DNA of 64,000 bases from Yinghuangia seranimata (GTDB taxonomy: Bacteria > Actinomycetota > Actinomycetes > Streptomycetales > Streptomycetaceae): assembly GCF_029953285.1 (NCBI RefSeq), contig NZ_JASAOI010000046.1, forward strand, positions 1 to 64,000, written 5' to 3'. The notes beneath the pieces were generated by a model. It ran no database searches. It was not told the DNA's origin and worked only from the letters and a program-made list of their open reading frames with translations. A program made the translations under genes and the position numbers. Positions 1 to 64,000 of the stretch are shown here, piece after piece (position 1 is the first letter of the stretch; each line of letters begins with the position of its first letter).

Positions 1-20
1 AACGGCAATATCTTGCCGTT
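1..20. repeat. Short perfect inverted repeat at the left edge
   Basis: The first 20 bases are an inverted repeat with arms AACGGCAA and TTGCCGTT around a TATC loop. It could be the end of a terminator from a gene outside the window or an operator. The left context is missing, so no choice can be made. Confidence 0.4.
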
Positions 21-571
21 TCCGTCTCTTGAAAACCGTTCCCGGTAAGGGGGCGGACGGCCGCAGCCCGGCGCCGCACCCGACCGACACCGCCCGCCCG
101 GCCACCGCGCTGGGACCGCAGCCCGGCACGACCAGCGCAGTCAAAGCGCCTTCACACCCCGCGCCCCTCCCGATAGCTGCCGGGTTGTCTGCGCGGGCGG
201 GCGGCTGTCAAGCCGCCCCCTCCACCCCGGGACAGGCCACCTGTTGATGACTGGTTCACCGCGGCTTGACAGCCGGTCGGCCGCGCGGACCATCAAAAGT
301 CGGGAGGGGCGCCAGGACACCGCCGGCAGACGGGCCGGGGGACCGTGCATGGTCTTCGACGTCCACGCCGCAACAGGCGAGGCCTGCAACGCGGATGGCG
401 GCTGGCTCGCACGCCGACGACGCGCCGCCGCAACGGAGTGGGCCACCCCCCACCGCCCACAACCGCCGCGACCATGCACCGCCAGGTCCCCTGCAGCCCA
501 TAAGGCTCCTTTATGGCCTCATCGACACAAGGCCGGTACCGCACGCAGCCACCTCCGTCGAGGGTGGAGGC
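21..571. other. Upstream region of the TDT carrier; no supported gene
   Basis: No reading frame here has convincing actinobacterial codon bias, a ribosome binding site or a recognisable product. The notable structure is a separated 15-bp inverted repeat: CGGCTGTCAAGCCGC at 202-216 and its exact reverse complement at 261-275, 44 bases apart. A weaker one, CCATAA/TTATGG, lies at 498-516. These may be regulatory for the downstream carrier gene. Confidence 0.4.
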
Positions 572-1702
572 ATGAGCGTGACGACGATGGCCAGGGGCCG
601 ACTGCTGCATGAGCTGGATCGTCCGGCCGACGTGTTCCGGGGGATCGGGCCGAACTGGTTCGCGGCGGTCATGGGGACCGGGATCGTCGCGAACTCCGCG
701 GCGGTCGTGCCGGTGCACGTCGGCGGCCTGCACACGGCAGCCGTTCTCGTCTGGCTGCTCGCCTCGGCGATGCTGGTCGCGCTGATCCTCGGGACGGCCC
801 TGCACTGGGTGCGGCACCCCGACATCGCCCGCGGCCACGGTCTCAACCCCGCGATGGCACCCTTCTACGGAGCCCCGCCGATGGCCCTGCTCACCGTCGC
901 GGCCGGAACCATCACCTTCGGCCCCGAGCTCCTCGGCCACACGTCGGCGATCGCGATCGGCTCGGTCCTGTGGATCCTCGGCACGCTGACCGGTCTGGCC
1001 AGCGCCGTCGTCGTCCCGTACCTCATGATCACGCGGCACGACCTGCGGCTCGAGAGTGTGTTCGCCACCTGGCTCATGCCCGTCGTGCCCCCGATGGTGT
1101 CCGCCGCCACCGGCCCGTTGCTCATCCCTCACGTCGCCGAGGGCCAGCTGCGGCTCGCACTGCTTTTCGCCTGCTACGCCATGTTCGGCATCAGCCTGAT
1201 GGCCACCGTGGCCCTGCTCCCGCTGATCTGGACGCGCCTCGTCCTGCACCGCACCGGCCCCGCGATCATGGTGCCCACGCTGTGGATCGTGCTCGGCCCG
1301 CTCGGCCAGTCGGTCACGGCGGCGAACCAGCTCGGCGGCGTCGCGCACCTCGCGGTCGGCCCGCAGTACGCGCACGCGTTCGAGGACTTCGCCCTCCTGT
1401 ACGGCATCCCCGTCCTCGGCTTCGCCCTCGTCTGGCTGGCCCTGTCCGCCGCCCTCACGTGGCGTACCGCCCGCGCCGAACTGCCGTTCGCTATGACCTG
1501 GTGGGGCTTCACCTTCCCCGTCGGCACCTGTGTGACCGGCGCGGCCGGCCTCTGGGTGCACACCGGGGCGACCGTCTTCAAGGTGCTCACGGTGCTGCTG
1601 TTCCTGCTGCTCGTCGGCGCCTGGTCGGTGGTCGGCACGCTGACGGCGCGTGGTGTGGCCAGCGGGCGCCTGTTCCGCACTCCGCCCGCCCCGGCGCGTT
1701 GA
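572..1702 (+). CDS. TDT/SLAC1-family C4-dicarboxylate or tellurite-resistance carrier
   Basis: This is a polytopic inner-membrane protein of 376 residues with about ten hydrophobic helices. It belongs to the tellurite-resistance/dicarboxylate transporter (TDT, TehA/Mae1/SLAC1) family, judged by the GPNWFAAVMGTGI opening and the following regular helix pattern. TDT proteins move dicarboxylates, sulfite or anions; the substrate here cannot be told. The ATG at 572 is chosen because GGTGGAGG lies a few bases upstream and the family's first motif begins about 30 residues later. The open frame continues far upstream, but that part has no family match. The next gene starts 42 bases downstream and may be cotranscribed. 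Confidence 0.85.
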   Translation: MSVTTMARGRLLHELDRPADVFRGIGPNWFAAVMGTGIVANSAAVVPVHVGGLHTAAVLVWLLASAMLVALILGTALHWVRHPDIARGHGLNPAMAPFYGAPPMALLTVAAGTITFGPELLGHTSAIAIGSVLWILGTLTGLASAVVVPYLMITRHDLRLESVFATWLMPVVPPMVSAATGPLLIPHVAEGQLRLALLFACYAMFGISLMATVALLPLIWTRLVLHRTGPAIMVPTLWIVLGPLGQSVTAANQLGGVAHLAVGPQYAHAFEDFALLYGIPVLGFALVWLALSAALTWRTARAELPFAMTWWGFTFPVGTCVTGAAGLWVHTGATVFKVLTVLLFLLLVGAWSVVGTLTARGVASGRLFRTPPAPAR

Positions 1703-1744
1703 CCCGCGCAGGTTGCGCCCCCGCAACCTCTAGGCTGACATGCC

Positions 1745-2329
1745 ATGAGGTCCCCCGAGCCGACGCCGCCTGAGGGATCGGCGTTGGCCGAACCGGCCAC
1801 TCGGCGCGCACTGCGCGGCTACCGGCTGCGGGCGTGGGGGCTCATCCTGCTGGGCGCGGTGCTGTACGCCGCGGCCTGGGCCGTCGAGCGCCACACCGAC
1901 GTCCCGTCGCCCTGGACCCTCGCCGTGATCCTCGCGGCGGGCTGCGCGGTGGTGTTCGGTCTCGTCGCCCAGGTGCAGTCGGCGCGCATGCACCGCGTGC
2001 TGTCCCGTCACCCGTGGGTCGCCTGCGCGTGCCGGTTCCACGAGCCGGGCAGCTACCCGGGGGCCTCCAACCAGTCGGTACTGGTGCTCATCGACCCGGC
2101 GCGCGACGGCTCGCAGCACGTGCTCGCGGTGGTCGCCACCGCACGCCGTGCGCGCCGTCTGCGACCGTGCGACGGCGCGAAGGTGTGGTTCGCGGGCGAC
2201 CCCGCGCGCGGGGGCGTGGTCTCCCCGCCGGGCGGCGGCCACCTGCTGTGGACGCGGCCGTTCCTGCTGCGCCCGTGGAGCCGGTACGTCAAACAGCAGG
2301 CCACCGGCACCAACCCGGCCGGGGCCTGA
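1745..2329 (+). CDS. Hypothetical two-helix membrane protein
   Basis: The 194-residue product is not recognised. Two hydrophobic segments occur near residues 30-47 and 58-75, the first preceded by an Arg-rich stretch (RRALRGYRLRAW). A soluble, probably cytosolic domain of about 115 residues follows. It contains CACRFHEPG and a beta-rich stretch ending FLLRPW, resembling the small membrane proteins with a cytosolic beta domain that are common in actinomycetes. It lies just downstream of the TDT carrier on the same strand. Function unknown. Confidence 0.65.
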   Translation: MRSPEPTPPEGSALAEPATRRALRGYRLRAWGLILLGAVLYAAAWAVERHTDVPSPWTLAVILAAGCAVVFGLVAQVQSARMHRVLSRHPWVACACRFHEPGSYPGASNQSVLVLIDPARDGSQHVLAVVATARRARRLRPCDGAKVWFAGDPARGGVVSPPGGGHLLWTRPFLLRPWSRYVKQQATGTNPAGA

Positions 2330-2404
2330 CCCCCCCCGCTGCCCCCGCCCCCTCCGCGACCGACGCGACGCAAGCCCTGCGACGCGACCCACGCAACCGA
2401 CGAC

Positions 2405-2686
2405 CTACGACTTCACCAGCCGCGCGATCGCCGCCGACGCCTCGCGGACCTTCTCCTGCGCGTCCTCGCCGCCGCCCGCGACGGCCTCCGCGACACAGCA
2501 CGCCATGTGCTCGTCCAGCAACGCGAGCGCGAACGACTGGAGCGCCCGCGTAGCGGCCGACACCTGCGTCAGGACGTCTATGCAGTAGGTGTCGTTCTCC
2601 ACCATCCGCTGCAGCCCCCGCACCTGGCCCTCGATGCGCCGCAGCCGCTTGAGTACATCGTCCTTGTGGTGGCCGTAACCGGTCAT
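2405..2686 (-). CDS. csoR: CsoR-family copper-sensing repressor (DUF156)
   Basis: This is a 93-residue all-helical metal-sensing repressor. The DUF156 fold is clear from LKRLRRIEGQVRGLQRMVE near residues 12-30. The Cu(I)-binding Cys-His-Cys set is present as C35 (in TYCIDVL), H60 and C64 (in DEHMACC), which is the CsoR pattern rather than the RcnR (nickel) one. In the family, Cu(I) binding releases the tetramer from the promoters of copper-export genes. No copper ATPase or chaperone lies in this window, so the target is elsewhere or the gene is self-regulated. The ATG at 2686 follows GGAGGGGG. The frame stays open upstream, but that part has no family similarity. Confidence 0.93.
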   Translation of the reverse strand: MTGYGHHKDDVLKRLRRIEGQVRGLQRMVENDTYCIDVLTQVSAATRALQSFALALLDEHMACCVAEAVAGGGEDAQEKVREASAAIARLVKS

Positions 2687-2867
2687 CGCCCGCCCCCTCC
2701 GGTCGCCGTCCCTCAAGTGTGCCTGTTCGGTTGGCGGTTCCGGCCGATCCTGTCCCGATCCGGCCGCGATCCCGGCCGCGAACGCCGACGGCCCCGCCGT
2801 GGATCCCTCCACGACGGGGCCGCTCGTCAGGCAGCTCAGCGGTTCAATGCCTCACCAGCTCACCAGC

Positions 2868-4685
2868 TCAGTAGCTCAACCCGAACCCGAACTCGAACAC
2901 CGCGTCCTTGCTGTCGCTCGGCACGTCCTCCCGCTGGCCCTCGACGTCCGCCATCGAGCCCGGCAACTGGAACGGCAGTCGGCCCTCGGGCGTCGCGCGC
3001 CCGAACAGCACGTCCAGCAGCGGCCCGTCGCCCGCGCCGTAGTTGGCCACCAGGGCCGCCGCGCCCGCCGCGATCTCCGGCAGCACCGCGGGACGCTCCA
3101 GGTACACGTCGACCACGGTCGGCACGGTGCCGCACAGCGCGAGGATCCGGCCGAGCTCCTCCTCGCCGAACGCCAGCGAGCCGGAGTGGAAGAACGCCTC
3201 GAACGGGCCCTTGGCCGGGTCCCACGGGGTACGCGTGCGCAGGATCGCCACGTCGGCCTCCTCGGGCGTGGCCACGACCGTGCCGTAGCCGGCCGCGACG
3301 CCCGCGTCGACGCCCTCGACGTACACCTTGGTGCCCGCCGCGAGCGGCAGCACCGGGGCGCCGCCCTCCGCGCCGTTCTTCAGCAGCGTGATCGACCGGC
3401 TCTGCGCCGCGAGCCCGGCCGCGATCGCCTCGGGCGTGCCGACGAGCGTGTCGGCGGCCTCGATGTCGACGAACGGCTCGTCGAACAGGCCGAGGACGAA
3501 CTTCTCGCGCAGCAGCCGCTTCACCGACGTGTCGATGCGCTCCTCGCTGACCTTGCCGGCCCGCACCAGCGCGACGACCAGCTCGGGGCACGCCTCGCCG
3601 CCGAACTGGTCGCAGCCGGCCTCGATGACCTTCTGCACGCGCTCGGACTCGGTGAGGTGCTCGACACCCCACGCGCGTGCCGGGTAGGAGGCGCCCATGA
3701 TCTCGGCGTCGGAGATGAGGCCCCAGTCGGTGCACACGATGCCGTCGAAGCCGAGCTCCTCGCGCAGCAGCCCGGTGATGACGCCCTTGTTGAAGCCGAA
3801 GGCGACCTCTTCCATGTCCGTCTCGATCGGCATGCCGTAGTAGGGCATCATCTGCGACGTCCCGGCGGCCAGCGCCTTCTTGAACGGCTCGAGGTGGTAC
3901 TCGAACATGCCGCCCGGGTAGACCTGCTCGCGGCCGTCCGCGAAGTGCGGGTCGGAGCCGTCCTTCTGCGGTCCGCCGCCGGGGAAGTGCTTGGTCATCG
4001 CGGCGACCGACTCGGTGCCCAGCTCGGGGCCCTGGAGGCCCTCGATGTACGCGGCGACCATGCGGCCGGTCAGCTCGGCGTTCTCGCCGAAGGTGCCGTT
4101 GATGCGCGACCAGCGGGGCTCGGTCGCCAGGTCGATCTGCGGGTGCAGCGCGAGCCGGATGCCGACCGCGAGGTACTCGCGCCGCGCGATGTCGGCGAAG
4201 TCGCGCACCAGGTCGGCGTCGCCGATCGCGGCGAGACCGCAGGTCTCGGGGAACTGCGCGAAGCCCTGCGCCATCGCCGCGGTGCCGGGGTTGTCGGTGA
4301 AGTGGTGGCGCGGGTCGGTCGACAGCGTGACCGGGATGCCGAGCCGGGTGCCGAGCGCGATCTCCTGCACGGTGTTGTGCCAGGCCGCGATCTGGCTGGG
4401 CTCGGCGCCGCCCATGAGGTTGAAGTGCGACATGGCGCGCTCGGCGATCAGCTGGCGCACCGTGGCGTTGCCGGCGAACAGCTCGGCCGGGTCCTCGATG
4501 AGCACGCCGTCGGGGCCCATGATCGCGATGGTCTGGAACATCAGACCGGCCTTCTCCTCGAGCGTCATGCGCCCGAGCAGGTCCGCGACGCGCTCGTCGA
4601 CCGGGAGCGAGGGGTCCTCGTACGGGGCGTCGGCGGCGCCGCGGAAGCGGTTGCGGGCCGAGGCGTCCGCGATGGGGGTGGTCAT
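2868..4685 (-). CDS. Glycoside hydrolase family 3 (beta-glucosidase type)
   Basis: The 605-residue product begins with the family 3 N-terminal hallmark (DERVADLLGRMTLEEK) and has no evident signal peptide, so it probably acts in the cytosol. KHFPGGG near residue 232 and the TDWG motif near residue 320, whose Asp is the family nucleophile, mark an active (beta/alpha)8 domain. The second alpha/beta sandwich domain follows, but no fibronectin-III tail is seen. Family members remove glucose, xylose or N-acetylglucosamine from non-reducing ends; the sugar cannot be told here. The ATG at 4685 has AGGAGG upstream. A perfect 9+9 palindrome lies 66 bases upstream at 4751-4776 and is a likely operator. 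Confidence 0.92.
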   Translation of the reverse strand: MTTPIADASARNRFRGAADAPYEDPSLPVDERVADLLGRMTLEEKAGLMFQTIAIMGPDGVLIEDPAELFAGNATVRQLIAERAMSHFNLMGGAEPSQIAAWHNTVQEIALGTRLGIPVTLSTDPRHHFTDNPGTAAMAQGFAQFPETCGLAAIGDADLVRDFADIARREYLAVGIRLALHPQIDLATEPRWSRINGTFGENAELTGRMVAAYIEGLQGPELGTESVAAMTKHFPGGGPQKDGSDPHFADGREQVYPGGMFEYHLEPFKKALAAGTSQMMPYYGMPIETDMEEVAFGFNKGVITGLLREELGFDGIVCTDWGLISDAEIMGASYPARAWGVEHLTESERVQKVIEAGCDQFGGEACPELVVALVRAGKVSEERIDTSVKRLLREKFVLGLFDEPFVDIEAADTLVGTPEAIAAGLAAQSRSITLLKNGAEGGAPVLPLAAGTKVYVEGVDAGVAAGYGTVVATPEEADVAILRTRTPWDPAKGPFEAFFHSGSLAFGEEELGRILALCGTVPTVVDVYLERPAVLPEIAAGAAALVANYGAGDGPLLDVLFGRATPEGRLPFQLPGSMADVEGQREDVPSDSKDAVFEFGFGLSY

Positions 4686-4750
4686 GGTCACGGCCTCCTG
4701 GCGGCGTGCGGAAATGCGGGTCGGGCACGGGCCCGGGCACATCGTTCCAC

Positions 4751-4776
4751 GAAAACCTACCGTTCACTAGGTTTTC
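4751..4776. promoter_or_regulatory. Palindromic operator upstream of the GH3 gene
   Basis: The arms GAAAACCTA and TAGGTTTTC are perfect reverse complements separated by the 8 bases CCGTTCAC. The element sits between the leftward GH3 gene (start 4685) and the rightward VTT gene (start 4878), where a repressor could control either. No regulator gene lies next to it. The call rests on symmetry and position only. Confidence 0.6.
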
Positions 4777-4877
4777 ATGGGCGGCATCCGCGCGCCCCCC
4801 GGCGGTTTCCGTACAATCGGACGGCGGCCGTCCGGCCGCGACGACCGGCGCGACGGCACGAGGGGTGGGGGATCCGG

Positions 4878-5516
4878 ATGTTCGACGGCGTCCGGGACTT
4901 CCTGCTGCACGGCTCGTGGACCGAGTACCCGACCCCGGTGACCATCGGCGTCTTCGTCGTCTTCTGCGCGCTCGGCGTGGCCTTCGGCATCCCCAAGACG
5001 CTGCTCGCCCCGATCGCTGGGGCGCTGTTCGGCGTCTACACAGGCCTCGTCGTGGCGATGACCGGAACCGTCCTCGGCAGCCTGCTGGCGCTCGGCATCG
5101 GCCGCAGGCTGGGCCGCGAGCGGGTCCGCCGCCTGCTGCACCGCAAGCAGGCGCTCGCCGACCTCGACGCGCGGCTGACCAGGCACGGCGTCGTCCCCGT
5201 CGCGATCCTGCGCCTTGTCCCGGTGCTCCCCGGCTCCGTCGTCAACTACGGCGCCGCCGCCACCGGCATCCGGACCTCGCACTTCGCCCTGGGCAGCACC
5301 ATCGGGCTGCTCCCGGCCACGGTCGTGCAGGTCGCCGCGGGGGCCTCGGTGCGCGACGGGCTGTCCATGCCGGTGCTGGTGAGCGCGACCGCCGGGGTGC
5401 TGCTCGTGCTGGGCGCCATGGTGTGGGCGCGGCGCCGCTCCGAGGCCAAGGCCGGCGCGGAGCGCGCCGAGACCGAGGCCGCCCCCGTCAGTGAAGGCCC
5501 TGTCGCCGCTGCTTGA
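4878..5516 (+). CDS. VTT/DedA-like (SNARE-associated) membrane protein
   Basis: This 212-residue membrane protein has a helix near residues 20-60, the GALFGVYTGLVVAMTGTVLGS core and an LRLVPVLPGSVVNYGAAATG segment. These features are typical of VTT-domain (TVP38/DedA) proteins, which carry out lipid or proton-linked functions in the cytoplasmic membrane. A C-terminal helix ends in a charged Ala/Glu-rich tail. The ATG at 4878 follows AGGGGTGGGGGATCCGG. The gene ends inside the tail of the convergent ion-channel gene, with a 29-base overlap. No partner gene suggests a specific role. Confidence 0.8.
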   Translation: MFDGVRDFLLHGSWTEYPTPVTIGVFVVFCALGVAFGIPKTLLAPIAGALFGVYTGLVVAMTGTVLGSLLALGIGRRLGRERVRRLLHRKQALADLDARLTRHGVVPVAILRLVPVLPGSVVNYGAAATGIRTSHFALGSTIGLLPATVVQVAAGASVRDGLSMPVLVSATAGVLLVLGAMVWARRRSEAKAGAERAETEAAPVSEGPVAAA

Positions 5517-6024
5517 TCCGTTCCATCGCGACCGACACCCCGGCGCCCAGGAACACCAGGTTGAAGACGATGTGCACCATCACCACGATCCGTGCCGCCT
5601 GCCCGGCCGCGTTGATGTCGCCGTATCCGACCGTCGCGGTGGTCACCAGCGTGAAGTAGAGCCCGTCGGTGCGGGTGTCCAGCCCGTTGAACTGCCCCTT
5701 GATCTGCGCGAGCCGGTAGTACACCGTCGCGAAGAACGCGAGGCTGACCACGACGGTCAGGAGCAGCCCCTCGGCGCGCGCCGGGACGCCGCCGGCGTCG
5801 TGGCGCAGGATCAGGAAAAGGATCAGCCCGGCGAGTGCCAGCACGCACAGGGCGAAGCCGACCACGCGGGCGGCGGCCGAGGCGTCCTTCACGTCGTCCG
5901 GCAGCACGTAGTAGGCGACGACCACCAGCACGAGCGTGACGACCGTGCGCACCAGGATCCACCAGGCCGAAGGGGTCTTCGGTTCCCTCTGCGGCTCGAC
6001 CGGCTGCTGCGTATCTGCTCCCAT
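5488..6024 (-). CDS. Two-pore-helix potassium channel (Ion_trans_2 type)
   Basis: The 178-residue membrane protein carries the K+ selectivity filter TVGYGD near residue 131, flanked by a pore helix (LYFTLVTTA) and a last membrane helix (IVVMVHIVFNLVFLGAGVSVAM). Two or three further helices come before the pore, so it is larger than a bare 2TM channel but has no visible regulatory RCK domain. The ATG at 6024 is taken because the next upstream residues look non-coding; a GTG two codons upstream is possible. It is convergent with, and overlaps by 29 bases, the VTT gene. Confidence 0.85.
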   Translation of the reverse strand: MGADTQQPVEPQREPKTPSAWWILVRTVVTLVLVVVAYYVLPDDVKDASAAARVVGFALCVLALAGLILFLILRHDAGGVPARAEGLLLTVVVSLAFFATVYYRLAQIKGQFNGLDTRTDGLYFTLVTTATVGYGDINAAGQAARIVVMVHIVFNLVFLGAGVSVAMERIKQRRQGLH

Positions 6025-6181
6025 ACCGACCCCATGCTGCCCACGCGCGGGGATCGCGCTCGGCAGGCGCGCCGCGCGGTTGCGTGGGCAATTTGCCCGG
6101 GTTTGACTGGTTGATGCGCCGCGCGATCGGGGCGCACCTGCCCCATCCGCAACACCGGACCCGAGAGGCGGCGTCGGCAGC

Positions 6182-6616
6182 ATGCAGCTGGGACCCGTGG
6201 ACTGCCTGGTCGTCGAATTCCCCGGAAACAACTTCCGGGGCGAGATCGCCCCCGCGCTCGCCGCGCTGGTCAACAGCGGCACGATCCGCATCCTCGACCT
6301 CACCTTCGTCCGCAAGGACGCGGACGGCGACGTCACCTACTTCGAGCTCGACGACCTCGACCCGGTCGACGTGGCCGGCTTCGACGACGTCGACGGCACC
6401 ATCAGCGGACTGCTCAACCGGGACGACATCGCCCAGGTGGCCGACGCGCTCGCCCCCGACTCGTCCGCCGCGCTGCTGGTCTGGGAGAACACCTGGGCGG
6501 CCCGCATCACCACGGCGATCGCCGACGCCGACGGCCGGGTCGCCGCCTTCGAACGCATCCCCGCCGACGTCGCCGAGGCGGCGTTGCTCGCGGTCGCGTC
6601 CCACTCCGGCGCCTGA
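6182..6616 (+). CDS. DUF6325-family protein
   Basis: This is a 144-residue acidic cytosolic protein. The opening GPVDCLVVEFPGNNFRGEI and the LLVWENTWAARITTAI segment are typical of DUF6325 proteins (formerly grouped with DUF1269), which actinomycetes almost always encode immediately before a SHOCT protein, as here. No biochemical function is established for the family. The start follows GAGGCGG. It forms a probable operon with the SHOCT gene 63 bases downstream and a small membrane ORF after that. Confidence 0.8.
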   Translation: MQLGPVDCLVVEFPGNNFRGEIAPALAALVNSGTIRILDLTFVRKDADGDVTYFELDDLDPVDVAGFDDVDGTISGLLNRDDIAQVADALAPDSSAALLVWENTWAARITTAIADADGRVAAFERIPADVAEAALLAVASHSGA

Positions 6617-6679
6617 CCCGCGAGACCCCGCCCCGTACCCCCGCACCCCCGTACCCCCGCGCCCCAGGAAGGCGAACCC

Positions 6680-7021
6680 ATGCTGATGCGAGGACCGTTG
6701 ATGGCGCGCCGGGGTCCCGGCCTGCTCGGCGCGGCCGCGCGCACCGCCGTGGTGGCCGGCACCGCCACCGCGGTCAGCGGCCGGGTCCGCGCCCACCAGG
6801 CCGACCGCGCCGCCGAACAGCAGGCCGCCGAGCAGTACGAGGCCCAGCAGCGGTACCTGGCGCAGCAGGAGTACCAGGCCCAGCAGAGCCAGCCGCCGCC
6901 CCCGCCGCCGTCCGAACGCGTCGTCGACCAGCTGGAGCGGCTGGTCCGGCTGCGCGACCAGGGCGTCCTGACCGACGCGGAGCTCGCGGCGCAGAAGGCC
7001 CGCATCCTCGGCGAGGGCTGA
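6680..7021 (+). CDS. SHOCT-domain protein
   Basis: The 113-residue protein has an N-terminal Gly/Ala-rich hydrophobic stretch (residues 13-32). A Gln/Ala-rich coiled region (about 40-68), a proline run (70-76) and a C-terminal SHOCT motif (VVDQLERLVRLRDQGVLTDAELAAQKARIL) follow. SHOCT is a short oligomerisation motif, not an enzyme. The Shine-Dalgarno AGGAAGG lies 10 bases upstream of ATG 6680. It is cotranscribed with the DUF6325 gene. Confidence 0.85.
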   Translation: MLMRGPLMARRGPGLLGAAARTAVVAGTATAVSGRVRAHQADRAAEQQAAEQYEAQQRYLAQQEYQAQQSQPPPPPPSERVVDQLERLVRLRDQGVLTDAELAAQKARILGEG

Positions 7022-7026
7022 GCGCC

Positions 7027-7203
7027 GTGCTGCGGTTCGCCCTCGCCACCGGCTGGTTCCTGCTGTGGATCACGCTGCTGTACGTGATGGTCGGCGCGGC
7101 GGCACGCCGCCGCCGCAGGGCCCGCGCCGCCGCCTTGCGCCTGCTACCCCGCCAACGACTGCCTATATCCCCGCGCCGCCCACCGCGCCGCCCGTATCCG
7201 TAG
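7027..7203 (+). CDS. Small putative membrane protein (58 aa)
   Basis: A GTG-started frame begins 5 bases after the SHOCT stop. It encodes one clear membrane helix (LATGWFLLWITLLYVMVGAAA) followed by an Arg-rich cytosolic tail, as expected for a positive-inside single-span peptide. Its tight spacing and matching orientation suggest it is the third cistron of the DUF6325-SHOCT operon. No Shine-Dalgarno sequence is obvious, so translation would depend on coupling. The gene could be spurious, but the helix-plus-basic-tail design argues for it. Confidence 0.5.
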   Translation: MLRFALATGWFLLWITLLYVMVGAAARRRRRARAAALRLLPRQRLPISPRRPPRRPYP

Positions 7204-7321
7204 GCGCCCCGAGGCCCTGAAGCGCGACCGGGGAGTCACCTCCGCCGCACGCCCCGCCGCGGAGTCACCGCCGCCGCACGCGCGACCGCAGCGCGCCCAG
7301 TCGGCGCCGCGCCCGCGTCCT

Positions 7322-8164
7322 TCAAGCGTCGTAGCCGAGGTTGAACGTGTCCGGGTCGGGCCCGGTGCGCCGCCCCGCGTCGAGGTTCCCGAGCGCGGCC
7401 ATGTCGGCGTCGTCGAGCGCGAAGTCGAACACCGCGATGTTCTCCGCGATCCGGCTCGGGGTGACCGACTTGGGGATCACCACGTTGCCCAGCTGCACGT
7501 GCCAGCGCAGCACGATCTGCGCGGGCGTGCGGTCGTGCTTGGCGGCGAGTTCCGCGACCGTCGTGTCGGTCAGCAGCGCGCCGCCCTTCGCCAGCGGGCT
7601 CCACGCCTCGGTCTGCACGCCGAACTCGCGGTGGAAGGCCCGCAGTTCCGGCTGCTGGAGGTACGGGTGCAGCTCGACCTGGTTGACCGCCGGCCGCACC
7701 CCCGCGGCGTCGAACAGCCGCTCGAGGTGCGGGATCTGGAAGTTCGAGACCCCGATCGCCCGGATCAGCCGGTCGGCGTAGAGCTTCTCGAACGCCTGCC
7801 ACGTGTCCAGGTACCGGTCGGCGGCCGGCATCGGCCAGTGGATCAGGTAGAGGTCGAGGTACTCCAGGCCGAGCCGCTCCAGGCTCGTCTCGAACGCGCG
7901 CAGCGTGGTGTCGTACCCCTGCTGGCGGTTCCACAGCTTGGTGGTGACGAACAGCTGGTCGCGCGGCACCCCGCACGCCGCGATCGCCGCGCCGACGCCG
8001 GTCTCGTTCTCGTACGCGGCCGCCGTGTCGATGGACCGGTACCCGGCCTCGATCGCCGTGCGCACCGCGACCTCGGTCTCGGCGGGCGGCACCTGCCACA
8101 CGCCGAAACCGAGCTGCGGGATCTGGACGCCGTTGCTGAGGGTGATGTTCGGAACCGTGGTCAC
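7322..8164 (-). CDS. Aldo/keto reductase
   Basis: This is a full-length 280-residue (beta/alpha)8 NADPH-dependent oxidoreductase. The catalytic tetrad is visible: D46 (SIDTAAAY), Y51, K76 (TTKLW) and H109 (LIHWP). The nucleotide-binding IPKSVTPSRIAEN segment is near the C-terminus. It is close to the 2,5-diketo-gluconate reductase group, though the natural carbonyl substrate is not predictable. The start is GTG at 8164. It is 30 bases from the TerD-VWA gene on the same strand and may share its transcript. Confidence 0.92.
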   Translation of the reverse strand: MTTVPNITLSNGVQIPQLGFGVWQVPPAETEVAVRTAIEAGYRSIDTAAAYENETGVGAAIAACGVPRDQLFVTTKLWNRQQGYDTTLRAFETSLERLGLEYLDLYLIHWPMPAADRYLDTWQAFEKLYADRLIRAIGVSNFQIPHLERLFDAAGVRPAVNQVELHPYLQQPELRAFHREFGVQTEAWSPLAKGGALLTDTTVAELAAKHDRTPAQIVLRWHVQLGNVVIPKSVTPSRIAENIAVFDFALDDADMAALGNLDAGRRTGPDPDTFNLGYDA

Positions 8165-8194
8165 CCCTGGGACTCTACTGAACTCCCGTGACCG

Positions 8195-9802
8195 CTACGG
8201 GAGCAGCAGGCCCATGCTGCGCGCCCGGTTCAGCCAGTCGGGGTACTCCTCCATCATCAGGTCGAACAGCTGCTCGTCGGTGAGGTTCGCCGGGTCGGTG
8301 ACCGCGAAGAACGCCGCGTTGTCGGTGTAGCGGCCCTGGAGGTCGTCGAGCTCCTCCAGGAACGCGAAGCCGCCGCCGAGCTTCTCGATGAGCTTGTTGG
8401 CGAGCCGCTCGGACAGCTTGCCCTTCTTCTTCGGGGCGGGCGCGCCGCCGGCCGCGGCCGGGTCCTGCTTGTCGACCGCCTTCGGCGACGGGCCGATGCC
8501 CATGAACTGCCAGAACAGCGGCTCGTAGCTGGAGTGCACGACCTGCTGGCGGGTGGCGTCCTGCGAGGTGGTCATGCCGTCGGTGATGAACATGACGTAC
8601 ACCGGCAGGCGGTCCGCGACCGGGCCGTGCCGCGGCGCGGAGGTCTTGAAGTAGTTCTCGCGCACCAGCCGCATCGCGGCGGCGTAGTCGGTGCCGCCCT
8701 CCAGCGGGTACTTGCGCAGGATCATGTCGGTCCAGCCCTGGTACTGGCCCAGGCCGAGGGTGCCGGCCTCGTGCCCGTTGGCGCCGAACAGGAAGACGTC
8801 GACCTCGCCGTTGTCGTCGAAGCGCAGGCCGAGCGACAGCACGCGCTCGATCAGCGCCTGCACCTTGCCGCTCTGGAACAGCTGGTTCATGGACGCGGAG
8901 ATGTCCAGGCAGAGCGCGACGCGCGCGGTGTGCTCGCCGAGGCCGCGCTTCTCCAGGCTGACGGCGGCCTGCTTGGTCAGGCTCAGCAGGCGCGGGTGGC
9001 CCTGGTCGGCGAGACGTTTCTCCATGTTGACGAGCTTCTGCTTCTTCAGGCTCACCGGGGCGCCGGTGCCCTGCGCCGCGGGGGCCGAGGCGGGCGCGGG
9101 CTGCGGGGGCGCCGCCGGGGCCGGCGGTTGCAGCGTCGGCGCCGTCGGCATCGTGCGCACCGCCTGGTTCGGCGCGGTCTGCACGGCGGACGGCGGCAGC
9201 GTCGGCGGCGTGTACGTCGGCGCGGGCGGGGCCTGCGGCGCCGGCGGGTTCAGCGGGACGGCCGCGGGCGGCGGCTCCTCCTCGACGGCGATGCCGAAGT
9301 CGGTGGCCAGCCCGGCGAGCCCGGACGCGTAGCCCTGACCGACCGCGCGGAACTTCCACGCCCCGTTGCGCAGGTACAGCTCGCCGAACAGGTAGGCGGT
9401 CTCGGTCGTCGCGTCCGTGATGTCGAAGACGGCGTGCTCGCGGCCCGCCTCGTCGAGCAGCTTGAGGCTGAGCCCGGGTACCTGGCCAAACGTTCCGCCA
9501 TCCGCCGACGCGCCGATCACGATGCGCTCGACGCCCGCCGGGACGCGGCTCAGGTCGACGCGTATGGCGTCCGTCGCGGTCCCGTCGGCGCCCTGCTGCT
9601 TCCCGGCGTGCGCCACCGCGCCGGAGGGGTGCGACGGCTGGTTGTAGAAGACGAAGTCGTCCTCGCCGCGGACCTTGCCGCCGTCGTCCAGCAGCAGCGC
9701 GGACACGTCGACGTCCGGCGCGCCGCCGGTCCGCCAGGTGACCACCGCGCGGAGCGAGGTGAACGGCACGGGGATGTTCGAACCCTTGGACATCGTCGTC
9801 AT
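8195..9802 (-). CDS. TerD-domain / von Willebrand A fusion protein
   Basis: The roughly 535-residue cytosolic protein has three parts. A TerD-type Ca2+-binding beta domain (about residues 1-180, opening MSKGSNIPVP) is followed by a Pro/Ala-rich linker (190-270) and a VWA domain with an intact MIDAS start CLDISASM near residue 296. TerD proteins belong to tellurite and chemical-stress systems, and VWA partners usually scaffold multi-protein complexes. No other ter genes occur here. The TDT carrier 6.5 kb upstream is too distant to link firmly. Three in-frame starts exist (GTG 9808, ATG 9802, ATG 9793); none has a good Shine-Dalgarno sequence, and the conserved region begins at 9793. Confidence 0.88.
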   Translation of the reverse strand: MTTMSKGSNIPVPFTSLRAVVTWRTGGAPDVDVSALLLDDGGKVRGEDDFVFYNQPSHPSGAVAHAGKQQGADGTATDAIRVDLSRVPAGVERIVIGASADGGTFGQVPGLSLKLLDEAGREHAVFDITDATTETAYLFGELYLRNGAWKFRAVGQGYASGLAGLATDFGIAVEEEPPPAAVPLNPPAPQAPPAPTYTPPTLPPSAVQTAPNQAVRTMPTAPTLQPPAPAAPPQPAPASAPAAQGTGAPVSLKKQKLVNMEKRLADQGHPRLLSLTKQAAVSLEKRGLGEHTARVALCLDISASMNQLFQSGKVQALIERVLSLGLRFDDNGEVDVFLFGANGHEAGTLGLGQYQGWTDMILRKYPLEGGTDYAAAMRLVRENYFKTSAPRHGPVADRLPVYVMFITDGMTTSQDATRQQVVHSSYEPLFWQFMGIGPSPKAVDKQDPAAAGGAPAPKKKGKLSERLANKLIEKLGGGFAFLEELDDLQGRYTDNAAFFAVTDPANLTDEQLFDLMMEEYPDWLNRARSMGLLLP

Positions 9803-9880
9803 GACCACATCATGCCGCGTCCGGTTTGCTGCGGCCCCCGTTCCACGGCGGGACGGTCGGCGCGCCGCCGTGCCGGGCCG

Positions 9881-10546
9881 TCACTTCCAACGGCTGAAAG
9901 GCCGGTCGAGCGTGTAGCGGCCGTCGTCGCCGCGCACGAGAACCCTCGTCTCCCCGTTGTCGGGATTGCTGAGGCACTCGAATTCCTCGACACTCCAGTG
10001 GAACCAGCGCATGCAGAACAGCCGCATCGTGAGCCCGTGCGTCACGAGCAGAACGTTGCGGTCGGGGCCGTAGCGCAGCGCGTGGCGGGCGAAATCGCGG
10101 TGCATCGTCTCGAGGAACGCGCCCACCCGGTCGTAGACGTCGGCGCCCGACTCGCCGTCCTTGAACCGGTAGAAGAAGTGGCCGTACGCGTCGCGCTCCG
10201 CCCGCTGCCGGTCGATGTCGGACGGGTCCTGGAGGTTTCCCCAGTCCTGCTCGCGCAGCCGCGGCTCCTCCTTCATCCGGGTGGTCGCCGGGTCCAGGCC
10301 GAGGTGCCGGAACGTCTCGCGGGTACGCCGATAGGGTGACACGAAGGCGGTCACGTGCTCGCCGGCGAAGAGCTCGCGCAGGGCGGCGCCGGCCCTCGCG
10401 CACTGGTCGCGGCCGCGTTCGGTGAGCTCGAGCGCGTGGTCGGGGGTCCGCTCGTACACCGCCGGGTCGACGTTTCCCTGGCTCTCGCCGTGCCTGATGA
10501 GCACGATGCGCTTGGGGCGGGTGGCACGGTCGACGATCTCGCTCAT
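9881..10546 (-). CDS. Histidine phosphatase family protein (phosphoglycerate mutase-like)
   Basis: This is a 221-residue cytosolic enzyme of the branch-1 histidine phosphatase superfamily. The phosphoryl-accepting histidine lies in LIRHGESQGN near residue 18, and the second catalytic histidine in VTHGLTMRLF. The SPYRRTRET segment supplies the second arginine, and the acidic stretch KEEPRLREQDWGN fits the family proton donor. The insertion FFYRFKDGESGADVYDRV is typical of a broad-specificity phosphatase subgroup. The substrate is unknown. It is transcribed away from the cold-shock gene. Confidence 0.9.
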   Translation of the reverse strand: MSEIVDRATRPKRIVLIRHGESQGNVDPAVYERTPDHALELTERGRDQCARAGAALRELFAGEHVTAFVSPYRRTRETFRHLGLDPATTRMKEEPRLREQDWGNLQDPSDIDRQRAERDAYGHFFYRFKDGESGADVYDRVGAFLETMHRDFARHALRYGPDRNVLLVTHGLTMRLFCMRWFHWSVEEFECLSNPDNGETRVLVRGDDGRYTLDRPFSRWK

Positions 10547-10635
10547 TCAGCGGACTCTAGGGGCTGCCGTGGTCTGCCGGAGGCGCTCGGGGGCCTCGGG
10601 ACGCGCCGCGACCGCACCGTGTGACCTGCGGTGTT

Positions 10636-10867
10636 TCGGTTGTTTCGCCCTCCCGGAATGGGTGTGCTAACGTCGTACTCGTTGCAGTTGTGGTTCCCAG
10701 CGAAATCTGTGTGCACCTGTCGAGTTGTAACGGCGGGTGCATTTTTTGGTTTCGGTGGATGTTTTCGGACCGGTGCGTGCGCCGTTTCCCGAATTCAGGG
10801 CGATCATCACGGCGACACCGGGCCCACGAGGTGTGGGTTCGTGACCCTTCCCCTGAAGGAGAGAAAT
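10636..10867 (+). promoter_or_regulatory. Long cold-shock gene leader with attenuator-like hairpin
   Basis: The cold-shock gene is preceded by a long non-coding leader, unusually AT-rich for this genome. A possible promoter is TTGTTT at 10640-10645 with TGCTAACGT about 22 bases on; the spacing is loose. Inside the leader, TGCACC (10712-10717) and GGTGCA (10736-10741) form a stem followed directly by six T residues (10742-10747). This has the form of an intrinsic terminator or a cold-responsive structure. AAGGAGAGA sits just before the start codon. Long structured leaders are known for csp genes; the mechanism here is inferred. Confidence 0.55.
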
Positions 10868-11071
10868 ATGGCTACCGGTACCGTCAAGTGGTTCAACTCG
10901 GAAAAGGGCTTCGGCTTCATCGCGCAGGACGGCGGCGGCGACGACGTCTTCGCCCACTTCTCGGCCATCCAGTCGACCGGCTTCCGCGAGCTCATCGAGG
11001 GCCAGCAGGTCGAGTTCGACGTGGTCCAGGGCCAGAAGGGCCTGCAGGCGGAGAACATCCGCACGATCTGA
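10868..11071 (+). CDS. Cold-shock protein, CspA family
   Basis: This is a 67-residue single OB-fold RNA chaperone. Both RNA-binding motifs are intact: RNP1 as KGFGFIA and RNP2 as DVFAHFSAI. The protein is a full-length match to the main actinobacterial cold-shock family, which melts RNA secondary structure and antiterminates transcription. AAGGAGAGA precedes ATG 10868. The long leader suggests post-transcriptional control. A very strong hairpin lies directly downstream. Confidence 0.96.
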
Positions 11072-11098
11072 GCCTGAGCCTTCCGCTCACTCTCTCCC

Positions 11099-11139
11099 GC
11101 AGGGGTCCGTACCGGTGCTTCACCGGTACGGGCCCCTGC
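11099..11139. terminator. Bidirectional terminator between csp and the MFS gene
   Basis: A 19-bp stem (11099-11117 with 11121-11139, one G-T wobble) encloses a 3-base loop. It lies 28 bases after the cold-shock stop and 39 bases past the end of the convergent MFS gene, so it probably ends both transcripts. It has no T-run, which is normal for high-GC actinobacterial terminators. Confidence 0.85.
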
Positions 11140-11177
11140 GGCGTTGTCGGGGTCGGCCCGCCCCGCCGTCCGGCCGG

Positions 11178-12947
11178 CTAGGCGGTGGCCTCCGCGGCCT
11201 CCGCGGCCTCCAGCTCGGCCAGCTCGGCGGCCACCCGCTGCGCGTGCTCGTCGGCGTCCTGCTTGGCCTTCTTCGGGTTCCAGCGCCCGGCCATGATGAA
11301 CACCGTCGGCAGGAACGCGGCCTGGCACGCGATGGTGAACCACCACCAGCGCTTCCATTCGTCCGGTGCCCGCTCGGCCGTGTTCTGGAGGTCGTCGAGG
11401 AGCCGCAGGTCGTTCTGGGTGGCGGGGTCCAGGAACTTCTGCAGCAGGTTCGGCATGTTGTTCTTGGCCCCGTACTCACCGATGGTGGTGATCGCCTTGT
11501 TCAGCAGCTCCGGCGGCGCCTTCATGGGGTCCGGGTACTTGTTGAGTTCGGCGAACAGCTCGGGATTCGCCTGCACGACCGCGGCCGCGTCGCCGGACCG
11601 CTCGAAGGCCGCCTGCCCCGCGTCGGCTTTGTTCACGAGCGGCGTCACCGACGTCACGATGAGCGGTGTGAAGATCGCCGACACCGACACGATCACGCGC
11701 AGGGTCCATCCCCACACCGCCAGACCGGTCGCGGTCGCCGCCGGATTGTGCCGCTCGATGGTCTCGGTGAACGCCGCCATCCACGGTGCGAAGGTGAAGC
11801 CACTGCACACGCCGATGCCGACCAGCAGCCACGCGAACGTGTGGTAGCTGGTCTCCGGCTGGTCCGTCTTCATCAGGAACAGCAGGGTGAAGACGACGGT
11901 GCCGACCCCGCCGAAGATCATGAACGGCTTGCGGACCTTCAGGACGTCGGACGCGATGCCGACCGCGACCAGGGCGAGCGCGTTCGCCACCCAGTACCAG
12001 TTCGCGAGCGCGTTGGTCCGCTGCTCCGAGTAGTTGAAGACCGTCCCGTAGTACACCACCAGGTTGCCGACGACCGAGTAGTAGAACATCAGGTGCAGGC
12101 CGATGCCTATCGACGGGCCGATGATGTCCAGCCGCATCATCTGCCGCCACTGGCCCTTGAGCAGGTCCTCGGTCTTCAGGCCGCGCGCCTTGGCCTCGAC
12201 CAGCGCGCGGTCGCGCAGGTCCACCATCAACTGGTCGCGCAGCGCCGGGGACAGCTCGCGCAGGCCGATGAAGGCGACGAGGAACACCGCGAGACCGGCG
12301 TAGCCGGCGTACCGGAACTCCGTCTGCCAGCTGGTGTCGTCCAGCGTGTGGCTGGTGACGAGGGTGGTGACCAGCGAGCCGATGACCGGGCCGAGCGTCC
12401 AGAAGCCCATCGCGGCGGCGCGGCCGACCTGCGGTGAGAAGTCGCGGATCAGCGCGGGGGAGGCGACCAGCACCAGGCCCTCGACGAAGCTGACGATCGC
12501 CATGTACGCCATCAGCTGGTACTTGCTGTGCGCGTTCGGCACCGCGAAGACGATCAGCAGGCCGACGACGAGCAGGCCGTACACGACGAGGTTCGCGCGC
12601 CCCCAGCGGTCGGCGAGGCCCGCGATGAGCGACGCGAAAGCGCCCGCCAGGTTGCCCACCACCGAGATCATCGTGGCGAACATGTACGTCTGGTTGAAGT
12701 CGCGGATCAGCGTCGTCGAAACCGAGTACTGCACATAAAGCTCGTAGTACAGGACGATTCCGGCAAGCGTGGACACAAATAGGTAGAACACCCGGGGGAG
12801 GGTTTCCGGGTACCGGTCGAGCTGACGGTTCCACAGCCGGGACAGTGGGCTGGGCGCCGGGGCGGCGGCCACCGCGGTCGCGGACGCGGCGGCGAGGCCC
12901 GGGTCTCTCTCGCCGGTGTCACCGCTGGGCGACGGTGAATCGGACAT
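11178..12947 (-). CDS. MFS transporter with long C-terminal periplasmic loop
   Basis: The 589-residue major facilitator protein has a disordered 40-residue N-terminus and the usual two bundles of membrane helices. GLADRWGRANLVVYG is the loop 2-3 signature. An unusual soluble insert of roughly 100 residues (about 440-545, NKADAGQAAF to PDEWKRW) lies between the penultimate and last membrane helices, followed by a Glu/Ala-rich C-terminal coil. Carriers with this insert occur in actinomycetes, but the substrate is unknown. AGGAGG precedes ATG 12947. A TetR-type palindrome (13120-13134) lies 170 bases upstream. Confidence 0.88.
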   Translation of the reverse strand: MSDSPSPSGDTGERDPGLAAASATAVAAAPAPSPLSRLWNRQLDRYPETLPRVFYLFVSTLAGIVLYYELYVQYSVSTTLIRDFNQTYMFATMISVVGNLAGAFASLIAGLADRWGRANLVVYGLLVVGLLIVFAVPNAHSKYQLMAYMAIVSFVEGLVLVASPALIRDFSPQVGRAAAMGFWTLGPVIGSLVTTLVTSHTLDDTSWQTEFRYAGYAGLAVFLVAFIGLRELSPALRDQLMVDLRDRALVEAKARGLKTEDLLKGQWRQMMRLDIIGPSIGIGLHLMFYYSVVGNLVVYYGTVFNYSEQRTNALANWYWVANALALVAVGIASDVLKVRKPFMIFGGVGTVVFTLLFLMKTDQPETSYHTFAWLLVGIGVCSGFTFAPWMAAFTETIERHNPAATATGLAVWGWTLRVIVSVSAIFTPLIVTSVTPLVNKADAGQAAFERSGDAAAVVQANPELFAELNKYPDPMKAPPELLNKAITTIGEYGAKNNMPNLLQKFLDPATQNDLRLLDDLQNTAERAPDEWKRWWWFTIACQAAFLPTVFIMAGRWNPKKAKQDADEHAQRVAAELAELEAAEAAEATA

Positions 12948-13253
12948 GCGGCCTCCTGGGGAGTGCTCGGGACGGAGCTAGGCGGGGAGCGGTGCCGAAC
13001 TGGGCGATACGGTGCGACTATTCGGCCACCTCGGGGCATGCGCCTGGCCTGTGCCGCACGCGCCGCGATGAGGGCTACGAGAGCGTAGTACTCGTGAGTA
13101 GCCGGCACCAGAGACAGAGCTAACGTTCGATTAGTAGGTTTCCGCGTAACGCCCGGCGGACGGCCCGGCGGCGGTTTCCGGACGCCGGTGCCCGGCCGCG
13201 GGCCGGTCGTTGCGGCCGCTTGGCCACGGCCGCGGGCCGGGCTCCCGTGGGGG
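12948..13253. other. Intergenic region with a TetR-type palindrome
   Basis: No gene is supported here. CTAACGTTCGATTAG at 13120-13134 has outer CTAA/TTAG symmetry and resembles the AACGATCGCT-type sites found upstream of the liu genes, matching 8 of 10 core bases. It may control the MFS gene that starts at 12947. The remaining sequence is GC-rich with no feature I can identify. Confidence 0.4.
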
Positions 13254-13886
13254 CTACGGCTCTTCGACGAGTGCCGGGCGGCGCGGGTCGTCCCAGCGCA
13301 CCACGAGGTCGGCGGCGTCCTCGGGCAGGCACTCGACGCGGTAGCGGGCGTACGCGGGCAGCGTCCACCGCTCGTCGTCGGGCGTGCGGCGGGCCAGGGC
13401 GGCGTCGGACAGGCTCAGGTGCACCGTGAAGTCGACGGGCAGTCCGCGCCCGAGCAGCAGCGGGCCGTCGAGCAACAGCACGCCGCCGGGCGGGAGTTCG
13501 ACGTAGGGTGCCCGGCTGGCCCGGTCGCGTTCGGCGTCCCACAGGCTGGGCAGCACGCGCCCGGTGCCGCCGGGGCCCGCCGGTTCGAGCACCTCGCGGA
13601 CGAGGCCCTTCTCGTCGAGCCACGACCAGTAGAACGCGTCGGCGTCCTGGCGGCCGTGCTCGAGGCGCACCGAGGCCGGCTTGAGGAAGTCGTCGGCCGA
13701 CACGCGCTGTACGGGGTGGCCGGCGGCGCGGATCGGATCCACCATGAGGTCGGCCAGCGCGCCGGGTTCGGCCGCCGCCGCGCCGTCGACGGCGAACCGC
13801 AGCCGGCCGTGCGCCGGCACGCGCGCGACGGCGACCTCGGCCAGGTGGTCGGCCAGTGCCTGCGGGGTCAACGGTCGTACGCGCAC
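13254..13886 (-). CDS. Uridine kinase-like protein with degenerate P-loop
   Basis: The 210-residue product matches actinobacterial proteins annotated as uridine kinases: VSADDFLKPASVRLEHGRQDADAFY, a central LPPGGVLLLDGPLLLGR and the C-terminal RWTLPAYARYRVE. The nucleotide-binding loop is not functional in form: the sequence is FAVDGAAAAEPGALADL where GxxxxGK(S/T) is expected, so the phosphate-binding lysine is missing. The rest of the fold is well kept, which suggests selection for a non-kinase or altered role rather than decay. The start is GTG 13886. A proper P-loop nucleoside kinase occurs at 40.1 kb. Confidence 0.75.
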   Translation of the reverse strand: MRVRPLTPQALADHLAEVAVARVPAHGRLRFAVDGAAAAEPGALADLMVDPIRAAGHPVQRVSADDFLKPASVRLEHGRQDADAFYWSWLDEKGLVREVLEPAGPGGTGRVLPSLWDAERDRASRAPYVELPPGGVLLLDGPLLLGRGLPVDFTVHLSLSDAALARRTPDDERWTLPAYARYRVECLPEDAADLVVRWDDPRRPALVEEP

Positions 13887-14022
13887 GCCCCCATCCTGCC
13901 GTGCGGGCCGACGCGTTGCGGGTGAGGGGGCGCGGCGAGCCGCCTATCCGGAGCCCCTCGTTCCTCAGTCGACTGATTGAAATCCGGGCCGGGGCCGGGC
14001 AGTCTGTGGGTGCGCCCGCCTT

Positions 14023-14058
14023 CCCCTGCGGGCGTCGATCCTCCGTCTCCCGCAGGGG
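14023..14058. terminator. Possible terminator of the MarR gene
   Basis: CCCCTGCGGG (14023-14032) pairs perfectly with CCCGCAGGGG (14049-14058) across a 16-base loop. It lies about 100 bases past the MarR stop. Neither strand shows a T-run. Confidence 0.4.
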
Positions 14059-14156
14059 CCTGGCCCCCGACCGGCGGTCTGCGGGCAGCGGTGGCGCGTG
14101 GCCGGGCTCGCGGGTTGCCTCGTCCGGTCACGCGCCACCCACTCGGCGCGCCGGGG

Positions 14157-14636
14157 TCAGTCGTCGGCGACGGGCTCGTCGGTGAACTCCTCTGCGGGCA
14201 GCGCGGCGAGAAACTGAAGCGCGTTCAGGAAGCCCTTCCGGTCCGCCGGGTCGAGGCGGGCCAGGAGGCGCTCCTCGTTCTCCTGGATGGCGGACTGCAC
14301 CGAGTCCCGCACGCGGCGGCCCTCCGGGGTCAGCGACAGCAGGCGGGCGCGGCGGTCGTCGGGGTCGGGCTGGCGGCGGATCCAGCCGCGGTCGTCCAGG
14401 TCGTCGAGGATCGCGATGATGCGGGTCTTGTCGGCGCCGATGTCGCGGGCCAACGCGGCCTGGGTGCGCACCGGTTCGTCGTCGAGGCGGAGCAGGACGC
14501 TGTACCCCCACATGGCCAGGTCGTGCGCGCGCAGCACCGGCAGCTCGGCGTTGATCAGGTTGCGGCCGAGCGGGACGATCATCGCGGCGAGGTCCTGGCG
14601 GCCGGCCGGTGCGGGAGGCGGGGCGTTGTCGGGCAT
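14157..14636 (-). CDS. MarR-family transcriptional regulator
   Basis: The 159-residue winged-helix regulator has the family core: TQAALARDIGADKTRIIAILDDLDDRGWIRRQPDPDDRRARLLSLTPEGRR, with the DDRR wing. It is divergent from a TIGR03086-type gene starting at 14688, and a perfect GATAGG/CCTATC palindrome lies in the 51-base gap, the classic autoregulatory layout of MarR pairs. The ATG at 14636 has no clear ribosome binding site; translation may be leaderless. The inducer is unknown. Confidence 0.88.
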   Translation of the reverse strand: MPDNAPPPAPAGRQDLAAMIVPLGRNLINAELPVLRAHDLAMWGYSVLLRLDDEPVRTQAALARDIGADKTRIIAILDDLDDRGWIRRQPDPDDRRARLLSLTPEGRRVRDSVQSAIQENEERLLARLDPADRKGFLNALQFLAALPAEEFTDEPVADD

Positions 14637-14661
14637 GCGGCGAAGATACTCGTTGACCGAT

Positions 14662-14679
14662 GATAGGCGAATACCTATC
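14662..14679. promoter_or_regulatory. MarR-type operator in the divergent promoter
   Basis: GATAGGCGAATACCTATC has perfect 6-bp arms around a 6-base spacer. It lies 26 bases before the MarR start and 8 bases before the rightward start at 14688, so binding would block both genes. MarR dimers bind palindromes of this length. The link is inferred from position. Confidence 0.65.
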
Positions 14680-14687
14680 GTAAGCAT

Positions 14688-15305
14688 ATGTATACCACCA
14701 TGCATACCAGATTGGATCACATAAGGCCTCTGAACGCCCGTGCGGTCCAGGTGAGTGTCCAGGTCGTCGACCACGTGACCGCCGCGCATTTCGCGTACCC
14801 CACCCCCTGCGCGGGCTGGAGCCTCCACGACCTGTTGTCCCATATGACCGCGCAGCACCGGGGATTCGCCGCCGCCGCGCGCGGCGACGGCGCCGACCTC
14901 ACCCGTTGGAAGACCGGCGCCATGGGCCCCGACCCGGCCGCCCGCTACCGCGAGAGCGCCGCGGAGGCGGTCGCGGCGTTCGCCGAAGTCGCCGACCGCG
15001 AAGACGAGTTCACCCTGCCGGAGTTCACGCTCGGGATGCCGTTCCCGGCGTGGCAGGCGATCGGGTTCCACCTCGTCGACTCCGCAGTCCACGCATGGGA
15101 CGTCGCCCGCACCGTCGGCGCGCCGCTCCCGGCCGACCTCGACCTGCTCGACGAACTGCTCCCGCTCGCGCTCGCCGTCCCCGACGGCACCAACCGGCTC
15201 AGCGCCGGGGCCGCGTTCGCGCCGAGCCTCCAACCACGCGACGACGACGCCGTCCTCGACCGGATCCTGCGCGCCCTCGGCCGCTCACCGGCCTGGGCGG
15301 CCTGA
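14688..15305 (+). CDS. TIGR03086-type DinB-like metal-binding protein
   Basis: The 205-residue protein belongs to the mycothiol-dependent maleylpyruvate isomerase-like/DinB superfamily (TIGR03086 type). Supporting motifs are the four-helix N-terminal segment with PCAGWSLHDLLSHM and the metal-binding FHLVDSAVHAWDVARTVG near residue 130. The three histidines expected for one metal ion are present. Members include thiol-dependent transferases, but many have unknown substrates. Divergence from a MarR gene suggests an inducible detoxification role. An in-frame ATG at 14700 could also be the start. Confidence 0.82.
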   Translation: MYTTMHTRLDHIRPLNARAVQVSVQVVDHVTAAHFAYPTPCAGWSLHDLLSHMTAQHRGFAAAARGDGADLTRWKTGAMGPDPAARYRESAAEAVAAFAEVADREDEFTLPEFTLGMPFPAWQAIGFHLVDSAVHAWDVARTVGAPLPADLDLLDELLPLALAVPDGTNRLSAGAAFAPSLQPRDDDAVLDRILRALGRSPAWAA

Positions 15306-15365
15306 TCACCCGACGGTCGCAATTGCACCCACGCGGGAACGGGCCCGCCAGGTAGCGTGTGCCGG

Positions 15366-15788
15366 ATGACCGAGTATGCCGATCTTCCGCTCATGCAGTT
15401 CGCTTTCCCGGGGCCGCTGCGCGACAAGCTCGTCGCCGCGGTGCTCGACGGGAGCAAGACGACGACGAGCGGGCTCGTCGAGGACTACGAGCACGAGGGC
15501 GAGCCCATCCCGCGGGCGGGCGAACAGGCATTGGTCATCGACTCGGACGAAAGACCGGTCGCCGTCATCGAGATCACCGAGGTCCGCGTCGTCCGCCTCG
15601 CCGACGTCGACTGGCCGCACGCCCGCGACGAGGGCGAGGGGTTCACATCGGTCGCCGCGTGGCGCGCCGACCACGAGAAGTTCTGGCACAGCCCCGAGAT
15701 GCGGGACGCCATGGGCGACCCGGAGTTCACAGTGCACGACGACACACTGGTCGTGGCCAAACGGTTCGCGGTCGTCGAACGGTTCTGA
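15366..15788 (+). CDS. ASCH-domain protein
   Basis: The 140-residue cytosolic protein shows the ASCH (PUA-like) fold: FAFPGPLRDKLVAAVLDGSKTTTSGL at the start, GEQALVIDSDERPVAVIEITEVRVVRL in the centre and a C-terminal WHSPEMRDAMGDPEFTVHDDTLVVAKRF. ASCH domains are thought to bind RNA or modified nucleotides, and some act as ribonucleases or amidohydrolases. The ATG at 15366 is chosen; a GTG three codons upstream is possible. No operon partner. Confidence 0.82.
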   Translation: MTEYADLPLMQFAFPGPLRDKLVAAVLDGSKTTTSGLVEDYEHEGEPIPRAGEQALVIDSDERPVAVIEITEVRVVRLADVDWPHARDEGEGFTSVAAWRADHEKFWHSPEMRDAMGDPEFTVHDDTLVVAKRFAVVERF

Positions 15789-15972
15789 GGGGGAAGGGGG
15801 TTGGGCCCGGCACGATGGCCGGGCCCGGACGAGTGAGCCCGGTGCGCAGACGGAGCGCCGCGGACACGCGGCCGGCGAGGCCTGCCACCGCCGGCGTTCC
15901 GGCGGGGCGACCCACGCCGCCCGGCCACGTCCGCGCAGACGCCACCGTCGCGCCCGGACCTGAAGCCCCGCG

Positions 15973-16746
15973 TCAGCCCTTCGTCGCCTCCACCCACCGC
16001 GGCGGACGCCGCTCCTTGAACGCCGCCATGCCCTCGGCGGCCTCCTCCGACCCGAAGAGCGTCGCCGAGAGGCGTACGACCGCGTCGCCGTCGGCCGCGA
16101 CCCGCTCCGCCAGCGCGGCGTTGAGCAGGCCCTTCGTCGCGGTCAGGCCCTGCCGCGAGGCGAGCCGCAGGCCGGACAACAGGTGCGCGGCGGCGGCGTC
16201 CGCGCCCTCGACGCCGTCGCCGGTCATCGTCAGCAGGCCGATCCGCTCCGCCTCGGCGCCGTCGAACTCCTCGCCGGTCAGGAAGTAGCGCGACGCCGCG
16301 CGCGGGTCGAGGCGCGGCAGCGTCGTCAGCGAGATGATCGCCGGCGCGAGGCCCAGACGGACCTCGGAGAACGCGAACGAGGTCGCCGCGGGCGCGACGG
16401 CGAGGTCCGCCGCCCCGACCAGCCCGAGCCCACCCGCCCGCGCGTTCCCGCGCAGATGCGCCAGCACCGGCACCGGCAGCTCGATGATCTTGCGCAGCAG
16501 CCCCAGCAGCCGAACGGTCCCCCGCTCCATCCCCCCGTCGGCCGCCTCACGGAGATCGGCCCCGGCACAGAACGTCGGCCCGGTATGCGTCAGCACGACG
16601 GCCCGCACCGCGTCATCGCCCGCGACCGCGGTGAGGTGCGCGTCGAGCTCGTCCATGAGCGCGGCCGACAGCGCGTTCCGGTTCTGCGGCGAGTCCAACG
16701 TAATCGTCGCAACCGCGGCCTCGACGGACAGGTTCACCAGGGCCAT
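15973..16746 (-). CDS. Enoyl-CoA hydratase/isomerase family (liu cluster, LiuC-like)
   Basis: The 257-residue crotonase-fold enzyme is the likely 3-methylglutaconyl-CoA hydratase of the adjacent leucine pathway. The oxyanion-hole regions are visible as CAGADLRE and GNARAGGLGLVGAADLAVA. One catalytic glutamate is retained in FSEVRLGLAPA, but the position of the other family glutamate (usual GGGCELA) reads AGGLGLVGA, so the classic two-Glu hydratase site is incomplete. Similar sequences are common in actinobacterial liu clusters, so activity may still be retained. GAAGGAG precedes ATG 16746. It is transcribed leftward in the same direction as the liu TetR. Confidence 0.85.
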   Translation of the reverse strand: MALVNLSVEAAVATITLDSPQNRNALSAALMDELDAHLTAVAGDDAVRAVVLTHTGPTFCAGADLREAADGGMERGTVRLLGLLRKIIELPVPVLAHLRGNARAGGLGLVGAADLAVAPAATSFAFSEVRLGLAPAIISLTTLPRLDPRAASRYFLTGEEFDGAEAERIGLLTMTGDGVEGADAAAAHLLSGLRLASRQGLTATKGLLNAALAERVAADGDAVVRLSATLFGSEEAAEGMAAFKERRPPRWVEATKG

Positions 16747-17142
16747 GGGGGCTCCTTCGGAGTGGACGGGAGAGGTACCAGCCGACGACGGGGCCGACGT
16801 TATGCCGCCGCGAACGGCGAGACGGCCCCGACACGGCGGCCGATGGCCGACGCGACGGCGGCTTTAGGGCGAGGTCGAGACCTGCCGCGGCGGGCCCGCC
16901 CGTCCCCGTGTGGAGCGCGGGCTGACAGGCGCCGCTGCGGCCGACGGTGCGCCCGAACCCGCGCGGGGAGGGTCGGCGCGCGGCGGCGGTGCGTGCGATC
17001 TGGCGTCCGCTCCTACGCGTCGTCCGTTCCGCTGGGTCTTCCGGGCACTGGTCGGTCCTGCGGTGCTCGTCGGAGCCTCGGAACGTCGGGGCCGGCCCTT
17101 CCGTCGGCTGCGGCCCCGTTCGTCCTCGCGTGGGGCGCGGGC
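16747..17142. other. Intergenic region without supported gene
   Basis: This stretch between the enoyl-CoA hydratase and the TetR gene is GC-rich and has frames open on both strands, but none has a plausible start, ribosome binding site or recognisable product. No clear terminator or repeat was seen. Confidence 0.4.
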
Positions 17143-17751
17143 TCACGCGCCCGCCGCGGCGAGGGCGCCCAGGGCCAGGGTGCGCAGCAGGCCTGCCATG
17201 GCCTCCGTGTCCGGAGGACGAGGGGCTCGGTGGGTGCTCGCGCTGTGGGGGGTGGAGTTCAGGAGGCCGAAGACGGCGTGGACCGCGGCTCGGGTCCGTG
17301 GTTCGCCGTCGACGGCGGCGAAGGCGGGGTAGGCCTCGCGGGCCACCCCGACCCATATCTCGACGTAGGCGCGCTGGAGGCGTCGGACCTTGCGCTGGTC
17401 GGCGTCGGGGAGGCTGGACAGGTCGCGGTCGTGCAGCACGATCAGGGCGCGTTCGTTCAGCGCGAAGTCGATGTGGCCGCAGATCAGCGCGTCGAGGCGG
17501 GCCGTCGGGTCGGGGGCGTCGGCGACGCGGCGCCGGCCCTCGTCGAGGAGCTTCTCGCTGATGCCGACCAGCAGCTCGGCCAGCATCGCGTCCTTGCCGC
17601 GGAAGTGCCGGTACAGCCCGGGCCCGCTGATGCCCGACGCCGCGCCGATCTCGTCGACACTCACGCCGTGGAAGCCGCGCGCGGCGAACAGCTGCGCGGC
17701 CTCGTGGAGGATCTGGGCGCGGCGCGGAGTCGGCGCCTGGTCGAGCGACAT
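17143..17751 (-). CDS. TetR-family regulator of the liu/acyl-CoA carboxylase operon
   Basis: The 202-residue regulator has an N-terminal TetR helix-turn-helix (ILHEAAQLFAARGFHGVSVDEIGAASGISGPGLYRHFRGKDAML) and a C-terminal ligand domain of the type found with acyl-CoA genes. It is divergent from the carboxyltransferase gene, and two identical 20-bp operator-like repeats fill the gap, so it very probably represses the liu operon and itself. The likely effector is an acyl-CoA intermediate (inference). Starts at 17751 or 17760 are both possible; neither has a strong ribosome binding site and the mRNA may be leaderless. Confidence 0.88.
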   Translation of the reverse strand: MSLDQAPTPRRAQILHEAAQLFAARGFHGVSVDEIGAASGISGPGLYRHFRGKDAMLAELLVGISEKLLDEGRRRVADAPDPTARLDALICGHIDFALNERALIVLHDRDLSSLPDADQRKVRRLQRAYVEIWVGVAREAYPAFAAVDGEPRTRAAVHAVFGLLNSTPHSASTHRAPRPPDTEAMAGLLRTLALGALAAAGA

Positions 17752-17773
17752 GGCCACCATGCTAGACAGCCCG

Positions 17774-17828
17774 GTTAACGATCGCTAACGTCGGGTGCGT
17801 CAAGACTTGTTAACGATCGCTAACGTCG
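17774..17828. promoter_or_regulatory. Duplicated TetR operator of the liu operon
   Basis: GTTAACGATCGCTAACGTCG occurs twice without change, at 17774-17793 and 17809-17828, 35 bases centre to centre. Each copy holds the near-palindrome TTAACGATCGCTAA centred on CGATCG, matching its reverse complement at 12 of 14 positions. The pair lies between the divergent TetR and carboxyltransferase genes. Its sequence suggests two dimer sites for the neighbouring TetR protein. Confidence 0.75.
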
Positions 17829-17869
17829 CGCACCCGGCGGCGGGGCGGTCGACCAGCGGAGGCGGCGGC

Positions 17870-19543
17870 ATGCGGGCAACCCCCACCATCCCCGGCACGC
17901 GGGCACCGGGCGTACCGGCCGGCCCGGCCGACATCGGCCCCCGGCTAGGCACCCGTGCCGACCCGCACGGCGACGCGTACCGGGCCAACGCGGCCGGCCA
18001 CCGCGCCGCCGCCGACGAGCTGCGGCGCCGGCTGGCCAAGGCCGCCGAGGGCGGCGGCGAGACCGCCCGCGCCCGGCACACCGCGCGCGGCAAGCTGCTG
18101 CCCCGCGACCGCGTCGACGCGCTGCTCGACCCCGGCTCGCCGTTCCTGGAGATCGCCCCGCTGGCTGCCGACGGCCTGTACGACGGCGCCGCCCCCGCCG
18201 CCGGCGTGGTGGCCGGGATCGGCCGGGTCGCGGGCCGCGAGGTGCTGGTCGTCGCGAACGACGCCACGGTCAAGGGCGGCACCTACTACCCGCTCACGGT
18301 GAAGAAGCACCTGCGGGCGCAGGAGATCGCCTTCGAGAACCGCCTCCCGTGCGTGTACCTCGTCGACTCGGGCGGCGCGTTCCTGCCGATGCAGGACGAG
18401 GTCTTCCCGGACCGCGACCACTTCGGGCGCATCTTCTTCAACCAGGCCCGCATGTCCGCGGCCGGCATCCCGCAGATCAGCGCGGTGCTCGGCTCGTGCA
18501 CGGCGGGCGGCGCGTACGTCCCGGCGATGAGCGACCAGACGGTCATCGTGCGCGGCCAGGGCACGATCTTCCTCGGCGGCCCGCCGCTGGTGAAGGCCGC
18601 CACCGGCGAGGTCGTCACGGCGGAGGAGCTCGGCGGCGGCGAGGTGCACGCGAAGACCTCGGGCGTCGTGGACCACCTCGCCGAGGACGACGCGCACGCG
18701 CTGCGCATCGTCCGCGACATCGTCGCGGGCCTCGGCCCGCGCGCCCCGCGCCCGTGGGACGTCGCCCCCGTCGAGGAGCCCGCCGTCGACCCGTCCGGGC
18801 TGTACGGCGTGGTCCCCGCCGACAACCGCACGCCGTACGACGTCCGCGAGGTCATCGCCCGCCTCGTCGACGGCTCGCGCTTCTCGGAGTTCAAGGCCGA
18901 CTACGGCACGACGCTGGTCACCGGCTTCGCCCGGATCCACGGCCACCCGGTGGGCATCGTCGCGAACAACGGCATCCTGTTCTCCGAATCGGCCATGAAG
19001 GGCGCGCACTTCATCGAGCTGTGCGACCAACGCGCCATCCCACTGCTGTTCCTGCAGAACATCACCGGCTTTATGGTCGGCAAGGCGTACGAGAACGGCG
19101 GCATCGCCAAGCACGGCGCCAAGATGGTCACCGCGGTCGCGACGACCCGGGTGCCGAAGCTGACCGTCGTCATCGGCGGCTCGCACGGCGCGGGCAACTA
19201 CTCGATGTGCGGCCGGGCGTACTCGCCGCGGTTCCTGTGGATGTGGCCCGGCGCCAAGATCTCCGTCATGGGCGGCGAGCAGGCCGCGACTGTGCTCGCC
19301 ACCGTCAAGCGCGACCAGCTCGCGGCACGCGGCGAGGACTGGGCGGACGACGCCGAACAGGCCTTCCGGAAGCCGATCCTCGACCAGTACGAGCACCAGG
19401 GCAGCGCCTACTACGCGAGCGCCCGCCTGTGGGACGACGGCGTCATCGACCCGCTCGACACCCGCACCGCGGTCGGCCTCGCGCTGTCCGCCTGCGCCAA
19501 CGCGCCCCTCGCCGACCCGGGCTTCGGCCTCTTCCGGATGTGA
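17870..19543 (+). CDS. Acyl-CoA carboxylase beta subunit (methylcrotonyl-CoA carboxyltransferase)
   Basis: The 557-residue carboxyltransferase moves CO2 from carboxybiotin to an acyl-CoA, probably 3-methylcrotonyl-CoA in leucine breakdown. Recognisable parts are [25 protein letters not shown], the N-terminal crotonase half with [34 protein letters not shown], and the C-terminal half with [16 protein letters not shown]. The DSGGAFLP form and companion genes favour the methylcrotonyl type over propionyl. The ATG at 17870 follows GGAGG; the frame is open to 17795, but that includes the operator. The biotin carboxylase start lies 5 bases after this stop. Confidence 0.92.
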
Positions 19544-19548
19544 GCCGC

Positions 19549-21597
19549 ATGAGCCCCTCCCTTCGCATGTTCGACACGGTGCTCATCGCCAACCGCGGCG
19601 AGATCGCCGTCCGGATCAGCCGTACGCTGCGCGACCTCGGCGTCCGGTCGGCGGTCGTCTACACCGCGCTCGACGAACAGGCCCTGCACGTACGCCAGGC
19701 CGACGTCGCCGTCCGCGTCGCCGACTACCTCGACATCGACGAGGTCGTCGCGGCCGCCGTGCGGGCGGGCGCGCAGGCGGTGCACCCGGGCTACGGGTTC
19801 CTCGCCGAGAACGCCCGCTTCGCCGCCGCGGTCGAGGCCGCCGGGCTGGTCTTCATCGGCCCGCCCGCCCGCGCCATCGAGCTGATGGGCGACAAGATCC
19901 GCGCCAAGCAGACCGTCTCGGCGTACGGCGTCCCGGTCGTTCCGGGAAGCACGGGCTCGGGCCTGACCGACGCCGAACTCGCCGACGAGGCCCGCAAGAT
20001 CGGCCTGCCGGTGCTGCTCAAGCCCTCAGCGGGCGGCGGCGGCAAGGGCATGCACCTGGTGCGCGACGAGGCCCGGCTCGCCGACGAGATCGCCGCCGCG
20101 CGCCGGGAGGCCGCGGGTGCGTTCGGCGACGACACGCTGCTCGTCGAGCGCTGGATCGACCGGCCCCGGCACATCGAGATCCAGGTGCTCGCGGACGCGC
20201 ACGGCAACGTCGTCCACCTCGGCGAACGCGAGTGCAGCCTCCAGCGCCGCCACCAGAAGATCGTCGAAGAGGCGCCGTCGGCGCTGCTGGACGCCGAAAC
20301 CCGGGCCGCGATGGGCGCGGCCGCGGTCGAGGCGGCCCGCTCCTGCGGCTATGTCGGCGCCGGCACGGTCGAGTTCATCGTGTCGAGCGACCGGCCCGAC
20401 GACTACTTCTTCATGGAGATGAACACCCGCCTCCAGGTCGAGCACCCGGTCACCGAAATGGTCACCGGCGTCGACCTCGTCGCCTGGCAGGTCCGCGTCG
20501 CGGCGGGCGAGGCACTGGACTTCACGCAGGACGACGTCACGCTCACCGGGCACGCGGTCGAGGCGCGCGTGTACGCCGAGGACCCGGCGCGCGGCTTCCT
20601 GCCCAGCGGCGGACCGGTCCTGACGCTGCGCCAGCCCGACGGGGAGGGCGTGCGCGTCGACTCCGGGCTCGTCGAGGGCTACGAGGTCGGCAGCGCGTAC
20701 GACCCGATGCTGGCGAAGGTCATCGCGTACGGGCCCGACCGCGTGACCGCGCTGCACCGTCTGCGCGGCGCTCTGGAGCGGACGACCGTGCTCGGCGTCC
20801 GGACCAACACCCGCTTCCTGACCCGCCTTTTGGCCGACGCGGACGTGCTCGCCGGGCGGCTCGACACCAGCCTCGTCGAGTCCGCGCTGCCGACCCTCAC
20901 CGCCGCGCACACCGACCAGGCGCTGCGGGACGTCGCGGTCGCCGCCGCGCTGCTCGCCCAGGTGGCGCTGGAGCCGTCGGCCGGCGACGGCGGCTGGATC
21001 GACCCGTTCTCGGTGCCCTCCGGCTGGCGGGTCGGCGCCCCCGCGGCGACCGTGCACCGGTTCCGGATCGACGGGGCCGACCCGGTGGTGGTGCGCGTGC
21101 GCGGACGCGGAGCTCACACCGAAGTCTCGTACGAAGACGGCGACTTCGAGGCCGCCCACGCCGTCGTCGAGGACGGCGCGCTGCGCGTGACCGACGCAGG
21201 CCTGACCCGCACCTACCTCTACGCCTACGCCCCCGACGGCGCCCGCTGGATGTCGCTGGGCGCGGACGCCTGGCGGGTCGTGCCGTTCGACCCGGTCGAG
21301 TCGGGCCCCGGCACCGCGGGCGCCACCGGCGACGGGACGCTCGTCGCCCCGATGCCCGGCACCGTCACCGTCGTGAAGGCCGCGGTGGGGGACCGGGTGA
21401 CGGCGGGTCAAGCGATCGTCGTGGTCGAGGCGATGAAGATGGAGCACGCCGTCACCGCGCCGTTCGACGGCACGGTCAGCGAGCTGCGCGTCGACGTCGG
21501 CACGCGCGTGGCACTGGACGAAGTCCTGGCCCTGGTGCACCCGTTGGAAGCCGAAAACGGGCAGGCAGCGAACGAAGAGAGCGAGGCGCGGTCGTGA
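19549..21597 (+). CDS. Biotin carboxylase/BCCP alpha subunit of the acyl-CoA carboxylase
   Basis: The 682-residue biotin-dependent subunit begins with [24 protein letters not shown]. It has the ATP-grasp glycine loop [12 protein letters not shown] near residue 168 and the catalytic [16 protein letters not shown] segment. It ends with a BCCP domain whose biotin-accepting lysine lies in [10 protein letters not shown] near residue 630. Together with the beta subunit it forms the methylcrotonyl-CoA carboxylase. Start ATG 19549 is used; ATG 19567 is an alternative. The stop overlaps the next GTG start (GTGA), so translation is coupled. Confidence 0.94.
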
Positions 21598-22532
21598 ACG
21601 GGCTCCCCATGGTGGTCCCCGAACCGGGGCTGCCGACCGCCGTGACGATCCACGAGGTCGGCCCCCGCGACGGGCTCCAGAACGAGTCGGCCGTCGTCCC
21701 GACCGAAGTGAAGGCCGAGTTCATCCGGCGCCTCGTCGACGCCGGGCACCGCACGGTCGAGGCGACGAGCTTCGTGCCGGCCAAGTGGGTGCCGCAACTC
21801 GGGGACGCCGAGGAACTGTTCGGGTCTCTTTCCGACCTGCTTCCGGACGTCGACCTGCCCGTCCTCGTCCCGAACGAGCGCGGCCTCGACCGTGCTCTCG
21901 CCCTCGGAGCCCGCCACATCGCGGTCTTCGCGAGCGCCACGGAGACCTTCGCCCAGCGCAACCTGAACCGCTCGCTGGACGGCGCCCTCGACATGTTCTC
22001 CCCCGTCGTTACCCGCGCGACCGGCGACGGCGTCCGCGTCCGCGGCTACCTCTCCATGTGCTTCGGCGACCCGTGGGAGGGCCCGGTCGACGTCGCGCAG
22101 GTCGTCGACGTCGGCGTCCGGCTCGTCGAGATGGGCTGCTGGCAGCTCAGCCTCGGCGACACGATCGGCGTCGCCACGCCGGGCCAGGTCACGGCGCTCA
22201 TCGACGCGTTCGGCCAGGCCGGCGTAGGAGTGGACAAGCTCGCCGTGCACTTCCACGACACGTACGGCCAGGCCCTGGCCAACACGCTCGCCGCGCTCCG
22301 GCACGGCGTCACCACGGTGGACGCCTCCACCGGCGGACTGGGCGGCTGCCCGTACGCCAAGAGCGCCACCGGGAACCTCGCCACCGAAGACCTGGTGTGG
22401 ATGCTGAGCGGGCTCGGCATCGACACCGGCGTCGACCTCGGCCGCCTCGTCGCCACAAGCACGTGGTTGGCCGACCACCTGGGCCGACCCAGCCCGTCCC
22501 GGACCGTCCGCGCACTCGCGGGTGAGAGGTAG
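21594..22532 (+). CDS. Hydroxymethylglutaryl-CoA lyase
   Basis: This 312-residue (beta/alpha)8 enzyme splits HMG-CoA into acetyl-CoA and acetoacetate, the last step of leucine breakdown. The family signature is complete: [11 protein letters not shown] at the N-terminus, [14 protein letters not shown], the metal-binding [12 protein letters not shown] and the loop [26 protein letters not shown] with its catalytic cysteine. The GTG at 21594 overlaps the biotin carboxylase stop. It lies 11 bases before the acyl-CoA dehydrogenase gene. Confidence 0.95.
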
Positions 22533-22543
22533 AGGAAACCGCC

Positions 22544-23707
22544 ATGCTCGACCACCGGCTCGAAGAAGAACACGAGTTGCTGCGCCAGACGGTGCGCGAA
22601 TTCGCCCAGGAAGTCGTCGCCCCGGTCATCGGCGACTACTACGAGCGGCACGCGTTCCCGTACCCGCTCGTGCAACAGATGGGCAAGATGGGGCTGTTCG
22701 GCCTGCCGTTCCCCGAGGAGTACGGCGGCATGGGAGGCGACTACCTCGCGCTCGGCATCGCCCTCGAGGAACTCGCGCGCGTCGACTCGTCCGTCGCGAT
22801 CACCCTTGAGGCGGCCGTCTCGCTCGGCGCCATGCCCATCTACAAGTACGGCACCGAAGAGCAGAAGCAGCAGTGGCTGCCGAAGCTCTGCTCCGGCGAG
22901 ATGCTGGGCGCGTTCGGCCTGACCGAGCCCGACGGCGGCTCCGACGCGGGCGCGACCCGCACGACCGCGCGCCTCGACGAGGCCACCGGCGAGTGGGTGA
23001 TCAACGGCACCAAGTGCTTCATCACCAACTCGGGCACGGACATCACGGGCCTGGTCACCGTCACCGCCGTGACCGGCACCTCCGAGGATGGCAAGCGCGA
23101 GATCTCCACGATCATCGTCCCGTCCGGGACGCCCGGCTTCACCGTCGCCCCCGGCTACTCCAAGGTCGGCTGGAACGCCTCCGACACCCACGAACTGTCC
23201 TTCACCGACTGCCGTGTGCCCGCCGAGAACCTCCTCGGGACGCGCGGCCGGGGCTACGCGCAGTTCCTGGGCATCCTCGACGAGGGCCGCATCGCCATCG
23301 CCGCGCTGGCGACCGGCCTCGCCCAGGGCTGCGTCGACGAGTCGGTCAAGTACGCCGGCGAACGCCACGCCTTCGGCAAGCCGATCGGGGCGAACCAGGC
23401 CATCGCGTTCAAGCTGGCCGACATGGAGATGCGGGCCCACATGTCCCGCCTCACCTGGCGCCACGCCGCCTCGAAGCTGGTCCACGGCGAGCCGTTCAAG
23501 CAGGAGGCCGCGATCGCGAAGCTGTACACCTCGGAGGCGGCGGTCGACAACGCCCGCGAGGCCACCCAGATCCACGGCGGCTACGGCTTCATGAACGAGT
23601 TCGCGGTGGCGCGGTTCTGGCGCGACAGCAAGATCCTGGAGATCGGCGAGGGCACGTCAGAGGTCCAGCGCATGCTGATCGCCCGCGGGCTGGGCGTCGG
23701 GGCTTAG
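22544..23707 (+). CDS. Acyl-CoA dehydrogenase (AcdH-type, branched-chain)
   Basis: The 387-residue flavoenzyme closely resembles the actinobacterial AcdH group that oxidises isovaleryl- and other branched short-chain acyl-CoAs. Motifs include LPFPEEYGGMGGDYLALGIALEELARVDSS, GAFGLTEPDGGSDAG, YAGERHAFGKPIG, ATQIHGGYGFMNE and the C-terminal EIGEGTSEVQRMLIARGLG. The glutamate in GEGTSE sits at the usual catalytic-base position, unlike mammalian isovaleryl-CoA dehydrogenase, which has Ala there. The start follows GAGGAAA. It is the last gene of the operon, followed 10 bases later by a strong terminator. Confidence 0.92.
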   Translation: MLDHRLEEEHELLRQTVREFAQEVVAPVIGDYYERHAFPYPLVQQMGKMGLFGLPFPEEYGGMGGDYLALGIALEELARVDSSVAITLEAAVSLGAMPIYKYGTEEQKQQWLPKLCSGEMLGAFGLTEPDGGSDAGATRTTARLDEATGEWVINGTKCFITNSGTDITGLVTVTAVTGTSEDGKREISTIIVPSGTPGFTVAPGYSKVGWNASDTHELSFTDCRVPAENLLGTRGRGYAQFLGILDEGRIAIAALATGLAQGCVDESVKYAGERHAFGKPIGANQAIAFKLADMEMRAHMSRLTWRHAASKLVHGEPFKQEAAIAKLYTSEAAVDNAREATQIHGGYGFMNEFAVARFWRDSKILEIGEGTSEVQRMLIARGLGVGA

Positions 23708-23717
23708 CAGAGGCAGT

Positions 23718-23759
23718 CGTACGCCGGGCAGGCTCAACGACGCGCCTGCCCGGCGTACG
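23718..23759 (+). terminator. Terminator of the liu operon
   Basis: A perfect 16-bp stem (23718-23733 with 23744-23759) around a 10-base loop starts 10 bases after the acyl-CoA dehydrogenase stop. It also lies just past the end of the convergent DUF397 gene and may serve both. Confidence 0.85.
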
Positions 23760-23764
23760 TGCTG

Positions 23765-23941
23765 TCAGCGGCCGTTCTGGACGAACTCGCTCCACACCCC
23801 GGCCCGGAACCCGAGCCGAGGACCGTCGGGGCGCTTCGAGTCGCGGACGAGGACGGTGGCGTCGAGATGAGCGGTCTCGACGCATTCCCCGCCGTTGTCA
23901 CCGCTGTAGCTGCTCTTCTTCCAATCCAGGTGCCTGGTCAT
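23765..23941 (-). CDS. DUF397-domain protein
   Basis: The 58-residue protein is a standard DUF397 module: LDWKKSSYSGDNGGECVETA, a strand with VLVRDSKRPDGPRLGF and the C-terminal WSEFV. DUF397 proteins are small partners of Scr1-type helix-turn-helix regulators in actinomycetes, often linked to development or resembling toxin-antitoxin pairs. The ATG overlaps the stop of the upstream HTH gene by 4 bases (ATGA), so the two are translationally coupled. Confidence 0.92.
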   Translation of the reverse strand: MTRHLDWKKSSYSGDNGGECVETAHLDATVLVRDSKRPDGPRLGFRAGVWSEFVQNGR

Positions 23942-24774
23942 CGCTCTCCCAACATCCGCTTGATGAGCGCGATCGACTCGGGTGGAGTCAATGCCTGCGC
24001 GCGGAGTGCGCCAAATCGCACGTTCAGCATACGAACTTCTTCTGCATGCGTGACGATGCGGTTGACTTGTTGGATCTCCAGATACCCCACCGGATGCCGA
24101 CTGCGCGGCGTCAGCAGGATGAACGGACCGTTCATACCTGAATGTTGTTCGCAACCCAGCGACAGCACTTGCAGCGTGATTCCGGGCAGGCTCGCGAGCC
24201 GTAGCAAGTGCTCCAACTGCCCCTGATGCACGTGCGATCCACCGATCCGACGCATCAGCACGGACTCGTCGAGCACGACACTCACCGTCGGCGGCGGCCA
24301 TCGTGTCAGGATCTCCTGGCGGGCCATCCGAGCCGCCACCCGCTCCTCGAGCTGCTCCTCGCTGAGCGGCGGTTGGGCGCCCAGGAACGTTGCCCGCGCG
24401 TAATCCTCGGTCTGCATGAGCCCGGGAACCGCCAGCGTGCTGAAGTAGCCGAGCTCAACCGCCTCCGTCTCCAGCCGTGCATAGCCACGGAACCAGTCCG
24501 GATGTCTGATCCGCGTCTTCTCCTTCACCTTTTCGACGTCATCCGCGACCCCCTTCAACAGACCTCGCGCGTTCAACGGTTCGTCCGCCGCACGCAGGAG
24601 CTCCGGATGGGGCGTACGCCTGCCGGCCTCCACCGAGTAGATCTGGTCCGGGCTGTATCCCAGCGCGGCGGCCAGCTCCTGCCGACTGAGCCCCGCCTGC
24701 TCACGCAGCAGCCTGATCTGAGTGCCGACGGCGTGGAAGAAGCAGCTGACAACTTCGATGTCCTCGTCTGACAT
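23938..24774 (-). CDS. XRE/Scr1-type HTH regulator with DUF5753 domain
   Basis: The 278-residue regulator has an N-terminal XRE helix-turn-helix (IRLLREQAGLSRQELAAALGYSPDQIYSVEAGRRTPHPELL) and a C-terminal DUF5753 effector domain. The latter shows AVELGYFSTLAVPGLMQTEDYARA, the RQEIL segment, and VLDESVLMRRIGG. This is the common partner of DUF397. Such pairs are numerous in streptomycetes and some affect sporulation or antibiotic production; the target here is unknown. Start ATG 24774. Confidence 0.92.
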   Translation of the reverse strand: MSDEDIEVVSCFFHAVGTQIRLLREQAGLSRQELAAALGYSPDQIYSVEAGRRTPHPELLRAADEPLNARGLLKGVADDVEKVKEKTRIRHPDWFRGYARLETEAVELGYFSTLAVPGLMQTEDYARATFLGAQPPLSEEQLEERVAARMARQEILTRWPPPTVSVVLDESVLMRRIGGSHVHQGQLEHLLRLASLPGITLQVLSLGCEQHSGMNGPFILLTPRSRHPVGYLEIQQVNRIVTHAEEVRMLNVRFGALRAQALTPPESIALIKRMLGER

Positions 24775-24896
24775 CGGGCATCACCCCCGATCGGAAGCGT
24801 AGGTTTTCGGCCACCGTTCGAAGCCGGATCGGCCGAACACCACCCGTTCAGCCGAAGCACGCTCGAACACCCCACGCACGCGGGCGCACGCCCCCG

Positions 24897-27386
24897 TCAG
24901 GCGCCCAGTACCGCCGTCACCAGCGCCTGCTTCCGCAAGGACGGGTCGCCGATGCTTTGGGCCAGTTGCTCCGCCCGCATCGGGTCGGTCCGCGCGAGCG
25001 TGGTCACGACTTCGGAGACCAGCGGGTCGCGCTCGGGGCCCGGCAGTTGGTCGATGAGCAGCGAGGCGGAGTCGGGGTCCTGCTTGGCCAGCGCGTTCAA
25101 GGGCCGCCACACCAGAGAGACGTACTTGGTGAGTTCGGGGGGCTGGTGGACGATCTCGCAAGCACGCCGTACCACTTCCGTCGCCAGCTGTGGATCCGTC
25201 TCCACCGCCGCAACGGCCGCCTTGAGCAGGTTCTCGGCAAGGTCGGCCCGTAGAGACACGGACAGCTTCTTCCCGCGAGCGTCGACGTGGTCGACCAGGC
25301 GCAGCGCCTGCCCCACGTCGAGAGCGGCCAGGTGTCCGGCCGAATGCACGAGGTTCTTGGTGGTCGGGGCGATGCCGAGGCCCGTCAGGAGGTGCCGGGC
25401 GACGTCGCGGGCCAGAGCGGGGGCGAGGGGTGCGGCGGCTTCGACGAATTCGCCGAGCACGCCGAGGTTCTCGGCCGCTTCGAGCCGCAGTGCGGCCTGC
25501 CCGGCCGCCTCGAGCCAGTCCCGAGCCTGGGCCGGGTCGGTCGATCCGATCTTGCCGGCCATCCCGACCAGGGCTTTGACCCGGTCGGCGGCGACGGTGA
25601 TCCGGGCGACGAGCTGCCCGGCCCGGCGGGGGTCCGCGGCGGCGGCCACCGCGATGTCGACGAGGCCGCCGGTGTCGACCAGGGACGGCTGACCGGCCGG
25701 TCCGAAGAGACGCCGGATCCCTGTCGGTTCGGTCTGTTGCGGCGGTCCGACGAGGGTCCGTTCAGCCATGTCGATCAGGTAGCGCGCGTGCCCGTGGCCG
25801 GCATCGGCCGCCGCTTCGATTGCGGACGTCCAGGCGCTGCGTCGCCGGTGATCGTTCGCCATCGAGCCGATGATGCGAACCGCGCGTTCTGGATCAACCC
25901 GTGCCGCCTCGTCGGCGACGCATCGGAGGGCGAACGCCCGATCCCCCTCGTCCTCCACACTCCGTGCGGCCACCTCGGCGGCGTCGAACAGCCGACGCGC
26001 GCAATGGGGATCGGCGCTTCGGCCCGCGACGGCGATCTGCGCCATCGCCTGCGGCAGTGCGAACGGGGAGTTCGTCACCGGCGCCAGCAGACGCGCGCGG
26101 GCCTCGGCACGTTCCATCAACCGACGTGCGCCGTACGGGTCCGTGGCGGCCAGCATTCCGGCGAGTCGTGCGGATTGGCGTCCGTGTTCCTGCTCTGCGG
26201 CGGCGTAGCCGGCGGGATCGGTCATCCGCGGGATGACCTTTCGCGCCTCATCGATCAGCCGTGCGACCTGCGCCGGGTCATCGCTTCGGGCGGCGAGTCC
26301 GAGCAGCGCCATTGCGCGGAACTCCTTGGGGATCCGCGGGAGGACGTCGTCCAAGAGCCAGGGAGCGACACCGAGCACCTTGACGAGGGCGGCTGTCCGA
26401 TGGTCCGGATCCTCGATGGAGTCGGCCAAGAGGGCGGCCCGCTCGAACTGCTCATGCCCCGCCGGTGTCGGCGGTGGCTTCGGCGGGTCGTCCTGCGGCG
26501 GGGGTTCATCGGCAATGTGCGGTGGCCTCTGTGCGTCGGCGGTGCGTGTCGGCGAGCCTGCGTCCGAAAGCAGGCCGTCCCGCAGCAGTTCCCGCACCTC
26601 ACCCGCGGTCGGCCGGGCCTCCGGTGCCTTCTCGAGCAGCCGCAGGATCGTCGGGCCCAGGCGCCCCGAGGCGACCGACAGTTGTGGCTCCTCCGTGCTG
26701 ATGGCCCGGATCGTTGCCATCATCGTGTTTCGACGGAACGGCGATGAACCCTCGACGAGTTCGTACAGAGTCACACCGAGCGCCCACATGTCGCCGGCCG
26801 GTGCGTCGGCGCCGTCGAAGCGCTCGGGGGACATGTACTCCACCGTGCCCACGGCCATGCCGGTCCGCGTGATCCGCGTGTCCTCGGGGTGTTTGGCGAT
26901 CCCGAAGTCGAGCAGCAGGACCCGACCTTCCAGGGTCAGCATGACGTTCGAGGGCTTCACGTCGCGGTGCATGATCCCGGCCGCGTGCGCGGCGTCCAGC
27001 GCGCTGGCCACCTCGCGGCCTATGCGCGCGGCCGCGTCCGGTGTGAACCGCTCGTTCGCGGCCAGTGCTTGAGCGAGCGAGCGGCCGGAGACCAGGTCCA
27101 TCACCGTCCACGGGGTCCCGCTGTCGTCCTCGACGACGTCGTGTACCGCGGCCACGTTCGGGTGTGTGCGCAGTGCCGCCGCGTGCCGGGACTCCTTGAC
27201 CGCGTACGCCAGTGCCGTGCGCCGCTCTGCGGGCGTCGCGTACGGGTCCACCACAAGGCGCTTGGCCGCGACGTCGACCTCGAGACGCTCGTCCCGAGCC
27301 TTCCACACCTCGCCCATCCCGCCGCCGCCCAGGCGCATGACGAGCCGATACCGCCCGGCGATCAGCGTCCCGTCCGAGTACTCCAC
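24897..27386 (-). CDS. Ser/Thr protein kinase with C-terminal helical-repeat tail
   Basis: The 829-residue protein has an active-looking Hanks-type kinase domain in residues 1-270: glycine loop LGGGGMGEVW, ATP lysine K42, catalytic HRDVKPSN (D142), DFG (D160) and GTVEYMSPERF. A Pro-rich linker (about 275-310) follows. The remaining 500 residues are all-helical and contain at least eight repeats built on DPxxAxxL, for example TDPYGARRL, ADPHCARRL, VDPERAVRI, TDPAQARDW, QDPDSASLL and TDPMRAEQL. No membrane segment or PASTA domain exists, so it is cytosolic and probably docks substrates through the solenoid. The start is GTG 27386 with GGGGGA upstream. Confidence 0.93.
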   Translation of the reverse strand: MEYSDGTLIAGRYRLVMRLGGGGMGEVWKARDERLEVDVAAKRLVVDPYATPAERRTALAYAVKESRHAAALRTHPNVAAVHDVVEDDSGTPWTVMDLVSGRSLAQALAANERFTPDAAARIGREVASALDAAHAAGIMHRDVKPSNVMLTLEGRVLLLDFGIAKHPEDTRITRTGMAVGTVEYMSPERFDGADAPAGDMWALGVTLYELVEGSSPFRRNTMMATIRAISTEEPQLSVASGRLGPTILRLLEKAPEARPTAGEVRELLRDGLLSDAGSPTRTADAQRPPHIADEPPPQDDPPKPPPTPAGHEQFERAALLADSIEDPDHRTAALVKVLGVAPWLLDDVLPRIPKEFRAMALLGLAARSDDPAQVARLIDEARKVIPRMTDPAGYAAAEQEHGRQSARLAGMLAATDPYGARRLMERAEARARLLAPVTNSPFALPQAMAQIAVAGRSADPHCARRLFDAAEVAARSVEDEGDRAFALRCVADEAARVDPERAVRIIGSMANDHRRRSAWTSAIEAAADAGHGHARYLIDMAERTLVGPPQQTEPTGIRRLFGPAGQPSLVDTGGLVDIAVAAAADPRRAGQLVARITVAADRVKALVGMAGKIGSTDPAQARDWLEAAGQAALRLEAAENLGVLGEFVEAAAPLAPALARDVARHLLTGLGIAPTTKNLVHSAGHLAALDVGQALRLVDHVDARGKKLSVSLRADLAENLLKAAVAAVETDPQLATEVVRRACEIVHQPPELTKYVSLVWRPLNALAKQDPDSASLLIDQLPGPERDPLVSEVVTTLARTDPMRAEQLAQSIGDPSLRKQALVTAVLGA

Positions 27387-27458
27387 AGTCCGTCCCCCGT
27401 CAGCAGATCACGCGCCGAGCGGATCAAGACTAGGGTCCGGCAGCCGTCCACGATCGCG

Positions 27459-28349
27459 CTACCGAGGGGGAGGGCCTCCCGGTGCACCGCCTCCCGAACC
27501 TCCGCCGCTCGCACCGCTGTTCTCCTTCGCCGGGTCGATGCCGAGCGTCAGCACCCCCACGTACCCCGTCCCCGACGGGGTCACGGTCATCAGCCCGTCC
27601 TTGGCCCCGCCGCCCTGGTACACCATGTCGTCGGCCAGCTTCGTCGGTGTCCCGGTGTGCTCGTTGTACGGGGCCTGCTTGTACACCGCCTCGCCGATGG
27701 CGTCCTCGAAGAACAACTGGCCGGTGAAGTTCACCTTCCCACCGACGTACGTCCCATCGGCCTGCTGCCCGCCCGTGTGTACTTTCACGTGGATGTGCGT
27801 CACCCGCGGCATGTACCAGCCCGGCACGATGGTCGTGAACTCCACGACGCCATCCGCACCGGCCACCTGGTAACCCCGAAGGTACGTACCGTCGTTCGCC
27901 CCACTCGTGTCCGCACTCTCGGCCGGCGCGGACCCGCCGGGATTCGCCGACACGAACCCCGAGTAGTACCCCCACGCATCACAGTGCCAGACCTCCACCG
28001 CCGCCCCCGGCACGGGATTGCACCCCGCCGTCGTGTCCTGCACTGTCAGCCGGAGCTTCAACGGCACGCCGGGCTTGCCCTCCGTGATGTCCTGCCGCAC
28101 CAGCGCCTTGTCGAGGTAGTACGGCCCCTGAGTCACATTCGACGACAACACGCACTGCGCGGACGCAGTCCCCGACGTAGGCGCCGACGCCGAACCTGAC
28201 GCAGAACCACCCACCCCCGCCGAACTCGTCGGCGGCAAGCCGCTCTTCCCCCCACCCGAGTCCCCACACCCCACCAGCACAAACCCGGCCGCCGCTGTCC
28301 CCGCCCCCAGCACCAGGAACTGTCGCCTGCTCACCTCGTTGTCGTTCAT
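27459..28349 (-). CDS. Secreted intradiol ring-cleavage dioxygenase-like lipoprotein
   Basis: The 296-residue protein is exported: the N-terminus has a Tat-type RRQFLVLGAG followed by a lipobox ending LVGC (C28), so it is likely a membrane-anchored lipoprotein folded before export. A low-complexity Ser/Gly linker follows. The catalytic domain keeps the non-haem Fe(III) ligand set of the family: the Tyr of YLRGYQ, the Tyr of GWYMPRVTHIHVKV and its two His. Family members cleave catechol-type rings; secreted forms may act on phenolic matter outside the cell. The C-terminus is Gly/Pro-rich. Start ATG 28349. Confidence 0.9.
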   Translation of the reverse strand: MNDNEVSRRQFLVLGAGTAAAGFVLVGCGDSGGGKSGLPPTSSAGVGGSASGSASAPTSGTASAQCVLSSNVTQGPYYLDKALVRQDITEGKPGVPLKLRLTVQDTTAGCNPVPGAAVEVWHCDAWGYYSGFVSANPGGSAPAESADTSGANDGTYLRGYQVAGADGVVEFTTIVPGWYMPRVTHIHVKVHTGGQQADGTYVGGKVNFTGQLFFEDAIGEAVYKQAPYNEHTGTPTKLADDMVYQGGGAKDGLMTVTPSGTGYVGVLTLGIDPAKENSGASGGGSGGGAPGGPPPR

Positions 28350-28436
28350 GCGCCCAGCCTCGACACCACGCATGAGAAAGCCCTGAGACACGTCTGAAGG
28401 CCCGACGAGATTCACCCCACCGGTGGCCGTCTGCCG

Positions 28437-29036
28437 TTACGACGGCATCGGCACCCGCGAGCCAGTGCAGCCGACGTTGTCCCGCATCGTGTTGACGATC
28501 TTGACCAGCGTCTGCGCCATCAGCTTCGGAGTCGGCGGCGTGTCGGGGGCCTTGTACTCGGACAAGGTGATGCCCAGCGTCGCGAGAAACTGCCCGTCGC
28601 GCGTGTGGCACGGCGGCACGGCAAGCCATGCCCGATCGGCCATCATGTATCCGTCGATCCCCGCCCCTATCGGGACCCGGGACTGCTCGAAGGAATTCTG
28701 CAGTGCGTTCCAGCCGGGGAGTTGCGGGCCTTCGACGAAGATCTCGAGCGTGGCTCCGTGCGTGTCGCCGTAGTCGCACCTATAAAGTCCGGCGGCCGGA
28801 TAACGAAGGCGCCCGCCGTTGTCGACGTAATCGCGTTTGAGCTTGGGCAACAGTCGGGCGAGGTCCCCGTGTGTGGAGATCCCGCTGCATACCCGAGCAT
28901 CCGCCGCGACGGGCTTGGGCCCGCCTTCGGTGTCATCGCGGAACGCGAACCACCAAACCGTGACCGCTGTGGCCAGCAAGACCAGTCCGGCGATCGCGTA
29001 CGCCGAAGGCGAGCGTCTCATCCGATGTGTCTCCAT
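28437..29036 (-). CDS. Membrane-anchored hypothetical protein of the WXG100 cassette
   Basis: The 199-residue product is not recognised. A single N-terminal membrane helix (AYAIAGLVLLATAVTVWWFAF) anchors an extracytoplasmic domain with four cysteines (VCSGIS, YRCDYG, PPCHTR, VGCTGS), which suggests two disulfides. It starts 2 bases after the stop of the upstream 705-residue gene, so the two are coupled. It may be an accessory, immunity or envelope factor for the WXG100-type cassette; this rests on gene order only. Confidence 0.7.
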   Translation of the reverse strand: METHRMRRSPSAYAIAGLVLLATAVTVWWFAFRDDTEGGPKPVAADARVCSGISTHGDLARLLPKLKRDYVDNGGRLRYPAAGLYRCDYGDTHGATLEIFVEGPQLPGWNALQNSFEQSRVPIGAGIDGYMMADRAWLAVPPCHTRDGQFLATLGITLSEYKAPDTPPTPKLMAQTLVKIVNTMRDNVGCTGSRVPMPS

Positions 29037-29038
29037 GC

Positions 29039-31156
29039 TCAGGGGGTGCGGCCGTTCACTCGGTTGAAGTGGTTGCCCCCGTTGTCGATTCCCGAAGTGG
29101 CTCTGACATCGACGCCCGTTCCGATGCTGTCCCGGCATTCCTCCTGAGCCTTCTGCCGGTATGCGCCAAGCATCTCCTGGACGCTTGAGATCGTTTGTTC
29201 GTGGCGATCCACGATGGCCTTCTTGGCGTCGTCGGAGGTGTCCGTCTCCCAAGCGTCCATGACGTAGTCCAGCCCGGGAGCGACCACGACGTCCAAGGCG
29301 GGGCCGATCGGCTTTATGGACGAGGTGATGAAGTTGAGAACGGGCACGCCCCATTTCTTCATGGGCTGGTGGTAGGGGTTGGCGTTGTTGGCGGCCTCGT
29401 CATTCGCTTCCTGCCGGGCGGCGATCCCGCTCGTCATGGCGGCGTCGTAAGCGCCGAAAACGGTCGACGACTCCTCGACGAGGGTGCCGGCCGCGGCCTC
29501 CCGAGCGACAGCGTTGGTGTCGCCGGGGTGTGCCGCCACAACGGCATCCAGCCCGTTGACCATGTACCTGGACTCGGCGATGTACATCTGCTCGATGTAC
29601 TTGCCTCCTGCGTCGGCACCGAGACCGTCTAGTACCCGAGACAGGTTTCCGTAGTCCATCGCCGCAACGGGCATTCCGGAGATCGGGTCTGTCAGACGTG
29701 TTTGACTGATCATCGCGTTGTGGACGGACTCCGGGTTGGCGACGAGCATGGCCGCGACGCTGTCATGCAGCGCATCCGGGAAGTTCGGAGGCAAACCGGT
29801 ACCCAGCACGTCGATCGAGTTCCGCAGAGTGCTCAGCATTTGCGGCGTGCGAGCGTCGCCGGTGGTGGTTGCGGCCACCAGGGCGTCCCCGAGAGCGCCG
29901 AGATGCGGCTGGCCGGGTGGCAGGGACGACATCATCGGCGCCCGGTTTTCACCGTCCGTGCGTTGGTTCACCAGGTAGTCGATGCGTTCCTTGCCGGTGT
30001 CTCCCGCGAAGAACTGCGCGGAACCTTCTGGGCTGTTCTTCAGCGCGGTGAGCAGCCCGGTGACGGGATCCCGCCGTCCGTCCGGGGAACTGAGCACGCC
30101 GCCGTGATTGGCGTCTTTGTCGAAGGCGAGGATGTCCGCGCCCACGGCATTGATGAATTTCGTGTCGTAGGTCCCGGTCTGCAACAGCATGCTCAAGGAC
30201 TGGTACCCGTACGTACCCCCGCCGGAGAACAGTCCGTTGCCCCCGGTCGCCTGGCGCCCGGCATCCTTGAGATCCGCCAGCCATCCAGGGTTCTTGCCGA
30301 GTTCGGGGCTTGCGGACGCGAGCGTCTGACCCAGCAGGTCGATGAGCGCTTGGTCGTTTTTTGAGGGAAGCACGTCGATCGGCGATATCGACGCAGGCTT
30401 GAGCTTGCGGGTGAGGTCGACCAGCTTCTCCGCGCCGAACTGGGTCAGCAGACGTTCGGCGAAAAGATCGTTCTCCTTGTTCGCGGTGAGCAAGGACTCC
30501 AGTTCGGTCCGCTCGGCAGCGGTGAGATCCGGCGACTTCCGCAGCAGCGTCAGCGCTTGGGGGACGTCCCGATACGGGTCCGCGTCGGGGGTGGCGTTGA
30601 ACTGCTCATCGCTGCCTCCGGTGTTCTGCATGAGCGCGCGCGACGCCCGTTCGTCGGCCTGGGTCGCGGCGTCGAGCGCTGCCTCGACGGCGTTGGCCAA
30701 GCGCGTCGCGATCTCCTGGCGCTGCTGCTCGTATTGGACGTCGACGGGAGCGCCCTGCGCGGCGGGAGGCCACGACACGGAGACCCCTTCGAGCCAGTGG
30801 CTGATCTGTGGCGCCTGGTCCAGAGTCATACCTTCGTTGGCGACGTCCTGGACGGCCCGTTCGAGCTGTGCTTTGGCCACTTGGAAGTCCGTGTGCGCCT
30901 GCCGCAGTGTTTTGGCCAGCGCTTGCGCTTCGATCGCGGCCGAGCTGAGCTGTACGTTCACGAACTTGAGCTCGGATATCGCGTTCTCGGCGGACTGGAC
31001 ACCCTGCCAATGCTGGGAGACCACGGCGACGACGGAGTTGTCGAACCACTGGTCCAGCTCGGCGAGTCGTCTGCCCGCCTGCTCCCAATGGACAGCGGCG
31101 TCGTCCAACGGCGTGAGGTTCGCCTGCTGAACCTGGCTGACACTGAGTTTGCCCAT
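29039..31156 (-). CDS. Large WXG100-associated helical protein (DUF6571-like)
   Basis: The 705-residue cytosolic or secreted protein begins with a helical WXG-type segment (HWEQAGRRLAELDQWFDNSVVAVVSQHWQGVQSAE, residues 23-57), expected of type VII secretion substrates. Long helical regions follow. GNGLFSGGGTYGYQSLSMLLQTGTYDTKF and the C-terminal section with ALDVVVAPGLDYVMDAWE resemble streptomycete DUF6571-type proteins. No signal peptide or toxin domain was recognised. The start is one base after the stop of the small WXG100 frame, and the stop is 2 bases before the membrane protein, so it is the middle of a tight three-gene cassette. Confidence 0.75.
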   Translation of the reverse strand: MGKLSVSQVQQANLTPLDDAAVHWEQAGRRLAELDQWFDNSVVAVVSQHWQGVQSAENAISELKFVNVQLSSAAIEAQALAKTLRQAHTDFQVAKAQLERAVQDVANEGMTLDQAPQISHWLEGVSVSWPPAAQGAPVDVQYEQQRQEIATRLANAVEAALDAATQADERASRALMQNTGGSDEQFNATPDADPYRDVPQALTLLRKSPDLTAAERTELESLLTANKENDLFAERLLTQFGAEKLVDLTRKLKPASISPIDVLPSKNDQALIDLLGQTLASASPELGKNPGWLADLKDAGRQATGGNGLFSGGGTYGYQSLSMLLQTGTYDTKFINAVGADILAFDKDANHGGVLSSPDGRRDPVTGLLTALKNSPEGSAQFFAGDTGKERIDYLVNQRTDGENRAPMMSSLPPGQPHLGALGDALVAATTTGDARTPQMLSTLRNSIDVLGTGLPPNFPDALHDSVAAMLVANPESVHNAMISQTRLTDPISGMPVAAMDYGNLSRVLDGLGADAGGKYIEQMYIAESRYMVNGLDAVVAAHPGDTNAVAREAAAGTLVEESSTVFGAYDAAMTSGIAARQEANDEAANNANPYHQPMKKWGVPVLNFITSSIKPIGPALDVVVAPGLDYVMDAWETDTSDDAKKAIVDRHEQTISSVQEMLGAYRQKAQEECRDSIGTGVDVRATSGIDNGGNHFNRVNGRTP

Positions 31157-31157
31157 G

Positions 31158-31556
31158 TCAGCAGATCTTCTTCATTGAGGCCGAGTTGGATTTCTCGTCT
31201 GCCGTGTACCCCTGGGCGGACTTCTTGAGCTTCTCTTCGCATGCAGCCAAGGCGGCGTGCAGGCTCTTGGTTTGGTGCTCCCACGTCTCGCCCATGTAGC
31301 GAAGCGCGTCCGACGTCTGCCAGCCCTTGAGGCTGTTCGCGGCGTCGTCGGCGTGCGTTGGCGATGACTGGGTGGTGAGCGTCAGGTCCCGATCGATCTC
31401 GCCCGCAGCCCTCGCCGCGTCATTGAGCTGGTCAGGGTTGACACTGACTGCTCACGACGGGGAAGCGGCTGCGGACTGCAGTCGGGTCGGGGACGGCGGC
31501 GGCGAACCCGCCGCGTACAACGATCCGTTGAGTATCCGTGCAATGTCGTCCGTCAT
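31158..31556 (-). pseudogene. WXG100-like small gene with in-frame stop and no clear start
   Basis: Read leftward, this frame opens with ATG 31556 preceded by GGGGGA and codes for 34 residues (MTDDIARILNGSLYAAG...). It reaches TGA at 31454-31452 and then continues in the same frame for 97 residues to 31158. The second part is a full-length WXG100-type protein: NPDQLNDAARAAGEIDRDL, the central KGWQTSDALRYMGETWE and a helical C-terminus. No ATG, GTG or TTG precedes its conserved start; the expected position reads GTC. Either a start codon was lost, a sense codon became TGA, or initiation is non-standard. The 705-residue gene follows one base after the stop. Confidence 0.55.
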
Positions 31557-31664
31557 CAACGTCCCCCGCGATGATGCCGAAGGCGCCCCCGCACCCCCGT
31601 GGTGGGGGACAGGGTACCCGCTCGGCAGGTCGGCGACATTGGGGAACTCGTCGAACGTGCCGCG

Positions 31665-31693
31665 GGGCGCACCGGCTCGAGGCCGGTGCGCCC
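31665..31693 (-). terminator. Terminator of the 31.7-kb efflux gene
   Basis: GGGCGCACCGGC (31665-31676) pairs perfectly with GCCGGTGCGCCC (31682-31693) around a 5-base loop, 15 bases past the stop of the leftward MFS gene. Confidence 0.75.
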
Positions 31694-31707
31694 TGTGGCG
31701 AAACGGG

Positions 31708-33216
31708 TCACCGGGCCGCTGCCGCCTCGCGGATTACGCGGGCGAGCTTGGCGGCGAGGGCGGCGGTGATCAGGGAGAGGGTGATCAGGATCGCCGCGAC
31801 CACGAGGGTTCCGGTGCGCCAGTCGTCGGCGGTCGGGTGCTTGCCGATGGTGGAGAAGAGGGTGGAGCCGAGGAGGGAGGCGCCGGTGGCGAGGCCGACC
31901 TGCATGGCCGTCGACAGGACGCCGCCGGCGAGGCCGGCGCGGTCGACGGGGAGGGCGCTCAGGGAGAGGCCGAGCAGCGGGACCATGACCATGCCCCAGC
32001 CGATGCCCAGGACGAAGAGCGGGCCGAGGAGTTCGGGCAGGTTGAGGGCGTCCTCGGTGCCCGCGGCGACGGCGGCGAAGCCCGCGAAGCCGGCGGCGAA
32101 GAGCAGCGCGCCCACGATCAGGAGCTTCGGGCCGTAGCGGCCGACGAGGCGCTGCGCGTACACCGAGATCAGCAGGAACCCGGCCGCCGCGGCGGCCATC
32201 GCCAGGCCCGAGCGGATCGGCGAGAACTCGTGCCCGACCTGGAGCAGCATCGCCAGGCTGAACATCAGGCCGCCGATGGACAGGGCGAAGACCACCATCG
32301 CGCCGAGGGCGTAGCGCGCGGCGGGCAGCTGGAGCAGCGACGGCGGGACCAGGGGCGTGGCGCCGGCCCGTTCCATGCGGCGCTGCGTCACGACGAACAG
32401 CACGGCGGCGGGGACGACGGCCGCGAGGCAGATCCACGTCCACACGGGCCAGTCCTGCGAGCGGCCGAGCGTCAGCGGTATGAGGAGCAGGGCGATGGCG
32501 GCGGCCAGGCCGACCGCGCCGCGCACGTCGATGCGGGTGGCGACAGGCGCCTTCGTCTCGGGGACGACGCGTCCCGCGACCGCCAGGGCGAAGATCCCGA
32601 CGGGCACGTTGACCAGGAACAGCGGCCGCCAGTCCGAGCCGAACAGGTCCGCCTCGAGCAGCAGTCCGCCGACGATCTGGCCGACCGCGCCCGCCGATCC
32701 GACGACGACGCCGAACATGCCGACCGCGCGCTGCCGGTCCGCGCCCTCGAAGCCGGCCTGCACCGCGGCGAGCACCTGCGGGAACATCAGCGCGGCCGTG
32801 AGGCCCTGGAGGATGCGGAAGGCGATGAGGGTGGTGACGTTGGGCGCCAGCCCGCACGCGGCGGACATGACGGTGAAGCCGGCCATGCCGGCCAGGAACA
32901 GCCGGCGCCGCCCGTAGCGGTCGCCGAGGCGGCCGCCCGCGACGAGGGTGCAGGCGTACGCGACGCCGTACCCGGACACGGTCAGTTCGAGCTGGGCCTC
33001 GCTCGCGCCCAGGTCGGTGCCGATGTTCGCGAGGGCGACGTTGACGATGAACGCGTCGAGCACGGGCAGGAACGCGCCGAGCAGCAGGATGGGCAGCGCC
33101 CGCCACATGCGGGCGGGGGTGAGGGTGGTGCCGGTGGTGCCAGGGGTGGAGAGTCCGGCGGTCGCCGGGTTCGCCGCCGACCCGGCGGCGGAGGGGACTG
33201 TGGTCGTGTTCGCCAT
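31708..33216 (-). CDS. DHA2-family MFS drug efflux pump
   Basis: The 502-residue protein has 14 membrane helices of the EmrB/QacA (DHA2) type. Diagnostic segments are LPVLDAFIVNVALANIGTDLGAS in helix 1, GGRLGDRYGRRRLFLAG in loop 2-3 and the motif-C-like AVGQIVGGLLLE in helix 5. Proton-driven export of drugs or metabolites is expected. It is divergent from an HTH regulator (33385), with two related palindromes in the gap, so its expression is probably repressed by that regulator. A hairpin closes the gene. Confidence 0.92.
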   Translation of the reverse strand: MANTTTVPSAAGSAANPATAGLSTPGTTGTTLTPARMWRALPILLLGAFLPVLDAFIVNVALANIGTDLGASEAQLELTVSGYGVAYACTLVAGGRLGDRYGRRRLFLAGMAGFTVMSAACGLAPNVTTLIAFRILQGLTAALMFPQVLAAVQAGFEGADRQRAVGMFGVVVGSAGAVGQIVGGLLLEADLFGSDWRPLFLVNVPVGIFALAVAGRVVPETKAPVATRIDVRGAVGLAAAIALLLIPLTLGRSQDWPVWTWICLAAVVPAAVLFVVTQRRMERAGATPLVPPSLLQLPAARYALGAMVVFALSIGGLMFSLAMLLQVGHEFSPIRSGLAMAAAAAGFLLISVYAQRLVGRYGPKLLIVGALLFAAGFAGFAAVAAGTEDALNLPELLGPLFVLGIGWGMVMVPLLGLSLSALPVDRAGLAGGVLSTAMQVGLATGASLLGSTLFSTIGKHPTADDWRTGTLVVAAILITLSLITAALAAKLARVIREAAAAR

Positions 33217-33243
33217 GGCCCCAACCCTGGGGCAGTCTTTTAC

Positions 33244-33276
33244 CTGGTACCAGAGGCCCGGTGAAACTAGTACTGG
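33244..33276. promoter_or_regulatory. Paired palindromes between efflux pump and regulator
   Basis: CTGGTACCAG (33244-33253, a perfect palindrome) and CTAGTACTGG (33267-33276, a close relative) lie 23 bases apart, about two helical turns. They sit between the divergent MFS and HTH genes and are candidate operators for the latter. Confidence 0.55.
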
Positions 33277-33384
33277 CTCAACCTGGATAACGCGGGGCGA
33301 CCGGGTGAGGATGGGCTGCGGGGCCGAGACCGGTGCCGAGGCCGCGCACCGGAGGACGGAACGGACGGAACTGAAGGGACGACC

Positions 33385-34389
33385 ATGGCACGAATAGGCG
33401 GCACATGGGATTCGGACGTGTTCGGGAACGCGGACGCGAAGCCCGCAGCCTCACGGGTCCGGCTGTCCCGCGAGCAGACCGCCGAACGCCGCCGTGAGCT
33501 GGGCGAGTTCATCCGATCCAGGCGCGAGCGCACCACCCCGGACATGGTCGGCCTGCCGACGTCCGCCCGCCGCCGCACGCCCGGCCTGCGCCGCGAGGAG
33601 GTCTCGCTGCTCGCCGGCATCGGCGCCACCTGGTACACGTGGCTGGAGCAGGGCCGTCAGATCAACGTGTCGGCGCAGGTGCTGCTGTCGGTCGTCCGTG
33701 TTCTGGGCCTGGACGACGTCGAGCGCGCCCACGTCTTCCATCTGGCCGACCTCCCGGACCCCGAGCACGTGGTGTCGGAGCCGAAGATCAGCCCCGCGAC
33801 GCAGTTGCTGATCGACCAGCTGTCGCCGTTCCCCGCGGCGATCATCGGCCCGCGCTGGCAGATCCTCGGCAGCAACGCGGCGTACCTGGGGCTGATCGGC
33901 GACTACCGCGAGCTGCCGGAATGCGCACAGAACACCGTCTGGATCTACTTCTGCGACCCGGGCTGGCGCACGCTCGCCGCCGACTGGGCGGGCACCGCGA
34001 AGCAGTTCGTCGCGAAGCTGCGCGGCGCCGTCGCGGCGGACCCCGGTGATCCGGGGTGGGGCCCGATGATCGACCTGCTGATGAACGCCTCGCCGGAGTT
34101 CCGGGAGTTCTGGGCGCGCCAGGAGGTCGCCGGCCTGGACGGCGCCGTCAAGTGCCTGTACCACAGCGCGGTCGGCGAGCTGGACATCGAGGTGGTGCAC
34201 CTGATGACGGGCGACCAGCGGGCCCGGATCACGGTCTACACGCCGCAGAACGAGGTGACGCGGCGCCGGCTGGAGCTGCTGGCCGAGGTGACGCCGCGCA
34301 AGATGCCCGGTCCGGCGCTGACCCGTGAGGTCGACCACCCGGCCGAGGCGGAGTCCGCCGCGGGGCGCGAGGTCGCCGCCAAGGCCTGA
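33385..34389 (+). CDS. HTH regulator with MmyB-like ligand-binding domain
   Basis: The 334-residue regulator has an XRE-type helix-turn-helix near residues 35-110 with the family hallmark RRTPGLRREEVSLLAGIGATWYTWLEQGR. A C-terminal MmyB-like (PAS-related) domain follows, seen as FPAAIIGPRWQILGSNAAYLGLIGD and VWIYFCDPGWRTLAADW. MmyB-type proteins regulate neighbouring oxidoreductase or efflux genes and may bind fatty acids. Divergence from the DHA2 pump suggests it controls that gene. GAAGGGA precedes ATG 33385. Confidence 0.9.
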   Translation: MARIGGTWDSDVFGNADAKPAASRVRLSREQTAERRRELGEFIRSRRERTTPDMVGLPTSARRRTPGLRREEVSLLAGIGATWYTWLEQGRQINVSAQVLLSVVRVLGLDDVERAHVFHLADLPDPEHVVSEPKISPATQLLIDQLSPFPAAIIGPRWQILGSNAAYLGLIGDYRELPECAQNTVWIYFCDPGWRTLAADWAGTAKQFVAKLRGAVAADPGDPGWGPMIDLLMNASPEFREFWARQEVAGLDGAVKCLYHSAVGELDIEVVHLMTGDQRARITVYTPQNEVTRRRLELLAEVTPRKMPGPALTREVDHPAEAESAAGREVAAKA

Positions 34390-34457
34390 GGCGGATCCGG
34401 ATCGGGTCGGAGACGGGCCCGCGGCTGATCCCGCGCCCGACCTACCCCGCGTAACTC

Positions 34458-34484
34458 TTGACCGGGTTAAAGAAAACGTGTTCT
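34458..34484 (+). promoter_or_regulatory. Possible promoter/operator upstream of the SDR gene
   Basis: TTGACC (34458-34463) could be a -35 element. AGAAAACGTGTTCT (34471-34484) is a near-palindrome, matching its reverse complement at 12 of 14 bases, in the form often bound by TetR repressors of lipid or steroid genes. No regulator lies next to it. Confidence 0.4.
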
Positions 34485-34557
34485 CTCTCCCTGTGGGGCA
34501 CGCCCGGCATCCGGGCCGCGGCGTGCCGGCGGTGACACGTGCGGGAGGCGGCGTTCC

Positions 34558-35538
34558 ATGGCGGACGGGCGGCAGGACCAGACCGACGGACAGCCGGGCG
34601 AGGCGTCGGGGCCGGGCGCACCCGCGCCGATCCGCCTCGACGGCCAGGTGGCCCTGGTCACCGGCGCCGGCCGGGGCCTCGGCCGCGAGCACGCGCTGGC
34701 CCTGGCAGCGCGCGGCGCGCAGGTCGTCGTCAACGACCTCCCCGACGCCGACGGCACCGACCACGCCGCCGCACTGGTCGCGGAGATCGTCAAGAACGGC
34801 GGCACCGCGACCGCCGACACACACAGCGTCGCCGACGAGGCCGACGCCGTCGTCGCGACGGCGATCGACACCTATGGCCGCCTCGACGTCCTCGTCAACA
34901 ACGCCGGGATCTCGCACGGCGGCATGTTCGACCAGATCCCCGTCGAGGTCTTCGACCGGATGCTCGACGTCCACCTGCACGGCACCGTCGCCGTCACCCG
35001 CGCCGCCTGGCCGCACCTGCGCGCCACCGGCGGCCGCGTGGTCAACACCACGTCGAACTCGGTCTTCGGCATCACCGGCACGAGCCACTACATCACCGCC
35101 AAGGGCGGCGTCCTCGGCCTGACCAAGTCGCTCGCGATGGACGGCCGCGTGGACGGCATCCGGGTCAACGCGATCATGCCCGTCGCGTACACCCGCATGA
35201 CCGCGGGCATCCCCGACGAGGTCTTCCGGGCCTTCCTGGAAGAGCACTTCACCAGCGACAAGGTCGCGCCGTTCGTCGTGTGGCTGGCCGCGCCGGACGT
35301 GCCCGTCACCGGCGAGATCTTCAGCGTCGGCGGCGGCCGGGCGGCACGTGTCGTGCTCGGCGTCAACGGCGGCGTCCTCTCCGACACCCCCGAGGGGTAC
35401 GGGGCGCAGGTCGACCGCCTGCTCGACCTCGAGGGCACCGTGTTCCCCGCCGACGCCACGCGCGAGGTGCTGCACGCCGCCGCGGGGCTCGGGCTGTTCG
35501 AGGACGGCAACCCGCTCGCGGGCGCCTGGAAGCAATAG
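34558..35538 (+). CDS. Short-chain dehydrogenase/reductase (HSD17B4/FabG-like)
   Basis: The 326-residue NAD(P)-dependent enzyme has the cofactor loop TGAGRGLG at residues 35-42, the NNAG motif near 114, and the catalytic Ser166 and YxxxK (Y178, K182). It is longer than a minimal SDR: a C-terminal extension (DTPEGYGAQVDRLLDLEGTVFP) resembles the bacterial relatives of peroxisomal 3-hydroxyacyl-CoA dehydrogenase. A role in beta-oxidation of acyl-CoA or steroid side chains is plausible. GGGAGG precedes ATG 34558. Confidence 0.9.
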   Translation: MADGRQDQTDGQPGEASGPGAPAPIRLDGQVALVTGAGRGLGREHALALAARGAQVVVNDLPDADGTDHAAALVAEIVKNGGTATADTHSVADEADAVVATAIDTYGRLDVLVNNAGISHGGMFDQIPVEVFDRMLDVHLHGTVAVTRAAWPHLRATGGRVVNTTSNSVFGITGTSHYITAKGGVLGLTKSLAMDGRVDGIRVNAIMPVAYTRMTAGIPDEVFRAFLEEHFTSDKVAPFVVWLAAPDVPVTGEIFSVGGGRAARVVLGVNGGVLSDTPEGYGAQVDRLLDLEGTVFPADATREVLHAAAGLGLFEDGNPLAGAWKQ

Positions 35539-35597
35539 GGCCGGCAGCCGGCAGTCGCCACCCCGGGCGCGTCGGAGGGCGCGGTTAGGGTGGCGAT

Positions 35598-36311
35598 ATG
35601 TCCGCGCTGTTTCCCCAGGAGCGGCGCGAGGTCGCGCCGGGCGCCGTGCACGTGCCCGGGTGGCTGGACGCCGCGGCGCAGGCCCGCCTGCTCGAGGCCT
35701 GCCGCGCCTGGGCCAGGCCGCCCGCCGGGCTGCGCACGGTCGTCCTGCCCGGCGGCGGCGTCATGTCGGTGCGGATGGTGTCGCTGGGGTGGACCTGGCG
35801 GCCGTACCACTACGTGCGGACCACCGAGGACGGCGAGCCGGTCAAGCCGTTCCCCGGCTGGCTCGGCGACCTGGGGCGGCGTGCGGTGGCGGAGGTGTAC
35901 GACGACGCGGCGGCCGCCGCGTACCACCCCGACCTCGCGCTGGTGAACTTCTACGACGACCACGCCCGCATGGGCCTGCACCAGGACGCCTACGAGGGCG
36001 GCGACGACCCGGTGGTCTCGCTCAGCCTGGGCGACACGTGCGTGTTCCGCTTCGGCAACACCGAGACGCGCGGCCGGCCGTGGACCGACGTCGAGCTGGA
36101 GTCCGGCGACCTGTTCGTGTTCGGCGGGCCGTCGCGGTTCGCGTACCACGGCGTGCCGAAGACCTACCCGGGGACGGCCGAGCCGGCGCTCGGGCTGCGC
36201 GGGCGGCTGAACATCACCATCCGGGTGTCGGGGCTGTCCCCGAGGCCTTCGTCGGTTCCCGAACCGAATGCTCATTCCGGGACGGAACAGTTCCCTCCGG
36301 GAGATGAGTAG
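35598..36311 (+). CDS. alkB: AlkB-type 2-oxoglutarate/Fe(II) dioxygenase
   Basis: The 237-residue enzyme directly reverses N-alkyl damage in nucleic acids. The iron ligands are visible as H128 and D130 (GLHQDAYEG) and H184 (FAYHGVPK). The 2-oxoglutarate-binding arginines lie in RGRLNITIR near residues 201-209. WRPYHYVRTTEDGEPVKPFPGWL is a typical substrate-side region. It is full-length relative to E. coli AlkB. No ada gene is nearby. The last 25 residues are low-complexity. Confidence 0.92.
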   Translation: MSALFPQERREVAPGAVHVPGWLDAAAQARLLEACRAWARPPAGLRTVVLPGGGVMSVRMVSLGWTWRPYHYVRTTEDGEPVKPFPGWLGDLGRRAVAEVYDDAAAAAYHPDLALVNFYDDHARMGLHQDAYEGGDDPVVSLSLGDTCVFRFGNTETRGRPWTDVELESGDLFVFGGPSRFAYHGVPKTYPGTAEPALGLRGRLNITIRVSGLSPRPSSVPEPNAHSGTEQFPPGDE

Positions 36312-36354
36312 CCGTACTCAGGCCTGCGGCCTGACGCGGCGTCACCCTGCTTGT

Positions 36355-36645
36355 ATGACATCACCGTTGCAACCGCGGAACTCCGCGATGTTCTACTTCC
36401 AGGCGTGGATCTCGTTCGCCGTGTCGATGGCGGCGGTCGGGATCGGTATCGCTTACCTGCCGGTGTCGGCGTGGGTCCGCGGCTTCTTCGCGGTCGGCGC
36501 GCTGTACCTGGTGACGTCCTCGTTCACGCTCGCGAAGGTCATCCGTGACCGCCAGGAGACCGAGGCCGTGGTCAACCGCGTCGACCAGGCCCGCCTCGAA
36601 CAGCTCCTGACGGACCACAACATCTTCCGGCCCGAGTCGGTGTGA
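36355..36645 (+). CDS. YiaA/YiaB-type two-helix inner membrane protein
   Basis: The 96-residue protein has two membrane helices (FQAWISFAVSMAAVGIGIAYL and GFFAVGALYLVTSSFTLA) followed by KVIRDRQE. This is the conserved YiaAB two-helix domain common in actinomycetes. Its role is unknown. The Shine-Dalgarno sequence before ATG 36355 is poor; an ATG at 36388 would keep both helices. Confidence 0.82.
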   Translation: MTSPLQPRNSAMFYFQAWISFAVSMAAVGIGIAYLPVSAWVRGFFAVGALYLVTSSFTLAKVIRDRQETEAVVNRVDQARLEQLLTDHNIFRPESV

Positions 36646-36721
36646 CCCCGTGCCCCGCGCGGCGCGCTGGCGGCACATATCCGATAGGCGCGGTGTGCGC
36701 GGCACGGCTAGTGTGCCGCGC

Positions 36722-37189
36722 ATGACCAACGCGCTCGAACGCGTCGCGGCCGACCTGGCCCGGCACGGCATCACCGAAGCGGTCCGCGAACTGCCGCACG
36801 ACGTACCGACCGCCGCCGCGGCCGCCGAGTACCTCGGCTGCGAGGTCGGCGCGATCGCGAACAGCCTGGTCTTCGACGCGGACGGCGAGCCGCTGCTGGT
36901 CATGACCAGCGGTGCCCACCGCGTCGACACCAAGCGCGTCGCGGCGCTGATCGGTGCGGACAAAGTGCGGCGCGCCGACCCGGACTTCGTGTACGCCGCG
37001 ACCGGCCAGCGGATCGGCGGCGTCGCCCCGGTCGGGCACCCCGAGCCGGTGCGCACGCTCGTCGACGCGTGGCTCGGCAAGCACGAGGTGGTGTGGGCCG
37101 CGGGCGGCAGGGCGCACACGGTCTTCCCGACGACGCTGGACGAGCTGGTGCGGATGACCGGCGGAACGGTCGTCGAGGTCGGCGACTGA
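36722..37189 (+). CDS. YbaK/EbsC-family aminoacyl-tRNA deacylase-like protein
   Basis: The 155-residue single-domain protein matches the YbaK/ProX trans-editing family: AAAAEYLGCEVGAIANSLVF, the catalytic-loop lysine in VDTKRVAALIGADKVRRAD, and the GGVAPVGHP motif. Such proteins hydrolyse mischarged tRNAs, for example Cys-tRNA(Pro) or Ala-tRNA(Pro). It is a stand-alone gene. An intrinsic terminator with a T-run starts directly after the stop. Confidence 0.92.
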   Translation: MTNALERVAADLARHGITEAVRELPHDVPTAAAAAEYLGCEVGAIANSLVFDADGEPLLVMTSGAHRVDTKRVAALIGADKVRRADPDFVYAATGQRIGGVAPVGHPEPVRTLVDAWLGKHEVVWAAGGRAHTVFPTTLDELVRMTGGTVVEVGD

Positions 37190-37224
37190 ACCCGGCCCCG
37201 CGTGGGGCGAGGCCGGGTGTTTTC
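37190..37224 (+). terminator. Intrinsic terminator of the ybaK-like gene
   Basis: ACCCGGCC (37190-37197) pairs with GGCCGGGT (37211-37218), and GTTTTC follows at once. It begins at the base after the stop codon and ends before the convergent acyl-CoA ligase stop at 37250. Confidence 0.8.
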
Positions 37225-37249
37225 GTCGTGGACGCCGTCGAGGCCGGCG

Positions 37250-38779
37250 CTACGCGTACATCGCCCGCACCAGCCGCTTGACCAGCTTGCCGGTGGGCGT
37301 GCGCGGCAGTTCGGCGACGAAGTCGACGCTGCGCGGGGCCTTGTAGTGCGCGATGCGCTCCCGGACGAACTCGATGAGCTCACGCTCCAGTTCGGGCCCG
37401 GTCTCGATGCCGGAGGCAGCCTGCACGACCGCCTTGACCTGCTCGCCCATCTCGTCGTCCGGCAGGCCGATCACCGCGACGTCGTAGACCTTCGGGTGCA
37501 GCGCGAGGACGTTCTCGATCTCCTGCGGGTAGATGTTGACGCCCCCTGAGATGATCATGAACGCCTTGCGGTCGGTGAGGAACAGGTAGCCGTCCTCGTC
37601 GACGTAGCCGACATCGCCCGTCGTGGTCCACAGCGGGTGCTCGGGGTGCTCGGCGGCTCGCGTGCGTTCGGCGTCCCCGTGGTAGGCGAACGCCTGTTCC
37701 TCGCGCTCGAAGTAGACCGTGCCGACGCCGCCGGGCGGCAGGACGGCGCCGTCGTCGTCGCAGATCCGGACCACCCCGAGGCCGGCACGGCCCACCGAGC
37801 CCGGGCGCTCCAGCCACTGCGCCGAGTCGATGAGCGTGACGCCGTTGCCCTCCGTCGCGGCGTAGTACTCGTGGATGACCGGGCCCCACCACTCGATCAT
37901 CGCCCGCTTGACGTCGACCGGGCACGGCGCGGCGGCGTGGATCACGGTGCGCAGCGACGACAGGTCGTGCCGGGTGCGGACCTCCTCCGGCAGCTTGAGG
38001 GCGCGGACGAACATGGTCGGCACCCACTGCGTGTGGGTGATCCGGTACCGCTCGATCGCGGCGAGCGCGGCCTCGGCGTCGAACCGCTCCATCATCACCA
38101 CGGTGCCGCCCATACGGTGGATCAGGCCGCAGAAGCGCAGCGGCGCGGCGTGGTAGACGGGCGCGGGGGAGAGGTAGACGGTGTCCGGGTCGAAGCCGTA
38201 GAGCGCGGCGAACACGGCGGTGAGCGAGTCGCCCGGCTCGTCGATGCGGCCGTCCCGGAGCGGCGGGCGAATTCCTTTGGGACGCCCGGTCGTTCCGGAC
38301 GAGTACAGCATGTCGGCGCCGGCGGGCTGCTCCTCCGGGTGGTCGGGCGGGAAGCGCTTGACGGCCTCGTCGTAGTCCCCGTGGCCGGCCACCGGTCCGT
38401 CGTACGCCAGTCTGACGCGGACGCCGGGCGTCGTGTCCACGACCGCCTCCGCGAGCGCGCCGACCGACGCCGCCACGACCAACGCCTGGGCCGCGCAGTC
38501 GTTGACGATGTACGCGACCTCGTCGGCGTTCAGGTGGTGGTTGACGGCCGTGACGTACAGGCCGGAGCGCAGCGCCGCCCAGTAGACCTCGAACGCCCGC
38601 GGGTTGTTGTCGCTGAGCAGCGCGATGCCGTCGCCCCTGCGCAGGCCCGCGTCGTACAAGAGGCGCGCCAACCGGGAGGAGTTGTCGTCCAGTTCGCGGT
38701 AGGTGACGGTGCGGCCGCTGCCGGCCATGACGACGGCGGGCTTGTCGGGCGTCGTGCGGGCGTGCGTTCCGGGATACAT
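37250..38779 (-). CDS. Acyl-CoA synthetase (AMP-forming, FadD-like)
   Basis: The 509-residue ANL-superfamily ligase activates a carboxylic acid to acyl-CoA through an acyl-adenylate. Present motifs are the P-loop-like YSSGTTGRPKG near residue 165, YAATEGNG, the hinge-region TTGDVGYVDEDGYLFLTDRK, ISGGVNIYPQEIE and the catalytic-lysine region PRTPTGKLVKR. The N-terminus lacks extra domains. It resembles the long-chain or steroid-acid ligases that sit with TetR-controlled beta-oxidation genes. GAGGAG precedes ATG 38779, and an AGCGAGCGCTAG site lies about 40 bases upstream. Confidence 0.93.
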   Translation of the reverse strand: MYPGTHARTTPDKPAVVMAGSGRTVTYRELDDNSSRLARLLYDAGLRRGDGIALLSDNNPRAFEVYWAALRSGLYVTAVNHHLNADEVAYIVNDCAAQALVVAASVGALAEAVVDTTPGVRVRLAYDGPVAGHGDYDEAVKRFPPDHPEEQPAGADMLYSSGTTGRPKGIRPPLRDGRIDEPGDSLTAVFAALYGFDPDTVYLSPAPVYHAAPLRFCGLIHRMGGTVVMMERFDAEAALAAIERYRITHTQWVPTMFVRALKLPEEVRTRHDLSSLRTVIHAAAPCPVDVKRAMIEWWGPVIHEYYAATEGNGVTLIDSAQWLERPGSVGRAGLGVVRICDDDGAVLPPGGVGTVYFEREEQAFAYHGDAERTRAAEHPEHPLWTTTGDVGYVDEDGYLFLTDRKAFMIISGGVNIYPQEIENVLALHPKVYDVAVIGLPDDEMGEQVKAVVQAASGIETGPELERELIEFVRERIAHYKAPRSVDFVAELPRTPTGKLVKRLVRAMYA

Positions 38780-38818
38780 CGGACTCCTCGCCTTCCGCAG
38801 GGGCAGACGAGGGCACCG

Positions 38819-38836
38819 TACTAGCGCTCGCTCAGA
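38819..38836. promoter_or_regulatory. TetR-type site upstream of the acyl-CoA ligase
   Basis: Read towards the ligase, the sequence contains AGCGAGCGCTAGTA (complement of 38819-38832). It shares AGCGAGCGYT with the site upstream of the TetR gene at 52.1 kb. Position and similarity suggest a common regulator. Confidence 0.5.
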
Positions 38837-38917
38837 ACAACCAGGGTGCGCCGGGCGCGCTGCGGCGCCCGACGCGAATCCCCTTATTGGGTAACCGCGT
38901 TAGTAGCTCTCTCGGTG

Positions 38918-39994
38918 TCACTGCTCGACGAACACCAGCGAGAACAGGTCGGCCGACGTGGTCACCACCGAACCGGTCTGGTGCAGCAGGGTGTGCAGCG
39001 GCTGCGGGCGTCCGCCGCCGACCTGGACCCGGTCGTCGTGGCCCGGGTTCGCGCGCAGCCACGCGGGCAGCGTGAGCGGCGCGGGCCCCGCCAGGCCGGT
39101 CGCCGACTCGTTCGCGACCACGCTTTCGCTCTCGCGCAGCCAGTCCGTCACCCGGCGGAAGAACTTCGGGAAGACCAGGTCGCCGCCGGGGCCGACGGCG
39201 TTCTGGTCGACGACGCTGAACCGCGAGCTGGAGTCCATCGCGTACACACCCAGGTGCGCGGCCCGGGCCTTCGATGCCGCCGCCACGATCGCCTTCCGCA
39301 ACTCCGGTGCGGTGGAGGTGTATTGCAACGGGTACGCGTCGCCGGACGCCAGCATCCGGAAATTGGCGCTGCCGGCCAGCAGTGCGGCGTCGGCCGTGAC
39401 CGTGCCGCCGTCACGCCCGTGCAGCGCCTTCGCGGCGTCACCTGTGAACAGGAACGCGACGGGGCGGCCGTGGACTTCGGCCATGCGGGCCAGGATCACG
39501 CCCGGCACGGACGGCGGTTCGGCGGAGGTGACGGTCATCTCGTTCGCGGCCAGCTTGACCTCGCCGAAGCCGAGCAGCTTGAGGAATGCGTCCCGCGACC
39601 GGTCCCCGAACGGCTGGCGCTGTCCCGCGTAATGGAGTTCGGGGGCGTCGATCCCGTCGAGGCGCAACTGCACGCTGCCGTCCGTGCCGGGACGGATCCG
39701 CTCGCCGTGCGCGAGGCCCTTGAACAGCTCGGGACGCTCGGCGCGGAACCGCACCGAGTCGCCGTCGGGCTGCTTGCCGACGACCAGCAGCTCACCGGCG
39801 ATCACCTGGTACTGCGCCGACACCGGCGGCTTGGCCGGCGCCGGAACACGGGGCGGGCCCGGCTTCGGACCCGGCTTCGGCGCCGGGACGCGTGCCGGGG
39901 CGGCGGCCTCGGCGGCCGGTGCGCCCGAAGAGGACGGGGAGGCCGGGGGGTTCGCGGGGATGTCTCCCGGGACGGACGCATCGGCGGTAGTCAT
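38918..39994 (-). CDS. Thermonuclease-like (SNase-fold) protein
   Basis: The 358-residue protein has a disordered Pro/Ala-rich N-terminus (residues 1-58, several PKPGPKPG-type units) and no signal peptide. A central region follows with VQLRLDGIDAPELHYAGQRQPFGDRSRDAFLKLLG, which is the staphylococcal-nuclease-fold opening. The rest (FPKFFRRVTDWLRES, WLRANPGHDDRVQVGGG) matches no domain I can name. Catalytic arginines of SNase cannot be assigned safely, so nuclease activity is unproven. It is transcribed alone. Confidence 0.75.
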   Translation of the reverse strand: MTTADASVPGDIPANPPASPSSSGAPAAEAAAPARVPAPKPGPKPGPPRVPAPAKPPVSAQYQVIAGELLVVGKQPDGDSVRFRAERPELFKGLAHGERIRPGTDGSVQLRLDGIDAPELHYAGQRQPFGDRSRDAFLKLLGFGEVKLAANEMTVTSAEPPSVPGVILARMAEVHGRPVAFLFTGDAAKALHGRDGGTVTADAALLAGSANFRMLASGDAYPLQYTSTAPELRKAIVAAASKARAAHLGVYAMDSSSRFSVVDQNAVGPGGDLVFPKFFRRVTDWLRESESVVANESATGLAGPAPLTLPAWLRANPGHDDRVQVGGGRPQPLHTLLHQTGSVVTTSADLFSLVFVEQ

Positions 39995-40058
39995 ATCCAC
40001 ACGGTGACAGGGACCGCGTGAGGAAGGGAGCGAGACGGCCGGGTTCTTTGCCAACCGT

Positions 40059-40757
40059 TCAATCAGACGACTGATCAACTGGGCCCGCGGGACCGGCCGG
40101 AGGGAGGCCCTCGCCCAGGTCGGCGGGCAGGTCCTCGGGCCCGACCGCCCGGTCGCATGCGGCCCGACTCGGCTTCACCCACTCGCCGTTCGGCCGGTCG
40201 CTCCGCGTCACCCAGTCCCGGGCCGCGACCTCGTCGCGGCCGCCCGCGAGTTGACGGTCGACGAGACGGAACTCGCGTATGGCGTCCGGGGCGTCGACGT
40301 ACCAGAGGACGTCGATGTGCGCGCGGGCCTCGCGCCAGGCGGGGGTGTCGGCGGCGAGGTAGTTGCCTTCGGTGACGACGAGGCGGGCAGCCGGCGTGAC
40401 CACGTGCCGGGCGGCCACGGGCTCGTGCAGGGTGCGGTCGTAGTCCGGGACATAGACGTCGCGAGCCCGCTCGTCGACGAGGCGAGCCAACAGCGCGGCA
40501 TACCCCCAGGCGTCGAACGTGTCGGGAGCGCCTTTTCGGTCGAGCAGCCCGATGCGGGTGAGTTGCTCGTTCGAGAGATGGAAGCCGTCCAGCGGGACGT
40601 ACGCGGCGACGTCGGCCCCCAGGCGTGCGTTCACCGCGCGCACGAGGTACCGGGCAAGCGTCGATTTCCCCGCCGCAGGCGGCCCGGCCAGCCCAAACAC
40701 CACCCTCGCACCAGGCGCGGGCACAAACGCAACGACGTCGTCGACGAGAGCCGGCAT
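40059..40757 (-). CDS. P-loop nucleoside/nucleotide kinase family protein
   Basis: The 232-residue kinase resembles the uridine kinase/phosphoribulokinase-like group (also fructose-transport-associated kinases). A full P-loop GPPAAGKST lies near residues 26-34. Further motifs are YVPLDGFHLSNEQL, DTFDAWGYAALLARL and VVTEGNYLAADTPAW. The substrate is not certain. AGGGAG precedes ATG 40757. It is 17 bases downstream of the GlcG-like gene on the same strand and probably cotranscribed. Confidence 0.88.
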   Translation of the reverse strand: MPALVDDVVAFVPAPGARVVFGLAGPPAAGKSTLARYLVRAVNARLGADVAAYVPLDGFHLSNEQLTRIGLLDRKGAPDTFDAWGYAALLARLVDERARDVYVPDYDRTLHEPVAARHVVTPAARLVVTEGNYLAADTPAWREARAHIDVLWYVDAPDAIREFRLVDRQLAGGRDEVAARDWVTRSDRPNGEWVKPSRAACDRAVGPEDLPADLGEGLPPAGPAGPVDQSSD

Positions 40758-40774
40758 GAGGGGACTCCCTGCGG

Positions 40775-41218
40775 TCAGGCCCACCGCGCCACGGCGGCCT
40801 CGGCACAAGCGATGTCGTCCGCCGCGTCGGCCGCCCCGCTGACCCCGACCCCGCCGACGATCCGCCCCTGCCAACGCAGCGGCACCCCGCCCCCGAACAC
40901 GACGAACCGCCCGCCGGACGCCGCATGGAGGCCGTAGAGCCCGCCCCCGGGCGCCGAGGCCTCGGTGAGTTCGTGCGTGGCACAGCTGTTCGCGACCGCC
41001 GTGTACGCCTTGTCGACGGCAAGGGCAGGCCCGGCGATCTCGGCCCCGTCCATCCGCGCGAACGCGACGAGGTTCCCCCCGCCGTCGACCACGGCGACGG
41101 ACACGGCGACGTCCCGCTCCCGCGCCGCACCGACCGCGGCCGCACACAACAGCTGGGCCTCGTCCAACGAGATCTGCCGGACGAGGAGAGGGGCGGTGGC
41201 GGGGGAGACGTCGTTCAT
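40775..41218 (-). CDS. GlcG/HbpS-like heme-degrading domain protein
   Basis: The 147-residue protein belongs to the GlcG/HbpS (DUF336) family: AVVDGGGNLVAFARMDGAEIAGPALAVDKAYTAVA in the middle and the Gly-rich GGGVPLRWQGRIVGGVGVSG near the C-terminus. Streptomycete HbpS binds haem outside the cell and senses redox stress, but this copy has no signal peptide and is more like the cytosolic GlcG forms. Start ATG 41218; ATG 41248 is a possible longer start. It forms an operon with the downstream kinase gene. Confidence 0.88.
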   Translation of the reverse strand: MNDVSPATAPLLVRQISLDEAQLLCAAAVGAARERDVAVSVAVVDGGGNLVAFARMDGAEIAGPALAVDKAYTAVANSCATHELTEASAPGGGLYGLHAASGGRFVVFGGGVPLRWQGRIVGGVGVSGAADAADDIACAEAAVARWA

Positions 41219-41424
41219 GGGGCGCAAGCATGCCAGCGGATCGATCATGACGGTATGGGCGAGTTGCCGGTCGGGCGGATCGCTGACGGTGTGGGGTGCT
41301 CGACGGCGGAAATGCTGACGGGTTGACGGCTTGACGAGCTCTGACAGCACGTTGTGTCGCATAGAGCGCACACCCTCCGCCCCGGCGCGCCTGTGCCTCC
41401 ACAGGCGTCCGCCCCCCCCACGTG

Positions 41425-41460
41425 CGTCCGCCCCCGACCGGCTCCGGTCGGGGGCGGACG
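41425..41460 (-). terminator. Terminator of the 41.5-kb secreted-protein gene
   Basis: A perfect 17-bp stem (41425-41441 with 41444-41460) with a minimal loop lies 21 bases past the stop of the leftward secreted-protein gene. Confidence 0.85.
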
Positions 41461-41480
41461 GTCCGTCAGGACTGCGTGGG

Positions 41481-42089
41481 CTACACGCCGGTCAGCTTCG
41501 TCACGGCGGCGGTGGCCACCGCGAGCAGGTCCGTGGCGACCGAGGTGACGGCGCTCTTGACGCCGTCGACGTTCGGCGGGACCTTCGTGGCCGCGGCGAC
41601 GAGGGCGGCGGCGTCCTTCTTCAGGTTGGCCAGGGCGTCTTCGAGGCTGAGGCCCGGGAGGGGGAGGGCGTGGGCGGCCGGGTCGACGTTCGGGGCCAGG
41701 GGGATGATCGGCGGCGGGGAGACCGGGAGCGGTTTGTCGGGGAGGACCGCCGGCGGAGAGGCCGGGAGGGACGGCGCGGCGCCGCCCAGCAGGTCGAGGA
41801 GGGCCTTCGTCTGCACGTCGAGGACGGTCAGCTTGTCTTCGAGCGCGTCGGCGTCCGGCTTCTCGGCGGTCGCGGCGCTCACGAGGCCGTTGACCGTCTT
41901 GAGGACGGATCCGAGCGCCCCCAGCTTTCCGACCGCCGCGGAGGCGTCCGGCACCGCCGGATCCACCGCGGGTGCCGCGGCCCGTACCTCGGGCATGTCG
42001 ATCAACGCGGCGGCGGCCCCGGCGCCGACACCGACCGCCGATACTCCGAGGACGGTCGTGAGGGCGACGGTGGTCCACTTGCTGTGCAT
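41481..42089 (-). CDS. Secreted Ala/Pro-rich hypothetical protein
   Basis: The 202-residue protein has a Sec signal peptide (MHSKWTTVALTTVLGVSAVGVGAGAAAA, cleavage probably near residue 28). Two Ala/Leu-rich helical segments with a Pro-rich stretch between them follow (PASPPAVLPDKPLPVSPPP, about residues 107-127). It has no cysteine in the mature part and no recognised domain. AAAGGAA precedes ATG 42089. It is probably a surface or secreted helical protein of unknown role. Confidence 0.78.
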   Translation of the reverse strand: MHSKWTTVALTTVLGVSAVGVGAGAAAALIDMPEVRAAAPAVDPAVPDASAAVGKLGALGSVLKTVNGLVSAATAEKPDADALEDKLTVLDVQTKALLDLLGGAAPSLPASPPAVLPDKPLPVSPPPIIPLAPNVDPAAHALPLPGLSLEDALANLKKDAAALVAAATKVPPNVDGVKSAVTSVATDLLAVATAAVTKLTGV

Positions 42090-42377
42090 GACGAACTGTT
42101 CCTTTCGGGTGGTTTTGCGGCCGAACGGCCTTCACCCACCCTCCGTGTAGCCCACGGTCCCTGCCACCGCGGGTAGCCCGATCGAGTTCCTGATGGTGCA
42201 TCTGGCCCAACGTGATCGGCTTTGTCTGATCTGCTGACCGTTTGGTTCTTGATCTGATCGATAGCAGGCCCAAGCGGTCCGTTTCGTCCAAGCCCCGCAG
42301 ATCCATGCGACGCGAAGTTCACCGCGCGGGTGGGGAGTCGTCACAGACGCGACGCAGTTGTGACGTACCGTTAGGTG

Positions 42378-42986
42378 ATGGCGTCTGAAGCATTGCGCCG
42401 GGCTCTCGTGGACACCTGCGACCCGGATCCGCGCCCTCTTCCCGACCGGGTGGTCGACCTGCTGTGCCAGGTCGACGCTCCGCCGCGTCTCGCGGCGCAC
42501 CTCCGGTTGGTGCACGATGTGGCGTTCCGGATCGTCGGCTGGGTCGAACGCGAGTACCCCGCGCTGGAGTTCGACCGCGACGCGGTCCTGTTCGGTGCGG
42601 CCACGCACGACATAGGCAAGGCCGTCCACCGAGACGAACTGCTGGGCCCGGGCCACGCGCACGAGCTCGGCGGCTACGAACTCCTTTACGACAGCGGGGT
42701 GGACGCCGAGCTCGCGCGGTTCGCGTGCACGCACGGCACCTGGGCGGAACCCGGCCTGCCCGTCGAGGACCTGCTCGTCTGCCTCGCCGACAAGGTGTGG
42801 AAGGGCGCGCGCCTGCCGCAGCTCGAGGACCGCATCATGGACGCGCTCGAGGCGGCGGCGTCTCCCGGCGCGGAGCGCTGGGAGGCCTTCCTGCGCTTCG
42901 ACGAGATGCTCGGCGACCTCGCGGCCGAGGCGGATCTGCGGCTGGCGTTCCAGGCCCGGCACCCGGTGGGCGTGCCCCAGTCCTGA
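42378..42986 (+). CDS. HD-domain phosphohydrolase-like protein
   Basis: The 202-residue protein has the HD-superfamily metal site: H46 (HLRLVHDVAF) and the doublet H77-D78 (ATHDIGKAVHRDELLG), with further candidate ligands near HEL and the later CTHGTWAEPG. LVCLADKVWKGAR near residue 135 supplies the last aspartate. Members hydrolyse nucleotides or other phosphates. Start ATG 42378; a GTG one codon upstream is possible. The small lipoprotein gene follows. Confidence 0.82.
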   Translation: MASEALRRALVDTCDPDPRPLPDRVVDLLCQVDAPPRLAAHLRLVHDVAFRIVGWVEREYPALEFDRDAVLFGAATHDIGKAVHRDELLGPGHAHELGGYELLYDSGVDAELARFACTHGTWAEPGLPVEDLLVCLADKVWKGARLPQLEDRIMDALEAAASPGAERWEAFLRFDEMLGDLAAEADLRLAFQARHPVGVPQS

Positions 42987-43019
42987 CGCCTCGTCGGGCC
43001 GCCCGGCACAATGCCGGGC

Positions 43020-43277
43020 ATGACCACGGGGGTACGAACGTCCGGCGTGCTGCGCGCGTGCGCGCTCGGGGCGGCGGTGCTGATCACGACCGCGACGGCG
43101 ACCGGCTGCGGGACACAACAGGCCGACTCGACACGGACCGGCGGCAGGCCGACCGCCCTGCCGTCCGCCAGGTCGACACCGACGCCGAACCCGACGCCGA
43201 CCGCGTCCTCGGGCACCGCGTCCCCGACCCGAACGCCGGTCAACTGCGCGGGCGACGGCACCTGCGTCGACCTGTGA
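43020..43277 (+). CDS. Small putative lipoprotein
   Basis: The 85-residue product has a signal sequence with a lipobox (ATATGC) followed by a Thr/Pro/Ser-rich stretch (PTPNPTPTASSG) and a C-terminal cysteine pair (VNCAGDGTC) that could form a disulfide. Two starts are possible, ATG 43011 and ATG 43020. The 8-bp hairpin GCCCGGCA/TGCCGGGC (43001-43019) covers the first and stops right before the second, which is therefore preferred. Function unknown. Confidence 0.6.
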   Translation: MTTGVRTSGVLRACALGAAVLITTATATGCGTQQADSTRTGGRPTALPSARSTPTPNPTPTASSGTASPTRTPVNCAGDGTCVDL

Positions 43278-43413
43278 TCCCGGGCCGCCGCCCGGCTCGT
43301 CGAGCCCGTCCGGCGCGGCCGCAATTGGCCTGCGTCCGGCAGGCCGCGCGTGGCAGGATCCCGGGACCCGGCCGCCCCCGCGTACGGGCGAACGACGAAG
43401 GGACGCACCGCCT

Positions 43414-44397
43414 GTGACCACGCCATCCGCCCACCCCGCCTCGCCTGACCGCAACGCACGCGCCGCCGGCGCGCTCGTCGGCACCGCGGTCGGAGACGCG
43501 CTGGGCGCGCCCTTCGAGTTCGACATCGAGGGCGTGTTCACGCGGCGCTTCCCGACCGTCGCCCAGGCGGAGTCGAACGGGATGTGCGGCGGCCGCGGTT
43601 GGTCGCCGGGCGAAGCGACCGACGACACGCAGATGGCCCTGCACGTCGCGCTGTCCCTGCTGGAGCGTGGAGGCCTGGACCCCGCCGACGTGTTCGCGCG
43701 GTTCCAGCGGTGGGCGCTGTCCGACCCGATGGACATCGGCCTGCAGACCGAGGCCGTGCTGCGCTCCGGCCTGCCGTGGGACCGGGCCGCAGACAACTAC
43801 GCCGCGCACCACCACCGCGCGGCCGGCAACGGCTCGCTCATGCGGGCGGTCACCGGCGCCCTCTACTTCGCGAGCGAGTCGGAGGAGGCGACGGGGCGCG
43901 CCGCGCGCGTCGTCTCCGGCCTCACCCACGGCGACCCGGCCACGGGCGAGGGCTGCATGGTCTTCCACCGGCTGATCCGCGTCGCCCTCGACGGCGGCGA
44001 CCCGCTGGACGCGGTCGAGGACGCGCTCGCGGAGATCCGGCCCGGCCTGCGGGAGCGCTGGGCCGTCGTGCTCGCGCCCGACTGGCTGCCGGAGCACGCC
44101 ACGGAGTTCAACGGCGCGGTGTGGCCCGCGCTCGGGTCGGCGCTGTGGGCGCTGCGCAGCACCGGCTCGTACGCCGAGGCCGTGATCGCCGCCGTCGACA
44201 GCGGCGGCGACACGGACACGGTGGCGGCGATCACCGGCGGCCTGGCCGGCGCGGTGTACGGGATCGGCGCGGTGCCGGCGCCGTGGCGGGACGTCGTGCA
44301 TGTCCCGCTGCCGGGCGCGGCGGACGGCGAGCTCGGGGTGTGGCGGGACGCCGACCTCGTGGCGTTGGCCCTGCGACTTGCCGCCGATCGCGGCTGA
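43414..44397 (+). CDS. ADP-ribosylglycohydrolase family protein
   Basis: The 327-residue all-helical enzyme has the dinuclear-metal motifs of the DraG/ARH family: EATDDTQMAL at residues 68-75 and SGGDTDTVAAITGG near 263. GALVGTAVGDALGAPFEF is the family opening. It would remove ADP-ribose from proteins or nucleic acids or split ADP-ribosyl-linked small molecules. No ADP-ribosyltransferase is adjacent. GTG start at 43414 with ACGAAGGG upstream. Confidence 0.92.
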   Translation: MTTPSAHPASPDRNARAAGALVGTAVGDALGAPFEFDIEGVFTRRFPTVAQAESNGMCGGRGWSPGEATDDTQMALHVALSLLERGGLDPADVFARFQRWALSDPMDIGLQTEAVLRSGLPWDRAADNYAAHHHRAAGNGSLMRAVTGALYFASESEEATGRAARVVSGLTHGDPATGEGCMVFHRLIRVALDGGDPLDAVEDALAEIRPGLRERWAVVLAPDWLPEHATEFNGAVWPALGSALWALRSTGSYAEAVIAAVDSGGDTDTVAAITGGLAGAVYGIGAVPAPWRDVVHVPLPGAADGELGVWRDADLVALALRLAADRG

Positions 44398-44783
44398 GCT
44401 GCGGCGCGCGCGGGTTCTGGCGTAGGGTCTCGGGGGCCGCGGGGTACGCCGGACGGGGTACTCGCGGCTCGTCCGCCATCGGGCGTTCCGCCCCGGTCGC
44501 GAACGACGCAACGACGCAACGACGTAACGACGTAATGACGTAGCGACGCGACGACGCCGGACCAGGCTCGGCGACGGCGAGGCGCACGCCACGGCACCAC
44601 CACGACGCACACGCAGGTCCGCACCACTACCGGCAGGCCCGCCAACCCCGGGCCCGTCGAAGCACTCCGCACCACACCGCACCGCCCGACGGGCGCCGCC
44701 ACGGCGTCGCGGTCGCGCAGGCGGTCAGTCCAGCAGTCACTCCGGCCCGTCCCGGCCGGACGCGCGGCACGGGGAGTCGGGTT
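44398..44783. other. Intergenic region containing a tandem repeat
   Basis: No gene is supported between the ADP-ribosylglycohydrolase and the agarase-like gene. The main feature is the 8-bp tandem array at 44502-44557, listed separately; the remainder is C-rich, unstructured sequence. Confidence 0.5.
44502..44557. repeat. 8-bp tandem repeat, seven units
   Basis: Seven adjacent 8-base units follow AACGACGC, drifting through AACGACGT, AATGACGT, AGCGACGC and GACGACGC. The first two are identical, as are the third and fourth. Short non-coding tandem arrays of this kind arise by slippage and vary in length between strains. Confidence 0.85.
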
Positions 44784-46307
44784 ATGCGGCGGTTGCGGTA
44801 CGCGCCTCAGCGGCGGCCGTCGGTGGGCTCGGAACGGCCGGGGGTGGGCTCGGATCTGGTGCCGGCCGAGGCACCGGGCACACCGGCCGTCAGGCCGTCG
44901 GCCAAGCCCGTCGCCAGGACATCGGCCCAACCGGCCGCCAAGTCACCGGCCGAGCCCGTCGCGAACTCGCTCGCCAGGACCCCGGCCAGGACACCCGCCA
45001 AGCCCTCCGGCCGCCACGCCGCCAAGCGTCCGCCACGCAAGGCCCCGGCCCTGGTCAAGCCCCTGGTCAAGCCCCTGGTCAAGCCCCTGGTCAAGCCCCT
45101 GGTCAAGCCCCTGGCCCTCGTGACCGCCCTGCTGTCGGCCGTCACGCTCGTCCTGCTCGCGACCGTGTCCGGCTGCAGCTCGCACGATGCCCACAGCGTG
45201 CCGTTCGGTCCGACGGCGCCGATGCCGCAGGTGGCGAGGCAGCCGGTCGGGCCGTCGGACGGGACCGGGTACTACCGGGTGGCGCAGGAGCCGTCCGGCC
45301 GCTGGATGCTGCGGACGCCCGACGGCAGGCCGTTCTACTCGCTCGGTGTCGACGCGGTGCGCCTGGACGAGGCGACCGACCAGGCGACGGGGCGTTGCCC
45401 GTACTGCGAAGCGGCCGCCGCCGCGTACCCGGACCCGGGTGCGTGGGTGGCCGCGACCGGCGGTCGGCTGTCGAACATGGGCTTCAACACGCTGGGGCCG
45501 GGGTCGCGCTTCGAGGTGTTCGGCGCGCAGTTCGCGTACACGCCGCAGCTCGACCTGTCGGTCGGCGGCCCCGCGGACTGGTTCGACCCGGCGTTTGCGA
45601 CGCACGCGCAGGAGGTGCTGCGGGCCCGCACGGCGCGGCTCGCCGAGGACCCGAACCTGCTCGGCTGGTACCTCGACGGCACGCTGCGCTGGGACGTCGG
45701 GCTGCTGGACGAGTACCTGGCGCTGCCCGAGGGCAGCCCGGGCCGGGAGGCGGCCTCGGCGTACCGCGGGGATCCGTCGGGGTTCCTGGAGTCGCTGGCG
45801 AGCCACTACTTCGAGGTGACGACGCGTCTGCTGCGTGAGTTCGACCCGCACCACCTGATCCTCGGCGTGCGGGCGTCCTCGGCGACGCCGCCGGAGGTGG
45901 TGCGGGTGGCGGGGCGGTACGTCGACGTGTTCAGCGTCGACGCCGACCGGGAGGAGCTCCCGGACCTCCAGGCGCTGCACGACCTGACCGGACGCCCGGT
46001 GCTGGTCTCGGCGTTCACGGTGCGGGCCGGGGACGCGGGGCTGCCGAACACCCGTCCGGAGGCCCTTCCGACGGTGGACACGCAGGAGGAACGCGGCGAC
46101 CGCTACGCCGAGTTCGCCGCCGCGATGATCGCCGACCCGTGGGTGGTGGGCCACAACTGGGGCCGGTACGTGGACGATCCCCCAGGCGGGGCGGCCGCGC
46201 CGGGCGGCGACAGCAACGTCGGCCTGGTCGGCGTGGACGACCAGCCGTGGGCGGCCCTGGTGCTGCGGGTGGCCGGCGCGAACGCCGCCGCCGCGGACCG
46301 GCGTTGA
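44784..46307 (+). CDS. Agarase-like glycoside hydrolase lipoprotein, probably a pseudoenzyme
   Basis: The 507-residue protein has a 110-residue cytosolic N-terminus rich in Ala/Lys/Pro. It includes five tandem VKPL units (encoded 45051-45110), then one hydrophobic segment ending in a lipobox-like TVSGC. The extracytoplasmic domain resembles beta-agarase-type (GH50-like) TIM barrels: SNMGFNTLG, LLGWYLDGTLRW, FDPHHLILGVR, and TQEERGDRYAEFAAAMIADPWVVGHNW. The acid/base site (normally DNE) reads D298-G299-T300, and the nucleophile site (normally a Glu before Phe) reads S409-A410-F411. Both catalytic glutamates appear replaced, so hydrolysis is unlikely; carbohydrate binding is possible. Confidence 0.75.
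   Translation: MRRLRYAPQRRPSVGSERPGVGSDLVPAEAPGTPAVRPSAKPVARTSAQPAAKSPAEPVANSLARTPARTPAKPSGRHAAKRPPRKAPALVKPLVKPLVKPLVKPLVKPLALVTALLSAVTLVLLATVSGCSSHDAHSVPFGPTAPMPQVARQPVGPSDGTGYYRVAQEPSGRWMLRTPDGRPFYSLGVDAVRLDEATDQATGRCPYCEAAAAAYPDPGAWVAATGGRLSNMGFNTLGPGSRFEVFGAQFAYTPQLDLSVGGPADWFDPAFATHAQEVLRARTARLAEDPNLLGWYLDGTLRWDVGLLDEYLALPEGSPGREAASAYRGDPSGFLESLASHYFEVTTRLLREFDPHHLILGVRASSATPPEVVRVAGRYVDVFSVDADREELPDLQALHDLTGRPVLVSAFTVRAGDAGLPNTRPEALPTVDTQEERGDRYAEFAAAMIADPWVVGHNWGRYVDDPPGGAAAPGGDSNVGLVGVDDQPWAALVLRVAGANAAAADRR
45051..45110 (+). repeat. 12-bp coding minisatellite (five VKPL units)
   Basis: CTGGTCAAGCCC is repeated five times without change inside the agarase-like gene. It adds Leu-Val-Lys-Pro units directly before the membrane segment. 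The period is a multiple of three, so copy-number change would keep the frame. Confidence 0.92.
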
Positions 46308-46382
46308 CGGTCTCGTAGCAGGTCCTCGAAGAGGCGGTTTAATGCCGCGCCGGGTCCGGGCGCCCTGGCTAGGATCCGCCGC

Positions 46383-46769
46383 ATGACTTCCCTGGTGCGC
46401 CACATCACGTTCGACTGCTCGGACCCCTACACGCTGGCCGGCTTCTGGGCCGAGGTGACCAGCGGCAAGATCTCCGAGGAGGACAGCCCGGGCGACGACG
46501 AGGTACTGGTCGAGAACGAAGGAACGCCGCTGCTGTTCATCCGCGTTCCGGAGGCCAAGCAGGTCAAGAACCGCGTGCACATGGACCTTCAGCCGCAGGA
46601 CCGCACGCGCGACGAAGAAGTGGCACGCTTCGTGGCCCTCGGCGCCTCGGTCGTCGACGACCGCCGGACCCCGGAGGGCCCCGGCTGGGTGGTCATGGCA
46701 GACCTGGAAGGCAACGAGTTCTGCGTCGAACGCAGCGAGGCCGAGCGCGCCGCGACGGCGACGGCCTGA
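46383..46769 (+). CDS. VOC-family (glyoxalase/bleomycin-resistance-like) protein
   Basis: The 128-residue single VOC domain has RHITFDCSDPYTLAGFWAEVTSG at the start, NRVHMDLQPQDR in the middle and WVVMADLEGNEFCVE at the C-terminus. His and Glu residues stand where VOC proteins bind metal. Members isomerise, cleave or sequester small molecules; this subgroup has no known substrate. Start ATG 46383. Confidence 0.9.
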   Translation: MTSLVRHITFDCSDPYTLAGFWAEVTSGKISEEDSPGDDEVLVENEGTPLLFIRVPEAKQVKNRVHMDLQPQDRTRDEEVARFVALGASVVDDRRTPEGPGWVVMADLEGNEFCVERSEAERAATATA

Positions 46770-46783
46770 CCCCTGCGGCGGGC

Positions 46784-46980
46784 TTACGGCGTTCCCGTCA
46801 GCAGCCGCGCGAGCGTCGTCGTGAACCGGTCGGCGTCGACGTCGGCCGGTCCGCGGCCGAAGTACTCCGAGGCGAGGAAGTAGCCGACCATGGCGGCCAT
46901 CATGACGGTGGCGGCGGCCTCGGGGTCGTCGTGCACCGGCGCGGCGGCGGGCGCGGAGCGTAGGTCGGCGACGCCGAAGT
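46784..46980 (-). pseudogene. TetR-family gene remnant (C-terminal end only)
   Basis: The leftward frame encodes only the C-terminal end of a TetR regulator: HDDPEAAATVMMAAMVGYFLASEYFG followed by RFTTTLARLLTGTP and a TAA stop. The helix-turn-helix half is missing, and upstream of about 46980 the sequence becomes the tail of a rightward SGNH hydrolase gene. It is therefore a 3' fragment, not a small gene. Confidence 0.7.
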
Positions 46981-47199
46981 CGACTGAACGCGATGCTGAA
47001 GGACACTGCGGCCGCGGTCGGCGCGCTCTGCGTCGACCCGGCGGCGGTCGGCGGACACGACGCCGGCCAGTGGCTGTGGGACCGCTGGGTGGAGCCGGTA
47101 CTGCCGGCGTCGCCGACGACACCCGTGCACCCGAACGCGGCGGGCCAGGCGGCCGTCGCCGCGATGGCGAGGAACGCCCCGGGCCGGCAGCTGAGTTCA
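46981..47199 (+). pseudogene. SGNH/GDSL hydrolase remnant (C-terminal end only)
   Basis: The rightward frame reads LNAMLKDTAAAVGALCVD, GHDAGQWLWDRWVEPVLP and PVHPNAAGQAAVAAMARN. These are the C-terminal motifs of streptomycete SGNH esterases, including the catalytic-triad histidine. The N-terminal block with the nucleophile GDS is missing: upstream of about 46981 the sequence is the tail of an opposite-strand TetR gene. The junction suggests a deletion through two divergent genes. Confidence 0.7.
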
Positions 47200-47304
47200 T
47201 GCACGACCGGTGTGGTCGCCCCAGCCGACCGCGGCGCCTGTCACAGCGCGGTCGGCCGGGGCCGTTCGTGTCGTCCGGCGTAGGCCGCCGGAGGTTTCCG
47301 AGTC

Positions 47305-48732
47305 CTAGCGCGCCCGGTGCAGGACGCGCGGCTCGGTGAAGCCGTACAGCCCCCACGGCCCGTTCTCGACGCCGATGCCGCTCCACTTGGCGCCGCCGAA
47401 CGGCTGGCCGGGGCCGAGCGCGAGGTGGGTGTTGACCCACGCGGTGCCGACGTCGAGGCGCGAGGCGACCTCGGCGCCGCGGTCGGGGTCGCCCGACCAG
47501 ACCGAGCCGCCGAGCCCGAACCGGCCGGCGTTGACGTGCTCGACGGTCGCGTCGAGGTCGCGGTAGGGGATCACCGGCAGTGCGGGTCCGAACTGCTCCT
47601 CGTCGACGATGCGCGTGCCGTCCGCGACGCCGGTCAGGATGGTCGGCGCGAAGAAGTAGCCGTCGCCGCCCAGGTCGAGCGGCGCGCCGCCGGCCACCGC
47701 GGTGGCGCCGCCCGCGAGCGCGTCGGCGACCAGCTCGCCGACCCGCTCGTACTGCGGGCGGTTGTTGACCGGGCCGAGCTGCACGCCCTCCTGGGTGCCC
47801 GGGCCGACGCGCACCGCCTTGGCCTGTTCGGCGAGCGCCTCGACGAGGTCGTCGTGCAGCGCCTCGGGCACGTACACGCGCTTGACGGCCGCGCACACCT
47901 GGCCGTTGTTCTGGAAGGCGCTCCAGAAGACGCGCGAGGCGATCGCGGTCGGGTCGGCGTCGTCGAGGACGATCGCGGCGTCGTTGCCGCCGAGTTCGAG
48001 GGTGACGCGCTTGAGGTCCGGCGCGGCGGCCGCGGCGACGTGCTTGCCGGTAGCGACCGAGCCGGTGAAGCTGATCTTGCGGGCCGCGGGGTGCGAGGTC
48101 ATCCAGCGGCCGAGCTCGTCACCGCCGCTGACCGCGTTGACGACGCCGGCCGGCAGGACGTCCCGCAGGATCTCGGCGACCAGCAGCGTCGACAGCGGGG
48201 TGTACGGGGACGGCTTGATGACGACGGTGTTGCCGGCCCGCAGCGCCGGGGCGATCTTCCAGAACGCCAGCGTCAGCGGGTAGTTCCACGGCGTGATGGC
48301 CGCGACCGGGCCGAGCGGGCGGCGCACCACCTCGACCAGGCCGCGCTCGTCGTCCTGGATGACCTCGCGGGGCACCTCCAGGCCGGCGTAGTAGGTGAGC
48401 CACGCGGCGCCGGTGTGCACCTCGCGTATGGCGTCGGCGAGCGGCTTGCCCTGCTCGGCGGTCAGCACGGCGCCGATCTCGGCGGCGCGGGCGACGAGCG
48501 CGGCGGCGCAGGCGCGCAGGGCGGTCCGGCGGGCGTCCTCGTCGACGCGCCAGGTGCGGTACGCGCGTTCGGCGGCGGCGAAGGCGGCGTCGAGCTGGTC
48601 GCGGGTGCAGTCGGGGGCCTGCGCGAAGACCGCTCCGGTCGCGGGGTCGACGACGTCGAGCACGGCGTGCGTCTCGGCGGCGGCGCCGTCGATGGTCATG
48701 GTGTGGGCGGCGGTCGCGGGGGCCTGGGTCAT
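47305..48732 (-). CDS. NAD(P)-dependent aldehyde dehydrogenase
   Basis: The 475-residue ALDH superfamily enzyme oxidises an aldehyde to the acid. PWNYPLTLAFWKIAPAL, the cofactor loop SFTGSVATGK, the general base in LELGGND and the nucleophilic cysteine in NNGQVCAAVKRVYV are all present, as is EEQFGPALPV near the C-terminus. It resembles broad-range semialdehyde/betaine-type enzymes. It is divergent from the thiolase and may share its regulation. Confidence 0.93.
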   Translation of the reverse strand: MTQAPATAAHTMTIDGAAAETHAVLDVVDPATGAVFAQAPDCTRDQLDAAFAAAERAYRTWRVDEDARRTALRACAAALVARAAEIGAVLTAEQGKPLADAIREVHTGAAWLTYYAGLEVPREVIQDDERGLVEVVRRPLGPVAAITPWNYPLTLAFWKIAPALRAGNTVVIKPSPYTPLSTLLVAEILRDVLPAGVVNAVSGGDELGRWMTSHPAARKISFTGSVATGKHVAAAAAPDLKRVTLELGGNDAAIVLDDADPTAIASRVFWSAFQNNGQVCAAVKRVYVPEALHDDLVEALAEQAKAVRVGPGTQEGVQLGPVNNRPQYERVGELVADALAGGATAVAGGAPLDLGGDGYFFAPTILTGVADGTRIVDEEQFGPALPVIPYRDLDATVEHVNAGRFGLGGSVWSGDPDRGAEVASRLDVGTAWVNTHLALGPGQPFGGAKWSGIGVENGPWGLYGFTEPRVLHRAR

Positions 48733-49029
48733 GGCGCGGGCTCCGATCTCGTGGTCCGCCGGCTCGCCGTTCCCTGCGGCGAGCCGGTGGTCGGACGATG
48801 GCGCCGCGCGCGTGCGATGTCCAGCGGCACGGCTGTGCAGTCTGAGCCAACGGGTGCTACCCCCGTGCCGATCGCGGCTAACCCTCGGGTCGAATTTTCG
48901 CCCCGCACGTCGGTTCGGCCCTTGACACCCCTCGTCGGCCCCGGGATAGGGTGACCTTAGCGATCGTTCAGTAACTCTGTGTGCCGTGCGTTCGATCCCC
49001 CCGAACCCCGCGACGGGAGTGCCCGCATC
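48733..49029. other. Divergent promoter region of aldehyde dehydrogenase and thiolase
   Basis: No gene is supported. Rightward, TTGACA (48922-48927) with GATAGGGT about 17-19 bases on is a good sigma-70-type promoter for the thiolase. It is followed immediately by the TetR-type site at 48958-48975. Leftward, nothing clear was seen for the dehydrogenase. Confidence 0.55.
48922..48975 (+). promoter_or_regulatory. Thiolase promoter with TetR-type operator at the start site
   Basis: A -35 box TTGACA and a -10 region TAGGGT (48947-48952) are followed by TTAGCGATCGTTCAGTAAC (48958-48976), placing the operator over the expected transcription start. Its TTAGCGATCGTT core is the reverse complement of the AACGATCGCTAA core repeated upstream of the liu operon. 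Confidence 0.6.
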
Positions 49030-50220
49030 ATGACCACCGCAGTGATCGTCGACGCCGTACGCAGCGCCTCAGGCAAGGGCAAGCCCGGCGGCGCGCTGTC
49101 CGGGACCCACCCCGTCGCCCTGCTCGGCGACGTGCTGCGGCAGTTGGTCGAGCGCAACGGCCTCGACCCGGTCCTCGTCGACGACGTCATCACCGGCTGC
49201 GTGTCGCAGGGCGGCGACCAGTCCCTCAACATCGCCCGCAACGCGCTGCTGGCCGCCGGGTTCCCGGAGTCCGTACCCGGCACCACCGTCGACCGGCAGT
49301 GCGGATCCAGCCAGCAGGCCGCGCACTTCGCGGCGCAGGGCGTCATCGCCGGGGCGTACGACATCGTCATCGCGGCCGGCGTCGAGTCGATGAGCCGCGT
49401 GCCGATGGGCTTCACCGCGCAGGGCCGCAACCCGTTCGAGCCGTTGGCGGCGCGCTACCCCGAGGGGCTGATCCCGCAGGGCTACTCGGCCGAGATCATC
49501 GCGGCGCGCTGGAAGTTCGGGCGCGAGGAGCTCGACGCGTTCTCGGCGCGCTCGCACCGGCTGGCCGCGGAGGCCGCCGCGTCCGGGGCGTTCGACCGCG
49601 AGATCGTGCCCATCACCGTGACGGGCCCGGACGGCGCGCCGGTCGAGTTCCGCGTCGACGAGACCGTGCGCCCGTCGACCACCGTCGAGGGCCTGGGCGG
49701 GCTCAAGCCGGCGTTCTTCCACGAGGCGATGGGGGAGCGGTTCCCCGAGATCGAGTGGCTGATCACGCCGGGCAACTCCTCGCCGCTGACCGACGGCGCG
49801 TCCGCCGTGCTCATCATGAGCGAGGAGAAGGCGGTGCAGCTCGGCCTGACGCCGCGCGCCCGCTTCCACTCCTTCGCGGTCACCGGCGACGACCCGCTGC
49901 TCATGCTGACCGGCGTCATCCCCGCGACCCGCAAGGTGCTGGACCGCGCCGGGCTGACCATCGACGACATCGACGCGTTCGAGGTCAACGAGGCCTTCGC
50001 TCCGGTGCCGCTGGCGTGGGCCAAGGACACCGGCGCCGACCTGGAGAAGACCAACATCCGCGGCGGCGCCATCGCCATCGGCCACCCGCTGGGCGCCTCC
50101 GGCGGCCGCCTGATGGCCACCCTGCTCGGCGTCCTGGAGAGCACCGGCGGGCGCTACGGCCTGCAGACCATGTGCGAGGGCGGCGGCATGGCGAACGCGA
50201 CCATCATCGAACGCCTCTGA
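49030..50220 (+). CDS. Acetyl-CoA acyltransferase (thiolase)
   Basis: The 396-residue thiolase has the acyl-accepting Cys91 (DRQCGSSQQA), NEAFAPVPLAW, the catalytic His352 (GHPLGASGGR) and the proton-transfer Cys382 (CEGGGMANA). It is of the degradative FadA type often found with acyl-CoA ligase, SDR and TetR genes in steroid or fatty-acid breakdown. GGGAG precedes ATG 49030. The promoter with a TetR-type site lies directly upstream, and a hairpin at 50409-50441 may end the transcript. Confidence 0.95.
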   Translation: MTTAVIVDAVRSASGKGKPGGALSGTHPVALLGDVLRQLVERNGLDPVLVDDVITGCVSQGGDQSLNIARNALLAAGFPESVPGTTVDRQCGSSQQAAHFAAQGVIAGAYDIVIAAGVESMSRVPMGFTAQGRNPFEPLAARYPEGLIPQGYSAEIIAARWKFGREELDAFSARSHRLAAEAAASGAFDREIVPITVTGPDGAPVEFRVDETVRPSTTVEGLGGLKPAFFHEAMGERFPEIEWLITPGNSSPLTDGASAVLIMSEEKAVQLGLTPRARFHSFAVTGDDPLLMLTGVIPATRKVLDRAGLTIDDIDAFEVNEAFAPVPLAWAKDTGADLEKTNIRGGAIAIGHPLGASGGRLMATLLGVLESTGGRYGLQTMCEGGGMANATIIERL

Positions 50221-50306
50221 GGCAGCGTCGGACGGCGGGCCACCCGCCGCCCGACCAACGAGCGGCCACCGCGCGCCGGCGCCCGACGCCGCGGGCGGCT
50301 CGGCCG

Positions 50307-50424
50307 CCGGGGGACAGGTGGGGCACCACAACGCGGGGGTGCGCGGGGCCCGGGGCCCCGCCCCCCCCCCCCCCCGGCCCCCGGGGGACAGGTGGGGCAC
50401 CACAACGCGGGGGTGCGCGGGGCC
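50307..50424. repeat. 44-bp direct repeat flanking a 15-base C run
   Basis: An identical 44-bp sequence beginning CCGGGGGACAGG occurs at 50307-50350 and 50381-50424. Between the copies lies a 30-base spacer containing 15 consecutive C residues (50361-50375). The arrangement is a classic slippage hot spot and the C count may be unreliable in an assembly. Confidence 0.9.
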
Positions 50425-50441
50425 GGGGCCCGCGCACCCCC
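50409..50441 (+). terminator. Possible thiolase terminator
   Basis: GGGGGTGCGCGGG (50409-50421) pairs perfectly with CCCGCGCACCCCC (50429-50441) around a 7-base loop, about 190 bases past the thiolase stop and partly inside the second copy of the 44-bp repeat. Confidence 0.5.
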
Positions 50442-50582
50442 GCCCCTCCGTCCCGCGGCGTCGGCGCCGGCTCGTCTTCCGCCCCGGCGTCGCGTAGGCG
50501 CGATCCGCTTCGGTGCAGCGTTCGTTGTTCCCGTCTCGTCCCGTCCCGTCCGTCCCCGTCCCGCGTCGTTCTCCCGCTCCCG

Positions 50583-50738
50583 CCTCGCGTCGCCGCGGTC
50601 GCGCTCCTCGCCCGCCCCGCACCGGTCCCACCACGCTTCGCGCCTTGACTCCGCGCCGCCCCCGCCCCACCCCGTCTTGCCGCGCCGGCCTCGCGTCGCC
50701 GCGGTCGCTCGCTCCGCCCGCCCCGCAGCGATCCCACC
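50583..50738. repeat. Imperfect ~50-bp direct repeat
   Basis: Two related 50-bp segments start CCTCGCGTCGCCGCGGTCGC at 50583 and 50689, 106 bases apart. Both end in a Pro-rich-looking GCCCGCCCCGCA...TCCCACC run. They differ by a few substitutions, so the duplication is older than the 44-bp one upstream. Confidence 0.65.
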
Positions 50739-50944
50739 GTGTCCCAAGCCTGCCCCTGCCCCGCCTCGTGCCGCCCTGCATCAGGTCGTGCCACTGCCCC
50801 GTCCCACTTCGTCCCGCCTCCGGCGTGGAAGATCACGCGGTTTGCGCGAGAACTCCCCCGCGGTGCGGAAGTCTTGTCTCCCGGGCTCGGCTCGTCGGGT
50901 CGCAGCCCGCCCGTCGGAAGCCCGCACCCATCCCTGGAGGGGCG

Positions 50945-52090
50945 ATGCGCACACCGGTCACGGAACTCCTCGGCATCGAGCTGCCGTTGTTCGCGTTCAG
51001 CCACTGCCGGGACGTCGTTGCCGCGGTCACCAACGCGGGTGGGTTCGGCGTGCTCGGTGCGGCGTCGCACACGCCTGAGGAACTCGAGCTCGAACTGCGG
51101 TGGATCGACGAGCATGTCGGCGGACGGCCGTACGGTGTCGACCTGATCGCGCCCGCCTCGTACGCGGGCAAGGGCGAGGGCCGCGACCCGATCGGGCTGT
51201 GGGACCACATCCCGGCCGCGCACCGGAAGTTCGTCGACGAACTGCTCGCCGCGCACGGCGTCGAACCGCACGACCCGCCCGCCGCCGGGCAGCGGCACCG
51301 GCCCCGGCTCACCGAGGAACACGCCCGCGACTGCCTGGACATCGCGTTCGCGCACCCGATCCGACTGATCGCCAACGCACTGGGGGTCCCGCCGGACTAC
51401 CTCCTCGCACGCGGCAAGGCGGCCGGCGTCCCGGTCGCCGCCCTCGTCGGCACGCGCGACCACGCGGTGCGCCAGGTCGAGGCCGGGGTCGACATCGTCG
51501 TCGCCCAGGGCACCGAGGCGGGCGGGCACGTCGGCGAGGTGTCCACCATGGTCCTCGTCCCCGAGGTCGTCGACGCGGTCCGCGCCGCAACCCCGCCCGG
51601 CACCGCCCCCGTGCCCGTGCTGGCCGCCGGCGGCATCGTCAACGGCGCCCAGATGGCCGCCGCGCTCGCCCTCGGCGCGGCGGGCGCGTGGACGGGCTCG
51701 GTGTGGCTGACCTGCGAGGAGGCCGAGACCGCCGAGGCCACGAAGGCGAAGATGGTGGCGGCCACGTCCAGCGACACCGTCCGCTCGCGCGCCCGCACCG
51801 GCAAGCCGTCCCGGCAGCTGCGCTCCGCGTGGACGGAGGCCTGGGCCGCCCCCGACGCGCCGCCGCCCCTGCCGATGCCCATCCAGTCGCTGCTGAGCGA
51901 GCCCGCGCTGCGCCGCGTCGACCGGCTCGCCGCCGCCGGGCACGAGGGAGCCCGCGAGCTCGCGACGTACTTCGTGGGGCAGGGCGTCGGCATGATGAAC
52001 CGCGTGCGGCCCGCGCGCGAGGTCGTGTACACGATGGCCGAGGAGTTCGCGGCCGCGGTGGAGCGACTCGGGACGTTCCTGGACGAGTAA
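50945..52090 (+). CDS. Nitronate monooxygenase-type FMN enzyme
   Basis: The 381-residue TIM-barrel flavoenzyme belongs to the nitronate monooxygenase/2-nitropropane dioxygenase family: GIELPLFAFSHCRDVVAAVTNAGGFGVLGA, VAQGTEAGGHVGEVSTMVLVPEV with the conserved His, and the FMN phosphate site VLAAGGIVNGAQMAAALALGA. Related actinobacterial proteins lie in fatty-acid and steroid degradation regions, where the substrate may be a CoA ester or 3-nitropropionate. The start follows CTGGAGGGGCG. It is convergent with the TetR gene; the two stops lie 6 bases apart. Confidence 0.9.
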   Translation: MRTPVTELLGIELPLFAFSHCRDVVAAVTNAGGFGVLGAASHTPEELELELRWIDEHVGGRPYGVDLIAPASYAGKGEGRDPIGLWDHIPAAHRKFVDELLAAHGVEPHDPPAAGQRHRPRLTEEHARDCLDIAFAHPIRLIANALGVPPDYLLARGKAAGVPVAALVGTRDHAVRQVEAGVDIVVAQGTEAGGHVGEVSTMVLVPEVVDAVRAATPPGTAPVPVLAAGGIVNGAQMAAALALGAAGAWTGSVWLTCEEAETAEATKAKMVAATSSDTVRSRARTGKPSRQLRSAWTEAWAAPDAPPPLPMPIQSLLSEPALRRVDRLAAAGHEGARELATYFVGQGVGMMNRVRPAREVVYTMAEEFAAAVERLGTFLDE

Positions 52091-52096
52091 CCGCCG

Positions 52097-52747
52097 CTAG
52101 GAGGCCACCGGCGCCACGGTGGCGCGGTGCCCCATGCTCGCCAGCGCGATCGCCACGTACCGGTCGGCGATCTGCTGCGGCGTCAGGGGGCCGTCCAGGC
52201 GGTACCAGTTGGCCACCGCCTGAGCCATCGTCAGCACCGCGCGGCCGGCGTCGACGGGGTACGGGGTGGTGAACTCGTCCAGCTCCACCGCGTCCCGCAC
52301 GTTCGTCTGCACGAGCGCTTCGAGCTCGTCGCGCAGCGCGATGTAGCGGGCCCGGTTCTCCGGTTCGAGGCTGCGCATCTCGGTGTCCAGGAACGCCATC
52401 GGCGCGCGGTTGGCCATGTACAGCACGATGCACTCCACCAGCGCGGAGAACCGGTCCACCGGCTGGTCGCCCGCGTCCTTGACCGCCGAACGGCAGCGCC
52501 CCAGCACCGCGTTCATCGAACCCAGCAGCAGCTCGACGAGCAGCGCCTGCTTGTTCTGGTAGTGGTAGTACAGCGCGGGCACGGTGACCCCGACGCGGCG
52601 CGCGATGTCGCGAACCGTCGTGCCGTGGTAGCCGTGCTCGTCGAACGCGTCCAACGACGCCGACAGGATCGGCGGGAGCTTGATGGGCTCGTACGCCCGC
52701 CAGTCGTCGTGGCCGTCGGCCCGCAGATCCGCCACCAGCTCGGCCAT
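52097..52747 (-). CDS. TetR-family regulator
   Basis: The 216-residue regulator has the TetR helix-turn-helix ILSASLDAFDEHGYHGTTVRDIARRVGVTVPALYYHYQNKQALL and a C-terminal ligand domain with AVANWYRLDGPLTPQQIADRYV, typical of regulators of acyl-CoA/lipid catabolism. AAGGA lies about 8 bases before ATG 52747; a GTG two codons upstream is possible. An AGCGAGCGTTCGTT site lies 72 bases upstream, probably for autoregulation. Confidence 0.9.
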   Translation of the reverse strand: MAELVADLRADGHDDWRAYEPIKLPPILSASLDAFDEHGYHGTTVRDIARRVGVTVPALYYHYQNKQALLVELLLGSMNAVLGRCRSAVKDAGDQPVDRFSALVECIVLYMANRAPMAFLDTEMRSLEPENRARYIALRDELEALVQTNVRDAVELDEFTTPYPVDAGRAVLTMAQAVANWYRLDGPLTPQQIADRYVAIALASMGHRATVAPVAS

Positions 52748-52817
52748 GGGCACGTCCTTCGCAATCCCGCCGTCTCGTCGCCGGCTCGTCGTCGCGCGGC
52801 ACGTTCGTCGGACAGTC

Positions 52818-52833
52818 TAGCGAGCGTTCGTTA
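52818..52833. promoter_or_regulatory. TetR-type operator upstream of the 52.1-kb regulator
   Basis: TAGCGAGCGTTCGTTA matches its own reverse complement at 12 of 16 positions. It resembles the sites at the thiolase (AGCGATCGTTCAGTA) and acyl-CoA ligase (AGCGAGCGCTAGTA) genes. Autoregulation by the neighbouring TetR protein is likely. Confidence 0.6.
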
Positions 52834-52909
52834 CGCGTACGTGGCCGACCGGCAAGCGGTCATGGGCCGATGACTGGACATCAGACGGACGGCCCGGCCT
52901 GCGGGGACG

Positions 52910-55876
52910 TCAGCCGGCGCCCAACAGCTCCGGCATGCTCGACAGTTCCGTACGCGACACGATGCCCAGTTTCGGATACGCCTTGTAGAGGTGGTGTCCG
53001 ACGGTGCGCGGGCTCAGGAACAACTGCGCCGCGATGTCCCGGTTCGACATGCCCTGCGCCGCCAGCCGGGTGATCTGCAGCTCCTGCGGGGTCAGCACCG
53101 CCAGCGCGCCGGTCGGCGACGCGGTGGCCGGACGTGCCGTGCCGGTGCCGGTCGCGTCCAGCTCGGTGCGGGCGCGCTCCGCCCACGGGCGCGCGCCGAT
53201 GCGCTCGAACTCCTCGAGCGCGGTGCGGAGATGGTCGCGGGCGTCGGTCTTGCGGCGCACCCGGCGCAGCCACTCGCCGTACAGCAGTGCGGTGCGGGCC
53301 CGTTCCATCGGGCGCCGGTCGGGGTCGTGCAGTGCGAGCGCGCCGGTCCACAGCACCTCGGCGTCGGCGTCGTCGGACAGCAGGGCTTGGCAGCGCAGCA
53401 CGATCGCGTCCGCCCACGGCTGCCGCACCCGGTCCGCCCAGGCCTCGAACCGCGCGAACGACTCGGCGGCACGCTCCGGTTCGCCCAGCCGCACCGCGGC
53501 CTCCAACAGGTCGGGCGTGCTCCGCGTCGCGCAGATGTGGTGCCGCAGCGGCTCCCGGGTCAGCTGCTCGAACCGGCTGAGCGCCGACGCCGCGCGCCCG
53601 AGCCCGAGGTCGAGCATCCCGAGCGCCCAGTACGCCCACGGTGTCCCGGAGGCCATCGCCCCACCCGCACCGGTCGTCAACGACGCGTCCGCCGCCTCCC
53701 GGCACGCCGCCTCGTCACCGGAGAGCCCGTGCAGGATCGCCAGCACGCTGTGGAACTGGCTCGTCCACTGCTGCTGCCCGGTGTCCCGCGCGAACCCGAG
53801 CGCTTCGCTCGCCGTGGCGAGCCCGTCGTTGAAGCGGCTCTGGAAGACCTCGGCCTCGACCTTGAAGAACAGCAGTGTCGGGAGCCGCCCGATCCCACCG
53901 TTGCGCCGCGAGTCGGCGACGAGCCGGACGGCGAGGTCGTACGCGTCCTCGTCCTGCCCTTGGGTGAGGGCCACACCGCAGAGCAGCTGGAGCACTCGCG
54001 CGTCGACCTCCCCGGCCGCCCTGGCAGCGGCAAGGGCGTCGGAGAGGGGAGGCGAGCCGGTGCGGGATCGGGTGGGCGGCTTGGCGGCGCCCTGTTCTGG
54101 CGCGTCGTCGGCGGCGGTTGCCGAGCCGCTCGCCGCGCGCCCGGCGACCACCCCGGCCGCACGGCCCGCGCCGGCTGCGCGGCGGGCGGGTGCGGCAGTG
54201 GGGCTTGCGTTTTCGGTTCCGTTCTCCGCCGGTGTGGAACCGCTCGCCGGACCCGCGGCAGGCCCGTCAGGTCCTGTCGTCCCGTCCGCGCCGGAGGCGC
54301 CCAGGCAGGCCACCAAATACCGCGCCACCGGTGTGATCGGGTCGTCCTCCGGCAGGTCCAGCGCGTCCAACCGGTCGAGTGTGGCGTGGAGTTCGGCCTC
54401 GCTCAGGTACCACGCCGTGTGCGCCGCCTGCACCAGGAGGCGTGCCGCGTACGTTGGGGCCTCGTCGGCGACGTCCTCCGCGCCGGCGAGCAGCAGCTTG
54501 TGCGCGCTCGGGAAGCTGCCCTGCCAGAAGTCCGCCAGCCCCTGAACGAGCGTCAGCGTGGCCCGCACCACCGGGTCGGTGCTGTGGCCGACGCTGCGGG
54601 CGGCGAAGTCGCGGGCGCGGTCCAGTTCGCCGGCCTCCGACGCCCACTTGGCCGCGAGCGCCAGGCGGCGTACCCGCTGCCGCTGATCGACCGTCAGGCG
54701 GGCGGAGTGCTCGTACGCCCGGGCCGCCGCCGCGTATCCGCCCCGCTCACGGGCCCCTTCGGCGGTGGCGTCGAGCGCGTCGGCGACCGCCGCATCCGGT
54801 GTCGTGGACGCCGCCGCGAGCTGCCATGCGCGGCGGTCCGCCTGGTCGGGCGCGTCCAGCGCCGCGGCCAGTGCCTGATGGACCGTCAGCCGTCGGTCGA
54901 GCGGGGCTCGTTGGTGTACCGCGGCGCGGATCAGCGGGTGCCGGAACCGCGGCGTCCCGTCGTCGAGCCGCACCAGGTCGGCGGCGTGCGCCGGTTCGAG
55001 GTCGGTGGCCTGGGCGCCGAGCGCTTCGGCCGCGCGCAGCACGACCCCGATGTCGCCGGTGTCGTCGAGCGCGATCACGAGGAGCAGCGTCTGCGTCGCG
55101 GCCGGCAGGCGGCTGACCTGCCCGTGGAAGGCCATCTGCAGCCGGCTGGTGAGCGGCAGCGCGCCGGGCCGGAAGACCGCCGACGGGTTCTCCGAGGCCA
55201 GTGCGACCGGGAGTTCGAGCAGGGCGAGCGGGTTGCCGTTCGCCTCGGCGAGCACCCGGTAGCGGGCGGTGGGCGTCAGGTCGGCGGCGTGCGTGTCCAG
55301 CAGCGCCCCGGCCTCGGCCGCCGGGAGGCCGGTCAGCCGCAGCTCGGGCAGGCCGGGCGCGGGGAACGAGCCCTCGCCGTCCCGCGCCCCGAACAGCACG
55401 ACCACGCCTTCCGCGTGCAGGCGCCGCGCGGCGAACACCAGGGCGTCGGAGGACACCTTGTCGAGCCACTGCGCGTCGTCGACGACACACAGCAGCGGCC
55501 CGTCGCCGGCGTACTCCGACAGCAGCGACAGCACGGCCAGGCCGACGAACATCGGTTCGGGCGCCGCGCCGGAGGCGAGGCCGAGCGCGGCGTCGAGGGC
55601 CTGCCGCTGCGGTTCGGGCAGCGCGGCGGTGTGCGCGAGCGCGGGGCGCAGCAGCAGGCTCAGTCCCGCGTACGCCAGCTCGGCCTCGAACTCGACGCCG
55701 GTGCCCTGGACGACGGGTATGCCGGCGGCCTCGGCGGCGGCGACCGCGTGCTTCAGCAGCGTCGTCTTGCCGATGCCCGGTTCGCCGCGCACCACCAGGA
55801 CCCCGCTGGTGCCGGAGCGCGCCGCGTCGAGGAGCGCCCCGACCGTCGCCTGCTCGGCTGCTCTTCCCTGCACCAT
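52910..55876 (-). CDS. LuxR-family (LAL) transcriptional regulator with AAA ATPase domain
   Basis: The 988-residue protein has an N-terminal AAA/STAND ATPase with Walker A GEPGIGKTT (residues 31-39) and Walker B LLCVVDDAQW (D133-D134). Helical TPR-like repeats follow, then a C-terminal LuxR helix-turn-helix (LTPQELQITRLAAQGMSNRDIAAQLFLSPRTVGHHLYKAYPKLG). An Ala/Gly/Pro/Thr-rich, disordered insert of about 80 residues (roughly 530-610) splits the repeat region. Such LAL regulators control secondary metabolism or sugar use. It is divergent from the NTF2/MFS operon and could control it. Start ATG 55876; GTG 55885 is possible. Confidence 0.92.
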   Translation of the reverse strand: MVQGRAAEQATVGALLDAARSGTSGVLVVRGEPGIGKTTLLKHAVAAAEAAGIPVVQGTGVEFEAELAYAGLSLLLRPALAHTAALPEPQRQALDAALGLASGAAPEPMFVGLAVLSLLSEYAGDGPLLCVVDDAQWLDKVSSDALVFAARRLHAEGVVVLFGARDGEGSFPAPGLPELRLTGLPAAEAGALLDTHAADLTPTARYRVLAEANGNPLALLELPVALASENPSAVFRPGALPLTSRLQMAFHGQVSRLPAATQTLLLVIALDDTGDIGVVLRAAEALGAQATDLEPAHAADLVRLDDGTPRFRHPLIRAAVHQRAPLDRRLTVHQALAAALDAPDQADRRAWQLAAASTTPDAAVADALDATAEGARERGGYAAAARAYEHSARLTVDQRQRVRRLALAAKWASEAGELDRARDFAARSVGHSTDPVVRATLTLVQGLADFWQGSFPSAHKLLLAGAEDVADEAPTYAARLLVQAAHTAWYLSEAELHATLDRLDALDLPEDDPITPVARYLVACLGASGADGTTGPDGPAAGPASGSTPAENGTENASPTAAPARRAAGAGRAAGVVAGRAASGSATAADDAPEQGAAKPPTRSRTGSPPLSDALAAARAAGEVDARVLQLLCGVALTQGQDEDAYDLAVRLVADSRRNGGIGRLPTLLFFKVEAEVFQSRFNDGLATASEALGFARDTGQQQWTSQFHSVLAILHGLSGDEAACREAADASLTTGAGGAMASGTPWAYWALGMLDLGLGRAASALSRFEQLTREPLRHHICATRSTPDLLEAAVRLGEPERAAESFARFEAWADRVRQPWADAIVLRCQALLSDDADAEVLWTGALALHDPDRRPMERARTALLYGEWLRRVRRKTDARDHLRTALEEFERIGARPWAERARTELDATGTGTARPATASPTGALAVLTPQELQITRLAAQGMSNRDIAAQLFLSPRTVGHHLYKAYPKLGIVSRTELSSMPELLGAG

Positions 55877-55895
55877 GCCGGGCACGTTACCCGCT

Positions 55896-55929
55896 TGCCC
55901 ACCCGTCGCCCCCACCGCCCATATTCGAG
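55896..55929. repeat. Dispersed intergenic repeat, copy 1
   Basis: This 34-bp sequence (TGCCCACCCGTCGCCCCCAC ... CATATTCGAG) recurs at 63322-63356 with a single extra C. It lies just upstream of the LuxR gene start. Small GC hairpins (AGCGC/GCGCT) follow the copy. Confidence 0.8.
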
Positions 55930-56004
55930 AGCGCTCCGCGCTCACCCCTCTTGTTGCTCCCGCCGGGGCGCCCGCGGCGGGCGTACTTAAGGGCCCCGGC
56001 GACC

Positions 56005-56020
56005 GTACTTAGGCAAGTAC
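56005..56020. promoter_or_regulatory. Palindromic operator in the LuxR/NTF2 divergent region
   Basis: GTACTTAGGCAAGTAC is a perfect 6+6 inverted repeat with a 4-base centre. GTACTTA also occurs at 55983 and 56017, giving three copies in 41 bases. It lies between the LuxR gene and the NTF2/MFS operon (start 56156). Confidence 0.55.
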
Positions 56021-56155
56021 TTATACGTGACCGATTCCCGGTGATCGCAATCTCCGTAACTTCTTGACCTGCGGAAAGGACCGCAAGACAGAAGAAGCGA
56101 AGACCCCGGCAAGGCCCCCGCGGGGCCCGCCGGGACCACCGAGAGGACGGACGCC

Positions 56156-56536
56156 ATGACCGCCACCACCCCCGACTTCACCGCCATCGTCGACCGCTAC
56201 CTCGCCGCCTGGAACGAGACCGACCCGGCCAAGCGCCGCGCGCTCGTCGAGGAGGTGTTCGACGCGGACGCCACGTACACGGACCCGCTCGCGGAGGTCG
56301 GCGGACACGACGGCATCGACACCGTGATCGGCGCCGTGCAGGGCCAGTTCGGCGGACTGGTGTTCAGCCTCGCCGGGGCGGTCGACGGCCACCACAACAT
56401 CGTCCGGTTCACCTGGAACCTCGGCCCCGCGGGCGGCGAGGCGCTCGCCGTCGGCTTCGACGTCGCGGTGCTGGACGACAACGGCAAGGTCACGCAGGTG
56501 CAGGGCTTCCTGGACAAGGTCCCCGCCGGCGCGTGA
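56156..56536 (+). CDS. NTF2-like (SnoaL-type) protein
   Basis: The 126-residue cone-shaped NTF2-fold protein has FTAIVDRYLAAWNETDPAKRRALVEEVF at the start, ATYTDPLAEVGGHDGIDTVIGAV in the pocket region and VLDDNGKVTQVQGFLDK at the end. Proteins of this fold bind or isomerise small molecules. It is the first gene of a two-gene operon with the following MFS exporter. Confidence 0.85.
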   Translation: MTATTPDFTAIVDRYLAAWNETDPAKRRALVEEVFDADATYTDPLAEVGGHDGIDTVIGAVQGQFGGLVFSLAGAVDGHHNIVRFTWNLGPAGGEALAVGFDVAVLDDNGKVTQVQGFLDKVPAGA

Positions 56537-56660
56537 CCCGCCCGGGAGCGGGCCCGGCCCCACCCCCCCCGCGCGCCGGACCCGCTCCCCACCCCGCCTT
56601 CCCCTCACGCACAGCCCTCCGTACCCGCCCCGCCCCCTGCCCGGAAAGGACGACACAACC

Positions 56661-58130
56661 GTGTCCACGACCGCGACGCCCCGCAGCGCCGCCCCCGCGC
56701 CCGTCGCGGCGGCGCGCACCACCGCCCCCGACCACACCCCCTCGTGGGGAACGCTCCTGGTGCTCCTCGCCGGGGTGTTCATCACCACGCTCGACTTCTT
56801 CATCGTCAACGTCGCCATCCCCGCCACCCAGGCCGACCTGGGCGCGAGCTCCGCCGCCATCCAGTGGGTGGTCGCCGGCTACGGCCTGGCGCTGGCCGGA
56901 CTGCTCATCACCGGCGGACGCCTCGGCGACATGGCCGGCCGCCGCCGGATGTTCATGATCGGACTGGGGGCCTTCACGATCGCGTCCGCCGCGTGCGGGC
57001 TCGCGCAGAACCCCGAGATGCTGATCGTCTCGCGGGTGGCCCAGGGCGCCTCCGCGGCACTGCTCATGCCGCAGGTGCTGGGGATCCTCAACGTCGTGTA
57101 CACGGGGCAGCACCGGGCGCGTGCCTTCATGGCGTACGGCCTGACCATCGGGTTCGCGGGCGTCTTCGGGCAGCTCATCGGCGGCGGTCTGATCGAGATC
57201 GACCTGTTCGGGCTGGACTGGCGCAGCATCTACTGGATCAACGTGCCGGTCGGCATCGCGGCGCTGGTGATGACGCCGCGCCTGGTGCCCGAGTCCAAGG
57301 GCACGGGCGGTACGCGCCTCGACCTGGTGGGTGCGGTGCTGGTGACGGGCGGCCTGGTCGCCGTCGTTCTTCCGCTGGTGCAGGGCCGCGAGCAGGGCTG
57401 GCCGCTGTGGACGTGGCTGTCGCTGGCGGCGGCGCCGGTGCTGATCGCGGAGTTCGCCTGGTACCAGCGTCGGCTGGCCCGGCGTGACGCGGCCCCGCTG
57501 ATCGACCTCGAGATGTTCAAGGAGCGCTCCTTCTCCGCGGGCCTCGCGGTGACCCTGGCGTACTCCCTGGCGATGGCGTCCTTCTTCCTGGTGCTCGCGC
57601 TGTACCTGCAGATGGGCCACGGGATGACCGCGCTGAACTCCGGCCTGCTGTTCATGGCGCTCGGCGTCGGCTACTTCATCGGCGCGGCGCAGGCCGAGAA
57701 GATCGCGGCCAGGCTCGGCCGGCAGGTGCTCACCCTCGGCGCGGTCCTGACGGCGGGCGGCTATGCGGTCCTCGCCGAGACCGTCGCCGGCATCGGCGCC
57801 ACCGGGTCGGTCATGTGGCTCATCCCGGGCCTGGCGCTGGCGGGCTACGGCATGGGTGTGGCGCTGGCCCCGATGTCCGCGATCGTGCTGGCCGGGATCA
57901 CCCCGAAGCACGCCGCCTCCGCGGCCGGCGTCCTGACCACGGCCCAGCAGGTGGGTGGCGCCCTCGGCGTCGCGGTCGTCGGCATCGTCTTCTACGACGC
58001 GCTCGGCACCGGCCTGGCGGCCAACGACTACGCCCACGCCGTCACGTGGGCGCTGATCCCCCTGACGATCTTCTGCGTGGCCACGGCTGCTCTGGTGCAG
58101 CTCCTTCCGAAGCCGGCCGCGCGGGACTGA
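56661..58130 (+). CDS. DHA2-family MFS efflux pump
   Basis: The 489-residue protein has 14 membrane helices of the EmrB/QacA type: FITTLDFFIVNVAIPATQADLGAS, GGRLGDMAGRRRMFMIG, and the helix-5 motif FGQLIGGGLIE. It is similar in architecture to the 31.7-kb pump and probably exports a drug or metabolite. GTG start 56661 with GGAAAGGA upstream. A 15-bp hairpin follows the stop. Confidence 0.93.
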   Translation: MSTTATPRSAAPAPVAAARTTAPDHTPSWGTLLVLLAGVFITTLDFFIVNVAIPATQADLGASSAAIQWVVAGYGLALAGLLITGGRLGDMAGRRRMFMIGLGAFTIASAACGLAQNPEMLIVSRVAQGASAALLMPQVLGILNVVYTGQHRARAFMAYGLTIGFAGVFGQLIGGGLIEIDLFGLDWRSIYWINVPVGIAALVMTPRLVPESKGTGGTRLDLVGAVLVTGGLVAVVLPLVQGREQGWPLWTWLSLAAAPVLIAEFAWYQRRLARRDAAPLIDLEMFKERSFSAGLAVTLAYSLAMASFFLVLALYLQMGHGMTALNSGLLFMALGVGYFIGAAQAEKIAARLGRQVLTLGAVLTAGGYAVLAETVAGIGATGSVMWLIPGLALAGYGMGVALAPMSAIVLAGITPKHAASAAGVLTTAQQVGGALGVAVVGIVFYDALGTGLAANDYAHAVTWALIPLTIFCVATAALVQLLPKPAARD

Positions 58131-58159
58131 CCCCGGGCGGGGCGTAGGGAAAGGGAAAC

Positions 58160-58195
58160 GGCGGGGTGCGGAGCTCACGGGCTCCGCACCCCGCC
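58160..58195 (+). terminator. Terminator of the NTF2/MFS operon
   Basis: GGCGGGGTGCGGAGC (58160-58174) pairs perfectly with GCTCCGCACCCCGCC (58181-58195) around a 6-base loop, 30 bases past the MFS stop and followed by CTTTC. Confidence 0.88.
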
Positions 58196-58334
58196 CTTTC
58201 GCATGCCCACGCGGGGAGCGGTCACGCGCCGCCAGCCCGGGGTGACCGTCTGGTCACGGAAAGATTCTTAATGTATTTCGAATTGGTCTCGGTCTAGTCT
58301 GGATGTGATCGAACTCAGCTGCGGGAGGTCTGAC

Positions 58335-59150
58335 ATGGCGCGCACCGAACTCCGTCGACTGAGCCCGGTGTCCGGGTTCCCGTTCGCCGTCCGGGCCAGT
58401 GCCGGGGCCGAGGCGCGCGCCGAGGAACTCGCCGCGCGGACCGAGCGGGCGATCACCTGGATGACCGACGCGCTGCGCTTCGTGCCGACGCTGCGGCTCA
58501 ACGTCGCCGACGAGCAGGACTGGCCGAGCGTCACCGACATGCCGCTGTACGGCATGCCCCGCGCCATCGACGGCGAGATCACCGTCCCCGTCGGGCCCGC
58601 GCCGTTCTACGACGAGCAACTGGCGTCGTACATGCCCTACGTCAGCGAGGCCACCCGCGCGAACCTTCGCGAACAGTACGGCGAGCCCGGCTCGTTGGTG
58701 TCGTACTACGAGGCCGTCCACGTCCACGAGCTGACGCACCTGTACCACCAGCAGGACTGGGCGTCGTACCCCGACCTGTGGCTGGTCGAGCTGCACGCCA
58801 ACATGGCGATGGTCGGCTACCTGTCCGAGATGGAGCCGGACATGCTGCCGGCGATGCGCACCCTCACCGGCGTCGTGTACGACATGCCCGCCGACACGCT
58901 GCCGTTCCGTGCCCTGCCGGACATGGAGCACGCGCTGGAGCACGGGCTGTTCAACTACGCCTGGTACTTCTTCCACCTCACCGACGCGGCCGAGGAGCTG
59001 TGGGAGACCGGCGGCACCCGTCTCTTCCGCCGCCTGTACGAGTTCGTCCGCGCCCGCCAGCACGCCGCCGAGCCCGGGCATGTGACGCGCGATGAGATGT
59101 GGGCCGTGCACCCGGCGTTGGCCCAGGTGATGGACGAGTGGCCGGCCTGA
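58335..59150 (+). CDS. HEXXH-motif putative zinc metallopeptidase-like protein
   Basis: The 271-residue cytosolic protein is not assigned to a named family. It has a zinc-binding HELTH motif (H131-E132-x-x-H135) in YYEAVHVHELTHLYHQQDWASYPDLWLVELHANM, where the later WLVELHANM Glu could be the third ligand, as in gluzincins. The domain is alpha/beta with a long helical C-terminus (FNYAWYFFHLTDAAEELWE). GCGGGAGG precedes ATG 58335. An AT-rich promoter-like stretch lies at 58262-58285. It is monocistronic; substrate unknown. Confidence 0.75.
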   Translation: MARTELRRLSPVSGFPFAVRASAGAEARAEELAARTERAITWMTDALRFVPTLRLNVADEQDWPSVTDMPLYGMPRAIDGEITVPVGPAPFYDEQLASYMPYVSEATRANLREQYGEPGSLVSYYEAVHVHELTHLYHQQDWASYPDLWLVELHANMAMVGYLSEMEPDMLPAMRTLTGVVYDMPADTLPFRALPDMEHALEHGLFNYAWYFFHLTDAAEELWETGGTRLFRRLYEFVRARQHAAEPGHVTRDEMWAVHPALAQVMDEWPA

Positions 59151-59159
59151 GCCGATCTG

Positions 59160-59213
59160 CTTTTACGACCTGACCCGCTTTTACGACCTGACCCGCTTTT
59201 GCGGTCTGACCCG
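59160..59213. repeat. 18-bp tandem repeat, three units
   Basis: CTTTTACGACCTGACCCG is present twice without change (59160-59177, 59178-59195), followed by a third unit with three substitutions (59196-59213). It fills the gap between two convergent genes. Confidence 0.9.
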
Positions 59214-59216
59214 ACC

Positions 59217-60005
59217 TCACGGCCCGTCCGGGCGGCGGTCCTCTCCGGGCGGGCCCGCGAACGCCTGGGCCAGCGTGAGCCATTCGGCCGCGACCGAGCC
59301 CTGAGCGGTGAGGTCCAGGTCGTCGGGATGCCGCCGCCGCGTGACCAGCAGGCAGAAGTCCTCGGCGGAACCGCGCACGACCTGGTCGGTGTCGTCCGGC
59401 CCCAGGACCCACAACGACCCGTCCGGCGCGCGCAGTTCGGCCCGCAGCCCGACCGCCGGCGCGTCGAGGCCCCGTACGGTGAACGCGTACCCGAACGTCC
59501 GCACGCCCAGGAACGCCACCGCCTTCAGCCGCGAGGTCGGTTTCCGTCGGACGCCGAGCGCGTCGGCGACGTCCTGGCCGTGCGCCCAGGTCTCCATCAG
59601 CCGTGAGGTGGCCATCGTCGTCGGCTTCATGGGCGGGCCGAACCACGGCATCTTCACCCCGTCGGGCAGCGCCGCCAGCGCCACGGCCAGGCCCGAGCGC
59701 GCCGCACGCCAGCGCGCGAGCAGGTCGCGCGGCGGTTCACTCGCGCCCGCTTCGGCGGCTTCGTCGACGAACCGCGAGCCCAGTTCGTGGAAGCGTTTCG
59801 CCTCGGCGGCGAACCCGTCCGGGTCGACGGCCGCGCGTTCGGCCTGGGCGTCCGTCCACGCGAGGTGCGCGATCTGATGCGCGATCGTCCAGGGGACGGC
59901 GGGGGTGGGGCGGGCCCAGTCGTCGTCCGGCAGGCCGGCGACGAGCGCGTCGAGCGCCGCGCCTTCCGCGGCGAGGTCGGCGAGCAGGTCGGCGAGGTCG
60001 GTCAT
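59217..60005 (-). CDS. DinB/maleylpyruvate isomerase-like protein (TIGR03084 type)
   Basis: The 262-residue protein has an N-terminal DinB-like four-helix bundle (VPWTIAHQIAHLAWTDAQAERA, and METWAHGQDVADALG with metal-binding histidines) and a C-terminal domain (WVLGPDDTDQVVRGSAEDFCLLVTRRRH) typical of the TIGR03084 group. These actinobacterial proteins are probably mycothiol-linked transferases or isomerases of unknown substrate. GAGGAG precedes ATG 60005. It is a distant relative of the 14.7-kb protein. Confidence 0.85.
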   Translation of the reverse strand: MTDLADLLADLAAEGAALDALVAGLPDDDWARPTPAVPWTIAHQIAHLAWTDAQAERAAVDPDGFAAEAKRFHELGSRFVDEAAEAGASEPPRDLLARWRAARSGLAVALAALPDGVKMPWFGPPMKPTTMATSRLMETWAHGQDVADALGVRRKPTSRLKAVAFLGVRTFGYAFTVRGLDAPAVGLRAELRAPDGSLWVLGPDDTDQVVRGSAEDFCLLVTRRRHPDDLDLTAQGSVAAEWLTLAQAFAGPPGEDRRPDGP

Positions 60006-60154
60006 CGCGGGGCTCCTCGGCTCCTCGGTGCGGTGGACAGAAGGAGCATGCCCCACGCGCGGGGCCGAGGTGGCCGCGCCGCGCCCCGGACGCGGCGCGA
60101 CCACCCGGATCCGGCATGCGGATCGGTCCGAGGCGTCCCTGGCCGCCTCGGCGT

Positions 60155-61267
60155 CTAGACCTCGTCCGCTCCGCCGTCGTGGTCCTGGAACGCCGGGAGC
60201 GCGAACACCCGTTCCTTCGCCGCGTCGTCCATCAGCTCGACGAGCGGGATCACCGCCTCCCACAGGTCCTGCGCCTGCACCGACTCGGCCATCCGCTCCA
60301 GATCGACGTCGCCGAGTGCACCGGCCGCTTCGGCGACCACCTGCCGGGACTTCTCGGGCAGGACCTCGACCAGCGGCAGGAACTGCGCCCACAGCCCCGT
60401 GGCCACGACCGCCCGCACGACGTCGGCGAGCACCTCGGGCGCCTGGAGCGCGGGCAGCACCGCGACGGTCTTGCGGTCCTCGTCGCCGAGCAGCGCGACG
60501 AGCGGCAACAGCGCCTCCCACAGGTGCCCGGCGTGGACGGCGTGCACCAACGCATCCAGCTGCTCGGCGTCCTGGCGTGCCGTCAGCCGGGCGATCTCGG
60601 CGCGTCGTTCGGGGCCGACCTCGGCGGCGACGGCGAGTGCCTCGGCCCACAGCCCGTCGGCGGCGGCCTGGATGACCGCGGCCAGTTTCGCGTCGTCCAT
60701 CAACCCGACGATGTGGTCGAGGCGTTCGGGCATGTCCATGTAGAAGCCCACCCGCAGCACGACGTCGTCCGGGACCTGCTCGAGGATCCTGGTCAGCGCT
60801 CCGTCGCTCAGGTGTCCGACGAACCGGCCCATCGTCACGTAGTCGCCGCGCTTCGCCAGCACGACGCCGATCTTGACCACGAGGTCCTCGGGGAGCCGCT
60901 CCACCACGTCCCGCACCTTGCGCGGGTCCAGGTGCGCGCACGACTCCGCGGTGAACCCGATCGGCAGCTTCTCGATGATGTCGGCTGCGCGCGCCGGTTC
61001 GAGGCGGCCCGCGACGCGCGCCGCCAGCTTGGAGCCGAGCGCCTTCTGCGAGATGGTCGAGGCGATCGACGTCGGAACGAGCTTGGTGGCCTTGGCGATC
61101 CGGTCGAGCATCTCCGGCTGCCCGTCGAACAGCGCGGCCGTGACCTGTTCACGGAACCGCCGGACATCGGGGGCGGGCAACGTGGCCAGGAAAGCCAGGC
61201 GTTCGACGTCCGTCTCCAGGAACCGGGAGATCTTCTCGATCTCGGCGCGCGTGCGCAGCGTGTCCAT
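60155..61267 (-). CDS. Helical-repeat hypothetical protein
   Basis: The 370-residue cytosolic protein is all-helical. The C-terminal half has at least three repeats of about 48 residues marked by LW(E/A)xxxPLV: LWEALLPLVALLGDEDRKTV, LWAQFLPLVEVLPEKSRQVV and LWEAVIPLVELMDDAAKERV. The N-terminal half repeats a related pattern (VVLRVGFYMDMPERLDHIV). This looks like a HEAT-type solenoid. No family name is recognised. The ATG at 61267 follows AGGTGA and lies 6 bases past the stop of the small upstream gene, so the pair is coupled. Confidence 0.7.
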   Translation of the reverse strand: MDTLRTRAEIEKISRFLETDVERLAFLATLPAPDVRRFREQVTAALFDGQPEMLDRIAKATKLVPTSIASTISQKALGSKLAARVAGRLEPARAADIIEKLPIGFTAESCAHLDPRKVRDVVERLPEDLVVKIGVVLAKRGDYVTMGRFVGHLSDGALTRILEQVPDDVVLRVGFYMDMPERLDHIVGLMDDAKLAAVIQAAADGLWAEALAVAAEVGPERRAEIARLTARQDAEQLDALVHAVHAGHLWEALLPLVALLGDEDRKTVAVLPALQAPEVLADVVRAVVATGLWAQFLPLVEVLPEKSRQVVAEAAGALGDVDLERMAESVQAQDLWEAVIPLVELMDDAAKERVFALPAFQDHDGGADEV

Positions 61268-61272
61268 GCCGG

Positions 61273-61488
61273 TCACCTGAACAGGATGCGCCGCACGGGG
61301 CCGCGCGCGATCGCCGGGACCATCTTGAGCGACTCCTCGGCGGCCCGGTCGAGGCCGGCCGCCTGGCCCTCGCGGGCCGCCTTCAGCGTGTCGGCGAGGA
61401 ATTCCAGGTCGCTGTCGGCCAGTCCGGAGAATCCGTCCGGTGGGGCCGCGCCGAGTTCCGTCGTGAGTTTCTCCACGGCCGTCGCCAT
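61273..61488 (-). CDS. Small helical protein coupled to the helical-repeat gene
   Basis: The 71-residue protein is predicted to be entirely helical: MATAVEKLTTELGAA, then DSDLEFLADTLKAAREGQAAGLDRAAEESLKMV and a basic end RGPVRRILFR. No family is recognised. GGGAGGAA precedes ATG 61488. Its stop overlaps the possible GTG start of the helical-repeat gene, so the two form one translational unit and may interact. Confidence 0.65.
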   Translation of the reverse strand: MATAVEKLTTELGAAPPDGFSGLADSDLEFLADTLKAAREGQAAGLDRAAEESLKMVPAIARGPVRRILFR

Positions 61489-61639
61489 GATTCCTCCCCG
61501 AGTACGCGGAAAAGTGAGACGCCCATGAAACGTCGCAGCGCCCCGCGCGGCTGTCAACGGGGCGCTGCGAATCAGTGGCGCGACACAGTGTTTTCGCCAG
61601 GGAATGCCCGGAGTCCGGCCGTGGCGGCGGCCGGGGAGT

Positions 61640-62332
61640 TCAATCGCCGACGGTCGGCGCGGGATACTCCGGCGCGAATCGCTCGATCGTGCGCAGCGTG
61701 TCGAGGAGTATCGCGGCGCACAGCGCCCGCACCGAATCCCGGTCCATGTCCCGGTGTTCGAGCCAGTCAAGGGTGACGCCCTCGACGTACGACAGCCACC
61801 CGGTCAGCGCGGTCCGCGGCAGCGCGGTGAGCCCGGCGCGGCCGTACGCCCCTTCGGCGATCGTGGTCAGCAGCCGCTCGCGCACCCGGTCGCGGATGGC
61901 CAGCACCTCGGCGTCCACACCGACCCCGCCGCTGACGATCGTGCGGTACGCCGCCTCGTGCCCGGAGGCGAAGCGCAGGTAGCCGTCGAGGGTATGCAAC
62001 AGGCGTTCCCTGGGAGGGAGTTCCAGGTCGCCTTCGGCCCTGGCCACCAGCTCGGCGACCGAGTCCTCGACCACCGCGAGGTAGTAGCCGCGCTTGTTGC
62101 CGAAGTAGTAGTAGAGCAGGCCCTTGGCGACGCCGGCCTCCCGCGCGATGTCGTCGATCGACAGCGCGTCGTACGTGGTGCGGGCGAACAACCGGCGCCC
62201 CACCGCTATGAGTTCCGCGCGGCGCTCCTGCGAGCGGGGGGAGTCGCCCGCGCGGCCCGAGGGGACCCGCGAGGACTGTTGACTTTTGTTCAAAACGGGC
62301 CCTACTCTGCGGCTACGAGACGACGCCTGCAT
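61640..62332 (-). CDS. TetR-family regulator divergent from the DUF6230/DUF6114 operon
   Basis: The regulator has the TetR helix-turn-helix RAELIAVGRRLFARTTYDALSIDDIAREAGVAKGLLYYYFGNKRGYYLAVV and a C-terminal domain with GWLSYVEGVTLDWLEHRDMDRDSVRALC. It is a standard neighbour of DUF6230-DUF6114 genes. The start is uncertain: ATG 62332 is the longest option, but TTG 62293 (about 217 residues) lies next to a TTTTGTTCAAAA palindrome at 62284-62295 that could be its own operator. Confidence 0.85.
   Translation of the reverse strand: MQASSRSRRVGPVLNKSQQSSRVPSGRAGDSPRSQERRAELIAVGRRLFARTTYDALSIDDIAREAGVAKGLLYYYFGNKRGYYLAVVEDSVAELVARAEGDLELPPRERLLHTLDGYLRFASGHEAAYRTIVSGGVGVDAEVLAIRDRVRERLLTTIAEGAYGRAGLTALPRTALTGWLSYVEGVTLDWLEHRDMDRDSVRALCAAILLDTLRTIERFAPEYPAPTVGD
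62284..62295. promoter_or_regulatory. Palindrome at the TetR start
   Basis: TTTTGTTCAAAA is a 5+5 palindrome with a TT centre. It overlaps the possible TTG start (62293) of the TetR gene. A promoter/operator here would favour the shorter TetR protein and a shared control region with the DUF6230 operon. Confidence 0.45.
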
Positions 62333-62576
62333 TCTGGCAGAGGATGGCAGACGACGTTCACCGAAGCTCCGCAAAGATCAGGCCAGTTCGTTCGGACAGG
62401 GCTCGGAGCGCGACCGCTTCGGCGCCGTGTCAGGCAATTCCGTCACGGCCGCGTGCGTGAATCCGCGGCCGTTCCGCGGCAGCCGTTCCATGCTGCCCGA
62501 ATTCCCCGGCGCGGCGGCTTTCCTCGGAATGCCCGCGCATTGTTTCGACGCACTACGGAGCAATGGAGGGAACCAC

Positions 62577-63230
62577 GTGATCGGCGACAGCGGCTCGGTG
62601 TTCGGCCGGGTCACCGCGAAACTCAGGATCGACGACGAGACACCCGAAGGCGGTACCAGCTGGAGGCGCTCCGTCGCGGTCGGCGTGCCTGCGGTCGTCG
62701 CCGTCGGCGCCATGACCATGGCCATGGCCTCCGGCGCGCTTGCCGCCTCGTTCGCGGTGTCCGGCACCGCGTTCCAGGTCAGCTCCGGCAAGCTGACCAG
62801 CGACGGCCTCGCGTCGTACGTCGGCACCGACAACGACATCGGCGGCAAGGGCCACCCCGTGTCGCTGCTCGCCGTCGGCGACGCGACACTCAGCGACATC
62901 TGCCAATCGGCGCGCGTCAGCACGCCGCTCGGCGACGTCGTCTTCAAGCTCACGGCGGGCGGCAGCGCAGGGCCGGTCACCGCCAAGAGCCTCGTCATCG
63001 ACGCCGAAGACCTCGTCGGCGACGCGGAGTTCGGCACGGTCCAGATCGGCCGCGACGCGTCGACGCTCGACACGGTCCCCGGCGCGCAGGGCACGCCCGG
63101 ATCGTTCGGCCTGCAGGCCGGCCAGGTCAGTGTGGCCGGCGTCCGCTCCAACGCCTGGTCGGCCACGGGCGGCGACTTCAAGCTCAAGGGCCTGCACGTG
63201 TCCGTGTCCCTCGGCGGCAGCGGCTGCTGA
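62577..63230 (+). CDS. DUF6230-family membrane/secreted protein
   Basis: The 217-residue protein has a cytosolic N-terminus, one membrane or signal helix (SVAVGVPAVVAVGAMTMAMASGALAASFAVSG) and a beta-rich external domain with repeated Gly/Ser/Thr strands. This is the actinobacterial DUF6230 pattern. Such genes are almost always followed by DUF6114, as here. Function unknown, probably cell-envelope related. The GTG at 62577 has GGAGGG upstream. Confidence 0.85.
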   Translation: MIGDSGSVFGRVTAKLRIDDETPEGGTSWRRSVAVGVPAVVAVGAMTMAMASGALAASFAVSGTAFQVSSGKLTSDGLASYVGTDNDIGGKGHPVSLLAVGDATLSDICQSARVSTPLGDVVFKLTAGGSAGPVTAKSLVIDAEDLVGDAEFGTVQIGRDASTLDTVPGAQGTPGSFGLQAGQVSVAGVRSNAWSATGGDFKLKGLHVSVSLGGSGC

Positions 63231-63321
63231 CGGCCCGTCGACAACCCGCCGCCGGGACGGGCGGACGCGGCTGCTGAAGGGCCGTCTACAGCCCGCCGAC
63301 GGAACGGGCCCGTCCGCCACG

Positions 63322-63356
63322 TGCCCACCCGTCGCCCCCCACCGCCCATATTCGAG
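63322..63356. repeat. Dispersed intergenic repeat, copy 2
   Basis: This is a near-exact copy of the element at 55896-55929, with one extra C in the C tract and identical CATATTCGAG at the end. It lies between the DUF6230 and DUF6114 genes. Confidence 0.8.
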
Positions 63357-63475
63357 TCGCTTCGCTCCCGCCCCCTTCTGCCGCCGCGCACCGCGCCGTC
63401 CGCCCTACCCCCGGGGCGGACGGGCGCGGTGCCTGGCGTCCCGATGTCGTCGCCCTCACGGAAGGAGTCGCCCGC

Positions 63476-64000
63476 GTGCACCCCGGAGCATGGCTCGACC
63501 GGCACCTGCCGTTCCCCCGCGAACGCCGCGCGCTGCGCCGCTGGCGGCGCACCCGGCCGTTCTGGGGCGGCCTTTACCTCGTTCTCGGCGGCACCGAGAT
63601 CATCCTCATCCCGATGTCGCCGCTGTCCATCCTCATCACGCTCGGCGTCGGCGGCCTCGCAGCGCTCGGCATCGGGGCGGTGCTCGTCGTCGCCGGGCTG
63701 TGCCTGTGGTTCCTGCCCGCACAAAGGCACTTCGTCTCGCTCGTCGCGCTGATCGCGTCGGTCGTCTCCTTCGCCGCGACCAACCTCGGCGGCTTCCTGG
63801 TCGGCATGGCGCTGGGCATCGTGGGCAGTTCGATGGGCTTCGGGTGGCGGCCGAAGAAGCCCCTTGCGCCGCAAAAGGGTTCGCCGGATCCGTCGGCCTC
63901 AGCCGCGGCCCGGCCCGAACCGGACCCCGCGGAACCGGACGGCCGCTCCGCCGGAGGCACCGGCACCGCCGGACTCGCTCTCGCCGTCCCCCTCGTGCTC
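63476..64000 (+). CDS. DUF6114-family membrane protein (truncated by window edge)
   Basis: The open frame starts with GTG 63476 (AAGGAG upstream) and runs to the window end. It encodes RRWRRTRPFWGGLYLVLGGTEIIL, a pair of helices (LSILITLGVGGLAALGIGAVLVVAGLCLWFL), a third hydrophobic helix (LVALIASVVSFAATNLGGFL) and a Pro/Ala-rich cytosolic tail. This is the DUF6114 pattern that pairs with DUF6230. The C-terminus is outside the window. Confidence 0.85.
   Translation, partial: MHPGAWLDRHLPFPRERRALRRWRRTRPFWGGLYLVLGGTEIILIPMSPLSILITLGVGGLAALGIGAVLVVAGLCLWFLPAQRHFVSLVALIASVVSFAATNLGGFLVGMALGIVGSSMGFGWRPKKPLAPQKGSPDPSASAAARPEPDPAEPDGRSAGGTGTAGLALAVPLVL

Follow-up and report, generated by a model that had tools for sequence, protein, structure and literature searches.

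Loss of both catalytic glutamates in a GH50-fold putative lipoprotein of Yinghuangia seranimata

We analysed a 64,000-nucleotide stretch of the Yinghuangia seranimata genome (the window), in which the plus-strand open reading frame at 44784..46307 encodes a 507-residue GH50-like putative lipoprotein whose two catalytic glutamates have both been replaced. From these replacements it is highly probable that the protein has no catalytic activity, and catalysis by the retaining mechanism in particular appears very unlikely, because this mechanism needs both glutamates. We lean towards the reading that it is a dead GH50-fold putative lipoprotein whose fold is still constrained, and that it is probably a non-catalytic surface protein. 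If the enzyme is dead, there is a fair probability that the fold is kept for a non-catalytic surface role, other than sugar binding in the old pocket, rather than fading.

The reading frame is a real gene. It has homologues, and its orthologue in Yinghuangia soli (L002, identical with L025, on NZ_JAKFHA010000001.1; genome G002) is 51% identical to the window protein and lies in the same gene order. A GGGGAG Shine–Dalgarno-like run is present upstream of its ATG. A 753-aa ORF on the minus strand overlaps 44784–46307; we rejected an antisense gene, as it is the plus strand that has the homologues and the syntenic orthologue. The first ~110 residues (44784..45113, plus strand, as are all features below) form a low-complexity, Pro/Ala/Lys-rich extension that is absent from the Y. 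soli orthologue. It leads into (LVKP)5, which lies directly ahead of the signal segment and is encoded by a perfect 12-bp tandem repeat (45049..45114; 5.5 copies, 100% matches). This repeat is perhaps length-variable among strains. A second tandem repeat, with an 8-bp unit (AACGACGC, 7 copies), occupies 44502–44557 in the gap upstream of the ORF. The extension is followed by a hydrophobic segment (45120..45176), read from the sequence, that ends in a lipobox-like V128-S-G-C131; its counterpart in the Y. soli orthologue is L-V-A-G-C44, with 44 residues up to and including the lipobox Cys. The first-pass annotation had called the protein a lipoprotein, which this hydrophobic run and lipobox-like motif make plausible, yet the ~110-residue extension precedes the signal segment. 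The GH50-like (beta/alpha)8 barrel itself, defined by sequence matches and the predicted fold, covers residues ~155–500 (45246..46283).

By sequence descent and predicted fold, the window protein is a GH50 (beta-agarase-type) barrel. Using phmmer (HMMER) against the PDB, we obtained 4bq4 at 1.5e-28, 4bq2 at 1.7e-28, 6xj9 at 1.1e-25 and 5z6p at 1.1e-24; the five chains at E ≤ 1 were all GH50 structures and all had E ≤ 2e-8 (BpGH50, 2e-8). Neither the window protein nor any of the relatives scanned reached the cut-off of a Pfam or NCBIfam model. The AF2 model of residues 131–507 has a pLDDT of 89.1 and a pTM of 0.87. When 999 PDB chains were aligned to it, the GH50 structures scored Z 33–38 and the next family Z 24.5, in line with the barrel type first proposed. 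The closest structures were 5z6p (Z 37.6, rmsd 2.9, 363 residues aligned) and 5t3b (Z 37.5, rmsd 2.6, 336 residues), followed by 6xj9 (Z 35.4, rmsd 2.6, 350 residues) and 4bq2 (Z 33.4, rmsd 2.7, 359 residues). The barrel is therefore common to the window protein and to Aga50D (4bq2–4bq5), AgWH50C (5z6p), PfGH50B (6xj9) and BpGH50 (5t3b), over 336–363 residues. A model of the Y. soli orthologue has the same closest structures, at Z 30–34. Both structure models are based on alignments A5 and A6 (20 rows), in which the row of L056 is in the wrong frame and adds noise; the L044 match contains one TAA, and its reading in A5/A6 begins downstream of that codon. In alignment A4, the row of L055 is shortened at its end.

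In clan GH-A, the acid/base lies at the end of beta-4 and the nucleophile at the end of beta-7. Both sites of the AF2 model fall at strand ends (strands 294–298 and 406–411), which are beta-4 and beta-7 by our own count. At the acid/base site, D-G-T (residues 298–300; 45675..45683; codons GAC GGC ACG) replaces D-N-E or D-S-E, with T300 at the position of E534 of Aga50D and G299 at that of N533. At the nucleophile site, S-A-F (residues 409–411; 46008..46016; codons TCG GCG TTC) replaces x-E-[FY], with A410 at the position of E695. The HMMER alignment to GH50 sets D298-G299-T300 on D-N-E and S409-A410-F411 on G-E-F. We considered a misalignment that hides other glutamates and rejected it, as the window protein has no Glu at either site in HMMER alignments to the PDB or in alignments of 2, 4, 17 and 50 sequences. 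The two motifs and the absence of a catalytic Glu had been read correctly in the first place.

The changes extend beyond the catalytic pair. For Aga50D, PMC11079163 gives E534 and E695 as the catalytic residues and adds N533, F742, R752 and E757 to the active site; we placed these numbers on the alignment as chain index + 43. At N533/E534/E695/F742/R752/E757 of that list, the window protein reads G, T, A, G, A and G, so that all six listed residues differ. The Y. soli orthologue reads D, D, E, Y, R and Q at the same positions, and each of the nine closest intact relatives reads S, E, E, F, R and E; the N533 position is thus already Ser in these relatives. The three further changed residues of this list, G460 (F742), A470 (R752) and G475 (E757), lie within 46161..46208. 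At the position of D388 (45945..45947), Tyr is found in Y. soli and in all nine intact relatives; D388 is next to a deletion, its register is uncertain and one alignment gaps it differently. Two loops are shortened in the alignment, by ~6 residues after W303 (loop after beta-4; 45690..45695) and by ~18 residues after R389 (loop after beta-6; 45948..45965). In total, the window protein lacks 25 columns that are filled in 9/9 intact relatives (in stretches of 6, 1 and ~18). Y. soli lacks none of these columns; it keeps both loops together with the nucleophile E, the Tyr and the Arg and reads D-D-D at its acid/base site. The first description of the motifs around the catalytic sites as intact does not fit these losses. 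Compared with GH50 beta-agarases, the window protein is lipoprotein-like and has both catalytic glutamates and four other listed pocket residues replaced, and 'agarase', as a name given by similarity, would be wrong for it.

To place these losses among the conserved positions, we counted changes at the 120 positions at which the nine intact relatives do not vary. Of these, 39 are changed in the window protein and 41 in Y. soli, with 28 changed in both. Taking ≤3 residues from the six listed sites as near the pocket, a definition of our own set after the list of losses was known, the window changes cluster there (12/18 versus 27/102 elsewhere, Fisher p 0.0018). The Y. soli changes show no clear clustering (9/18 versus 32/102, p 0.18), and changes found only in the window are marginally enriched (4/18 versus 7/102, p 0.06). 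Since Y. soli has changed as many of these invariant positions as the window protein, a large part of the drift came before the nucleophile was lost or ran alongside that loss. Seventeen homologues with both glutamates share 35 invariant positions; the window protein keeps 30 of these, the changed ones being F164, W175, E300, Y388 and E410; Y. soli has changed 8, and Y388 and E410 are the only ones changed in the window and not in Y. soli.

Among 50 distinct homologous domains aligned (two short candidates, L074 and L010, and duplicates were left out), 36 have both glutamates, one (Y. soli) has the nucleophile only and 13, the window protein included, have neither. Eleven of these 13 carry D-[IVAT]-P at the acid/base site and D at the nucleophile site, one (the second ORF of L059) has Q-M and D, and the window protein stands alone. 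In a tree built from 30 of these 50 homologues, the window protein and the Y. soli orthologue are sisters (100/99) and fall within a clade with nine intact members (99/98). These nine, namely L026 (a Candidatus Binatia MAG), L027 (an Actinomycetes MAG) and L043–L049, form the closest clade outside the genus and were chosen on score and tree position, without regard to their residues. They represent an uncharacterised GH50-like subfamily that is 37–43% identical to the window protein and shares common motifs with it; in contrast to the window protein, all nine keep D-S-E, x-E-Y and the pocket F, R and E. The expectation that the G-T and A substitutions might be conserved in orthologues is therefore not borne out: 9/9 of the closest relatives outside the genus are E/E, and the one same-genus orthologue is D/E.

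With E/E in nine relatives, D/E in Y. soli and T/A in the window protein, all in one clade, the site has eroded stepwise in one lineage. The loss is lineage-specific, and Y. soli, which has lost the acid/base Glu and kept the nucleophile, is an intermediate. The barrel descends from a retaining hydrolase, and the gene would now encode an exported, probably lipid-anchored GH50-type barrel unable to hydrolyse glycosides. Pocket constraint may first have been relaxed in the Yinghuangia lineage, where the acid/base E is gone in both species, as are the 28 invariant residues changed in both; the nucleophile, the pocket Arg and the two loops would then have been lost in the window lineage and not in that of Y. 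soli. Any role retained by the window protein could be that of a scaffold or a protein contact at the cell surface. More tentatively, we envisage a change from enzyme to non-enzyme in progress, with Y. soli half-dead, the window protein one step further and the barrel under selection for a new non-catalytic role. The clade contains intact, half-way and fully eroded forms, of which the half-way and the eroded one share their gene order. This makes it possible to test directly in what order the residues were lost (acid/base in both species, nucleophile in one) and whether any function is retained.

We compared the window and Y. soli genes for signs of selection on the protein. NG86 gave a dN of 0.42, a dS of 0.69 and a dN/dS of 0.61, the highest of six gene pairs, as five neighbouring genes gave 0.13–0.34 for the same pair of genomes. 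GY94 rejected omega = 1 for the pair (2dL 142.9); its fit was saturated, with t over 300 for the GH50-like gene and one neighbour, and we use only this rejection. Selection in these comparisons refers to the window/Y. soli pair as a whole, with the time before and after nucleophile loss taken together. Tajima counts of window-unique versus Y. soli-unique changes did not differ significantly with any of 9 outgroups (lowest p 0.10). In the maximum-likelihood tree, the end branch of the window protein (0.72) is longer than that of Y. soli (0.57). Neutral simulations with half the NG86 dS, 0.35 changes per site, altered ~52% of residues on a single branch, and the window/Y. soli pair differs at 49% of residues over both branches. 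This, together with the rejection of omega = 1, indicates some constraint: the protein has been constrained for much of its history, more loosely than its neighbours. The window gene contains no internal stop codon. Simulated neutral copies stayed stop-free in 15–31% of cases at a GC equilibrium of 0.95, in 5–21% at 0.85 and in 0.3–11% at 0.72, and a stop-free frame is therefore weak evidence by itself.

The main rival to a constrained non-catalytic protein is a decaying relic, that is, an enzyme useless in the genus whose gene is becoming a pseudogene and has remained open since stops arise slowly in very GC-rich DNA. The high dN/dS, the two loop deletions, the change of every listed pocket residue, the repeat-expanded N-terminus and the share of neutral copies that stay stop-free at a GC equilibrium of 0.95 all suit such a relic, as does its distribution: matches to the window protein occur in 3/61 genomes, its own included, and in 2/3 genomes of the genus, and among the 30 genera of this 61-genome sample no other genus has a match with E below 1e-100. 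Three results speak against it, namely the rejection of omega = 1, a rate that is not significantly different from that of the Y. soli copy, which keeps its nucleophile, and a residue divergence over both branches below what neutrality predicts for one. We consider decay possible, if rather doubtful. The reading of a dead but constrained barrel draws on its descent, the replacement of the two glutamates and of the remaining listed pocket residues, the Y. soli intermediate, the intact frame and the selection on the pair; against it stand the loose constraint, with which decay is possible, and the low-complexity extension and 12-bp repeat ahead of the signal, which suit a drifting gene. Of the selected pseudoenzyme first proposed, the loss of both glutamates and some protein-level constraint stand, and the dead state is not common to the orthologue, as Y. 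soli keeps the nucleophile.

The same proposal gave the protein a carbohydrate-binding or sensing role, with a glycan bound in the old active-site cleft. A surface-type lipoprotein with a glycoside hydrolase barrel would suit this, and there is a precedent in PMC12406646, where dead HPSE2 appears to counteract active HPSE1. By analogy, heparanase 2 and the window protein may both be glycosidase folds without activity. HPSE2 as described there has an active relative, whereas searching the window protein against its own genome gave no further match at E ≤ 0.001, a threshold that a very distant GH50 could escape. Given the changes at the Arg752, Phe742, Asn533 and Glu757 positions listed in PMC11079163, and the two shortened loops, sugar binding in the old pocket appears unlikely. 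Aga50D and AgWH50C carry N-terminal CBM domains according to the same paper, and we saw no counterpart of these domains in the window protein. The six neighbours scanned (an ADP-ribosylglycohydrolase, a VOC protein, an aldehyde dehydrogenase, an HD protein, a thiolase and one without a Pfam family) include no recognisable sugar or agar gene. Glycan binding elsewhere on the protein could occur; in the old cleft, we regard it as improbable, and the role first proposed gains no positive evidence from the pocket, the neighbours or the search of its own genome.

The ADP-ribosylglycohydrolase (PF03747; 43414..44397) lies upstream of the GH50-like gene and the Glyoxalase_6/VOC protein (PF18029; 46383..46769) downstream, both on the plus strand and both placed likewise in Y. 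soli. Counterparts of the former occur in 3/3 genomes of the genus (69% in G002, 62% in G001; L081, L082, L086). In G001, the third genome, it sits in another setting, the other tested neighbours are absent from its 8-kb surroundings, and there is no GH50-like match. The neighbourhoods of five intact relatives had no common partner among the 10 of 30 listed ORFs scanned; in L026 (JAIEPK010000662.1), the intact GH50-like gene lies between genes that, judged by eye, encode putative type IV pilus assembly ATPases.

A first search of genome contigs with the window protein found no relative. Wider searches, own genome included, matched 7/391 genomes for the order, 8/394 for the class and 6/396 for the phylum, and searches around relatives, centres included, matched 9/198 around the L027 genome and 24/193 around the L026 genome; several of the matches in the wider searches are weak or fragmentary. 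Carriage as plasmid cargo gained no support, with no DNA match among 72,556 plasmid records; the Y. soli protein matched 6 plasmid records, the best places being 24–28% identical.

The protein might instead still be an enzyme, with relocated or different chemistry that uses D388 or another carboxylate. The Tyr-to-Asp change at 388 puts a new acid near the old site, and the separate GH50-like group without both glutamates (11/50) shares conserved motifs, so that functional barrels lacking these residues may exist. The window protein, however, is without that group's motifs and falls outside the five of its 11 members placed in the tree, and its pocket is eroded, not re-conserved. We regard continued catalysis of this kind as highly improbable and retain the reading of a dead, constrained barrel. 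In the literature searched, by title, we found nothing on a dead GH50.

The separate group (L005 at 4037–5248, L007, L008, L015, L016, L020, L029, L030, L031, L059 at 1390–2874, and L073) may represent a GH50-like barrel of different chemistry and is a more deserving subject for a separate study than the window protein. Its members carry A-D-[IT]-G in 7 cases and W-H-W-C in 10/11, and 9/11 come from Actinomycetota, the phylum sampled most. L005 lies beside a sugar ABC transporter, a VOC protein and SDR dehydrogenases, and L016 beside a periplasmic-binding-protein gene.
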